40,364 bases of DNA from Propionibacteriaceae bacterium (GTDB lineage Bacteria > Actinomycetota > Actinomycetes > Propionibacteriales > Propionibacteriaceae): contig JAISJO010000080.1 in the NCBI GenBank assembly GCA_031261485.1, positions 1-40,364 of the forward strand, in the 5' to 3' direction. Below the pieces are notes generated by a model. That model saw only the letters and a list, made by a program, of their open reading frames with translations. It was not told where the DNA came from and searched no databases. The number at the start of each line of letters is the position of its first letter. Position 1 is the first letter of the stretch. This document shows, piece by piece, positions 1 to 40,364 of the stretch. The translations under genes and the position numbers were made by a program.

Positions 1-816
1 AGCGAGGAACTTCCCAAACGAGATGGCGCAGATTCGCTCGCAGACGTTCATGACAAGTCGCATGTCGTGTTCCACCAGAAGAATCGCACAGCCATAGCGG
101 TCACGAATCTGGGTGATGGTTCGAGCCAAGTCCTCTGTCTCGGAGTCGTTGAGACCAGCGGCAGGTTCGTCCAAGATGATGAGGGTGGGCTCAGCCATGA
201 GCGTACGCGCCATCTCCAGCTTCTTGAGCACGCCGTAAGGCTGCCCGCCTGCCAATTGGTCTTTCAGGCCAATCAATCCGAGGAAATCAAGGACTCCCAG
301 CGCCTTCTCACGGAAGAGCTTCTCTTCTTTCCTCGCCCGAGGAAGTCTGAAGACCTGCTCAGCCATGGTTGCCCGGAAGTCGACATGGCCTCCGATGAGG
401 ACGTTGTCGATGAGGCTCAACTCGGGGATGACTTCCACATTCTGGAAAGTGCGCACCAAGCCATACTTGATGATGGAATGCACAGGGCGACCGACCAAGT
501 CAATGACCTGAGTCAGGGCCCTCACCGGCTCGCCGGAATCAGAATCCGCTGTCGTGCTCTTGTGATGAAGACGAGCCGGGTCATACCGGAAAAGGACCGT
601 GCCAGTGTCGGGCTTGTAGAACTGCGTGATGCAATTGAACCCTGTCGTCTTGCCCGCACCGTTAGGGCCGATGAGTCCGAAAATCTCGCGGTCATGAATG
701 GAGAAGGACAGGTCGTCCAATGCCTTCAGCCCACCGAAACTAATGGAGAGATTCTCAATCTTCAAGATGTCGCCGTCGGCCAGCGCCTCGCTCATGGAGT
801 CAGTCGTGTCGCTCAT
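1..816 (-). CDS. livG: Branched-chain amino acid-type ABC transporter, ATP-binding protein LivG (3' end outside window)
   Basis: One of the two ATPases that normally drive uptake through LivHM on the inner face of the membrane. Read on the minus strand, 272 codons are present and the C-terminus lies beyond base 1. Visible are a Walker A GPNGAGKT (about residues 50-57), a LivG-type signature PYGVLKKLEMAR (193-204), Walker B LIILDEP (212-218) and the switch histidine in VEHD (250). The start ATG overlaps the livM stop as ATGA (813-816), and an AGGAGGTGA-like ribosome site precedes it. Odd: roughly residues 80-113, between the Walker A region and the RTFQ motif, look longer than usual for LivG, with a polar stretch rich in Thr, Ser and Asp. 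Assignment to the LivG family is firm. The transported substrate is not shown; LivHMGF relatives also carry amides, urea or organic acids. Confidence 0.93.
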   Translation of the reverse strand, partial: MSDTTDSMSEALADGDILKIENLSISFGGLKALDDLSFSIHDREIFGLIGPNGAGKTTGFNCITQFYKPDTGTVLFRYDPARLHHKSTTADSDSGEPVRALTQVIDLVGRPVHSIIKYGLVRTFQNVEVIPELSLIDNVLIGGHVDFRATMAEQVFRLPRARKEEKLFREKALGVLDFLGLIGLKDQLAGGQPYGVLKKLEMARTLMAEPTLIILDEPAAGLNDSETEDLARTITQIRDRYGCAILLVEHDMRLVMNVCERICAISFGKFLA

Positions 817-1856
817 GCCATCACCTCCTGATTTTCCTTGTTCGCCACATTCGCCTGGTCCTTGCGCGGAAAGAGCCTACGCACGCCGCGCACTGCGATA
901 TCAGCCAGACCTTTGATCCCTTGTGGGAAGAACATGATGACGACAATGATCAACACCCCAGAGAAGATGTACGGCAGACCCGACACGTCTCCGATGACGG
1001 GCAGTTTCTTCAGCACCAATTCAGGCACTGCCCAAATGACAAAGGCACCCGCGATCGTTCCGTAAATGGAGCGCAGTCCGCCGACCACCACCATGGCGAT
1101 GATGTTCAGCGACATGAACATGTTCCACGTCGTCGGGTAGCTCGACTTGAGGAAGAACAGGTACAGCGACCCGGCCAGCCCCGCGTACAAAGTGGCGATG
1201 GAGAAGGCGAACAGCTTGTACTTCAGGACATTCACGCCCATGGCCCTGGCTGCGACCTCGGAGGAACGCATGGCATGCAAAGCGCGCCCCATCTGTCCGT
1301 GGACCATGTTGTACGTCAACATCATGACGATGACCAGGCACACCACAATCAGGATGAACACCAAAGTTCGGTCAGTCTGCACTCCGAAAATGATGGGGTA
1401 CTTGGACTGCTTGCCGGCCGTTCCATGCGTGAACCAGTCCAACTGCTCGAAGGTCTTGAGCAGAATCTCCGAGATGCACAAAGTGGCAATGGCTAGGTAA
1501 ATGGAGTGGATGCGCAACGAGATGACGCCCACAACCAAGCCGATCAAGGTCGGGAGGACCACCGCCAAGAGGATGGCCACCCAGAATCCCAGGTTCAGGT
1601 CGTCTTGGACATAGGACGCGAGATAAGCGCCCAGTCCCATGAAGCCAGCCGAACCCAGGGAGATGAGGCCCGAGTATCCCAATAGGAGGTTGAGGCCCAA
1701 AGCGACGATGGAGAAGATGAGCATGAAGCCCAAGGTCTGCAAGGTGGAGGACTTCATACCCATGGACTTGCCCACAGTGGGAAGCAAGCACAGCAGGACG
1801 CCGAACGCGAGGAATTGCAGGTGAGGATTCTTGATGATTCTTGTGAAGATGCTCAT
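813..1856 (-). CDS. livM: Branched-chain amino acid-type ABC transporter, permease LivM
   Basis: Second membrane permease of the Liv-type importer, 347 residues starting MSIFTRIIKN. The open frame continues 62 codons further upstream, but that part is a shadow of livH and has no membrane character, so I use the internal ATG at 1856, 4 bases after the livH stop, with a weak AAGGTG site. The protein is hydrophobic throughout with about nine or ten predicted membrane spans. It contains the family's glycine-rich LLGYSGLISLGSAGFMGLGAY region near residues 50-70 and the cytoplasmic loop near GRALHAMRSSEVAARAMGV that contacts the ATPases. Its stop overlaps livG. Cotranscribed with livH and livG. Confidence 0.92.
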   Translation of the reverse strand: MSIFTRIIKNPHLQFLAFGVLLCLLPTVGKSMGMKSSTLQTLGFMLIFSIVALGLNLLLGYSGLISLGSAGFMGLGAYLASYVQDDLNLGFWVAILLAVVLPTLIGLVVGVISLRIHSIYLAIATLCISEILLKTFEQLDWFTHGTAGKQSKYPIIFGVQTDRTLVFILIVVCLVIVMMLTYNMVHGQMGRALHAMRSSEVAARAMGVNVLKYKLFAFSIATLYAGLAGSLYLFFLKSSYPTTWNMFMSLNIIAMVVVGGLRSIYGTIAGAFVIWAVPELVLKKLPVIGDVSGLPYIFSGVLIIVVIMFFPQGIKGLADIAVRGVRRLFPRKDQANVANKENQEVMA

Positions 1857-1860
1857 GGAA

Positions 1861-2736
1861 CTACACCTTCGCCACGAATGTCTTGCCCACGAGACCGTTG
1901 GGACGAATGAGCAGGAAGAGGAGGATGAGCCCGAACATGATCTGGTCGCCCCACACCGAGGAGACGTGGAGCTTGAGGAAGTTCGAGGCGATGGCGATGA
2001 TGTACGCGGCGAACACCGGGCCGTAGAAGGTCTGGAACCCACCCAGGACGCAAGCGAAGAGGGCCGAAACCTGGACAGCGTTCATGAAGACTGGGGTCAC
2101 AGTGGTCGTCGGAGCAATCATGACGGCAGCCAGCATGCCGAGCACACCGGCGGCAGCCCATGCGAAGAGAGTGACTGTCCTCGTCGGGATACCCATGAGA
2201 CGGGCTGTCGGTTCGTTCGACGCAGTGGCCCGCACAGCCAACCCGATCTTGGTCTTCTGAAGCACGAAGTACAGCCCCACTGCGATGGCGATGCCCAACA
2301 AGATATTGAAGATGCCGTTGTAGGAGATGTTCGCCCCAGCCAGGGACACATCACCGGATGGGATAGCCTTAGGCACAAGCATAGGGTCAGTGCCGAAGAT
2401 GATCGGCGCCAACCCTAAGAAGACCATGATCAACCCCAAGGTGATGATCTCCTTGCCGACTGAGGTCGCCCGTTTCAGACGTCGAATGATGGCGAAGTCA
2501 ACTAGGAAGCCACACAGGACAGCGACGACGACACCGCAGAGGACCGCCTGCCACAGGGGAAGGCCCCAATGGTTGAGGACGAATGCCACTGCCGTGCCGG
2601 AGAACATGCCCATAGAGCCTTGCGCAAAATGCATGACCAGGGAGGTTCGCCACACGATGACGATGCCCAAGGCAGCCAACGCATAGACCGAACCTGTCTC
2701 CAGGCTGCGTAGTAGCGGTTGTACAAATAGGTCCAC
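1861..2736 (-). CDS. livH: Branched-chain amino acid-type ABC transporter, permease LivH
   Basis: First permease of the Liv-type importer, 291 residues. It starts at a GTG (GTG-GAC-CTA, read as MDLFVQPLL) about 8 bases after an AAAGGA site. The typical LivH beginning is visible: LETGSVYALAALGIVIVWRTS followed by FAQGSMGMFSGTAVAF, and the conserved loop LAVRATASNEPTARLMGI near residue 180 that engages the ATPase. About eight hydrophobic spans. It is the first gene of a livH-livM-livG operon read leftwards from the promoter at 2767-2795. The solute-binding protein and LivF expected for a full system would lie outside the window to the left. Substrate unknown. Confidence 0.92.
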   Translation of the reverse strand: MDLFVQPLLRSLETGSVYALAALGIVIVWRTSLVMHFAQGSMGMFSGTAVAFVLNHWGLPLWQAVLCGVVVAVLCGFLVDFAIIRRLKRATSVGKEIITLGLIMVFLGLAPIIFGTDPMLVPKAIPSGDVSLAGANISYNGIFNILLGIAIAVGLYFVLQKTKIGLAVRATASNEPTARLMGIPTRTVTLFAWAAAGVLGMLAAVMIAPTTTVTPVFMNAVQVSALFACVLGGFQTFYGPVFAAYIIAIASNFLKLHVSSVWGDQIMFGLILLFLLIRPNGLVGKTFVAKV

Positions 2737-2766
2737 CGCACCGTGTCCTTTCTCGAATGTGGCACC

Positions 2767-2795
2767 AGGCTATGACAGGGCTGTCACTTTGTCAA
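2767..2795 (-). promoter_or_regulatory. liv operon promoter with a TetR-type operator inside the spacer
   Basis: On the minus strand a consensus -35 TTGACA (2795-2790) is followed after exactly 17 bases by TAGCCT (2772-2767). The palindrome TGACAG-GG-CTGTCA (2773-2786) fills most of the spacer, so a bound repressor would block RNA polymerase. The same TGACA-N4-TGTCA core occurs at 2871, 2934 and 12289. The promoter is a prediction from sequence; the operator is directly visible. Confidence 0.7.
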
Positions 2796-2870
2796 TCGTC
2801 TTCCGCAAGATTGTGACCGAATGGTTATAATTCCTAGCCAAACAGGGTAAGGACAGGGAATAATCTCTTG

Positions 2871-2884
2871 TGACACCCGTGTCA
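2871..2884. promoter_or_regulatory. TGACA-N4-TGTCA operator, upstream of the thiolase-like gene
   Basis: Perfect inverted repeat GTGACAC-CC-GTGTCAC (2870-2885), the most symmetric of the four copies in the window. It lies 10 bases upstream of the predicted -35 of the rightward promoter. Likely bound by the TetR protein encoded at 11214-11822 (inference). Confidence 0.65.
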
Positions 2885-2894
2885 CGATGATCCC

Positions 2895-2922
2895 TTGCAT
2901 CCCGCCAAATCGGTGCTATGCT
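2895..2922 (+). promoter_or_regulatory. Promoter of the thiolase-like / CoA-transferase genes
   Basis: TTGCAT (2895-2900), 16-base spacer, then an extended -10 TGC-TATGCT (2914-2922). Transcription would start near 2929, leaving a leader of about 35 bases to the ATG at 2964. It is flanked on both sides by TGACA-N4-TGTCA operators. Confidence 0.55.
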
Positions 2923-2933
2923 GTGCGTCAAGA

Positions 2934-2947
2934 TGACACTGATGTCA
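2934..2947. promoter_or_regulatory. TGACA-N4-TGTCA operator, at the transcription start of the thiolase-like gene
   Basis: TGACA-CTGA-TGTCA lies just downstream of the predicted start point and immediately before the GGAAGGAGA ribosome site. A bound dimer here would block initiation or elongation. Third copy of the motif in 175 bases. Confidence 0.65.
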
Positions 2948-2963
2948 CATCGGAAGGAGACAC

Positions 2964-3989
2964 ATGGGCGAGAATATCGGAATCGTTGGCTATGGCTTAT
3001 ATATTCCTGAAACACGTATGTCAGCGGCGCAGATTTCTGAGGCAACAAATGGCGTATGGTCTGAGGACGCCGTGAAAAACAAGTTGGGCATCATCTCCAA
3101 ACCCATCCCCGGCCCTGAAGACGGCACCCAGGAAATGGGAGCTCGGGCATCTCTCGACGCTCTGAAGCGGACAGGGGTCAACCCCAAAGATATCGACGTT
3201 ATTTTGTGCGTGGGTGAGGAATGGAAAGAATACGGCCTGACCACCTCTGCGCTGTACATCCAAAATGCCATCGGCGCGACGAATGCCTGGGGCATTGACG
3301 TGGCGAACCGCTGCTGCACGACGCTGACGGCCCTCAAGATGGCCAAGGACATGTTGAACGCCGACCCGGAAATCAACACCATCCTCATCGCTGGCGGTTA
3401 CCGCAACGGCGACTTCATTGATTACACCGACTCTGCTGTGTCCATGATGTTCAACCTCGCCGCTGGTGGCGGGGCCTTCATCGTGCGCAGGAACATGGAG
3501 GAGAATCTTCTTCTCGGCACGCACATCATGGCGGACGGCTCCTTGGTCCACACAGCGGGCGTGGAGATTGGCGGCATCGTCAAGCCCTTCACCCCCGACA
3601 ATGTGGACGAAGGGTACAAGTCTTTGCGACTCCTGGATGCGACCACCATGAAGAATCGCCTCAATGAGACGTCCCTGCCGAACTGGTACCACTGCATTGA
3701 CGAGTCCCTGCGCAAGTCAGGTAACCTGACAAGGGCAGACATCGATTATCTGGGTGTCTTGCACTTCAAGAAGTCTCAGCACTTGGCCATCCTGGCCGAG
3801 ATGGGGCTGACGGAAGACAATTCGGTCTACCTCGAAGACTACGGTCACATCGGCCAAGTCGACCAGATGCTCACCATCCACCTAGGGCTGGAGCAAGGCA
3901 GGATTCGCAGTGGCTCCCTGGTCACCCTGATCGCTGCCGGCATCGGCTACACCTGGGCCTCCACCTGCATTCGCTGGGGCAGGGCCTGA
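2964..3989 (+). CDS. KAS III-like / thiolase-fold acyl-CoA condensing enzyme
   Basis: A 341-residue thiolase-superfamily protein, the usual length for 3-oxoacyl-ACP synthase III or short HMG-CoA-synthase-like enzymes. The start is fixed by GGAAGGAG seven bases before the ATG. The N-terminus GIVGYGLYIPETRM is typical of the family. The nucleophile is Cys117 in DVANRCC, aligned with KAS III DVAAAC, and His267 in LHFKKSQ aligns with the second catalytic residue. The third position, normally Asn in YGNTSAA, reads YGHIGQVDQ around 293-301, so the usual Asn is a His. This suggests a condensation or acyl-transfer reaction on CoA rather than ACP substrates (inference). It shares a repressible promoter region with livHMG and is followed after 36 bases by a CoA-transferase, so the pair probably acts on one acyl-CoA intermediate. 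Exact substrate unknown. Confidence 0.8.
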   Translation: MGENIGIVGYGLYIPETRMSAAQISEATNGVWSEDAVKNKLGIISKPIPGPEDGTQEMGARASLDALKRTGVNPKDIDVILCVGEEWKEYGLTTSALYIQNAIGATNAWGIDVANRCCTTLTALKMAKDMLNADPEINTILIAGGYRNGDFIDYTDSAVSMMFNLAAGGGAFIVRRNMEENLLLGTHIMADGSLVHTAGVEIGGIVKPFTPDNVDEGYKSLRLLDATTMKNRLNETSLPNWYHCIDESLRKSGNLTRADIDYLGVLHFKKSQHLAILAEMGLTEDNSVYLEDYGHIGQVDQMLTIHLGLEQGRIRSGSLVTLIAAGIGYTWASTCIRWGRA

Positions 3990-4025
3990 CCACTTACCAT
4001 TCGAACGAAACAGTTAGGAACGACG

Positions 4026-5339
4026 ATGTTCGATTACAAGTCCAAAGTTATCTCCGTCGATCAGGCTCTCGACCTGATTGAGGACGGAGACCTCATCACA
4101 GTCGGTTTGGGGGCCAACGAGCCTCCGGCCTTCTTGTCCAACCTGCACCGCATCGTCGGGAGCGTCAAAGACGTGACCATCTCGAACTGCCTGCCCCTGG
4201 TGGAGGGAGATTACCTCAAGGAAGAAAATGTGGCGAGCACGTTCTACATCGATTCCTGGTTCTCCACTCCCCCACTGCGCAAGTTGAGCCACACGGGTCG
4301 GGTGTCGTACATCCCGAACAACCTCCACTTCGCTGGCATCAAGCGCAACTTCCACCGGCCGTCCGCCATCGACATCTCGCTGGCCTCCACGCCTGGGCCT
4401 GACGGGCTCATCCGCTTCGCGTGTGGCAACACCTACGAAGAGAAGATTGGCGAGCGCGCGAAATATCGCATCTTGGAGGTAAGCCCCAATGCGCCTTGGT
4501 GCTATGGCCAGAACTACTTCGACCTCGACGAGATCGACTACATCATCGAGTCGGATGCCGCGCCTTGCACCATCGGTTCGGTTGCGCCCAACGAGAAAGA
4601 CCTAGCCATCGGCAAGATCATCGCCGAGTTGGTCAACGATGGCGACTGCATCCAAGTCGGCATCGGCGGCATCCCCAATGCGGTGTGCCAGTCGCTGTAC
4701 GAGAAGAAAGACCTCGGCATCCACACCGAGATGATGACCACGGGCATCATGGACTTGATGAAAGCTGGCGTGGTCACCAATGCACGCAAGCAGGTGGACG
4801 TCGGCAAGACGGTCTTCGCGTTCGCTGCTGGCTCGCCTGAAATGTACGAGTTCATGGATCACAACAAGGACCTGTGGACTGGGCGCGGCGAGGAAGTCAA
4901 CGACCCCTATGTCATCGCTCGCAACGACAACCAGGTGTCCATCAACACCACGGTCGAGGTGGACCTGACCGGCCAGTGCTGCTCGGAATCGATTGGCACC
5001 CTACAGATCTCCGGCTCGGGTGGCCAGGCCGACACCGCCATCGGAGCGCAGAACTCCGAGGGTGGCCGCTCCATCATCGCCTTGTACTCCACCAACGAGC
5101 GCAAGAACCGCGAGACCGGCGAAGTCGAGGTGACGAGCAAGATTGTGCCGACACTGAGGCCTGGCGCTGGCGTGACCCTGTCGCGCAACGACGTCGACTG
5201 GGTCGTCACTGAGTATGGCGCTGTCCGCCTTCGTGGGACTACGGTGCGCGAACGTTGCCAGTTGCTTGCTTCCATTGCGCATCCTGACTTCCGTGACGGC
5301 CTCTTCGCGGCCGCCCGCGAGTTTGGGTACCTGGTCTGA
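4026..5339 (+). CDS. Acetyl-CoA hydrolase/transferase family CoA-transferase (4-hydroxybutyrate CoA-transferase-like)
   Basis: A 437-residue class I-type CoA-transferase of the acetyl-CoA hydrolase/transferase family, which moves CoA between carboxylic acids through a glutamyl-CoA thioester. Seen: IGGIPNAV (about 214-221), GIHTEMM with the likely catalytic Glu235, and the C-terminal glycine-rich SGSGGQADTAIGA (329-341) that binds CoA. Length and motif order match 4-hydroxybutyrate or butyryl-CoA:acetate CoA-transferases, but the acid partner cannot be read from sequence. The start ATG follows TTAGGAA. It lies 36 bases after the thiolase-like gene with no terminator between, so the two are almost certainly cotranscribed. 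A large hairpin (5370-5438) follows. Confidence 0.87.
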   Translation: MFDYKSKVISVDQALDLIEDGDLITVGLGANEPPAFLSNLHRIVGSVKDVTISNCLPLVEGDYLKEENVASTFYIDSWFSTPPLRKLSHTGRVSYIPNNLHFAGIKRNFHRPSAIDISLASTPGPDGLIRFACGNTYEEKIGERAKYRILEVSPNAPWCYGQNYFDLDEIDYIIESDAAPCTIGSVAPNEKDLAIGKIIAELVNDGDCIQVGIGGIPNAVCQSLYEKKDLGIHTEMMTTGIMDLMKAGVVTNARKQVDVGKTVFAFAAGSPEMYEFMDHNKDLWTGRGEEVNDPYVIARNDNQVSINTTVEVDLTGQCCSESIGTLQISGSGGQADTAIGAQNSEGGRSIIALYSTNERKNRETGEVEVTSKIVPTLRPGAGVTLSRNDVDWVVTEYGAVRLRGTTVRERCQLLASIAHPDFRDGLFAAAREFGYLV

Positions 5340-5369
5340 GGACTTGAGGACCCACTGACCAGGTCCCCT

Positions 5370-5438
5370 CGTCATTCTGCGCGTAGTCGCGGAATCCATC
5401 TGACAGGTGTATATCCTGCGACTACGCGCAGGATGACG
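5370..5438. repeat. Large imperfect palindrome, possible dispersed repeat or terminator
   Basis: Arms 5370-5395 and 5413-5438 are complementary at about 23 of 26 positions, around a 17-base loop. The left arm begins CGTCATTCTGCGCGTAGTCG and the right arm ends CGACTACGCGCAGGATGACG. The stem is far longer than a usual terminator and has no T-run, so it looks like a REP- or MITE-type element that may also end transcription of the CoA-transferase gene. The element is seen; its being dispersed in the genome is inference. Confidence 0.7.
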
Positions 5439-5515
5439 GACACGTTGGCCGAGAATCAGCAATTCCCAAGCTCTCCCCCAACCCTCCATATTGACCCACT
5501 GATAAGGAGTGAGTA

Positions 5516-6334
5516 ATGGCAACCTTCACCTACGAGGGAATCGATCTCTACTACGAGGACCGTGGTTCGGGCACTCCCCTGCTCATCCTCAATGGCATCT
5601 TCATGTCCTGTGCTTCTTGGGCGGCCTTCGTGCCCGCGTTCACCGAGCACAACCGTCTGCTGCTGCTCGACCTGGCGGACCAGGGCAAGTCCGGGCTGAT
5701 GGACCATGAATACACCCAGGAGCTCCAAGAGCGGGTGGTACTGGCTTTCCTCGACCACCTGGGCCTGGAGAAGGCGTCTATCTGTGGCATCTCGTATGGC
5801 GGGGAGGTCGCCATCAGGGTGGCCGCCCATCATCCAGAACGTGTCGAGAAGCTCGTCTTGTCGAACACCTGCGCCCACACGTCGGCTTGGCTCAAAGACA
5901 TCGGCCACTCGTGGGAGTATGCGATGGCCAGCCATGATGGGCACCAGTTCTTCGCCACGTGCATCCCCACGGTGTACTCCCCCAACTTCTACGAGGAGCA
6001 CGAGCAGTGGGCACATGAGCGGGAGGAACTGTTCGTCCGCATGTTCTCAGCGGAGGTGTACGACGCATTCGCAAGGCTCACTCGTTCAGCCGAGACCCAC
6101 GACGAGCGAGCCAACTTGGGCAATATCACCGCTGAGACCCTGGTCATTTCCGCCGAATGGGACTTCATCACCCCCCTGCCCAATCAGCAGGAACTTCTGG
6201 CGAAGATTCCCAACGCTGGGCATGTGCTGATTTCCGACTGCGGCCACGCGGCCATGTACGAGAAGCCCACAGAGTTCACCGCCGCCGTCCTCGGTTTCGT
6301 CAACTCCAACACAGCGTCCATCCGGATTCTGTAG
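5516..6334 (+). CDS. Alpha/beta hydrolase fold protein
   Basis: A 272-residue alpha/beta hydrolase, probably an esterase, thioesterase or acyl hydrolase in the cytoplasm; no signal peptide. Triad candidates are visible: Ser93 in the nucleophile elbow GISYGGE, Asp216 in AEWDFITP, and His244 in DCGHAAMYEKP. The early NGIFMSCASW (26-35) would form the oxyanion hole. A strong AAGGAG site precedes the ATG. It follows the CoA-transferase gene on the same strand after 176 bases that hold the long palindrome, so it may be in the same operon or have its own promoter. Context suggests hydrolysis of an ester or thioester in the same acyl-CoA pathway. Substrate unknown. Confidence 0.85.
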   Translation: MATFTYEGIDLYYEDRGSGTPLLILNGIFMSCASWAAFVPAFTEHNRLLLLDLADQGKSGLMDHEYTQELQERVVLAFLDHLGLEKASICGISYGGEVAIRVAAHHPERVEKLVLSNTCAHTSAWLKDIGHSWEYAMASHDGHQFFATCIPTVYSPNFYEEHEQWAHEREELFVRMFSAEVYDAFARLTRSAETHDERANLGNITAETLVISAEWDFITPLPNQQELLAKIPNAGHVLISDCGHAAMYEKPTEFTAAVLGFVNSNTASIRIL

Positions 6335-6436
6335 AGAAATCCTGCACCTTACGTCTGGCCCGTTCGCGCCAACGCGGTGCCAGCGGTCACGATTGTCTGG
6401 ACGTATGATGGACATTGTCTATCGAAAGCCAGTTCC

Positions 6437-7213
6437 ATGAAAATCCTGTTTGCGGGTGACTACCACCTCAAGCCACAGATGCTTGAACCCCTGAAACGGT
6501 TGGCTGACACCCATCAGCCCGACAGGATCGTGTTCTTGGGCGATCTGGTGGACGACTGGGATGCGGCTGCGCTGGATTACGACCGTGGCCTCGAACAACT
6601 GGCTGACTTCGTGAACAAGCAGGGGCGCGCCACTGTCACGCTACTGTATGGCAACCACGACCTTCGCTACCTTGAGTGGCCGCCAGTCATGGACGGCTTT
6701 GGGTACAACGCTAGCGCGGCCCTACTGATCAAAGAGTCTCTTGAGGCCAATGCCGACATCATGAGAGTGGCCGAGGATGCGATGGATGCGGCTGGCTCAC
6801 CTTGGCTCTTCACTCATGCCGGACTGACGAAAGACTGGGCCAAGAGGTATCTGGCAAATGACATGTCTTCTCCCAATCCCGACGTGACAGTCATTGCCGA
6901 CAGCCTGAACGCCATGGTGACCACGGCACAAGGCCGAGCTGAGTTGCAAACCGTGGGTTACCTGCGAGGCGGGCGCGGCATCCCAGGCCCACTGTGGGCC
7001 GATTTCGACGAATTGACGAGCAACCTTTTTCCAGGAATCAACCAAGTCATCGGCCACACGCCACAGACAACATGCCAACACCTCACCACAGACAACGGCG
7101 ACCAAGTCTGGGCCTGCGACACCTGGTCCACGTACATGAACAATCGCCCAATCGGTGATCGAAGTTTCCTGCTGATGGATTTCGCGTCGACAGAGGCCAC
7201 GGTCCTGCGCTAG
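6437..7213 (+). CDS. Calcineurin-like metallophosphoesterase
   Basis: A 258-residue cytoplasmic metallophosphoesterase. The metal-ligand motifs occur in the family order: GDYH (DxH, near residue 7), GDLVDDW, LLYGNHD, a THAG late histidine, and VIGHTPQT. These bind two divalent metals that hydrolyse phosphomono- or diesters. I start at the ATG giving MKILFAGDYH because the motif-bearing strand begins there. The frame extends 20 codons upstream but that part is not family-like, and no strong ribosome site is visible for either start. A TATGAT -10-like element at 6404-6409 would suit a short leader. No clear functional link to either neighbour. Confidence 0.85.
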   Translation: MKILFAGDYHLKPQMLEPLKRLADTHQPDRIVFLGDLVDDWDAAALDYDRGLEQLADFVNKQGRATVTLLYGNHDLRYLEWPPVMDGFGYNASAALLIKESLEANADIMRVAEDAMDAAGSPWLFTHAGLTKDWAKRYLANDMSSPNPDVTVIADSLNAMVTTAQGRAELQTVGYLRGGRGIPGPLWADFDELTSNLFPGINQVIGHTPQTTCQHLTTDNGDQVWACDTWSTYMNNRPIGDRSFLLMDFASTEATVLR

Positions 7214-7303
7214 TCATCCCTGACCCTGGCAGCTCAACCAGCAAGCCTTTGTCAATGCCACTAAACCCCCCACCGCCAAGACTCTCGCTCGCGGGCTGAT
7301 TCG

Positions 7304-7375
7304 TTGTACACGGAAATTGGTGTACGTTTGTACTCGACTTTTCGTGTACAGTTGTACTCGAAAGTTCGCGTACAA
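7304..7375 (+). repeat. Three 24-bp palindromic iterons upstream of the ATPase pair
   Basis: Three tandem 24-base units, 7304-7327, 7328-7351 and 7352-7375. GTAC recurs at 7306, 7322, 7330, 7346, 7354 and 7370, giving an alternating 16/8 spacing. Each unit is itself a near-palindrome of the form TTGTACnCGAA, two bases, then TTCGnGTACAA; the third unit fits best. The array ends four bases before the ribosome site of the ATPase gene, so it occupies the promoter and is probably the binding site of a multimeric regulator (inference). Confidence 0.9.
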
Positions 7376-7390
7376 CTTGGAGGCGCTCCT

Positions 7391-8617
7391 ATGGAACTTA
7401 AGCCCATCATCCCGAACCCGGGATCTGAGTTCAATCCTGACAACTTTGTGGGCAGGCAGGATGTCACGGAAGCGGCGAACAGAATGCTCGCAGTCGGCCA
7501 ACGCATTATCCTCAACGACCCTCGCAGAATGGGGAAGACCTTCTGGATCAAGACTTTTGCTGCCAGGCAGGGGCAGGCCAAGAAGTATCGAGTCGTGTTC
7601 ATCGACTATCAAGGAGCCAACTCGCTAGATGAGTTTCTGACGTACACGGTTCGGGCACTCGCGGCCTACCAGAGACTCCCAAAGAGGTTCCTCAAGCGAC
7701 TCAAAGGCTGGTTCGACAACGTCGAATTGGGCGCGTCGGGCGCGATCACGATCAAGAAGTCGATCCAACGGGCATCCAAGTCTTCGTTGGAACTGCTTGA
7801 GGAGCTCTTAAGACAGCTTGACAACGACGTGAAAGAGGACGATGGTGGGCCTCTCGTCATCGCCATGGACGAGGTCGCGGACGCAGTGCTAGAAATTGCC
7901 AAGCGGCAAACTCCCGAAGAAGCACACACCTTGTTGAAGAGGCTCCGTCATCTTCGCAACGAAACCAAACACTTGCGGTGGATCGTCTCTGGCTCGGTCG
8001 GCTTCCACCACGTGCTCTCTGTGTGTGGAGCCACGGAGGACGTGAACAACGACCTCGACCCACTGAAGTTCGGGCCGCTGAATGCGACGGACTCAGCCGA
8101 GCTTGCGCGAAGGCTGGCACTGGGGATAGACCGTCCCATCGGTGATGAGGCAGTTCAGACGGCAGTTAGGTTGACCAATGGAATCCCGTCACTGCTACAA
8201 AGCCTATTCGACCTGCTGCAGTTTGACTCAGAGGGTCAGGCCTCCGCAGGGACGGAGATCTCGGTGGCGGAGGTGAAGGAACGACTGAATGACTTCATTG
8301 AGGACCGAGACCAGAGCAGACACGTTTTGCACTACGTTTCGCGCATCGGGACCTATTACGGTGACAATGCCGCCCTTGCCCACCGGATTCTCGCCTGGGC
8401 AGCCACAACTCCCACCTGGCATTCAGTCGCAGACCTCGCGGCCACACTGAAGAAGCAACTCGGCAAGGCCTTTGATCACGAGCGCTTCCAGTCAACTCTC
8501 CTGAACCTTGTTGACGACCACTACTTGTTGATGCGTTTTCTTGACGGTGAACGCGATGTGATGTGGCGTTACGATATTCTGCGCGTCATCTACTTGCGTC
8601 ACAAAGTACAGGACTGA
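7391..8617 (+). CDS. AAA/STAND-like ATPase (COG1672-type), first gene of an ATPase pair
   Basis: A 408-residue predicted ATPase. It begins with an NPDNFVGRQDV box as in COG1672/STAND NTPases. The P-loop reads NDPRRMGKT (42-50), where Asn-Asp replaces the usual leading glycine. Walker B is LVIAMDE (155-161) and a sensor-like WIVSGSVG is near 200. The last 90 residues look like a winged helix. The start is the ATG at 7391 because GGAGG lies exactly 7 bases before it; the frame runs upstream through the 24-bp iterons, where it would encode an 8-residue repeat, but that is best read as regulatory DNA. The next ATPase starts 2 bases after this stop, so the two are translationally coupled. Function unknown; similar NTPases act in regulation, toxin control or phage defence. 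Confidence 0.8.
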   Translation: MELKPIIPNPGSEFNPDNFVGRQDVTEAANRMLAVGQRIILNDPRRMGKTFWIKTFAARQGQAKKYRVVFIDYQGANSLDEFLTYTVRALAAYQRLPKRFLKRLKGWFDNVELGASGAITIKKSIQRASKSSLELLEELLRQLDNDVKEDDGGPLVIAMDEVADAVLEIAKRQTPEEAHTLLKRLRHLRNETKHLRWIVSGSVGFHHVLSVCGATEDVNNDLDPLKFGPLNATDSAELARRLALGIDRPIGDEAVQTAVRLTNGIPSLLQSLFDLLQFDSEGQASAGTEISVAEVKERLNDFIEDRDQSRHVLHYVSRIGTYYGDNAALAHRILAWAATTPTWHSVADLAATLKKQLGKAFDHERFQSTLLNLVDDHYLLMRFLDGERDVMWRYDILRVIYLRHKVQD

Positions 8618-8619
8618 CC

Positions 8620-11196
8620 ATGACACGAATCTCTCGCTTTACCCCCTGGCTCACGCCTGAAGACAAGCTGGAAGCGATCTTTGTTGCGCGCGAATCAATC
8701 CTCGACGCCATCGTTTCCCGAGCCACCCAGGCAGCCGAGTCCGGGTCCCGCAACCACACCTTGGTGGTGGGACCTCGCGGTTCTGGAAAGACTCATCTGA
8801 CAGCCTTGGCGTATTACCGGATCACAGCGCTCGTCGCCGAAGGAACGCGCCTGGTGATGGCTCGTCTCCCAGAAGACCCCTTCACCATCGCGTCCTACGC
8901 TCATTTGCTGGCAGCCATCGCGGCAGCAGCGCAGCCTGGAGTCGACGTCAAGAGGGATGCAGATGTCCTCGAACGCCACCTTGATCACGTGGCCGCAGCA
9001 GGCGGTCCGATTGTGGTCTTTCTTGAGAACCTGGACGAGGTCTTCGGCCAGATCGGGGTGGACGGACAACGCAAGCTGCGACACTATCTCCAGACCTCGA
9101 ACGCCTTGTTGTTGCTGGCGACCACGCCAATTCTGGATCGCAGTCTCAACGAGCAGACAAGCCCCTTCTACGGCTTCTTCTCCGTCATCGCGTTGCAGGA
9201 ATTCTCTGCATCTCAGGCACAAGAGATGCTTGTGAAAATGGCCGAAGCCCAAGGTGACGCCGAGTTTGCCAGCGAGCTGGCCAGCGACGCCTCTCATAAG
9301 CGAATTGACGTGGTGCGCCACTTGGCTGGCAGTCAGCCTCGCCTGTGGTCCACCTTCTACGACGTCATGACCCCCGAGAACATCAACCGAGTCGCTGATA
9401 TCCTCTTCGCCAGCTTCGACGACCTGACACCGTACTATCGAGACCGACTCATGTCGCTGTCGCCGAAGCAACGCCTCCTTATCGCAGAGCTTGCCGACAC
9501 CGACCATGCGCTTCACGTTCAAGAACTATCCGCGCGAACAGATATCCCTCAGAGGAGCGTTGCTGCACGACTTGCCGAACTCAAGGAATCCAAGTGGGTG
9601 ACTGTCGTGACAACTCCGTGGGACCACCTTCTGGATGGCCGCAAGACCTACTACGAGCTGGCGGAGCCTCTGACTCGCTTGGCCTTTCAGGTCAAGGACT
9701 CGATCAACAAGCCCATCAGCCTCATCGTCAAGTTCCTCTCGGTTTGGCTTGACCCGGCAGACCTCAAGACTTGGACTGGGAGCGACATGGCCGCGCAGTA
9801 CGTCGCGGAAGTCCAGTCCGCCATGGGCGATGATGCGGCACTCCATCTGACTCGCCGACTCTCCCGACTTGCAGACTGCGATGCTGATGACGAGGCACTC
9901 CTTGGCCAGGCCGACGACGCTGTTTCCGAACTCCAAAGGGGCAATGCCGACAAGATCATGCTGCTGCCGACCAGCATCCGACAGGCACTTGAGGACCGAT
10001 TCGCAGAGTTGCCCGACCCCGATGAAGCGGCACTTGCCGTGCGCGTTGAACTCCACGAGGCAGCCCTGGGATACATGGCGTGGGTGCCACGTGAGCCGAA
10101 CTCTTCGCAGTGGATCGAGCGGGCTGAGAACCTGGCTGCGAATGCCAAAGACCCCGATGAGGCGTTGCGTCTCTTGGTCAACTGGCTGAGCAGAAGCTGG
10201 CGTTTCGAACAGGCGAAATCTATCCTCCCACTGATCAAAGACCCGGTGTTCTCGATAGATGCCGCCAATGCCTTGGCCGTTGGCTACGCAGAGGGCGGGC
10301 GTCTTGCAGAGGCGACAGACCTCACGCGGGCCTCCCTGGTCGACGCCATGCAGATTCTTGGAAACGACCACCCCCTCACGCTCACCGCCCGAAATAGCCT
10401 CGCCTCGTGGCTAGGTGAGTCAGGGCAGAACACGGAAGCCATCAAACAGTTCCAGACACTACTCGAAGACCAGGTACGTGTCCACGGACCAGACCACCTG
10501 AACACACTCATCACCCGCAACAACCTGGCCTCGTGGCTAGGTGAGTCAGGGCAGACCGCAGAAGCCATCAAACAGTTCCAGACACTACTCGAAGACCAAC
10601 AACGCATCCTCGGAAACGACCACCCCGACACACTCAACACCCGCAACAATCTCGCCTCCTGGCTAGGTGAGTCAGGGCAGACCGCAGAAGCCATCGAACA
10701 ATTCCAGACACTACTCGAAGACCAGCAACGCATCCTCGGACCAGACCACCCCGACACACTCAACACCCGCAACAATCTCGCCTGGTGGCTATCTGAGACA
10801 GGGCAGACCGCAGAAGCCATAAAACAGTTCCTGACACTACTCGAAGACCAGCTGCGTGTCCTTGGAAACGACCACCCGCACACACTCACCACCCGCAACA
10901 ATCTCGCCTGGTGGCTAGGTCAGTCAGGGCGCACCGCTGAAGCCATCAAACAATTCCAGACACTACTCGAAGACAAGCAACGCATTCTCGGAAACGATCA
11001 CCCCAGCACACTCACCATCCGCAGCAACATCGCCTTCTTGCTAGGTGAGACAGGACAGACCGCAGAAGCCATCAAACAATTCCAGACACTACTCGAAGAC
11101 CAACAACGGGTCCTCGGAAACGACCACCCCCACACACTCATCACCCGCAACAACCTCGCCCGATTGTTGTCAGACTCGAATCATCCCGCGAAGTGA
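8620..11196 (+). CDS. P-loop NTPase with winged helix and C-terminal TPR repeats
   Basis: An 858-residue multidomain protein. An AAA-like NTPase carries Walker A GPRGSGKT (51-58), Walker B IVVFLENLDE (131-140) and a sensor-1-like ALLLLATTP (162-170). It is followed by a winged helix (about 281-350, SPKQRLLIAEL then QELSARTDIP), an alpha-helical linker, and from about residue 580 a kinesin-light-chain-like TPR tail of six full and one partial 42-residue repeats (pattern NDHPxTLxTRNNLAxWLGExGQTAEAIKQF). This is the layout of STAND signalling NTPases: C-terminal repeats sense a ligand and the NTPase switches. Here no N-terminal effector domain is present, so the effector could be the winged helix or the partner ATPase (inference). 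AGGA lies 6 bases before the ATG. Ends 17 bases from the convergent tetR. Confidence 0.82.
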   Translation: MTRISRFTPWLTPEDKLEAIFVARESILDAIVSRATQAAESGSRNHTLVVGPRGSGKTHLTALAYYRITALVAEGTRLVMARLPEDPFTIASYAHLLAAIAAAAQPGVDVKRDADVLERHLDHVAAAGGPIVVFLENLDEVFGQIGVDGQRKLRHYLQTSNALLLLATTPILDRSLNEQTSPFYGFFSVIALQEFSASQAQEMLVKMAEAQGDAEFASELASDASHKRIDVVRHLAGSQPRLWSTFYDVMTPENINRVADILFASFDDLTPYYRDRLMSLSPKQRLLIAELADTDHALHVQELSARTDIPQRSVAARLAELKESKWVTVVTTPWDHLLDGRKTYYELAEPLTRLAFQVKDSINKPISLIVKFLSVWLDPADLKTWTGSDMAAQYVAEVQSAMGDDAALHLTRRLSRLADCDADDEALLGQADDAVSELQRGNADKIMLLPTSIRQALEDRFAELPDPDEAALAVRVELHEAALGYMAWVPREPNSSQWIERAENLAANAKDPDEALRLLVNWLSRSWRFEQAKSILPLIKDPVFSIDAANALAVGYAEGGRLAEATDLTRASLVDAMQILGNDHPLTLTARNSLASWLGESGQNTEAIKQFQTLLEDQVRVHGPDHLNTLITRNNLASWLGESGQTAEAIKQFQTLLEDQQRILGNDHPDTLNTRNNLASWLGESGQTAEAIEQFQTLLEDQQRILGPDHPDTLNTRNNLAWWLSETGQTAEAIKQFLTLLEDQLRVLGNDHPHTLTTRNNLAWWLGQSGRTAEAIKQFQTLLEDKQRILGNDHPSTLTIRSNIAFLLGETGQTAEAIKQFQTLLEDQQRVLGNDHPHTLITRNNLARLLSDSNHPAK
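10360..11196 (+). repeat. 126-bp tandem DNA repeats encoding the TPR tail
   Basis: Equivalent sites (GGAAACGACCAC or GGACCAGACCAC) occur at 10360, 10486, 10612, 10738, 10864, 10990 and 11116, exactly 126 bases apart. Long blocks such as CAGACACTACTCGAAGACCA are nearly identical at the DNA level including silent positions. That points to recent amplification or homogenisation, so copy number is likely to vary between strains. Confidence 0.92.
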
Positions 11197-11213
11197 AGCG
11201 GAGCTACCGAAAC

Positions 11214-11822
11214 CTACTCCACACCTCGCCGTAGGACATCGATGACGCCTTTGAGGTGTTGCTCCACGCCGGACAGGGACATGCGCTCTGTCAGGTTCTG
11301 GAAGATGAAGACATCGGTCATGAAATGTGTGCATAGGTCGGCGACGATGTTGGCGTCCACGTCTTTGCGGATGCGATCATTGTCTTGGTCGTAGGCTATG
11401 CCGATGAGAAAGGTGTCGCGGTAGCGCCTCTGCACAGAGTGGATGAGGCTCACCGAGACACCGCGCGCATGGGAGTACATGATCTTACCCAGGTCGATGT
11501 GCGCCGGATGCTGCAAAAGATAGCGCGAATCGCGCAGGTAGAACTCCCCGAAGAAGTTCAGAAAAGGGCTCGTCTTGTAAAACTCGTAAGCAGGCTCCAC
11601 GTACTGTCGCCTCTGCTCGCGCAGAGTCTCGAAGACGTAGACGTACAGGTCGTCTTTCGTGTCAAAGTACTGATAGATCGACCCTCGGGGAATGCCCGCC
11701 GCCTTCACAATGTTCGACAGCACTGCCTCTTCGACGTTGCGCTGGCTGAACTCTGCGATGGCGGCGTTCAAAACCCGTTCCTGCTTTTCACTGGGCAGGT
11801 TAAGAAATGTTTGAGTGGGCAT
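11214..11822 (-). CDS. TetR family transcriptional regulator
   Basis: A 202-residue TetR-type repressor: N-terminal helix-turn-helix (about residues 34-53, ending in GIPRGSIYQYFDTKDDLY, the classic TetR signature) and a divergent C-terminal ligand-binding and dimerisation domain. The ATG overlaps the stop of the upstream maoC-like gene by one base (TGATG), so both are cotranscribed from the promoter at 12275-12303. That promoter contains TGACA-N4-TGTCA, a half-site spacing normal for TetR dimers. Three more copies control the liv/thiolase divergent promoter 9 kb away. The simplest reading is that this protein represses itself and that locus and is released by an acyl-CoA or acid inducer (inference). 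Confidence 0.9.
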   Translation of the reverse strand: MPTQTFLNLPSEKQERVLNAAIAEFSQRNVEEAVLSNIVKAAGIPRGSIYQYFDTKDDLYVYVFETLREQRRQYVEPAYEFYKTSPFLNFFGEFYLRDSRYLLQHPAHIDLGKIMYSHARGVSVSLIHSVQRRYRDTFLIGIAYDQDNDRIRKDVDANIVADLCTHFMTDVFIFQNLTERMSLSGVEQHLKGVIDVLRRGVE

Positions 11823-12238
11823 CAGACCGCAGGGCGGCGGGGCGGAAGCAGCACAGCCTCGCCCTTGATGACAACAGTTCCATCTTGTTTGGTGGCCACT
11901 GTGTCGAACTTGACGCGACCCTTCTCAAGTTTCTCCGAGACAGTCACGGTGGCTGTCACAGTGTCGCCCAGCAGCACCGGAGCGGTGAAGTTGAGCGACT
12001 GGGAGATGTAGATAGAGCCTTCGCCAGGAATCCTGGTCCCGAACACGGTCGAGAACAGAGAACCGGAGAGCATGCCGTGGGCGATTCGCGTCTTGAAGGG
12101 CGTGGTCTCGCAGTAGGGCTGATTGATGTGGGCCGGATTGAAGTCGCCCGTTATCCCCGCGAAGGAGTAAACGTCGGTCTCAGAAATGGTCTTGGTGAAT
12201 GAAGCGGTGTCGCCAACGTTCAGTTCGTCGTAGTACAT
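11822..12238 (-). CDS. MaoC/PhaJ-type (R)-specific enoyl-CoA hydratase
   Basis: A 138-residue hot-dog-fold protein of the MaoC dehydratase family. The hydratase-2 motif is complete: Asp32 and His37 in GDFNPAHI, followed by IAHGMLSGSLFS. This single-domain length fits (R)-enoyl-CoA hydratases that add water to trans-2-enoyl-CoA. AAAGGAG lies 5-6 bases before the ATG. It heads a two-gene operon with tetR. Because its operator is shared with the thiolase/CoA-transferase/Liv locus, it probably acts in the same acyl-CoA pathway (inference). Confidence 0.88.
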   Translation of the reverse strand: MYYDELNVGDTASFTKTISETDVYSFAGITGDFNPAHINQPYCETTPFKTRIAHGMLSGSLFSTVFGTRIPGEGSIYISQSLNFTAPVLLGDTVTATVTVSEKLEKGRVKFDTVATKQDGTVVIKGEAVLLPPRRPAV

Positions 12239-12274
12239 GGGGTCTCCTTTGTCCTTGTCTCATGTCTTGCCTAC

Positions 12275-12303
12275 AGGCTAGTCAAGTATGACACGGTTGT
12301 CAA
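12275..12303 (-). promoter_or_regulatory. maoC-tetR promoter with TetR-type operator
   Basis: Minus strand: -35 TTGACA (12303-12298), 17-base spacer, -10 TAGCCT (12280-12275), the same hexamers and spacing as the liv promoter at 2767-2795. The operator TGACA-CGGT-TGTCA (12289-12302, plus-strand reading) overlaps the -35. Bases 12304-12447 towards ribF hold nothing I can assign. Confidence 0.72.
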
Positions 12304-12447
12304 CACCTTTATCCAGCATTTGGATGGGGTCTGACAAGGTATTTCGCTTCTGGGTATCCGAAAACTGGTCGAAAGTCGGTCGATATTGTCATCGTGGGAT
12401 GGCCTCCATGGGACAACGCGCGAGCCACAGACGTGCTCAAATGTGGA

Positions 12448-13377
12448 TTAGGCGCGCTCGTCCAGAATCGCCAGAGCCCGCTCAACGTCCCTGGTCATCT
12501 GGGCGATGAGGTCCTCCTTGGAGGCAAAGGTCAACTGGCCGCGCAGTCGGGCGACGAAGTCCACGCCGACGCGCACGCCATAGAGTTTGAGGTCGGTCTC
12601 GTTGATAGCGTACGACTCGACGCGGCGCTGCACACCAGAGAAGGTGGGATTGGTCCCCACTGAGATGGCAGCAGGCCAGCGCTGGTCGTCGCCTTGGTTG
12701 AGCCATCCTGCGTACACGCCGTCAGCGGGACAGGCGAACGTCGAAGGGACGGACATGTTCGCGGTGGGAAATCCCAAGGTTCGGCCCCGCTGGTCGCCGA
12801 GGATGACCAAGCCTGAGTAACGGAACGGACGACCCAACAGCCTGGTGGCGAGGGCGATGTCACCGTCGGTCACGGCATCACGCACCCGCGAGGAGGAGAC
12901 TGGACCATCGTCCATGAGCATGGACAGGACTTGAACTGGCACGCCCGAAAGCTCTGCCAAGTCGCGCCCGTCCGCACCCGCGCCACGAGCGAAGCGGAAG
13001 TTCTCCCCCACCACGATGGCGTCAGGGCTCAAGGGGGTAATGACTCTCTCGATGAAGGTCAGCGCGTCCCAGGCGGACACCTCCGAAGTGAACTCCACGA
13101 TGGACACGTCGTCGGCTCCAGCGTCGTGGAGCAGACGGATTCTGTCAGTGATACCTGTCAGGAGTGCCGGAGCTTTGTCCGCATGCAGGACTGCGATCGG
13201 ATGGGGCCAGAAAGTGACAGCAATGACCGTGCCGTCCTCCCCTGCCATGCCCCGCGCAGCGTCGATAATGGCTCGGTGGCCGCGATGGACGCCGTCAAAG
13301 TTCCCGATGGCGATGGCACGTCTGGCTGTAGTCACGAGTCCCCCTTTGGCCGCCTGGACTGTTGAGGTGTCATTCAT
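12448..13377 (-). CDS. ribF: Bifunctional riboflavin kinase / FAD synthetase
   Basis: A 309-residue enzyme that phosphorylates riboflavin to FMN and adenylates FMN to FAD. The N-terminal adenylyltransferase has GNFDGVHRGH (25-34) and VSSSRVR (160-166). The C-terminal kinase has TLGFPTAN (200-207) and DGVYAGW near 220. The open frame extends 71 codons upstream inside truB, but the true start is the ATG at 13377: GGAGGCGGAT precedes it and the first 8 bases (ATGAATGA) overlap the end of truB. Last gene of infB-rbfA-truB-ribF, a common bacterial order. Confidence 0.95.
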   Translation of the reverse strand: MNDTSTVQAAKGGLVTTARRAIAIGNFDGVHRGHRAIIDAARGMAGEDGTVIAVTFWPHPIAVLHADKAPALLTGITDRIRLLHDAGADDVSIVEFTSEVSAWDALTFIERVITPLSPDAIVVGENFRFARGAGADGRDLAELSGVPVQVLSMLMDDGPVSSSRVRDAVTDGDIALATRLLGRPFRYSGLVILGDQRGRTLGFPTANMSVPSTFACPADGVYAGWLNQGDDQRWPAAISVGTNPTFSGVQRRVESYAINETDLKLYGVRVGVDFVARLRGQLTFASKEDLIAQMTRDVERALAILDERA

Positions 13378-14299
13378 ATCCGCCTCCCATGAACACCGCC
13401 ACTGGCCGGGCAAGGTCTGCGTCTGGGCGGTAAAGAGCGAGTAAGCGCCCGTCAGGGCCAAGAATGGCTGTGGGGTCTCCTGACAGTGGGACCCGGATGG
13501 CCTTGCCGTGGCTGATGTCCACCGCCATGGCCTCATCAACCTCCACCGTGGGGAAGACCTGGGACGCGACATGGGTTGTTTCCAGCACATTGCCGGGACC
13601 GAGGAGGTCGAGCGTCACTGCCTCATGTACATCGAAGGCGCCCACACGTGTGCGTCGAAGGGCCGTCAAATGGCCGCCCACCCCCAAGTCCTGGCCCACG
13701 TCACGGGCCAGCGCGCGGATGTACGTCCCTGTCGAGCAATCCACAATCACATCAAGGTCGAGAAAGGCCCCATCTTGATGGACATCGAGCACATCGAACC
13801 GGGTGACGTTCACTGTGCGCGCCTTGAGTCTTACCTCTTGCCCGGCACGCACCATGTCGTAAGCCCGCCGCCCGTCCACCTTGATGGCTGACACGGAACT
13901 AGGAACCTGCTCGATTGTTCCGACGTAGGCGCACATCGCCGTTGCCACGGCGTCAGAGCTCAGTCCTGTGGCGTCGACGACTTCACCCAAGGGTTCGCCT
14001 TCGGCGTCATCAGTCGTGGTCGAAGACCCAAGTCGAATCGTCGCTTCGTACTGCTTGCCCTTGCCAGCGATGTATCCCAAGAGTCTGGTCGCGTGACCGA
14101 TGCCGACCACTAGTACTCCTGTGGCCATCGGGTCAAGGGTGCCAGCATGCCCAGCCTTACGCACGCCCAGAATCCGCTTGACGCGGGACACCACCTGTTG
14201 AGAAGTCATGCCCATGGGCTTGTCGATGACGACGAACCCGTTGACTGCCGAACTCTTAGCTCGGGTCTCAGACACAACCGGTAATGGAGCTTCGCTCAC
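13370..14299 (-). CDS. truB: tRNA pseudouridine-55 synthase
   Basis: A 309-residue enzyme that makes pseudouridine 55 in the T-loop of tRNAs. The catalytic aspartate is Asp56 in GHAGTLDPMATG. Also seen are GFVVIDKPMGMTSQ (21-34), the KQYEA region, and the C-terminal RTRVGAF. Start is a GTG whose GTGA overlaps the stop of rbfA (14296-14299). The C-terminal 70 residues form the extra domain usual in actinobacterial TruB. Confidence 0.95.
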   Translation of the reverse strand: MSEAPLPVVSETRAKSSAVNGFVVIDKPMGMTSQQVVSRVKRILGVRKAGHAGTLDPMATGVLVVGIGHATRLLGYIAGKGKQYEATIRLGSSTTTDDAEGEPLGEVVDATGLSSDAVATAMCAYVGTIEQVPSSVSAIKVDGRRAYDMVRAGQEVRLKARTVNVTRFDVLDVHQDGAFLDLDVIVDCSTGTYIRALARDVGQDLGVGGHLTALRRTRVGAFDVHEAVTLDLLGPGNVLETTHVASQVFPTVEVDEAMAVDISHGKAIRVPLSGDPTAILGPDGRLLALYRPDADLARPVAVFMGGGYE

Positions 14300-14721
14300 T
14301 CCTCTTCCTCGTCATGCTTGTAGGGGTCCTCGTCGCCGGCGTAATCCGCGCCCTGCGAAAGCGCCGCGATCTCGGCGTCAGCAGCCTTCACCGAGGACAA
14401 GAGCTCCTCGAAAGCTGCAGACGATTCCGGCAAGGCGTCGGGGATGAACTCCAGGGTGGGTGTGAATCGCATCGGGACCTTGCGGGCGATGGCCGAACGG
14501 ATTTGGCCTTTCGCTGCTTCCAACCCTTCGGCCGTCTGCGCGCGCGCCTCGTCGTCACCTAGAACCGTGTAGAAGATCTGAGACTCATGCCAGTCCTTGG
14601 ACAGACGCACATCGGTGATGGTGAGGAAGCCCAATCGAGGGTCCTGTATGCGCTTCGAAATCATCTCAGCCGCAACGAGCTTGATCTGCTCGGCGACCTT
14701 GAGTGCCGATTGACTAGCCAT
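14296..14721 (-). CDS. rbfA: 30S ribosome-binding factor RbfA
   Basis: A 141-residue KH-fold ribosome maturation factor needed for 16S rRNA 5' end processing and late 30S assembly. Typical RbfA features: an early helix KVAEQIKLVAAEMISKRIQDPRLGFLTITDVRLS and then RKVPMRFTPTLEFIPD near residues 80-95. The C-terminus is an acidic tail (DPYKHDEEEE), common in actinobacteria. The ATG overlaps the infB stop by one base (TAATG). Confidence 0.95.
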   Translation of the reverse strand: MASQSALKVAEQIKLVAAEMISKRIQDPRLGFLTITDVRLSKDWHESQIFYTVLGDDEARAQTAEGLEAAKGQIRSAIARKVPMRFTPTLEFIPDALPESSAAFEELLSSVKAADAEIAALSQGADYAGDEDPYKHDEEEE

Positions 14722-17501
14722 TACACCCTCGGTTTCTCGACCATTTCATAGGTCTCAATCATGTCGTCCACATGGATGTCCGAGAAGCCGGTCAGTGTGA
14801 TGCCACACTCGAACCCTTCGCGGACTTCCACGACGTCGTCTTTCTCTCGACGCAGTGTGTTGATGGACGTCTCGGCGATCACGATGCCGTCGCGCACCAG
14901 ACGGGCCTTGGCGTGGCGGCGGACCGTCCCATCCATGACCATACATCCGGCGATGACGCCAATCTTGGAGGAACGGAAGACCTGGCGAATCTGCACAGAG
15001 GCGCGGGCCTGCTCCTCGTAGATGGGCTTGAGCAGCCCCTTCATGGCGGCTTCGATATCGTCCAGGGCCTGGTAGATGATCGAGTAGTACCGAATGTCCA
15101 CACCCTCTTGATTCGCCAATTGCGTGGCATGGCCCTGAGCGCGAACGTTGTACCCGATGATGACGGCGTTCGACGCAGCAGCCAGCGTGACATTGGTCTC
15201 GGTGATCGCACCCACACCACGGTCGATGATACGCAGGGAAACCTCGTCGCCCACGTCGATTTGCAGGAGAGACGATTCGAGGGCTTCGACAGAGCCTGCC
15301 GAGTCGCCCTTGAGGATGAGGTTGAGTTCCTCGCCCTTCTCCAATTCGGCGAACATATCTTCCAGGGTGCGACGCTTCGTGGATTTCGCCAGAGCGGCAG
15401 CCCTCATTCGGGCTTCGCGCTTCTCCGCGATCTGTCGAGCTGTGCGCTCATCGTCCACCACGAGGAAGTTGTCACCCGCGCCCGGCACTGCGGTCAGGCC
15501 GAGAATCTGCACAGGCATGGAGGGCGGAGCCTCATCCACCAAGTCTCCATGGTCAGTGATGAGCGCTCGCACACGCCCATACGAACTGCCAATGACGAGC
15601 GGGTCACCAATGCGCAATGTTCCACGCTGTACGATGGCCGTCGCCACAGGGCCACGTCCGCGGTCCAGATGGGCTTCGATGGCCACACCTTGGGCCGGCA
15701 TGTCCGGGTCCACACGCAAGTTGAGTTCCGCGTCGGCGGTCAGCACGATGGCAGCGAGCAAATCGTCCAAACCCTGATGGGTGACAGCGGAGACGTCGAC
15801 GAACATCGTGTCGCCACCATAGGTGTCGGGAACCAGCCCATACTCGGTCAACTGGCCGCGCACCTTGGTCGGGTCAGCACCCACCTTGTCAATCTTGTTG
15901 ACCGCGACCACGATGGGCACATCGGCAGCTTTGGCGTGGTTGAGAGCCTCAACGGTCTGAGGCATGACACCGTCATCGGCCGCAACGACGAGCACGGCGA
16001 TATCAGTCGTCTTCGCACCTCGGGCACGCATGGCGGTAAAGGCCTCGTGACCAGGGGTGTCGATGAAGGTGACGACGCGAGGCACGTCATCCACGACTGT
16101 CTTGACCTGGTACGCGCCAATGGCCTGCGTGATGCCTCCAGCCTCACCGGAGACCACATCGGAGTGACGGAAGGCGTCCAGCAACTTGGTCTTGCCATGA
16201 TCGACATGGCCCATGACCGTGACGATGGGGGGACGCATGACAAGGTCTTCGTCGTCGGCCAAGTTCTCGCCAAAACCGAGGGCGAAGGTCTCCAACAATT
16301 CGCGGTCTTCGTCTTCAGGAGAGACGACTTGGAGGTCGTAATTGAGTTCGGAACCCAGAATCTCCAGTGTCTCGTCGTTGACCGACTGGGTGGCCGTGAC
16401 CATTTCGCCCATGTTGAACAGGACCTGCACCAATTGAGCGGGATCCACACCAATCTTCTCGGCGAGGTCGGTCAGGGAGGAACCGCGAGCGAGTCGGACC
16501 GTCTGGCCTTCGCCTTGACGAATCCGCACGCCGGAGATGGTCGGCGCCTCCATCTCATCAAACTCTTGACGACGAAGCTTCTTCGACTTCTTGTTCTTCT
16601 TGCCGGGAGCGCCATTGCGTCCGAAAGCGCCTTGGGTGCCCGAACCGGAACGTCCGCCACGACCGCCTGTGCGGCCAGCGGGAGCACCACCGGGACCACC
16701 AGTGGGCGCACCACCGAAACCAGTGCCTGTTCCGCGTCCACGTCCAGGAGCGCCTGTACGAGGAGCACCAGCGCCCCCAGTCTGACCGAATGGCGGACGG
16801 GAACCAGTGCCGGAACCGGCGTGTGCGCCGGGCGCACCTGCGGCACCAGGACGAGCCGGACGCGGGGAACCAGGACGGCCAGAGTCACCTTCGGGACGGG
16901 GACGGCGCACACCCATACCCTGGGATGAAGCGTAAGGATTGTTGCCTGGGCGAGGCGCGCCTGGGCGGCGTCCTTGGCTCTGAGGCATTGGCCGAGGGAT
17001 AGGTCGAGGCATGACCGAAGAGGGCTTGGGGGCCTCCGGCTTGGCATCTTTCACCTCGACAACGGGAGCGACCGGAGCAGCAGGAGCAGCGGGGGCCTCG
17101 GGCGTAGGAGTTGGAACTGGTTCGACGACAGGAGTCGCAGGGACTGGTCCAGGTGTCGGCGTGGGGGCAGCCTTCGGGCCAGGCGTCTTCTTGGAAGGCG
17201 ACTTCGGCGAGGGAACTGGAGCGGGAACGGGCGCGACGACGGGCTCAGGCGCAGGAGTTGGCGCAGGGGTCGGCGCAGGAGTTGGCGCTGGAGTTGGCGC
17301 GACGGGTGGCACAGCGATTGGCTCGGGTGCGGGCGCTGGCGCGGCGGAGGCGTACTTTTCCTTTACTCTTCGCGCAACAGGCGGCTCAATGGTGGACGAC
17401 GCTGAACGGACGTACTCGCCCATATCTTTCAGTGCTTCCAAGAGAGCCTTGGAGTCGACACCGAGTTCTTTCGCAAGCTCGTGGACACGTTGCTTGGCCA
17501 C
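14721..17501 (-). CDS. infB: Translation initiation factor IF-2
   Basis: A 926-residue GTPase that delivers initiator tRNA to the ribosome. The start is the GTG at 17501 ([15 protein letters not shown]), with AAGGAG just upstream; an in-frame ATG 13 codons earlier lacks a site. N-terminal IF2_N helices come first, then a long Pro/Ala/Thr-rich and Gly/Arg-rich disordered stretch (about 70-310) with short repeats such as PTPAPTPAP, then a second IF2_N-like domain. The G domain starts at about residue 425: GHVDHGKT (431-438), DTPGHEAF and NKID. Domain II and the C-terminal fMet-tRNA-binding domains end YEMVEKPRV. Unlike the common nusA-ylxR-infB order, a divergent gene lies directly upstream, so infB heads its own operon. 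Confidence 0.97.
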
Positions 17502-17637
17502 AGATCTCCTTCTTGACCCGAACGTGTCCGGGCGCATCACATGGTTAGACCGCTCATAGTACGCAACTCATCGCTGGCTCATGAGCAACTGCCCAACCTT
17601 TGCTGTTCTGGCACGTCAGAGCGACGAGCCACCGTCT

Positions 17638-17667
17638 AGTGTACGGCATGAAAGACCATGCGCCCAA
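17638..17667 (-). promoter_or_regulatory. infB operon promoter
   Basis: Minus strand TTGGGC (17667-17662), 18-base spacer, TACACT (17643-17638), giving a leader of about 130 bases. The -10 lies in CGTACACTAGAC, and the identical 12-mer precedes tRNA-Glu at 20565-20576 or so, supporting a strong housekeeping promoter. The rest of 17502-17774 shows no gene. Confidence 0.6.
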
Positions 17668-17774
17668 GCGCGACCCGCACGAGGCCATGCCCGGTCCCCT
17701 ATTTCGTTCGTCACCGACTCCAAGCACACCACTTTGATCAGCACTTCCCTATTCGACGTGGGACGATTGGTGAC

Positions 17775-18443
17775 ATGGACTGGAATCTGGTCATCCCCTT
17801 GGCTGTAGGCGCTTTGGCTCTCGTGGCTGTGGGCTTCTTCGTGGACCGAGGTGTGTACAAGCGGCGACGGGCCATCCTCGAATCTCCCCCCGACAGTCCC
17901 ATTCTTGACTCGACCGAGCCTCCCACGTACATCGATGCCACCACCCTCGTCTCGGCCCCTCCTGAGCCCTTGAGCGACCAGCGCCGTCAAGACATTCTGA
18001 CTCGCCTCGAATCAGCACCGTCAGTCAAGGGTGGCTATGCGTCCCCAGACTTCATTACCGACCCTGCGTCCGGATGGTCTGTGGTGGAGGATGCGCGAGT
18101 CCTCGTCGTGGATGAAGCCAGCGACCCCCGCGATGTGTACTCAGTGCTGGCCAGTGTCCAGGAAAGTGGCCGAGGCTTCGTGCTGGTCTCCCCCGTCCTA
18201 GGCGATGAGGTGGTGGAGTGGCTGGCGATGAACGCCAAGTCAGGAGTGGCGCGATGCCTGGGCGTGCGCGTCGATGACCTGAGCGAGGCTGAGTCCGCGG
18301 CATCAGCAGTCCATAGCCAGGTCACGACGTGGGCGGATGTGAAGTCTGGGTATGTCCCCGCACCAGTCATCGGGAGTTGCGCGGCATGGGTGGCCGGGAA
18401 GAATACCAGTTGGGTGCTGGACCACCCGTTCGACACACCCTAG
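17775..18443 (+). CDS. Membrane-anchored protein with a lone GroEL apical-domain-like region
   Basis: A 222-residue protein starting MDWNLVIPLAVGA. One hydrophobic span (about 4-23) is followed by an RGVYKRRR stop-transfer, so the rest is probably cytoplasmic. A Pro/Ser-rich linker (36-66) leads to residues 86-180, which follow the GroEL apical domain closely in order and spacing: GGYASPDFITDP (GroEL RGYLSPYFINKP), VVEDARVLVVDE, a VYSVLASVQESGR helix (MLPVLEAVAKAGK), VLVSPV, and DEVVEWLAMN (EALATLVVN). The equatorial and intermediate domains, and so the ATPase and ring contacts, are absent. I infer a tethered minichaperone or a scaffold. The weak ribosome site leaves the start slightly uncertain; the frame is open 39 codons further upstream without family features. 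Confidence 0.75.
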   Translation: MDWNLVIPLAVGALALVAVGFFVDRGVYKRRRAILESPPDSPILDSTEPPTYIDATTLVSAPPEPLSDQRRQDILTRLESAPSVKGGYASPDFITDPASGWSVVEDARVLVVDEASDPRDVYSVLASVQESGRGFVLVSPVLGDEVVEWLAMNAKSGVARCLGVRVDDLSEAESAASAVHSQVTTWADVKSGYVPAPVIGSCAAWVAGKNTSWVLDHPFDTP

Positions 18444-18472
18444 AGGATGGCCAAACGCCCTTCTGGCGGGCA

Positions 18473-18495
18473 AGTCTCAGGTCGTACTTGAGACT
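18473..18495. terminator. Hairpin between convergent genes
   Basis: AGTCTCA (18473-18479) and TGAGACT (18489-18495) form a 7-bp stem around a 9-base loop between the apical-like gene and the zincin gene. No T-run. Position suggests a shared bidirectional terminator. Confidence 0.45.
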
Positions 18496-18517
18496 CAGGG
18501 AGCCGTTCAGACGGACT

Positions 18518-18871
18518 TTATCCCCATCCCAATTCATCCAAATGGTCATCATCAATGCCGAAGAAATGGGCGATCTCATGAATGACGGTTATCCGAATCT
18601 CCTCAATAAGTTCTTCACGAGTTTCGCACATGCGCTTGAGGGGATTACGAAAGAGGAAAATGGTGTCGGGAAGGACGCCACCATACATGGAATCCCTTTC
18701 AGACAGAGGAACCCCTTCATACAGTCCCAGCAAGTCAGCCTCCGAGTCAGGGGGTTCGTCTTCAACGAGGACGACGACATTATCTAGGACATTCATGAGA
18801 GCTTCAGGAATGCCGTCCAGTGCGTCCCCTACCGCTTCATCAAAATCCTCATCGGATACCTCAACTGCCAT
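18518..18871 (-). CDS. Minimal zincin-type metallopeptidase family protein
   Basis: A 117-residue acidic protein of the small zincin family common in actinobacteria. The zinc motif HEIAHFFGIDDDH (98-110) fits HExxHxxGxxD/H. Also typical are DNVVVLVEDEP (30-40) and the DTIFLFRNPL strand (69-78). I use ATG at 18871 (MAVEVSDEDF). A TACAGT -10-like element ends 7 bases before it, so the transcript may be leaderless; a GTG three codons upstream is the alternative. Proteolytic activity has rarely been shown for this family, so its function is open. Confidence 0.8.
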   Translation of the reverse strand: MAVEVSDEDFDEAVGDALDGIPEALMNVLDNVVVLVEDEPPDSEADLLGLYEGVPLSERDSMYGGVLPDTIFLFRNPLKRMCETREELIEEIRITVIHEIAHFFGIDDDHLDELGWG

Positions 18872-19037
18872 GGTATTCACTGTACTCTGAACGAATTACA
18901 TCGGTGCAATTCCCCCAAAGGTATTGTGGCCAATCGGCACTTGCACAACGAAATTGCTTCTCATCACCGGGTTGCCAGGCTCGGCCCGGTCACATAATCT
19001 CGGGTCATCACTCGTGAATTCGCGTAACACGAGTAGT

Positions 19038-19046
19038 TGTTATATG
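19038..19046 (+). promoter_or_regulatory. Extended -10 promoter of the SH3/LAS peptidase gene
   Basis: TGT-TATATG gives an extended -10 with transcription near 19053. The -35 region is poor. An inverted repeat CTCGTG-N11-CACGAG (19011-19033) overlaps the -35 region and could be a regulator site. Nothing else recognisable lies in 18881-19037. Confidence 0.45.
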
Positions 19047-19089
19047 AAAGTTGTTGCGCCCCTGGACGGCGCTGAACGGTAGGAGTGTT

Positions 19090-20514
19090 ATGCGCGCATC
19101 GACGGCGGCAGTTGCCCTCGGCATGGCGGTCGGTTTGGCTTTTGTGGGCAGTTGCGGGATAGCAGCGGCCTCCACCTTGGTCCCATTGCGGGTCCAGGAA
19201 GTGGTCATCCCCGGAGGCTTGCAAACCCACGTACCAGCGTTGGCAGCCATCGCTGGACCAACCCCCACGATGATGCGGGAATCCAGCTTGGTCCACACGA
19301 CCGAACCTGTGCACGCACCATCCACCTACGCCCCGTCAACTGACCATGTGCCCTCACCTCAGACTGATGTGAACGACAATTTGTCTTTGGGAACGGTTTT
19401 CCGGGAAGACCCCCTTGATTCTGCGCCCTCTCAGGATGTCCAGCCTGACGCTTCAACGCTCGACACGCCCTCTACGGCAAGCGAACCGGTGGTAGTGCCT
19501 CCTGAGGTCCCCCAGGCCCCCGCGCAGCCTCCTGCGCCTCCTGCGCCACCCGCACCTCCCGAAGAGCCTGCTGTGGCACCGACTTCTCCTGACGTTCCCG
19601 CCGCCGACCCTCCACAGACGCCCCCCAGCCAAGAGCCCACGCCTGACCCGACCCCTGCGGAATCTGGGGCGGCTTCGGCGGAACCTGACCCGACCCCTGC
19701 GGAGCCTTCGGGCTCACCGACCGCCAACCCTCCGGCGCCGCCCGCTGTGGTGGGACAGATGTACACCACCGCTGCCGTGAATCTGCGAGCAGAACCGTCC
19801 ATGTCAGGGACAATCGTGAGGGTCCTCGACTTCGGGACTCAAGTGGATGTGACGGGCGTGATTCAAGGTGATTGGACACAGGTCCTCGATGGTGGAGTTG
19901 TGCGCTGGATACATTCGGACTACCTGGCCACAACCCAACCCACACCGCCGGTCGAGCCGACCTACTTGTACACGAGCGCCGACGTGAACTTCCGTACCGG
20001 CCCCGGCCTGAATTACTCCATCATCCGCCTGCTCCTCCAGGCCACCCGCGTCGAGGTCATCGGCGAGTCGGGTGACTGGGCTCAGGTGATTTACTCAGGC
20101 ACAACTGGTTGGGTGTCGTATCGCTATCTCCAGGAAACCGCTCCCGGGACCGATCTCTACGGTTCGGTCGGGCTCAACGGAGTCAGTCCCAATATCACCG
20201 CCATCGTCGCGGGAGCACAAGGACAGTTCCCGCTACTGCACGTCTTCTACGGCATTCGCGCCAACGCCGGCGAACACACCTTGGGTCGCGCGGTGGACAT
20301 CATGCTTCCCGACTATCTCAACAATCGTCCCCTGGGTTCCGACATCGCGTTGTACTTCCAGCAACACGCCAGTCAGTACAACATCGAGTACATCATCTGG
20401 TACCAGCGCATCTGGTTCCCCGGAACGAGTTACGACGCCTGGCAGCAGATGGAAGACCGGGGTTCCGACACGCAGAACCACCGCGACCACGTCCACATCA
20501 CCGTCTATTCGTGA
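19090..20514 (+). CDS. Secreted protein with two SH3 domains and a LAS-type (D-Ala-D-Ala carboxypeptidase-like) C-terminal domain
   Basis: A 474-residue exported cell-wall protein. Start at the ATG 4 bases after TAGGAGTGTT. A signal peptide (about 1-28, ending GIAAAS) is followed by a Pro/Ala/Glu-rich low-complexity region (about 110-215), then two bacterial SH3 domains (about 221-283, AVNLRAEPSMSGTIVRVL; about 292-350, DVNFRTGPGLNYSIIRLL) that bind peptidoglycan. The C-terminal domain (356-474) carries His396 and Asp403 in HTLGRAVD and a DHVH (466-469), the zinc ligands of LAS/VanY-like peptidases. A role in trimming peptidoglycan peptides is likely but not proven. Followed by the tRNA-Glu promoter. 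Confidence 0.85.
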   Translation: MRASTAAVALGMAVGLAFVGSCGIAAASTLVPLRVQEVVIPGGLQTHVPALAAIAGPTPTMMRESSLVHTTEPVHAPSTYAPSTDHVPSPQTDVNDNLSLGTVFREDPLDSAPSQDVQPDASTLDTPSTASEPVVVPPEVPQAPAQPPAPPAPPAPPEEPAVAPTSPDVPAADPPQTPPSQEPTPDPTPAESGAASAEPDPTPAEPSGSPTANPPAPPAVVGQMYTTAAVNLRAEPSMSGTIVRVLDFGTQVDVTGVIQGDWTQVLDGGVVRWIHSDYLATTQPTPPVEPTYLYTSADVNFRTGPGLNYSIIRLLLQATRVEVIGESGDWAQVIYSGTTGWVSYRYLQETAPGTDLYGSVGLNGVSPNITAIVAGAQGQFPLLHVFYGIRANAGEHTLGRAVDIMLPDYLNNRPLGSDIALYFQQHASQYNIEYIIWYQRIWFPGTSYDAWQQMEDRGSDTQNHRDHVHITVYS

Positions 20515-20573
20515 GCGTGTCGGGCCGCCAGCGTGACGAACTGGGTCCTTATCGCGTACACTAGACAGCCGAT

Positions 20574-20646
20574 GTCCCCATCGTCTAGCGGTCTAGGACG
20601 CTGGCCTTTCACGCCAGCAACACGGGTTCGAACCCCGTTGGGGATG
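20574..20646 (+). tRNA. tRNA-Glu (anticodon TTC)
   Basis: 73 nt. The acceptor arm is GTCCCCA / TGGGGAT (G1-U72 wobble), the anticodon stem CTGGC/GCCAG with loop CTTTCAC, and the T arm ACGGG-TTCGAAC-CCCGT. CCA is not encoded. A TACACT -10 in CGTACACTAGAC lies just upstream. The last 15 bases are part of a 56-bp direct repeat. Confidence 0.95.
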
Positions 20647-20842
20647 CGTCATCACCAACGGAGTGAGAACCCGAGAGGGCAGAACCCGTCGAGAGAACGT
20701 CCAGTGGACGTTCGAACAGGGTTCTGGTCCGAGGCCTGACAATAGGAAGGCGGAGGACGGCGGATTGCCAAAGGCAAGACGCACGGACCCCGTTGGGGAT
20801 GCGTCATCACCAACGGAGTGAGAACCCGAGACGGCAGAACCC
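20632..20842 (+). repeat. 56-bp direct repeat that includes the 3' end of tRNA-Glu
   Basis: Copies at 20632-20687 and 20787-20842 differ at one base and lie 155 bases apart. The first 15 bases of each equal the T-stem and acceptor end of tRNA-Glu. Each copy holds a CCGTTGG...CCAACGG hairpin (20635-20661 and +155). Between them lies the palindrome GAACGTCCA-G-TGGACGTTC (20695-20713). A third partial AACCCCGTTGG begins at 20838. No gene is present. Confidence 0.9.
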
Positions 20843-20900
20843 CGTTGGAGACACTTTCGGAGCTAGGTTCATTGCCTACTTCGGAGGCGAAGAATTGGCC

Positions 20901-20947
20901 CCCACGGGCATTCGTGGGATATAGTTCTTCAGGCCGGTTCACCGGCC
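20901..20947. repeat. Two hairpins in the tRNA-Glu / tRNA-Asp spacer
   Basis: CCCACG (20901-20906) pairs with CGTGGG (20913-20918), and GGCCGGT (20932-20938) pairs with ACCGGCC (20941-20947). They may end the upstream transcript or be processing sites before tRNA-Asp. The stretch 20647-20962 otherwise holds only the direct repeats listed separately. Confidence 0.55.
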
Positions 20948-20962
20948 AAGGCCATATATTAT

Positions 20963-21039
20963 GGCCCCGTAGCGCAGTTGGTTAGCGCGTCGGCCTGTCA
21001 CGCCGAAGGTCGCGGGTTCAAGTCCCGTCGGGGTCGCCA
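20963..21039 (+). tRNA. tRNA-Asp (anticodon GTC)
   Basis: Acceptor GGCCCCG / CGGGGTC, anticodon stem TCGGC/GCCGA with loop CTGTCAC, T arm CGGG-TTCAAGT-CCCG, discriminator G and an encoded CCA (21037-21039). Only 22 bases separate it from tRNA-Phe, so the two are probably cotranscribed. Confidence 0.96.
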
Positions 21040-21061
21040 GGGTTGGTGCAAGCCAGCCTGC

Positions 21062-21135
21062 GGCCAGATAGCTCAGTCGGTAGTAGCGCATCCCTGAAAA
21101 GGATGAGGTCGACGGTTCGATCCCGCCTCTGGCCA
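21062..21135 (+). tRNA. tRNA-Phe (anticodon GAA), with two stem mismatches
   Basis: Acceptor GGCCAGA / TCTGGCC, anticodon stem CATCC/GGATG with loop CTGAAAA, T-loop TTCGATC, 74 nt, no encoded CCA. The D stem GCTC/TAGC has a C-U mismatch and the T stem GACGG/CCGCC an A-C mismatch. Identity is clear; full function is less certain than for the other two. Confidence 0.88.
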
Positions 21136-21141
21136 CAATCT

Positions 21142-21170
21142 CGGGTTGTTCGCGTTGTGCGGGCAACCCG
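21142..21170 (+). terminator. Hairpin after tRNA-Phe
   Basis: CGGGTTG (21142-21148) pairs with CAACCCG (21164-21170), with an inner CGC/GCG pairing, 6 bases after the tRNA. Followed by AACTTGTTTC, a poor T-run. Likely end of the tRNA transcript. Confidence 0.5.
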
Positions 21171-21178
21171 AACTTGTT

Positions 21179-21269
21179 TCACATGACCGCGCCCAGTGTC
21201 TCACCGATGGGGGCATGACTGACCAAGGTGGCCAGCCTGTCAGAGTGGGTGGCCACGCTCTCGGAAGGC
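21179..21269 (-). pseudogene. Remnant of a sirtuin (CobB-type) gene, 3' end only
   Basis: Read on the minus strand, the end encodes DRLATLVSHAPIGETLGAVM-stop. The intact sirtuin at 39713-40364 ends DRLASLVIHAPIGETLGGVV plus three residues. At DNA level, about 50 bases from CCCAG to CTGTC match at roughly 42 positions. Upstream the copy has lost 4 bases (frameshift) and a further block of about 24 bases before the shared GCCTTCCGAG, and similarity stops at 21269, 50 bases from the narK-1 stop. It is a decayed fragment in the same orientation as the intact copy, and marks the left edge of the nitrate/molybdenum block. Confidence 0.8.
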
Positions 21270-21301
21270 GACCAACCGGTCTTTCTTCCCCAGTAAGAGC
21301 A

Positions 21302-21315
21302 CGGACAGGTGTCCG
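21302..21315 (-). terminator. Short hairpin after narK-1
   Basis: CGGACA-GG-TGTCCG, a perfect 6-bp palindrome starting 5 bases past the narK-1 stop. The two-base centre makes the terminal loop tight, and no T-run follows. Placement suggests a weak terminator. Confidence 0.35.
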
Positions 21316-21319
21316 CAGT

Positions 21320-22759
21320 TCAGACGCGCTGGCCCTTCCTTGCGAACGGGACCACATAGAAGACTACTGTCAGAGCCAGACACACCACATAGGCAATGAC
21401 GAACCACCATAGTCCGACCGCATAGTCCCCGAAGTGGACCTTGGACAGGGAGAATGCCTGCGGCACCAGGAAACCGCCATAGGCACCGAAAGCGGAGATG
21501 ATGCCCAAAGAGGCAGAGGTCTTGCGCTCTGTTGAAATGCCGGCTGAGATGCGTTGAGCATCGGCGGAACCCGCCCGGAAGGCAAAGACTGTGGGAATCA
21601 TCCTGTACATGGCCCCATTGCCAACGCCAGTGAAGACGAAGAGAACCAGGAAGCACACCAGGAACACCCAGAAACTCAGTCCGGCCTTCAGAGTGCCAAT
21701 GACAGCCCCGGTGGCCAGTGTCATCATGATGAAGGCAGCAGCGGTGACGTATCCCCCTCCGAGTTTGTCAGCGAGTTTTCCGCCGTAGGGACGAGCCAAA
21801 GAGCCGACAAGTGGGCCGAGAAAGGCCAAGCCAACGCCCACCGCACCAAGGTGGAGAAGAGAATAGTCGGGGAATTGGTCGGCGATCAGTTTGGGAAAAG
21901 CCCCGGCAAGTCCGATGAAGGAACCGAACGTGCCGATGTATAGCAAAGACATGAGCCACAGGTGGGGGTCCTTCAGAGCAGCGGCGTATCCCCCAAAGTC
22001 CGCCTTGGCGCTGGAGAGGTTGTTCATTCCGAAGGCCGCTCCAGCTATGGCCAGAATGATGAAGGGTATCCAGAACCAACCCGCGATGGGGAGGTTGGGC
22101 ACATCGGGGCGAAGAGTGAGTCCTGCCGTGAGCGTGACCAAAATGGGCACCATGAACTGAGAGACTGCGGCACCGATATTGCCGCCGGCTGCATTCAGCC
22201 CCAGCGCCCATCCTTTCGTGCGCTGAGGATAGAAGAAGGTGATATTGGCCATCGAACTTGCGAAGTTGCCACCACCGAAACCGCCCAAGGCCGCCACCAG
22301 CAGCATGATGGGGTACGTGGTGCCGCCCACTCCCCCAACGGGATGATGAGCGATGGCAAAGCTCATGGCGATGGTAGGGATCAGGAGGAGAGAGGCAGAT
22401 ACCATGGTCCAATTTCGACCACCGATCTTGGAGACCATGAAGGTGTAGGGGAAACGCAAAGTCGCACCCACGAGGCTTGGCATGGAGATGAGCCAGAACT
22501 GCTGTGACGTGCTGAAGTCGAATCCGTACTTGCCCAGGGAGACTACAACGATGCTCCACAATTGCCACACGACGAAACCAAGAAACTCGGCATAGATGGA
22601 GAACTTCAGGTTCCGGGACGCGATCTTCTTCCCCCGCGTCTCCCATTGCTTCTCGTCCTCAGGATTCCAGCCGTCGATCCATCGACCGGAACGGAATACC
22701 AAAGTGGAGTTGGCATCAGAATGGTCTTTTCCACTGATTTCTACATGATCTGTCGACAT
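21320..22759 (-). CDS. narK: Nitrate/nitrite porter, NNP family (NarK-1)
   Basis: A 479-residue major-facilitator protein with about 12 membrane spans. The nitrate signature is visible on span 5: GGGNFASSMANITFFYP followed by KGWALGLNAAGGNIG. The second signature, FTGVGNGAMYRMIP, lies on span 11. These support nitrate uptake or nitrate/nitrite exchange across the cytoplasmic membrane. The N-terminus is a soluble 45-residue extension. I start at the ATG at 22759 (MSTDHVEISG), preceded by AAAGGGCACCTC; the frame is open 14 codons more. It diverges from the narK-2/narGHJI operon and has its own promoter with a large inverted repeat. It is clearly different from NarK-2, so the two may divide transport modes (inference). 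Confidence 0.92.
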   Translation of the reverse strand: MSTDHVEISGKDHSDANSTLVFRSGRWIDGWNPEDEKQWETRGKKIASRNLKFSIYAEFLGFVVWQLWSIVVVSLGKYGFDFSTSQQFWLISMPSLVGATLRFPYTFMVSKIGGRNWTMVSASLLLIPTIAMSFAIAHHPVGGVGGTTYPIMLLVAALGGFGGGNFASSMANITFFYPQRTKGWALGLNAAGGNIGAAVSQFMVPILVTLTAGLTLRPDVPNLPIAGWFWIPFIILAIAGAAFGMNNLSSAKADFGGYAAALKDPHLWLMSLLYIGTFGSFIGLAGAFPKLIADQFPDYSLLHLGAVGVGLAFLGPLVGSLARPYGGKLADKLGGGYVTAAAFIMMTLATGAVIGTLKAGLSFWVFLVCFLVLFVFTGVGNGAMYRMIPTVFAFRAGSADAQRISAGISTERKTSASLGIISAFGAYGGFLVPQAFSLSKVHFGDYAVGLWWFVIAYVVCLALTVVFYVVPFARKGQRV

Positions 22760-22807
22760 GAGGTGCCCTTTCGTCTTCACTGACCTAATCGGAACTACCA
22801 CCAGGTT

Positions 22808-22859
22808 GTTCTAACTATTTTGATGATGTTAGAGTAGTTAGAACCGATTTCCCTGTCAA
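22808..22859 (-). promoter_or_regulatory. narK-1 promoter with a 10-bp inverted repeat
   Basis: Minus strand TTGACA (22859-22854), 17-base spacer, TACTCT (22836-22831). GTTCTAACTA (22808-22817) and TAGTTAGAAC (22835-22844) form a perfect 10-bp inverted repeat with a 17-base centre; one arm lies on the -10 edge and spacer, the other near +15. A dimeric or tetrameric regulator could loop or cover the start. The rest of 22860-23030 shows no gene. Confidence 0.6.
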
Positions 22860-23063
22860 ACTGAACACTCCCCCATCGGCGCGCATCCTCAATCCTGCCA
22901 CACATCCAGGTCTTCACAGCGCAAGAAAGGTCCCTCAAGTAGGCCTGGTCCTGCTCCTCAATTCTGCTCATTTCTCCACCATTCCCATGTCAACACGCGC
23001 CTCAACAAACTGGAATGTCTCCAATCACAGCCATTTGACACTCTTTACTTGTGTTTTCGTTAT

Positions 23064-23090
23064 TATCATGATAGAAACTAGTCTAAACAT
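23064..23090 (+). promoter_or_regulatory. Probable promoter of the narK-2/nar/moa operon
   Basis: The palindrome TATCATGATA (23064-23073) is followed by AACTAGTCTAAACAT (23076-23090), where TAGTCT (23079-23084) is a candidate -10. The same box occurs at narK-1 (AACTACTCTAACAT, 22839-22826, minus strand) and modA (ATACTAGTCTATAT, 36127-36140). The -35 is poor, which would fit dependence on an activator. An alternative TTGACA lies at 23035-23040 with a TTATTA 19 bases on. Confidence 0.45.
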
Positions 23091-23137
23091 GCACGGCCGT
23101 CCGGCCGCCGCGAGACTTTGACGAAGAGGTCCTACAT

Positions 23138-24469
23138 ATGAGTGCGAAATCACAAACAGTCACCGACTGGAATCCAGAGAATCCCTCCGCATGGGATTCC
23201 AAGCTAGCGTGGTCCACTCTGTGGACGACCACCTTCTCTCTGATGCTGGGGTTCATGGTCTGGTACCTCGTCTCCTCCCTTGCCCCCCTCCTCAACGGCG
23301 CAGGCATGCTCGGCGAGGGAGCGATCGCCACGTCACGAGCGTACTGGCTTGCCTCTATGCCTGGTCTCGCGGGTGGTCTGCTGCGCCTGGTGTGGACGTT
23401 CTTGCCTCCGATCATGGGCACTCGAAACATGGTCATCTGGTCCACAGTGGCTCTCATGGCCCCCACGGCTGGATGGATCTGGATTCTGTCAGTCCCCAAT
23501 CCACCCTTCTCAGCCATGATGGTTCTCGCCTTCCTCACAGGTATCGGTGGTGGAGTCTTCTCCGGCTACATGCCCTCTACCTCCTATTTCTTCCCGAAGA
23601 AACGTCAAGGGGTGGCACTGGGTCTCCAAGCCGGAATCGGCAACTTCGGCGTCTCTGTCGTCCAACTTCTCACCCCCATCGTGGTCACCATGGCCCTCTT
23701 CGGAACAGCCAGTGTCATCCACACACCCAACAAGCCCGACAAGCAGGTGTGGCTGCAAACGGCTCCTGCTCTCATCATCCCGCTCTTGATCATTTCCGCG
23801 ATCCTCGCCATGGTCTTCCTCAAGTCTGTCCCCATCAAGGCCAATTTCGCCCAACAGTTTGACATCTTCCGCAACAAGCACACCTGGATTATGACCCTGC
23901 AATATCTGCTGACTTTCGGCATCTTCTCCGGGTTGGCCGGGCAGTTCGGCAACCTCCTCAAGGCGCTGTATTCCGTGGTTCCCACTATCGCTTGGCTGGG
24001 GGGCACCACCATCGCCTTCCTTGGGGCTTTCATCGGCTCGTTGGCTCGCGTGGCGTGGGGCCCGTTCTGTGATCGCTTCGGCGGTGGGATCTGGACGATG
24101 GTCGCCGGGCTGGGGATCGCTGCTTCTTCACTGCCTGTGATTCTGGCGCTGCGAACCGACGTCCCCGGCGAGAAAGACCTTGTCCCCTTGGCTCTATTCC
24201 TGACAGGAATGTTCTTCATCTTCTTCTTCGCCGGCGTGGGCAACGCCTCCACGTTCAAGCAGATGCCGATGATCTTCGAACCTCGCCAAGCTGGTGGAGT
24301 CATCGGGTGGACGGGTGCCATCGCGGCCTTCGGTCCCTTCCTCTTCGGACTCGCCTTCGACACATTCTCCAAGACATCAGTCTTCTACTTTGTCTTGCTC
24401 TACGCTCTTCTCTGCGCCGGACTCGCCTGGTGGTTCTACGCTCGCCGCAACGCTGAGGCCAGGAGCTGA
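23138..24469 (+). CDS. narK: Nitrate/nitrite porter, NNP family (NarK-2)
   Basis: A 443-residue, 12-span major-facilitator protein. It carries the NNP signatures in variant form: GIGGGVFSGYMPSTSYFFPKK with GVALGLQAGIGNFGVS on span 5, and FFAGVGNASTFKQMP on span 11. GAAGAGG lies 8 bases before the ATG. It ends 3 bases before narG and is the first gene of the long nitrate reductase and cofactor operon, so it probably supplies nitrate to, or removes nitrite from, the respiratory enzyme. The Gln/Ile for Asn/Ala changes in the second half of motif 1 separate it from NarK-1 (inference on substrate mode). Confidence 0.92.
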   Translation: MSAKSQTVTDWNPENPSAWDSKLAWSTLWTTTFSLMLGFMVWYLVSSLAPLLNGAGMLGEGAIATSRAYWLASMPGLAGGLLRLVWTFLPPIMGTRNMVIWSTVALMAPTAGWIWILSVPNPPFSAMMVLAFLTGIGGGVFSGYMPSTSYFFPKKRQGVALGLQAGIGNFGVSVVQLLTPIVVTMALFGTASVIHTPNKPDKQVWLQTAPALIIPLLIISAILAMVFLKSVPIKANFAQQFDIFRNKHTWIMTLQYLLTFGIFSGLAGQFGNLLKALYSVVPTIAWLGGTTIAFLGAFIGSLARVAWGPFCDRFGGGIWTMVAGLGIAASSLPVILALRTDVPGEKDLVPLALFLTGMFFIFFFAGVGNASTFKQMPMIFEPRQAGGVIGWTGAIAAFGPFLFGLAFDTFSKTSVFYFVLLYALLCAGLAWWFYARRNAEARS

Positions 24470-24472
24470 CTC

Positions 24473-27400
24473 ATGACTGTCCCCGCTCCCGTCCTAGCGC
24501 TCATGAAGGCACGCGGCCTCTTGAGGCGACAAACTGTGGCTGACTCTGGCCGCCTGATTGAGCAAGAACCTCGCGCAGGTCAGGATGACTTCTATCGCGG
24601 CCGGTACACCCATGACAAGATCGTCCGCACAACTCACGGCGTCAATTGCACGGGCTCGTGTGCTTGGAATGTCTTCGTTCGTGAGGGCATCATCACCTGG
24701 GAACACCAATTCACGGACTACCCAACCACTGGCCCAGACTCTCCCGAATATGAGCCACGGGGATGCCCGAGAGGGGCCTCCTTCTCGTGGTACACCTACT
24801 CGCCAGGTCGGGTGCGCTACCCGTACATACGTTCTTCCATGGTGTCGATGTACAGGGCAGGGCGTGCGGCAGGGCTCGACCCTGTCGATGCTTGGGGCGC
24901 CATTGTCGAGGATTCTGCCAAGACCAAAGTGTACAAATCCCAGCGCGGCCAGGGCGGATTCGAGCGTGCTTCGTGGGAAGAAGCCATCGAAATCCTGGCG
25001 GCCGCCCATGTCTACACCATCAAGACTTTCGGGCCGGACCGATGTGTTGGATTCACACCTATCCCTGCCATGTCGATGGTCTCTTTCGCAGCAGGGACAC
25101 GGTTCTTCTCCCTCATCGGCGGAACATTGCTGAGCTTCTACGACTGGTATTGCGACTTGCCTCCGGCGTCACCGCAGGTGTGGGGCGACCAGACCGATGT
25201 TCCCGAATCCGGGGACTGGTGGAACTCGACCTATCTGATGATGTGGGGCTCCAATGTGCCCGTCACCCGCACTCCCGACGCACATTTCATGACCGAGGTG
25301 AGATACAAGGGTGCCAAGGTGGTCGCCATCTCCCCCGACTATGCGGAAAACGTGAAATTCGCAGACGACTGGATGGCCCCTGCTCCGGGAACCGATGGAG
25401 CACTCGCTTTCGCCATGGGCCATGTGATCCTTTCTGAGTTCTTCCGCGACCAACAGACGGAATACTTCGAGACCTATGTCAAGACGTACACCGACCTCCC
25501 CTTCCTCGTCACACTGGACGAGCGAGACGGGCAGTGGACTCCAGGAAAGTTTCTGACCGCCGCTGATGTCGAGTCTCTTTCATCCACTCCCAACGCCGAG
25601 TTCAAACCTCTCATATTCGACTCTGGCAAGGTAACAATCCCACCTGGAACTTTGGGAGAGCGCTGGGGAGACGACGGAGTGGGCAAGTGGAATCTCGACC
25701 TGTCAGGGGCAAGTCCTGAGCTCAGTCTGATCGATCACGCGGTCGGCAGTGTCGCGGTGACTCTTCCCCGTTTCGATACGGACTCTGACCAGGGCAGCTC
25801 GATTACCCGTGGCGTGCCCTACGTCACTGTGGGGGCTCGCAGAGTCACCACGGTCTTCGATCTCATGATGGCCCACTACGGCGTGTGCCGCCCTGGCCTG
25901 CCCGGAAACTGGCCAGCTAGCGAAGCCGATCCCGATGCGCCAGGCACTCCCGGATGGGCAGAGGCTATCACCGGGGTGCCTGCCGAGCAGATCACTCGCA
26001 TCGCCCGAGAGTTCGCTCGCAACGCGGACACCTCTCATGGTCGATCCATGATCCTCATGGGCGCAGGAACGAACCACTGGTTCCACTCCGACACCATCTA
26101 TCGCACCATGATCGCGCTGGTCACGCTCACCGGATGCCAAGGAGTCAACGGAGGCGGCTGGGGCCATTACGTCGGCCAAGAAAAGGCCAGGCCTCTCACA
26201 GGCCAGCAGCACATCTCTTTCGCACTGGACTGGGCAAGGCCCCCACGCCACCAGGCCGCCACCTCTTTCTGGTACGCCGCCTCTGACCAGTGGCGCTATG
26301 ACACCTTCAGTGCCGGCGATATCTCCGCCGCGACGGGACCAGGAACTCTGCGAGGAAAGACCTTGCTTGATTGCCAGGTCGAGGCCGTCCGCCTCGGGTG
26401 GACTCCAGGCCATCCCGGCTTCAATCGCAATCCGCTGGATTTGGCCGACCAAGCCAAGGCAGCCGACGTGGAAACCCCCGCGTACATCATCGACCAGCTC
26501 AAGTCCGGCGACCTGCGTTTCGCTGTGGAGGATCCGGACGATCCAGCGAACTATCCTCGCTGTCTGACGATGTGGCGGGCTAACCTGCTCGGCAACTCAG
26601 CCAAAGGCTCGGAGTATTTCCTGCGCCATCTGCTTGGGACTGACGACGCCGTGACGGCCCTGGAAACCCCCGAGGGCTCTCGCCCGAAAGAAGTAGTCTG
26701 GCGCGATCAGCCTGGCGTGGGAAAACTCGACCTGGTCACCACCATCGATTTCCGCATGACTGGCTCCGCCCTGCTGTCCGACATCGTTCTTCCAGCCGCG
26801 ACATGGTACGAAAAGCACGACATCTCCACCACAGACATGCACCCCTTCGTTCATTCGTTCAATCCGGCCATCGCCCCTCCTTTCCAAGCCAAGTCGGATC
26901 ATGACGCCTTCGCCCTGCTAGCGGAAAAAGTCTCAGAACTTGGGGCCGTCCATCTGGGAGTGCGAACCGACATCATGCCCATTCCCCTCCTCACCGACAC
27001 TCCCGACGAATTGGCCCAGCCACACGGAGTCGTGCGTGACTGGAAGAAAGGCGAGTGCGAACCCATTCCGGGAAAGACCATGCCCAAACTGGTGCAAGTC
27101 GAACGGGACTACGCAGCTATCGCCGCCAAGTGGAAGACTCTTGGCCCGCTCATGGCGAGCCTGGGGACGATGACCAAGGGAATTGGCGTTCCTGGGGACA
27201 ACGCAATCGCTCACCTGAAGAAAGCCAACGGAACGGTGAAAGGCTCAGTGCGTCTGGACGGCGCACCTCGGGTGGCGGAAGCGATCCTTGCTTTTTCCGG
27301 AACCACCAATGGCCACAACGCCGTGGCTGGATTCCGAGCTCTGGAGAAACGCACAGGAATGAGACTGGCTGACCTCGCCGAATCAGAGGAGGAAGACAGA

Positions 27401-28120
27401 ATCACTTTCGCTGACACCCAACGTGCTCCCCAGCCCGTGTTCACCAGCTATGAGTGGTCGGGGTCGGAGACAGGCGGCAGACGGTATTCAGCCTTCGTCA
27501 TCAATGTCGAAAGGATGCGACCTTGGTCCACACTCACGGGTCGTCAACAGTTCTATGTCGACCATGACTGGATGGCCGAGATGGGCGAGTTGTTGCCCGT
27601 ATTCCGTCCTCCACTCAACATGGCGACCTACTACGGCAACATAGAACAAGAAGGTCTCGGGCGCCAGGTGACAGTGCGTTACCTCACCCCGCACTCCAAA
27701 TGGTCCATCCATTCCTCTTATCAGGACAACCCCTATATGCTCGCCCTCTCCCGAGGTGGCCCCGTCATCTGGCTCTCGGAACACGACGCAGACTCCATCG
27801 GCGTGAAAGACAATGAGTGGATTGAGGCGTACAACTCTCATGGCGTGGTCACGGCCCGCGCTGTGGTCAGCCCGAGGATGCCCACCGGAACGGTGTACAT
27901 GTATCACTCCAAGGACCGCAACGTCGCCGTCCCCCTCACCGAAGCCAACGGTAGGCGAGGTGGCACTCACAACGCCCTGACACGGTTGTATGTCAAGCCG
28001 ACTCACTTGGTTGGTGGGTATGCGCAGTTGACTTACGGCTTCAACTACTACGGGCCGACAGGCAATCAACGCGACGAGTTGACAGTCATTCGTCGCCGCA
28101 ATCAGGAGGTGGAGTTCTGA
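24473..28120 (+). CDS. narG: Respiratory nitrate reductase, alpha subunit
   Basis: The 1215-residue catalytic subunit that reduces nitrate to nitrite at a bis-MGD molybdenum centre, on the cytoplasmic side of the membrane. FS0 cluster ligands are His55, Cys59, Cys63 and Cys98 (HGVNCTGSC ... PRGCPRG), the His/Cys arrangement of NarG. The molybdenum ligand is Asp224 in SFYDWYCDLPPASPQ. No Tat motif is evident beyond the start. AGGAG inside the end of narK-2 serves as the ribosome site, and the TGATG overlap with narH couples translation. Length is normal for the family. Confidence 0.98.
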   Translation: MTVPAPVLALMKARGLLRRQTVADSGRLIEQEPRAGQDDFYRGRYTHDKIVRTTHGVNCTGSCAWNVFVREGIITWEHQFTDYPTTGPDSPEYEPRGCPRGASFSWYTYSPGRVRYPYIRSSMVSMYRAGRAAGLDPVDAWGAIVEDSAKTKVYKSQRGQGGFERASWEEAIEILAAAHVYTIKTFGPDRCVGFTPIPAMSMVSFAAGTRFFSLIGGTLLSFYDWYCDLPPASPQVWGDQTDVPESGDWWNSTYLMMWGSNVPVTRTPDAHFMTEVRYKGAKVVAISPDYAENVKFADDWMAPAPGTDGALAFAMGHVILSEFFRDQQTEYFETYVKTYTDLPFLVTLDERDGQWTPGKFLTAADVESLSSTPNAEFKPLIFDSGKVTIPPGTLGERWGDDGVGKWNLDLSGASPELSLIDHAVGSVAVTLPRFDTDSDQGSSITRGVPYVTVGARRVTTVFDLMMAHYGVCRPGLPGNWPASEADPDAPGTPGWAEAITGVPAEQITRIAREFARNADTSHGRSMILMGAGTNHWFHSDTIYRTMIALVTLTGCQGVNGGGWGHYVGQEKARPLTGQQHISFALDWARPPRHQAATSFWYAASDQWRYDTFSAGDISAATGPGTLRGKTLLDCQVEAVRLGWTPGHPGFNRNPLDLADQAKAADVETPAYIIDQLKSGDLRFAVEDPDDPANYPRCLTMWRANLLGNSAKGSEYFLRHLLGTDDAVTALETPEGSRPKEVVWRDQPGVGKLDLVTTIDFRMTGSALLSDIVLPAATWYEKHDISTTDMHPFVHSFNPAIAPPFQAKSDHDAFALLAEKVSELGAVHLGVRTDIMPIPLLTDTPDELAQPHGVVRDWKKGECEPIPGKTMPKLVQVERDYAAIAAKWKTLGPLMASLGTMTKGIGVPGDNAIAHLKKANGTVKGSVRLDGAPRVAEAILAFSGTTNGHNAVAGFRALEKRTGMRLADLAESEEEDRITFADTQRAPQPVFTSYEWSGSETGGRRYSAFVINVERMRPWSTLTGRQQFYVDHDWMAEMGELLPVFRPPLNMATYYGNIEQEGLGRQVTVRYLTPHSKWSIHSSYQDNPYMLALSRGGPVIWLSEHDADSIGVKDNEWIEAYNSHGVVTARAVVSPRMPTGTVYMYHSKDRNVAVPLTEANGRRGGTHNALTRLYVKPTHLVGGYAQLTYGFNYYGPTGNQRDELTVIRRRNQEVEF

Positions 28121-29643
28121 TGAGAATCTTCGCTCAAATGGCCATGGTGATGAACCTGGACAAGTGCATCGGCTGCCACACCTGTTCGGTGACGTGCAAG
28201 CAGACGTGGACGAACCGCGATGGCGTGGAATACGCCTGGTTCAACAATGTGGAAACCAAGCCTGGCATCGGCTACCCAAAGGCATGGGAAGACCAGGAAC
28301 GATGGAAAGGCGGTTGGGCCCTGGACTCCTCGGGAAAGCTGCGCCTGGTTTCGGGAGGCAGAATCCGCCGACTGACAGGGATCTTTGCCAACCCCGACCT
28401 GCCCAGCATCGACGACTACTACGAACCAGTCACTTACGATTTCGACACTCTGCTGACCCAGCCCGTGGGCAAAGGAATGCCCGTCGCGCGCCCCCTGTCA
28501 GCCCTTACTGGCAAACCGACTTCAATCACGTGGGGGCCGAATTGGGAGGACGATCTGGCGGGAGCCGGGACGACAGCCACCCAAGACCCCAACATGAAGC
28601 GCTTGGCGGCAAAGGCGAAGATGGAGTTCGAAAAGTCCTTCATGTTCTATCTGCCGAGAATCTGCGAACACTGCCTCAATCCAGCCTGCATGTCAGCCTG
28701 CCCTTCGGGAGCCATCTACAAGCGCGAGCGTGATGGGATCGTCCTCGTCGATCAGGACAAATGCCGAGGATGGCGCATGTGTGTGACCGGGTGCCCCTAC
28801 AAGAAGATCTACATCAACCACGCTACGGGCCTCGCGGAGAAGTGTACTTTCTGCTACCCAAGGATTGAGGCGGGCCTGCCCACGGTGTGCGGCGAGACCT
28901 GTGTGGGTCGGTTGCGGTACATCGGGCTCATTCTTTACGACCTCGACGCGGTGGAGGCCGCGACTCTCGTGGCCGACCATGAGCTCTTGGAGGCTCAGCG
29001 ACAGGTCTTTCTCGACCCCTTCTCACCAGAAGTCATCAAGGCGGCACAGGCTCAATCGATCCCTCCGGAGTGGATTGAGGCGGCACAACGCTCACCGGTG
29101 TGGGCTCTGGCCATGAAGCACAAGGTGGCTCTGCCCCTGCATCCTGAATACCGGACCTTGCCGATGGTGTGGTACATCCCGCCTCTGTCGCCTGTGTTGG
29201 ACGTCACCGCCGAGGTCGGAGGCGATCCGGTCTTGCCGGACGATATTTTCCACGCAGTGACATCGCTGCGCATCCCGCTGGATTATCTGGCCGAATTGCT
29301 GACCGCAGGAGACACAGATCAGGTGGCAGGTGTGCTGATGAAACTAGCCGCCATGCGTGCTCACATGCGCACCCGCACACTGAATGCCGAGACCGACCAT
29401 GACATGCTCGCTCGTGTTGGAGCAAGTGCTGAGGAACTGGAAGACCTCTATCGGTTGCTGGGAATCGCAAAGATGGCCGACCGTTACGTCATTCCCCCAG
29501 CCCACACGGAAGACGCGGCGATGCTCAACGCCTGGACCTCCGGGTGCTCCTTGAGCGACGCATCGGGGGTGGGGCCAGGCGGAGTCGGCTACCCGCGCGC
29601 GGCCAGTGGGCCTGTGCCCGTCGAGTTGAGGAGACGCAAATGA
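28120..29643 (+). CDS. narH: Respiratory nitrate reductase, beta subunit
   Basis: A 507-residue iron-sulfur subunit passing electrons from NarI haem to NarG. Four cluster motifs are complete: Cys16/19/22/26; Cys182/185/190/194; Cys215, Trp218, Cys221, Cys225 (CRGWRMCVTGC), where Trp replaces a cysteine and defines the [3Fe-4S] cluster; and Cys242/245/257/261. The ATG shares its A with the narG stop, and the end overlaps narJ as ATGA. Confidence 0.98.
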   Translation: MRIFAQMAMVMNLDKCIGCHTCSVTCKQTWTNRDGVEYAWFNNVETKPGIGYPKAWEDQERWKGGWALDSSGKLRLVSGGRIRRLTGIFANPDLPSIDDYYEPVTYDFDTLLTQPVGKGMPVARPLSALTGKPTSITWGPNWEDDLAGAGTTATQDPNMKRLAAKAKMEFEKSFMFYLPRICEHCLNPACMSACPSGAIYKRERDGIVLVDQDKCRGWRMCVTGCPYKKIYINHATGLAEKCTFCYPRIEAGLPTVCGETCVGRLRYIGLILYDLDAVEAATLVADHELLEAQRQVFLDPFSPEVIKAAQAQSIPPEWIEAAQRSPVWALAMKHKVALPLHPEYRTLPMVWYIPPLSPVLDVTAEVGGDPVLPDDIFHAVTSLRIPLDYLAELLTAGDTDQVAGVLMKLAAMRAHMRTRTLNAETDHDMLARVGASAEELEDLYRLLGIAKMADRYVIPPAHTEDAAMLNAWTSGCSLSDASGVGPGGVGYPRAASGPVPVELRRRK

Positions 29644-30308
29644 GTCAGGCAGTCTTTGGCCTTGCCAGTGTGCTCTTGGGATATCCCGATGCGCAGCTGC
29701 TGGCCCTCCGCCCACAACTGAGACAGGCGGTCATTCAGCTTCCATCACCTGCTTCCCGTTCTCAACTCAAGACGTTCATGTCCTGGTTTGCAACCGAGTC
29801 GCCCGAACAGTTGCCCATCAATTACGTGGACACCTTCGACATGAAACGAGCAACATCAATGAACCTCACCTATTGTTCCTGCGGGGAGACGCGCCGCCGA
29901 GGGCAGGCGCTCCTGAGACTCCAACAGGTGCTGAATGGAGCCGGATTCCAGGTCTGCGGTGATCTCCCCGACAATCTCCTTGTGTGGCTGGAGGCGGCAT
30001 CCATGGACCCGAATTGTTCCACCGAGTTGGCGAAAATGCGGACGCAGATCGAAATCCTTCGCCGGGGACTCGAAAAGCAGAAGTCACCGTATGCCCATGT
30101 CGTGAGAGCCGTTCTTTCCGAACTTCCCGAAGTAGACACCGAACTGGCCGATGAGTTGGAAGAGACGGGGCCTCCTACAGAGGAAGTCGGCGTGGAGTGC
30201 CCCTTACTGAGAGTCGCACCGCAGGCTGCAGGCCCACGCGACCCGACGACACCACTCAAACCGATGAGACTCGCCGAATCGACTCGACCCACTGGAATGG
30301 AGGCATGA
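29640..30308 (+). CDS. narJ: Nitrate reductase molybdenum cofactor assembly chaperone
   Basis: A 222-residue redox-enzyme maturation chaperone that holds apo-NarGH while Moco is inserted; not part of the final enzyme. The NarJ core is visible: YVDTFDMKRATSMNLTYCSC, GETRRRGQALLRL (usual GDTR is GETR here) and DLPDNLLVWLEAA. The true start is MSQAVFGL, whose ATGA overlaps the narH stop. The last 45 residues are unconserved. It overlaps narI at 30305-30308. Confidence 0.94.
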   Translation: MSQAVFGLASVLLGYPDAQLLALRPQLRQAVIQLPSPASRSQLKTFMSWFATESPEQLPINYVDTFDMKRATSMNLTYCSCGETRRRGQALLRLQQVLNGAGFQVCGDLPDNLLVWLEAASMDPNCSTELAKMRTQIEILRRGLEKQKSPYAHVVRAVLSELPEVDTELADELEETGPPTEEVGVECPLLRVAPQAAGPRDPTTPLKPMRLAESTRPTGMEA

Positions 30309-31006
30309 TGGACTTCTTTGCTTTTGTCATCTGGCCCTATGTGGCTCTGGCCATTTTCGTGGTCGGGCATGTGTGGCGCTGGCGCCATGATCAGTTCGGA
30401 TGGACGTCGAGAACGAGCCAGTTGCTGGAACGCAAGTGGCTTGGCCTAGCCTCTCCCCTGTTCCACGTGGGCGCACTCTTGGTCATCTTAGGGCATATCG
30501 CAGGTCTTCTGGTCCCCGCCGAGTTGACCGAGGCCTTGGGGGTCTCGGAACACCTCTACCACTCGATTGCCGTCGGAGGCGGAGTCCTAGCAGGGGTCCT
30601 GATGGGAGTCGGGCTTGTCTTGCTCATCATCCGTCGAGTGGTCTTCCGTGATCGCCTCCGATTGGTCACCACGAGAGGCGACATTGTCTTGTATGTCCTC
30701 CTCTCGGTCATCGTCTTCTTCGGCTTCGTCGAAACGGTCGGTCACAATGTCGTCGGACCTGGGTATGACTATCGGAAAACGGTGGCAATATGGTTCCGCT
30801 CCATCTTCATCATCCACCCCGAGTGGACACTCATGGCCTCCGCGCCCTTTGCGTACCGCGTCCACGCGACTTTGGGGTTTGCCCTGTTCGCTATCTGGCC
30901 CTTCTCTCGTCTGGTCCATGTCTGGTCGGTTCCTATCGGATACCTGGCAAGGCCGTACATCGTGTACAGAGGCACCAGGCTCGCCACGAAAGAGCGTGGA
31001 TCATGA
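30308..31006 (+). CDS. narI: Respiratory nitrate reductase, gamma subunit (cytochrome b)
   Basis: A 232-residue, five-span di-haem cytochrome b that oxidises quinol and anchors NarGH. Candidate haem ligands are His53 and His63 (LFHVGALLVILGHIAG) and His186 and His204 (YRVHATLG ... SRLVHVWS), spaced as in known NarI. Two ATGs overlap the narJ end: 30305 (ATGA) and 30308. GGAGG at 30299-30303 suits 30308 better, so I use that. The stop overlaps the moaC ATG at 31003. Confidence 0.96.
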   Translation: MDFFAFVIWPYVALAIFVVGHVWRWRHDQFGWTSRTSQLLERKWLGLASPLFHVGALLVILGHIAGLLVPAELTEALGVSEHLYHSIAVGGGVLAGVLMGVGLVLLIIRRVVFRDRLRLVTTRGDIVLYVLLSVIVFFGFVETVGHNVVGPGYDYRKTVAIWFRSIFIIHPEWTLMASAPFAYRVHATLGFALFAIWPFSRLVHVWSVPIGYLARPYIVYRGTRLATKERGS

Positions 31007-32115
31007 GCGGACTGACACATCTCGATTCCGAGGGCCAGGCGCGCATGGTCGATGTCTCTGGCAAGCAAGACACCGTTCGACGGGCACACGCATACGCCTT
31101 CGTGGCGTGCCGAGAGGACACGACCGCCCTACTGCGCCAAGGAGCATTGCCGAAAGGGGACGCTCTGGCGGTAGCGCGTATCGCCGGAATCATAGCAGCC
31201 AAGAAGACACCCGATCTGGTCCCCCTGTGTCATCCTATCGCCCTGGACTCAGTCAGCGTCACTGTCGAGGTGACGTCGAAGGGCGTGAAGATCACCGCAG
31301 ATGTCTCATGCTGCGGGCACACCGGAGTCGAGATGGAGGCTCTGACCGCCGCCACTGTCGCCGCTCTGGCTGTCATCGATATGGTCAAGGGCGTGGATCG
31401 CAGTGCCCACATTGCCAAGGCCCAGATCACAGCCAAGTCGGGCGGTCACTCGGGCGAATGGCACTCTATCGACGAGGGCAGTGATCTTCCCTGTGCGAGA
31501 CCACTGGCCCAGACACCTTTCCATCACCCGGTAGGCGAGGGCAAAGATGTGGCCTCAACTGGCAGAGCCGCTGTCATCACCATCTCTGACCGCAGTTTCG
31601 CGGGCACACGAGAAGACCTTTCAGGTCCTGCGCTCGTCTGCGGCCTCGAAAACCTCGGCCTTGATGTCTCTGCCCGTGTGGTCGTTCCCGACGAAGTGGG
31701 GGCCATCCGTCAGGCAATGAACAGCGCCACAGGCAGTCACGACCTCGTCATCACAACAGGGGGCACCGGACTTGGGCCGCGTGATCGCACATTCGAGGCC
31801 GTCGCTCCACTTCTCGATTCTCCTATCCCTGGCATCGACCAGGCTCTGCGCGCGGGGTCGAGGACTCCTTACGCCGCATTGAGTCGCTGCCTGTCCGGAC
31901 TGGTGGAACGTTGTCTCGTCATCTGCCTGCCAGGTTCCCTCAGTGCCGTCATCGAGTCCCTCGATGTGCTCCACCGAATCTTGGCCCATGCCCTAGCGCA
32001 AATTGCAGGAGTCGATCACCACGCACCCTCCAGTTTCAAAGACTTCGCGGCCAACTCTGACATGAGCATCGCTGACTCAGGCGATACCGAAACCGATTCG
32101 GAGGCCACGCTATGA
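31003..32115 (+). CDS. moaC: MoaC-MogA/MoaB fusion: cyclic pyranopterin synthase and molybdopterin adenylyltransferase
   Basis: A 370-residue fusion of two cofactor enzymes. The N-terminal MoaC domain (about 1-157) has LTHLDSEGQARMVDVSGK, KKTPDLVPLCHP (67-78) and GVEMEALTAATVAAL with DMVKGVD (126-132); it completes cyclic pyranopterin monophosphate after MoaA. The C-terminal Mog/MoaB domain (about 187-345) has TISDRSFAG, TTGGTGLGPRD (251-261) and LPGSLSAVIES; it adenylates molybdopterin before MoeA. The last 25 residues are Ser/Asp/Thr-rich. The ATG overlaps the narI stop, and the end overlaps moaE as ATGA. Confidence 0.95.
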   Translation: MSGLTHLDSEGQARMVDVSGKQDTVRRAHAYAFVACREDTTALLRQGALPKGDALAVARIAGIIAAKKTPDLVPLCHPIALDSVSVTVEVTSKGVKITADVSCCGHTGVEMEALTAATVAALAVIDMVKGVDRSAHIAKAQITAKSGGHSGEWHSIDEGSDLPCARPLAQTPFHHPVGEGKDVASTGRAAVITISDRSFAGTREDLSGPALVCGLENLGLDVSARVVVPDEVGAIRQAMNSATGSHDLVITTGGTGLGPRDRTFEAVAPLLDSPIPGIDQALRAGSRTPYAALSRCLSGLVERCLVICLPGSLSAVIESLDVLHRILAHALAQIAGVDHHAPSSFKDFAANSDMSIADSGDTETDSEATL

Positions 32116-32537
32116 CTAGGATCGCGCGAGCACACGTCGGCGCGGACATCATCGACCAGTCGTCGTGGGAGTTGGCTGTCGCTGACGATTCAGCAGGTGC
32201 CGTTGTCAGCTTCTCAGGGGTGGTCCGAATCGAGGATTGTGGGCGTGGAGTCACCGCTCTGGCATATGAGGCACATCCGCAAGCCTGCGTCTTCCTGGAC
32301 GACATCTTGTCTCGTTTCGCCCGCGCACATCCTGAGTTGACTGCTATCGCTGCCGTTCACCGTACTGGCGACCTGCGCATCGGGGACTTGGCGTGCGTCG
32401 TGGCGGTCAGTTCGCCTCATCGCAGTGAGGCCTTCGCCGGATGCTCTGAACTCATCGACACGGTCAAAGCCGAATTGCCGATCTGGAAACTCCAGACTTT
32501 CATCACAGGTGATTCTGAGTGGGTGAACGCACTATGA
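32112..32537 (+). CDS. moaE: Molybdopterin synthase catalytic subunit MoaE
   Basis: A 141-residue large subunit that, with MoaD thiocarboxylate, turns precursor Z into molybdopterin. Motifs: GAVVSFSGVVR (29-39), LAYEAHP (50-56), VHRTGDLRIGDLACVVAVSSPHR (82-104), and the active-site lysines Lys119 and Lys126 in VKAELPIWK. ATGA overlaps on both sides (moaC-mog and moaA). Confidence 0.96.
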   Translation: MTRIARAHVGADIIDQSSWELAVADDSAGAVVSFSGVVRIEDCGRGVTALAYEAHPQACVFLDDILSRFARAHPELTAIAAVHRTGDLRIGDLACVVAVSSPHRSEAFAGCSELIDTVKAELPIWKLQTFITGDSEWVNAL

Positions 32538-33541
32538 CCGTTCTGGACACAGCAAACGCAGCGTCTCTGATGGACAGGTTCGGACGAGTCCACACCGACC
32601 TGCGGGTGTCCATCACGGATCGGTGTTCCCTGTCGTGTTCATATTGCGTCCCTCCGGGGGGTCTTCCACTCATGCCTGTCGGCACACTTCTCACTGTCGA
32701 GGAGATTGAGCGCCTGGTGAGAATCGCAGTCGGCATGGGCGTGACCAAGGTCAGGATCACGGGTGGAGAGCCCTTGGTGCGCGCTGACGTGGTCAACATC
32801 GTCTCGCGCCTGGCCCAACTAGCCCCGAGGCCAGAGTTGTGTTTGACGACCAATGGGGTCGGGTTGTCGAGGCTGGCCAGACCCTTAGAGGACGCCGGTC
32901 TGAACCGAGTGAACATCTCCCTGGACACTCTGGACGCACTCGCCTACCTGCGACTGACCGGTCTTGACCGTCTGGGCGATGTTCTTGCCGGGATCGAAGA
33001 AGCGATGAGACGAGATTTCACCCAGGTGAAACTGAACGCTGTCGCGCTGAAGGGCCTCACTGAAGAGGCGGGACCTGCTCTCTTGGAGTACGCCCTCGCT
33101 CGGGGTCTGGAACTGCGATTCATTGAACAGATGCCACTGGGTGGGGGCCAGTGGCACTCTTCCAACATTATGACAGCCGACGACCTCTTGTCTCTCCTGA
33201 GCCAACACCACGAATTGACCCCTATTCCTCGCTGCGACTCGATGCCCGCCACGAGATACCTTGTGGACTCCGGCCCAGGAATCGTCGGTGTCATCCCCTC
33301 TGTCACAAGGCCGTTTTGTGGCGATTGTTCCCGGGTTCGGTTGACCTCAGATGGGCAAATACGCGCCTGTCTCTTCAGCGATGATGCGCAGGATGTACGC
33401 GGGCTCGTTCGGTCTGGTGCGGATGACGCCCAAATCGAGAACGCCCTGCGCCAAGCCATCTGGGCAAAAAGGCCAGGGCATACCATCGGCTCGCAGTCTT
33501 TCCAGCCGCCTTCTCGCATCATGAAAGCGATTGGGGGCTGA
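32534..33541 (+). CDS. moaA: GTP 3',8-cyclase MoaA (radical SAM)
   Basis: A 335-residue radical SAM enzyme making the first committed intermediate of molybdenum cofactor from GTP. The N-terminal cluster is Cys31/35/38 (DRCSLSCSYCVPP), ITGGEPLVR follows near 75-83, and the C-terminal cluster is Cys262/265/279 (RPFCGDCSRVRL ... RACLF). It ends in the conserved Gly-Gly needed for catalysis. The ATG at 32534 overlaps the moaE stop; a GTG five codons upstream is less likely. Confidence 0.97.
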   Translation: MTVLDTANAASLMDRFGRVHTDLRVSITDRCSLSCSYCVPPGGLPLMPVGTLLTVEEIERLVRIAVGMGVTKVRITGGEPLVRADVVNIVSRLAQLAPRPELCLTTNGVGLSRLARPLEDAGLNRVNISLDTLDALAYLRLTGLDRLGDVLAGIEEAMRRDFTQVKLNAVALKGLTEEAGPALLEYALARGLELRFIEQMPLGGGQWHSSNIMTADDLLSLLSQHHELTPIPRCDSMPATRYLVDSGPGIVGVIPSVTRPFCGDCSRVRLTSDGQIRACLFSDDAQDVRGLVRSGADDAQIENALRQAIWAKRPGHTIGSQSFQPPSRIMKAIGG

Positions 33542-33542
33542 G

Positions 33543-34304
33543 ATGAGGCAATACAAGATTGCTGCGGGCATCTGCTTATCAGGAGGGCTGGCCAGGCGTC
33601 TAGGAGGGGTATCCAAATCGGCATTGCCTATTGAGGGGAAGACTCTCCTGGATCGCTCTCTGCACGCCCTTCAGGCACATGGAGCCTCACGGTTCGTCGT
33701 TGTCGGACCTCGGGAGCCTCTCGGCGACGGCTTGGAGGACATGGCCTCCATCAGTGACTCGCATGGCCAAGTCGTCGTCTACCACGAAAACTACGACACT
33801 CCACAGGTGCAATTCCTGACCGAAGACCCTCCGCATTCTGGACCAGCGTGGGCCACGGCAGCCGGGATCGCCGCGCTGAGTTTCCGTGGACTACTTCCCG
33901 ATGACTTGGTTGCAGTCGTCAGCGTCGACTTGCCTTTCCTCGATCTCGGACTGGACGCCCTTCTGACATCGGACAACGAGTGCACCGACAGATCTCACAC
34001 ATTGGGGATCACCTCATCGGGGCATCAGCAGTGGTTGCTCGGAGTCCACCGCTGGGACGCTCTGCGCAGCTTGTCAGCCCATGCACAACCAAACCAGTCA
34101 CTGATGAGCCTCTTCGCCGATGTCCACCCAACCTGGGTGGTGATTGAGGACGAGGCGGCCCACGACATCGATACCCCCGAGGACCTGGCCACTGTCTTGG
34201 CGACGCTAGGTTGCGCTGACAGTGTCCGAGAAGACTCAAGAGCAACACCCGCCGAGCAAACACTGAACGATGACGATATCGGTCAATACGCGCTTCCCTC
34301 ATGA
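33543..34304 (+). CDS. mobA: Molybdenum cofactor guanylyltransferase-like protein MobA
   Basis: A 253-residue nucleotidyltransferase of the MobA type, which adds GMP to make the bis-MGD form used by NarG. The nucleotide motif is LSGGLARRLGGVSKSALP near residues 13-30, with DLPFLD (magnesium site) near 143. The ATG is one base after the moaA stop, with GGGGGCTGAG before it. C-terminal 30 residues are unconserved. Confidence 0.9.
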   Translation: MRQYKIAAGICLSGGLARRLGGVSKSALPIEGKTLLDRSLHALQAHGASRFVVVGPREPLGDGLEDMASISDSHGQVVVYHENYDTPQVQFLTEDPPHSGPAWATAAGIAALSFRGLLPDDLVAVVSVDLPFLDLGLDALLTSDNECTDRSHTLGITSSGHQQWLLGVHRWDALRSLSAHAQPNQSLMSLFADVHPTWVVIEDEAAHDIDTPEDLATVLATLGCADSVREDSRATPAEQTLNDDDIGQYALPS

Positions 34305-34345
34305 CCTTAGCCTCACGATTACACACTCAAAAGGAGACAAACACT

Positions 34346-34600
34346 ATGGAACCTACTGAATTGATGGGGTGGGTCGAACAGGCCTGCGCCGAACTTGGAA
34401 TCCCTGCCCTCGACCTTGAGACAGTGACCCTCACACTGGACATGACTGGAGTCATCGCCCATGAGGTCGCTCGTCCGGCCGCGCCGCTGACTGCTCTCAT
34501 CGTGGGCCTAGCCGCAGCGTCAGACCCACACGGGAAAGACATTGGTGCCTCAATCCGTGCGGTCGAGTCGCTGGCTCTGCGAGGCAAGAACAATGTCTGA
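34346..34600 (+). CDS. Small DUF6457-like protein
   Basis: An 84-residue protein, MEPTELMGWVEQACAEL at the start, with the segment IAHEVARPAAPLTALIVGLAAASD. This resembles the DUF6457 domain that in many actinobacteria is fused to, or lies beside, MobA or FdhD-type cofactor proteins. Here it is free-standing. AAAGGAG lies 9-10 bases before the ATG. It overlaps moaD by 8 bases. Role unknown; its position between mobA and moaD points to molybdenum cofactor work. Confidence 0.75.
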   Translation: MEPTELMGWVEQACAELGIPALDLETVTLTLDMTGVIAHEVARPAAPLTALIVGLAAASDPHGKDIGASIRAVESLALRGKNNV

Positions 34601-34838
34601 GGCGCTCGTGAGGTACTTCGCGGCCGCTCGTGCGACCGCTGGAACAAATGAGGAGCACGTCAAGGCGAACCGTCAACTCGGTGACATCCTTGCCGAATTA
34701 GGTCACCGTCATGGTCCAGACTTCCAACAGGTAGCGGCGAGGTGCTCCTACCTCGTCGACTCCCATCGATTCGATGCTCAGGACCTAGTCCCGGCAGGGG
34801 CGACCGTTGATGTGCTACCCCCATTCGCAGGAGGGTAG
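34593..34838 (+). CDS. moaD: Molybdopterin synthase sulfur carrier subunit MoaD
   Basis: An 81-residue ubiquitin-fold protein that carries sulfur as a C-terminal thiocarboxylate to MoaE. It ends in VDVLPPFAGG; the terminal Gly-Gly is the defining feature. ALVRYFAAARATAG at the start fits the family. The ATG lies within the end of the DUF6457-like gene. The adenylating enzyme MoeB/MoeZ is not in the window. Last gene of the narK-2-to-moaD operon; a CGACGC...GCGTCG hairpin follows at 34845-34864. Confidence 0.93.
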   Translation: MSEALVRYFAAARATAGTNEEHVKANRQLGDILAELGHRHGPDFQQVAARCSYLVDSHRFDAQDLVPAGATVDVLPPFAGG

Positions 34839-34844
34839 GCCTCA

Positions 34845-34864
34845 CGACGCCGTGTCGCGCGTCG
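34845..34864. terminator. Hairpin between convergent moaD and moeA
   Basis: CGACGC (34845-34850) pairs with GCGTCG (34859-34864) around an 8-base loop in the 29-base gap. No T-run. Probable shared terminator. Confidence 0.4.
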
Positions 34865-34867
34865 GCT

Positions 34868-36112
34868 TCAGGGCAAAGCCATGAGTCGGACAACTTCGCC
34901 TGATTCCACATGAGTCACGTCAGCGGGAATCAGGGCGAAAGCGTCCGCCTTCGCCAGCGAGGTTATCAGATGAGATCCTGAGCCTGCCTGCGTGGCGGGA
35001 CGCACCTCCAGACATCCGTTCACACACTCGACGACCACTGGCATGTATTGTTCACGGCCTCCAGGCGAGACCCATGTCTGGGCGACGCGGGCATGCCAAG
35101 GCGAAGATGGGTTTACCTGCGTCATGGCTTCCAGAACTGGTCGCACAAAGGCGCTCGTCGAAGCTGCCACGGAGACCGGGTTGCCGGGAAGAGCGAGCAG
35201 CGGGGTATTCCTCCACGTCCCACATCCTTGAGGTTTGCCCGGTTGCATAGCCACCTTGGCCAGTATCCCGGTGTCCTGGAGGAGGTCACGCACGAGATCA
35301 CGGTCTCCGGCTGAAATACCTCCCACCGTGATGATGAGGTCCTGCGTGTCGGCGAAATCATCCAGAGCAAGTCGAATGTCTTCCTCACAATCGGGCACAT
35401 GCCTAGCAGTCACTTGTGCTCCGAGCCGGGTCAGTGCCGCCACTAGGTAGGCGGTGTTGGAATCAGGAATCTGCCCTAAAGAGGGCATGGACCCAGGTTC
35501 GACGGTCTCATCGCCGGTGGTCAGAAGGCCGACACGAGGTATCGACCGCACCACTATCGTGGAGTGTCCCACAGCGGCGGCGGCACCCAGGTCGGCCGAG
35601 TCGAGTCTGGTTCCTGCGGAAATGACCACGGCTCCCGGCAGCGTGTCTTCGCCGCGTCGTCTGATGTGCTGCTCGGGCACAGGACCCGCGATGTGCACCC
35701 AATCCTGGGGAGATTCCTCCAGCACACCTGACACAACGATGTCTTCCACAGGAACGACTGTGACCGCACCGACGGGGATGACAGCACCTGTCATGATCTT
35801 CATGGCAGTGCCCGGTTCGAGAATGACCTCTTCTGCAGGGCCTGCCAGGAGCGTGCCTATCAGACGAAGCCGAGCCTGGCCTCCCCTGACGTCTTCGGTC
35901 CGCACGGCATAGCCATCCATGGCCGAATTGTCGAAGGAGGGAACGGCCAGGACAGCCTCGCAGTCCCGCGCGAGGACTCGACCGAGGCCCTGCGCGAGAG
36001 GCACACTCTCAGTCTTGAGAGGCGAGACCAAGCCGACAACCACGTCCTTGTACTGATCCACGGTGAGTGGGCGTCGGCGAGGAGATGATTGGGAGTCTTC
36101 TTTGATTTGCAT
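34868..36112 (-). CDS. moeA: Molybdopterin molybdenumtransferase MoeA
   Basis: A 414-residue enzyme that inserts molybdate into adenylated molybdopterin. Motifs: SFDNSAMDGYA (about 59-69), IRRRGED, TVGGISAGDRDLV and LLALPGNPVS. Length and domain order fit MoeA. The start is the ATG at 36112; no ribosome site is visible and the predicted promoter puts the transcript start about 8 bases upstream, so it is likely near-leaderless. It diverges from modABC across a shared operator and converges on moaD. Confidence 0.95.
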   Translation of the reverse strand: MQIKEDSQSSPRRRPLTVDQYKDVVVGLVSPLKTESVPLAQGLGRVLARDCEAVLAVPSFDNSAMDGYAVRTEDVRGGQARLRLIGTLLAGPAEEVILEPGTAMKIMTGAVIPVGAVTVVPVEDIVVSGVLEESPQDWVHIAGPVPEQHIRRRGEDTLPGAVVISAGTRLDSADLGAAAAVGHSTIVVRSIPRVGLLTTGDETVEPGSMPSLGQIPDSNTAYLVAALTRLGAQVTARHVPDCEEDIRLALDDFADTQDLIITVGGISAGDRDLVRDLLQDTGILAKVAMQPGKPQGCGTWRNTPLLALPGNPVSVAASTSAFVRPVLEAMTQVNPSSPWHARVAQTWVSPGGREQYMPVVVECVNGCLEVRPATQAGSGSHLITSLAKADAFALIPADVTHVESGEVVRLMALP

Positions 36113-36168
36113 AGTTTCAACATATCATACTAGTCTATATCTTATTACAATCAAAAGGCTTGTAATAA
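36107..36168. promoter_or_regulatory. moeA / modA divergent promoter with operator TTATTACAA-N9-TTGTAATAA
   Basis: A perfect 9-bp inverted repeat, TTATTACAA (36142-36150) and TTGTAATAA (36160-36168), lies between the divergent genes. Rightwards: TTGCAT (36107-36112), 18 bases, TAGTCT (36131-36136). Leftwards on the minus strand: TTGATT, 16 bases, TAGTAT (36132-36127). The operator covers the modA start point and the moeA -35, so one regulator could switch both, for instance in response to molybdate (inference). It does not match the usual ModE site I know. Confidence 0.6.
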
Positions 36169-36181
36169 CAAAGGAGTTAAC

Positions 36182-36970
36182 ATGAAACACAGATTAGTGG
36201 CAGCAGTGGCTGTCGCCGCTCTAGCAACCCTGGCAGGATGCACCACACCCACCACCTCACCTTCCACCAACACTCAGACAGCGGCCGACTCACAGACCGC
36301 GCCGGTCGCGCAGGCTCCCGCCGAGATAACGGTCTTCGCCGCTGCCTCGCTCACCGAGACCTTCACCATCATCGCTGCCGATTTCGAAGCGGCAACGGGC
36401 GGCCACGTCAAGCTCGTCTTCGACGGTTCCTCTTCCCTGGTCACACAAATCAAGGAGGGCGCACCCGCTGACATCTTCGCCTCGGCCGATCAGACAAACA
36501 TGGACAAAGCCGGGGACCTGGTCACCAGTCCTGTCGTCTTCACGTCTAACAAACTCACCATTGTCACACCCGCAGACAATCCTGCCGGGGTGACCAGCAT
36601 CGCAGACCTGCCGAAGGCGGACACCGTGATCTGCGCCGCCGCCGTTCCGTGCGGAGCCATCGCCGCCAAGGTACTTGCTGCATCAGGAATATCTCTTACC
36701 CCAGTCTCAGAAGAACAAAGTGTCAAGGCCGTTCTGACCAAGGTGCAGATGGGCGAAGCAGAGGCCGGTCTGGTCTATTCCACCGATGCCAAAGCCGCCG
36801 GCGACAAGGTCAAGGAGATCCCTCTGCCTACTGATCTCCCCATTGGCACTGCCTATCCCATTGCCCTCGTCGCAGCATCGGCCCACACCGATCAGGCCCA
36901 AGCCTTCATCGACTATGTCCTGTCTGCGGCAGGCCAGTCGGTCCTAGAGGCTGCCGGCTTCCAGGCTTAG
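36182..36970 (+). CDS. modA: Molybdate ABC transporter, substrate-binding lipoprotein
   Basis: A 262-residue extracellular binding lipoprotein. The signal ends in a lipobox LAGC with acylated Cys20, then a Ser/Thr/Pro linker. The ModA fold begins ITVFAAASLTETF (about 50-62), with FDGSSSLVTQIKEGAPADIFASAD, the residues that hold the oxyanion. It ends VLSAAGQSVLEAAGF. AAAGGAG lies 5-6 bases before the ATG. First gene of modABC. Confidence 0.95.
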   Translation: MKHRLVAAVAVAALATLAGCTTPTTSPSTNTQTAADSQTAPVAQAPAEITVFAAASLTETFTIIAADFEAATGGHVKLVFDGSSSLVTQIKEGAPADIFASADQTNMDKAGDLVTSPVVFTSNKLTIVTPADNPAGVTSIADLPKADTVICAAAVPCGAIAAKVLAASGISLTPVSEEQSVKAVLTKVQMGEAEAGLVYSTDAKAAGDKVKEIPLPTDLPIGTAYPIALVAASAHTDQAQAFIDYVLSAAGQSVLEAAGFQA

Positions 36971-36975
36971 TTGCC

Positions 36976-37812
36976 ATGAGCACGACCGCAGCTAGGGCGG
37001 ATGGACACATGCCCAGGACAACTCGCTCCGCCTCCACAGTGCCACCATGGGCGTTAGTCCTATGTGCCTGCTCGCTGGTCATGCTGGTCGCCCCGGTTCT
37101 CGCCCTCACAGGGCAATCGGACTGGGAGCAAGTCTGGGCAGCAGCCCGCAGTCGTGTGGCTGTCAGAGCACTTGTGCTGTCCTTTGAAACCTCCGCTCTA
37201 GCTGCGCTCATCTGTGCACTGCTCGGCATCCCGGCGTCTCTCGCGCTCGCAAGGCGCCCACGCCAATCAGTCCTCCACGGACTCATTCTCCTGCCCTTGG
37301 TCCTGCCCCCCATGGTCTCGGGTTTGGCGTTGCTGACCTTGCTCGGCAAGCGAGGACTTCTTGGACCCGCTCTGGGTGGCTTCGGAATCTCCCTGCCCTT
37401 CACAACTGCCGCAGTGGTCATCGCACAGGTCTTTGTGGGACTGCCTTTCCTTGTGCTCAATGTGGAATCAGCGCTAAGAGCCCACGGCCAAACGTATGAG
37501 TGGGCAGCAGCGGGCCTAGGGTCCAGCCCCACCCGCACCTTCTTTCGCATCACTATCCCACTCGTGAGCCCTGCACTGCGGTCTGGACTCGCACTATGCT
37601 TCGCCAGAGCGTTGGGAGAGTTTGGGGCGACTGCTCTCTTCGCCGGGAATATGCCTGGAGTCACCCAAACTATGCCTCTGGCTATCTACACAGCCTTCAA
37701 CGGCGGTGGAGATTCTCTCGGCACAGCTGTCGCGCTCGCCCTCGAGTTGGTCATCGTCGCCATCATTCTCATGGCCGTCGCCACGTGGAAACCGAGGCAC
37801 ACCCATGCTTGA
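36976..37812 (+). CDS. modB: Molybdate ABC transporter, permease
   Basis: A 278-residue permease with about five or six membrane spans and the cytoplasmic EAA loop EWAAAGLGSSPTRTFFRITIPLVSPA (about 175-200), which docks on ModC. GEFGATALFAGNMPGVTQTMPLAIYTAF is the typical ModB C-terminal half. Start ATG is 6 bases after the modA stop; an internal ATG at codon 12 is possible. Its last 8 bases overlap modC. Confidence 0.94.
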   Translation: MSTTAARADGHMPRTTRSASTVPPWALVLCACSLVMLVAPVLALTGQSDWEQVWAAARSRVAVRALVLSFETSALAALICALLGIPASLALARRPRQSVLHGLILLPLVLPPMVSGLALLTLLGKRGLLGPALGGFGISLPFTTAAVVIAQVFVGLPFLVLNVESALRAHGQTYEWAAAGLGSSPTRTFFRITIPLVSPALRSGLALCFARALGEFGATALFAGNMPGVTQTMPLAIYTAFNGGGDSLGTAVALALELVIVAIILMAVATWKPRHTHA

Positions 37813-38911
37813 TGCTCAGATCATCGCCCATCGCGGGTCCTTCGACTTGGACGTCACCCTAGGAGCCGAGTCATCCCAGGTCGTGTGCCTCGTCGGCCCC
37901 AACGGCTCGGGCAAGTCCACACTCCTAGCGAGCATTTCGGGCCAGTTGCGCGCAGACGGGCATATCAATTTCGATGGTCATGTCCTCATGGGCGGAAGAC
38001 ACCCTGTTCCTGCACACAAGCGTGGCTTTGCCTGGATGGGACAGAATCCCGCAGTCTTCCCCCACCTGAGCGTGGTCCGCAATATCGAATTTGGCATCAG
38101 AGCACCCAGTCGCAGCCAAACCAGGGCTATTCTCGAACAGACCTTGACCGACTTTGACTTGATACCGCTGGCCGGGCGCTTGGGATCAGAGTTGTCTGGA
38201 GGTCAGAAGGCGCGCCTGGCATTGGCCAGGGTATTCGCCACATCGCCAGCGTTGGTCCTGCTCGACGAACCCTGTGCGGCTCTGGATGTGGATGCGGCGG
38301 CAGAGTTGCGAACGCTGATCTCGCAGAAACTGCGCTCAGAGCACGTCACTGCGCTCATCGCCACTCATTCTCTTCTCGACCTGACGGCATGGGCCGATCG
38401 CGTTGTCGTCGTGGACAAAGGGCACCTTGTGGAGCAAGGAAACATGGACACTATCCTGCGCTTTCCCCGAACTACCTTCCTCCAGTCGCTGGCCCAAGTC
38501 GGAGTCGTGACTGGGAAAGTTCACCAAGGGACTTTCCGCTCAGACACCGGCCTCGCCTTTCTCGCGCCCGAACAGACAAACGGGCCCGCACTCGCTTCGA
38601 TTCCCGCCCCCGCATGCTGGGCCACTGCCGTTGATCCCTCCAGAAGCCCTGACCCATCAGGCGAGCTCCAACTGGCTTCCCGCTTGACCGCTTTCCCTCC
38701 ACAGAACAGGGCGCCGAATATCGTTCACATCATGTCCACCATTGATCACTTGTCAGAAATGAATGGCCAAGTGACAATTCACGTCCCCGTTCTCCCTGCG
38801 GTGCCCATCGCGGTTTCCAGCGCTGACTTGGCACGTGGCCGATTCGGCCCTGGTATGCCAGTATGCATTAGTGTCAACACTGCACAGGTTGACATAGGGA
38901 AAATAGGGTAA
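37805..38911 (+). CDS. modC: Molybdate ABC transporter, ATP-binding protein
   Basis: A 368-residue ATPase energising ModB. Walker A GPNGSGKST (31-39), Q-loop MGQNPAVFPHLSV, signature LSGGQKARLALAR (130-142), Walker B LVLLDEP (150-156), and switch His in ATHS. The C-terminal part (about 290-368) resembles the oxyanion-binding MOP/TOBE domain of ModC, which may sense molybdate. The open frame starts much earlier inside modB, but the ATG at 37805 (MLDAQIIAHRG) is the family start. The promoter of the next gene begins within its end. Confidence 0.93.
   Translation: MLDAQIIAHRGSFDLDVTLGAESSQVVCLVGPNGSGKSTLLASISGQLRADGHINFDGHVLMGGRHPVPAHKRGFAWMGQNPAVFPHLSVVRNIEFGIRAPSRSQTRAILEQTLTDFDLIPLAGRLGSELSGGQKARLALARVFATSPALVLLDEPCAALDVDAAAELRTLISQKLRSEHVTALIATHSLLDLTAWADRVVVVDKGHLVEQGNMDTILRFPRTTFLQSLAQVGVVTGKVHQGTFRSDTGLAFLAPEQTNGPALASIPAPACWATAVDPSRSPDPSGELQLASRLTAFPPQNRAPNIVHIMSTIDHLSEMNGQVTIHVPVLPAVPIAVSSADLARGRFGPGMPVCISVNTAQVDIGKIG
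38889..38894 (+). promoter_or_regulatory. -35 element (TTGACA) of the SufR-like regulator gene
   Basis: A consensus TTGACA lies inside the last codons of modC. The matching -10 is ambiguous: TCTAGA after 17 bases, or a later TATTAT. This suggests the regulator can be transcribed apart from modABC. Confidence 0.35.
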
Positions 38912-38952
38912 TCTAGAGTATTATTGTGAATATTCGTGGACAAGGAGATGGC

Positions 38953-39708
38953 ATGGCCAAAGCTGATCGATCATCATACGACGGCACAACTGGACGTACC
39001 GACCATGGGGGGCGACGCACCCACATCATCCAACTTCTGCGTGACTCCAAGGAACCGCTCTCCGTGGCTGACGTCGCCGACAAGGTCGGGATTCACATCA
39101 ACACCGCCCGTTTTCACCTGGAATCCCTAGTCGATGCGGGATTGGCGGCACGAGAAACGTCCACCAATGACGGACCCGGCAGGCCGCGCGTTGTGTACAC
39201 CGGCACTCTGCCCAACCAGACCCACGAAAGGGCCCAGGGCTATCGACTCTTGGCCGAGATACTGACCACGGCCATCGCCCAGTCCAATCCCCAAGCCGGC
39301 GAGTGGCTCTACCAAGTTGGGCAGGAATGGGGCCGCTACTTGACCACCCGTGTTCCGCCTTTCACGACCATCGACGAAAGTGAGATCGCCCACCGTCTCG
39401 TCGACAAACTGGACGCTTTGTGGTTCGCTCCCGAACTGACACCCGAAGACCCCTCCAAGCTCTACCTGCACAACTGTCCTTTTGCCGAAACGGCCCGCCA
39501 GTACCCCACTGTCGTGTGCCAACTGCATGCCGGAATGATCAACGGTTCTCTGGAAGAGATGCGCTCCACCCAACGCCTAGGTGAGCTTGAGCCTAGCGTT
39601 CGCCGCCATCTGTGTGTCGGCACTCTCATTCCTGCCCCTGAGAGTTCGGCGACCGAGGTGGAGTTGCGGCTGAATCAGGATGCCGACGCACCCGAAGACG
39701 ACGTCTAG
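38953..39708 (+). CDS. SufR-like (COG2345) winged-helix regulator with cysteine cluster
   Basis: A 251-residue transcription factor. The N-terminal winged helix (about 22-83) reads LSVADVADKVGIHINTARFHLESLVDAGL with wing GPGRPRVVY. The C-terminal domain has Cys175, Cys189 and Cys221 (LHNCPFAE, VVCQLHAGM, RHLCVG), arranged like the iron-sulfur ligands of SufR-type regulators. I therefore infer a redox- or nitric-oxide-sensitive regulator, fitting a nitrate respiration block. The start is ATG 38953, 5 bases after AAGGAG; a GTG at 38926 is in frame. The stop lies 4 bases from the convergent sirtuin stop. Its targets are unknown; the inverted repeats at narK-1 and modA are candidates. Confidence 0.85.
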   Translation: MAKADRSSYDGTTGRTDHGGRRTHIIQLLRDSKEPLSVADVADKVGIHINTARFHLESLVDAGLAARETSTNDGPGRPRVVYTGTLPNQTHERAQGYRLLAEILTTAIAQSNPQAGEWLYQVGQEWGRYLTTRVPPFTTIDESEIAHRLVDKLDALWFAPELTPEDPSKLYLHNCPFAETARQYPTVVCQLHAGMINGSLEEMRSTQRLGELEPSVRRHLCVGTLIPAPESSATEVELRLNQDADAPEDDV

Positions 39709-39712
39709 CCCA

Positions 39713-40364
39713 TCAGTGACCCAACACCACCCCACCCAGCGTTTCGCCGATGGGGGCATGTATGACCAGACTGGCCAGCCTGTCCGCTGGAGTGGGCTCC
39801 TTATTGATGAGGACCAGATTGCGGCCTCGGAAGGCTCGGATGAGGCCCGCCGCAGGGTACACAGCCAAGGACGTGCCTCCCACAATCAGGGTGTCGGCGG
39901 CGCTCAATTGCTCGATGGACTCGTCCATGACCTGCGGGTCGAGGCCCTCCTCATAGAGCACGACGTCTGGCCTCACAATGCCTCCGCACGTCGAGCACTC
40001 CGGCATGTCCTCGCTGGCCAAGACGTACGCCATGTCGAACCGCTGACCGCAGTCCACGCAATAGTTCCTCCACACAGTCCCATGGAGTTCGAGCACATTG
40101 CGTGAGCCTGCCTTCTGATGGAGACCATCGATGTTCTGAGTGATGACCGCCGTCACCTTGCCCCTGCGTTCCAGTTCGGCCAACCCGAGGTGCGCTTTGT
40201 TGGGTTGTGCCTCGGGGTAAAGCAGATGAGTCGAGTGATACTTCCAAAACTCGCGGGGATGGTGGACGAAGAACGAGTGGCTGACGATCTCTTCGGGAGC
40301 ATAGGTTGTGCCCAGGTCTTGGAAGAAGAGTCCATCAGCAGAGCGAAAGTCTGGGATGCCCGAT
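39713..40364 (-). CDS. cobB: Sirtuin-type NAD-dependent protein deacylase (5' end outside window)
   Basis: 217 codons of a sirtuin are visible on the minus strand; the N-terminal Rossmann start is cut by the window edge. Motifs in order: SGIPDFRS, TQNIDGLHQKAG, the catalytic His in LELHGTV, a Cys4 zinc site (CVDC ... CSTC), and GTSLAVYPAAGLI. It removes acyl groups from lysines using NAD. The frame is continuous from 40363 to the TGA at 39713. A decayed second copy of its 3' end lies at 21179-21269 in the same orientation. Confidence 0.93.
   Translation of the reverse strand, partial: SGIPDFRSADGLFFQDLGTTYAPEEIVSHSFFVHHPREFWKYHSTHLLYPEAQPNKAHLGLAELERRGKVTAVITQNIDGLHQKAGSRNVLELHGTVWRNYCVDCGQRFDMAYVLASEDMPECSTCGGIVRPDVVLYEEGLDPQVMDESIEQLSAADTLIVGGTSLAVYPAAGLIRAFRGRNLVLINKEPTPADRLASLVIHAPIGETLGGVVLGH

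Follow-up and report, generated by a model that had tools for sequence, protein, structure and literature searches.

A predicted membrane-anchored GroEL apical domain encoded as a free-standing gene in a Propionibacteriaceae bacterium and its relatives

We analyzed a stretch of 40,364 nucleotides from a Propionibacteriaceae bacterium (GenBank assembly GCA_031261485.1, contig JAISJO010000080.1), hereafter the window, focusing on the plus-strand gene at 17775..18443, which encodes 222 amino acids plus a stop codon. In its product, a single predicted N-terminal span with a basic stop after it leads through a proline-rich linker to a GroEL apical domain. The transmembrane helix is predicted at residues about 4-24 (17784..17846, +) from a mean KD of 2.69 and the surrounding charges, and the structural model has a helix at 6-36; the linker, delimited in the family alignment, covers residues about 38-67 (17886..17975, +) and carries the motif P-x-Y-[LVI] (P50, Y52). 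The apical domain occupies residues about 84-216, equivalent to GroEL about 195-334 (18024..18422, +), as given by homology searches, hhalign, Foldseek and the alignment. Within it, model and alignment place the equivalent of GroEL helix H at 18126..18164 (+; model helix 118-130), where L237 is kept as L125 and L234 is Y122, and that of helix I at 18204..18242 (+; model helix 144-156), where V264 corresponds to M152 and N265 to N153. An alternative, longer ATG frame opens at 17658, and the alignments of relatives start at the equivalent of 17775. The gene is divergent from infB, recognized by eye on the minus strand upstream, and convergent with a minus-strand gene for a PF06262 zincin-like metallopeptidase (18518-18880). 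Also downstream are a plus-strand gene for an SH3-domain protein (PF08239, 19051-20514), which is probably secreted, and genes for tRNA-Glu, tRNA-Asp and tRNA-Phe. No piece of an equatorial domain was seen beside the ORF, whose flanks are the infB and zincin genes. Many relatives carry a TGnCAnnnT box in the region matching 17753..17774 (+), while the window sequence itself (locus L001) lacks a match. This pattern, picked after inspection of the sequences, lies 4-8 nt 5' of the ATG/GTG start region in 30 of 52 family members, as against 69/10400 and 28/4650 (0.6-0.7%) in controls, and suggests that the family genes may be transcribed leaderless.

A preliminary description of this ORF had read residues 86-180 as GroEL apical motifs in their proper order, with the equatorial domain missing, and had proposed a profile search and a structure prediction as checks. 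The motifs are indeed in that order, and their similarity to GroEL goes beyond chance. In a phmmer search of the PDB, the window protein alone matched the apical domain of Thermus thermophilus GroEL (1srv, E 2.2e-6, query residues 86-166), followed by many other GroELs. The NCBIfam GroEL models also matched (best E 1.3e-7), over the apical stretch only, and their scores lie far under the whole-protein cut-offs for that reason (TIGR02348, 23.8 bits against a curated cut-off of 582.1). Pfam gave no significant match to the window protein (best DUF5942, E 0.16). An alignment of the window protein with ten relatives from named contigs (A4, 11 members) was more sensitive: its profile found T. thermophilus GroEL in the PDB (E 2.7e-19) and, over profile positions 81-222, a reconstructed ancestral chaperonin (E 1.3e-19). 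All 11 members of this alignment matched NCBIfam GroEL at E <= 1 (best 7.7e-19), and two of the 11 reached Pfam Cpn60_TCP1 (best E 0.012). Moreover, profile-profile comparison by hhalign with seven GroEL apical domains returned a probability of 99.3% (E 1.6e-20, 141 columns, 20% identity). Chance similarity was rejected, as phmmer, NCBIfam, the family profile and hhalign all match GroEL. In a viral structure library, eight matches were obtained at E <= 0.001, six of them named GroEL/Hsp60 and two nameless, both of chaperonin length.

The predicted fold gives the same picture. An AlphaFold2 model built on the family alignment reached a pLDDT of 87.4 and a pTM of 0.71, and Foldseek ranked 1dk7, an isolated apical domain of GroEL, first (E 1e-12, TMt 0.84), while 1jon (GroEL 191-345) reached TMt 0.86 at rmsd 1.7; GroEL is present in the training data of AlphaFold. 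A second model, of the Microlunatus parietis member, had a pLDDT of 90.2 and matched 1srv at TMt 0.85. Both checks thus returned what the preliminary description had anticipated, with an apical-domain fold predicted for the window protein and for a second member. The homology it proposed for residues 86-180 stood, but the end point did not: with relatives included, the similarity extends to about residue 215, or GroEL about 191-335, and the C-terminal residues of the ORF align near GroEL 335-340. Its statement that the equatorial domain is missing holds across the 52-member family alignment: the equatorial ATP-binding and intermediate domains are both absent, and matches of GroEL profiles start near GroEL 193. 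The protein is not a GroEL by membership, as the defining domains are absent, and we regard its identity and fold as a free-standing GroEL apical domain as almost certain.

We then examined how widely such proteins occur. A first survey of 40 related genomes found free-standing relatives in the genus of the window and in other genera of its family, apart from full GroELs. A profile made from an 11-member alignment (A1) and run over 198 genomes of one Propionibacteriales family (f1) found free-standing members in at least 131 of them (listed rows, E <= 1.1e-22), counted by eye when the match covers the N-terminal module or the frame is too short for GroEL, and with a second copy in genome G075 excluded. 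A more divergent member occurs in genus g4 (G021, E 8.5e-18). In the genus of the window, at least 11 of 19 genomes carry a member among the matches listed; for genera g2, g17, g22, g27, g32, g33 and g34 no free-standing member was found among the matches listed, so the gene is either missing or too divergent there. The ten named-contig members come from Microlunatus, Micropruina, Granulicoccus, Propionicicella, Friedmanniella and related MAGs, and in eight of the ten the last 100 matched residues agree exactly with those of members from f1 genomes. We infer that f1 is the Propionibacteriaceae in a broad, GTDB-like sense; NCBI taxonomy places Micropruina in the Nocardioidaceae. Across the class, the profile of the N-terminal module matched two of 246 genomes, each belonging to f1, in a survey that scored 21 candidates per genome, with kinship given for all but 224 of the 246. 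In a search over 391 genomes of the order, weak members from sister families could lie below the matches listed. Over 60 genomes of the phylum, most frames that matched the apical profile were of GroEL length; three were intermediate (398 aa in G656, 360 aa in G681 and 458 aa in G675), and those in G663, G647 and G679 are short and sit at a contig end or close to it. A 216-aa frame in G661, considered as a free-standing apical protein outside the family, was rejected, as it reads as a full GroEL over several frames, and a 414-aa frame of the same genome (locus L106) is likewise an interrupted GroEL. At locus L105 of that genome (3958-5582, +), the GroEL gene runs across several frames, through either frameshifts or sequencing error.

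Members of the A1 and A4 alignments are only 27-35% identical to the window protein. Values of dN/dS ranged from 0.14 to 0.57 in 14 pairs (by a simple counting method, with dS above 1 in two pairs), and by this measure the family is under purifying selection. The genome of the window also holds two GroEL-length frames (539 and 573 aa); therefore, the apical protein is an addition to GroEL and not a replacement for it. Two divergent free-standing apical genes were observed in G075 (C93:102-758 and C71:1956-2573), which may reflect a paralogue, transfer or contamination. One TGA lies inside the match in each of G080:C6:37214-37831 and G058:C3:42462-43076, either as broken genes or as matches that run past the end.

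To describe conserved features, 52 distinct members were retained from 71 family rows by removing rows that share their last 120 residues, and were aligned to E. coli K-12 GroEL. They span about GroEL 191 to about 335, and loop 281-285 is absent in 51 of the 52. The geometry of the groove was judged from this alignment only. Groove positions other than Y203, V264, N265 and R268 are those that we take to be substrate or GroES sites from GroEL mutagenesis. Residues were hydrophobic at F204 in 98% of members, at L234 in 94%, at L237 in 100%, at L259 in 92% and at V264 in 100%, with lower values at I230 (88%), Y199 (81%), V263 (50%) and Y203 (13%). The position of N265 is asparagine in 52/52 and is the top-scoring column of the family. 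Y203 is replaced by a charged residue in 39 members (D in 21, R in 12 and E in 6), and R268 is arginine in 11 of the 52 only. In passages of PMC10723157, V264, N265, Y203 and R268 of GroEL are given as contacts to non-native Rubisco. The window protein is somewhat divergent, with Y at L234, W at T261 and M at V264. In addition, a family-specific conserved patch near the C-terminus (Y193, G192, P195, G200, W205 and W213), together with Y52 of the linker, lies outside the H/I groove, and its conservation hints at a possible second interaction site.

The N-terminal region is conserved in character as well. One hydrophobic span with a mean KD of at least 1.6 was found in 51 of the 52 members, and in 51 of 52 the charge after the span is more positive than that before it (-1 before and +3 after in the window protein). 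Second stretches above the same KD threshold occur in 16/52 members and are taken to be buried strands of the apical domain. The preliminary description had proposed an N-terminal span followed by a basic stop-transfer, which is borne out as a single predicted span across the family; it had also noted that the equivalents of Tyr199 and Phe204 are kept and that Tyr203 is Asp, and the alignment agrees (Y199 is Y88, F204 is F93 and Y203 is D92), with the change at Y203 being family-wide. Tethering to the membrane is predicted, and we consider it very probable. Under the positive-inside rule, the flank richer in positive charge stays in the cytosol, and the apical domain is therefore predicted to be cytosolic (N-out/C-in). 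In the linker, the P-x-Y motif is near-invariant among the 51 members having a residue at those columns (P in 48, Y in 50). At locus L014 (G007, a frame of 397 aa), the stretch between span and apical domain is enlarged by a P-, T-, D- and H-rich repeat, so linker length is tolerated.

Gene neighborhoods differ between lineages. In 24 of 42 distinct genomes the PF06262 zincin is close to the apical gene (some loci being short). Of the 31 loci compared, 26 have a cluster of SH3-type ORFs, co-stranded with the apical gene with a single exception among 28. In other genera, a pair of DUF202 genes comes after the apical gene: immediately downstream and co-stranded in 8 of 42 distinct genomes (with 37-81 nt up to the matched part, or in-frame), and about 1 kb downstream in three further genomes of the 42; at L086, a yidH frame begins 9 nt past the apical stop. 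One MAG has the apical domain and DUF202 in a single open frame (L011 of G020, 1492-2619, +), as a possible fusion or an assembly error. At E <= 1e-4 and in 12 good-quality genomes of the genus of the window, no DUF202 was found and the apical gene persists; a single weak DUF202 match (6.6e-5) was obtained among all 19 genomes of that genus, and in two g14 genomes DUF202 is located elsewhere than the apical gene. No apical gene was found within about 1.5 kb on each side of 15 DUF202 loci outside the operon (12 of them in sister families), nor, over the same distance, at seven zincin loci, mostly of sister families. As DUF202 goes unmatched in those 12 genomes and the outside loci show no apical gene, the linkage is a lineage feature and not a requirement; strict dependence on DUF202 was rejected on the 0 of 12 good genomes of that genus. 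No neighbor gene was found to be common to every lineage looked at.

Based on these results, we propose that the protein is an apical domain anchored in the membrane and facing the cytosol, a naturally occurring equivalent of the engineered minichaperone, and that it would bind hydrophobic segments independently of ATP; we give this reading as a whole a probability of about 0.5. The groove between helices H and I would bind exposed hydrophobic protein segments at the inner face of the membrane, the clients being nascent or misfolded membrane and exported proteins. Binding would be reversible and would need neither ATP nor a ring or lid. The linker, being flexible, could let the domain reach out, and numerous copies sharing the membrane plane could stand in for the avidity of the ring. 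In its favor are the five groove positions that are hydrophobic in 92-100% of the 52 members (F204, L234, L237, L259 and V264) and the invariant N265. However, the substrate contact Y203 is hydrophobic in 13% of members, V263 in 50%, and R268 is kept in 11/52, and the conserved patch with linker Y52 suggests another binding job; taken by itself, a chaperone-type function is tentative, and we would place it a little short of even odds. Those same residues make a dedicated adaptor a serious rival, since Y203 is changed and a second conserved patch is present. The apical fold would then bind one specific membrane partner, a peptide tail or a protein, instead of serving as a general chaperone. The aspartate, arginine or glutamate at Y203 in 39/52 members, the loss of arginine at R268 in 41/52 and the place of Y193, P195, G200, W205, W213 and Y52 among the top-scoring columns all point that way, and PIKfyve, with a CCT-type apical-like motif inside a lipid kinase, offers a precedent. 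Against such an adaptor stand the retained hydrophobic H/I groove and N265, and the lack of a neighbor gene constant over all lineages looked at; we consider it less likely than not, if well worth considering.

Two further roles would tie the protein to known membrane or chaperonin machinery. Membership in a DUF202 (YidH/YidG-type) membrane complex, as a subunit or as a factor in its assembly, would fit the adjacency in 8/42 genomes, the three more at about 1 kb, the 9-nt gap at L086 and the single frame at L011, but we consider it very improbable in view of the 12 good genomes without a match in the genus of the window, the separate location in two g14 genomes and the 15 DUF202 loci outside the operon that have no apical gene. 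Alternatively, the protein may offer GroEL/GroES a docking or modulating site at the membrane, its groove taking up the GroES mobile loop or passing substrate to soluble GroEL. In the absence of seven-fold avidity, a single site should bind GroES only weakly, which counts against such docking, as do the loss of Y203 in most members and the fact that no groES/groEL linkage was noticed in passing among the loci read. GroEL-length genes in the same genome, and helices H and I that also form the GroES interface (PMC4973282), speak for docking, which we hold to be very improbable. Finally, a decaying GroEL fragment or a spurious ORF could be suspected from the low identity of relatives to the window protein (27-35%) and from the TGA inside the match in two of the 131 members listed. 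Against this stand the dN/dS values in 14 pairs, the box found in 30/52 members and in 0.6-0.7% of controls, the family's own N-terminal module and its wide distribution; a broken GroEL fragment was rejected because no equatorial piece was seen beside the ORF and because of distribution and selection. Provided that the alignments are right, decay or a spurious ORF is effectively refuted and scarcely credible. Returning to the membrane-anchored chaperone, the most novel form of the proposal is that the family is the first natural ring-less chaperonin derivative to work as a chaperone, tethered, ATP-independent, catching hydrophobic segments at the cytoplasmic membrane, having arisen in the ancestor of one actinobacterial family and being retained beside complete GroELs; this possibility we put forward with less than even confidence.

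The apical domain alone has so far been known mainly as an engineered laboratory fragment, and such fragments have been the basis for arguing whether a lone apical domain, lacking ring, ATP and lid, does anything useful in vivo. In our literature search, which left most subscription journals and preprints outside, no natural free-standing or membrane-anchored bacterial apical-only chaperonin was found among the papers listed; the forms described in them are engineered fragments and the apical-like motif of PIKfyve. An excerpt of PMC12619734 has the word "minichaperone" in a reference on small heat-shock proteins. Whether a lone apical domain is useful in the cell becomes testable, through gene deletion and the capture of clients, in a bacterial family where selection has preserved this very fragment, apparently membrane-bound and next to complete GroELs. 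The family is, besides, a bacterial case of a piece of a chaperonin being used again as a module, and its many divergent sequences can separate what groove binding needs from the constraints imposed by the ring.

Compared with known systems, the family shares with GroEL/Cpn60 of group I a homologous sequence and predicted fold over about 191-335, with helices H and I and N265 kept. It differs from GroEL in having neither the equatorial ATPase nor the intermediate domain and nothing alignable past about 340, in lacking loop 281-285 (51/52), in a mostly charged residue at Y203, and in the added span and linker. Most lateral ring contacts of GroEL lie in its equatorial domain, according to passages of PMC9138447. 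PIKfyve is alike in carrying a chaperonin apical-type domain outside a folding ring, in a protein acting at membranes; its domain is of the CCT type (group II) and belongs to a large eukaryotic six-domain lipid kinase (both from passages of PMC8758139), whereas the family protein matches group I GroEL and has the apical domain as its only recognized domain besides the anchor. The closest likeness in boundaries is with the engineered minichaperones, GroEL 191-345 and GrAD 190-333 (in passages of PMC9138447), which are nearly the same and also present the apical domain by itself (52-member alignment; 1jon, TMt 0.86). Passages of that source describe the isolated GroEL apical domain as a monomer that is active without ATP, and these together with passages of PMC4973282 report that it binds exposed hydrophobic segments in vitro. 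By analogy, the protein described here plausibly works like a minichaperone; unlike the engineered fragments, it is natural, predicted to be membrane-anchored, conserved, and about 20% identical to E. coli GroEL.
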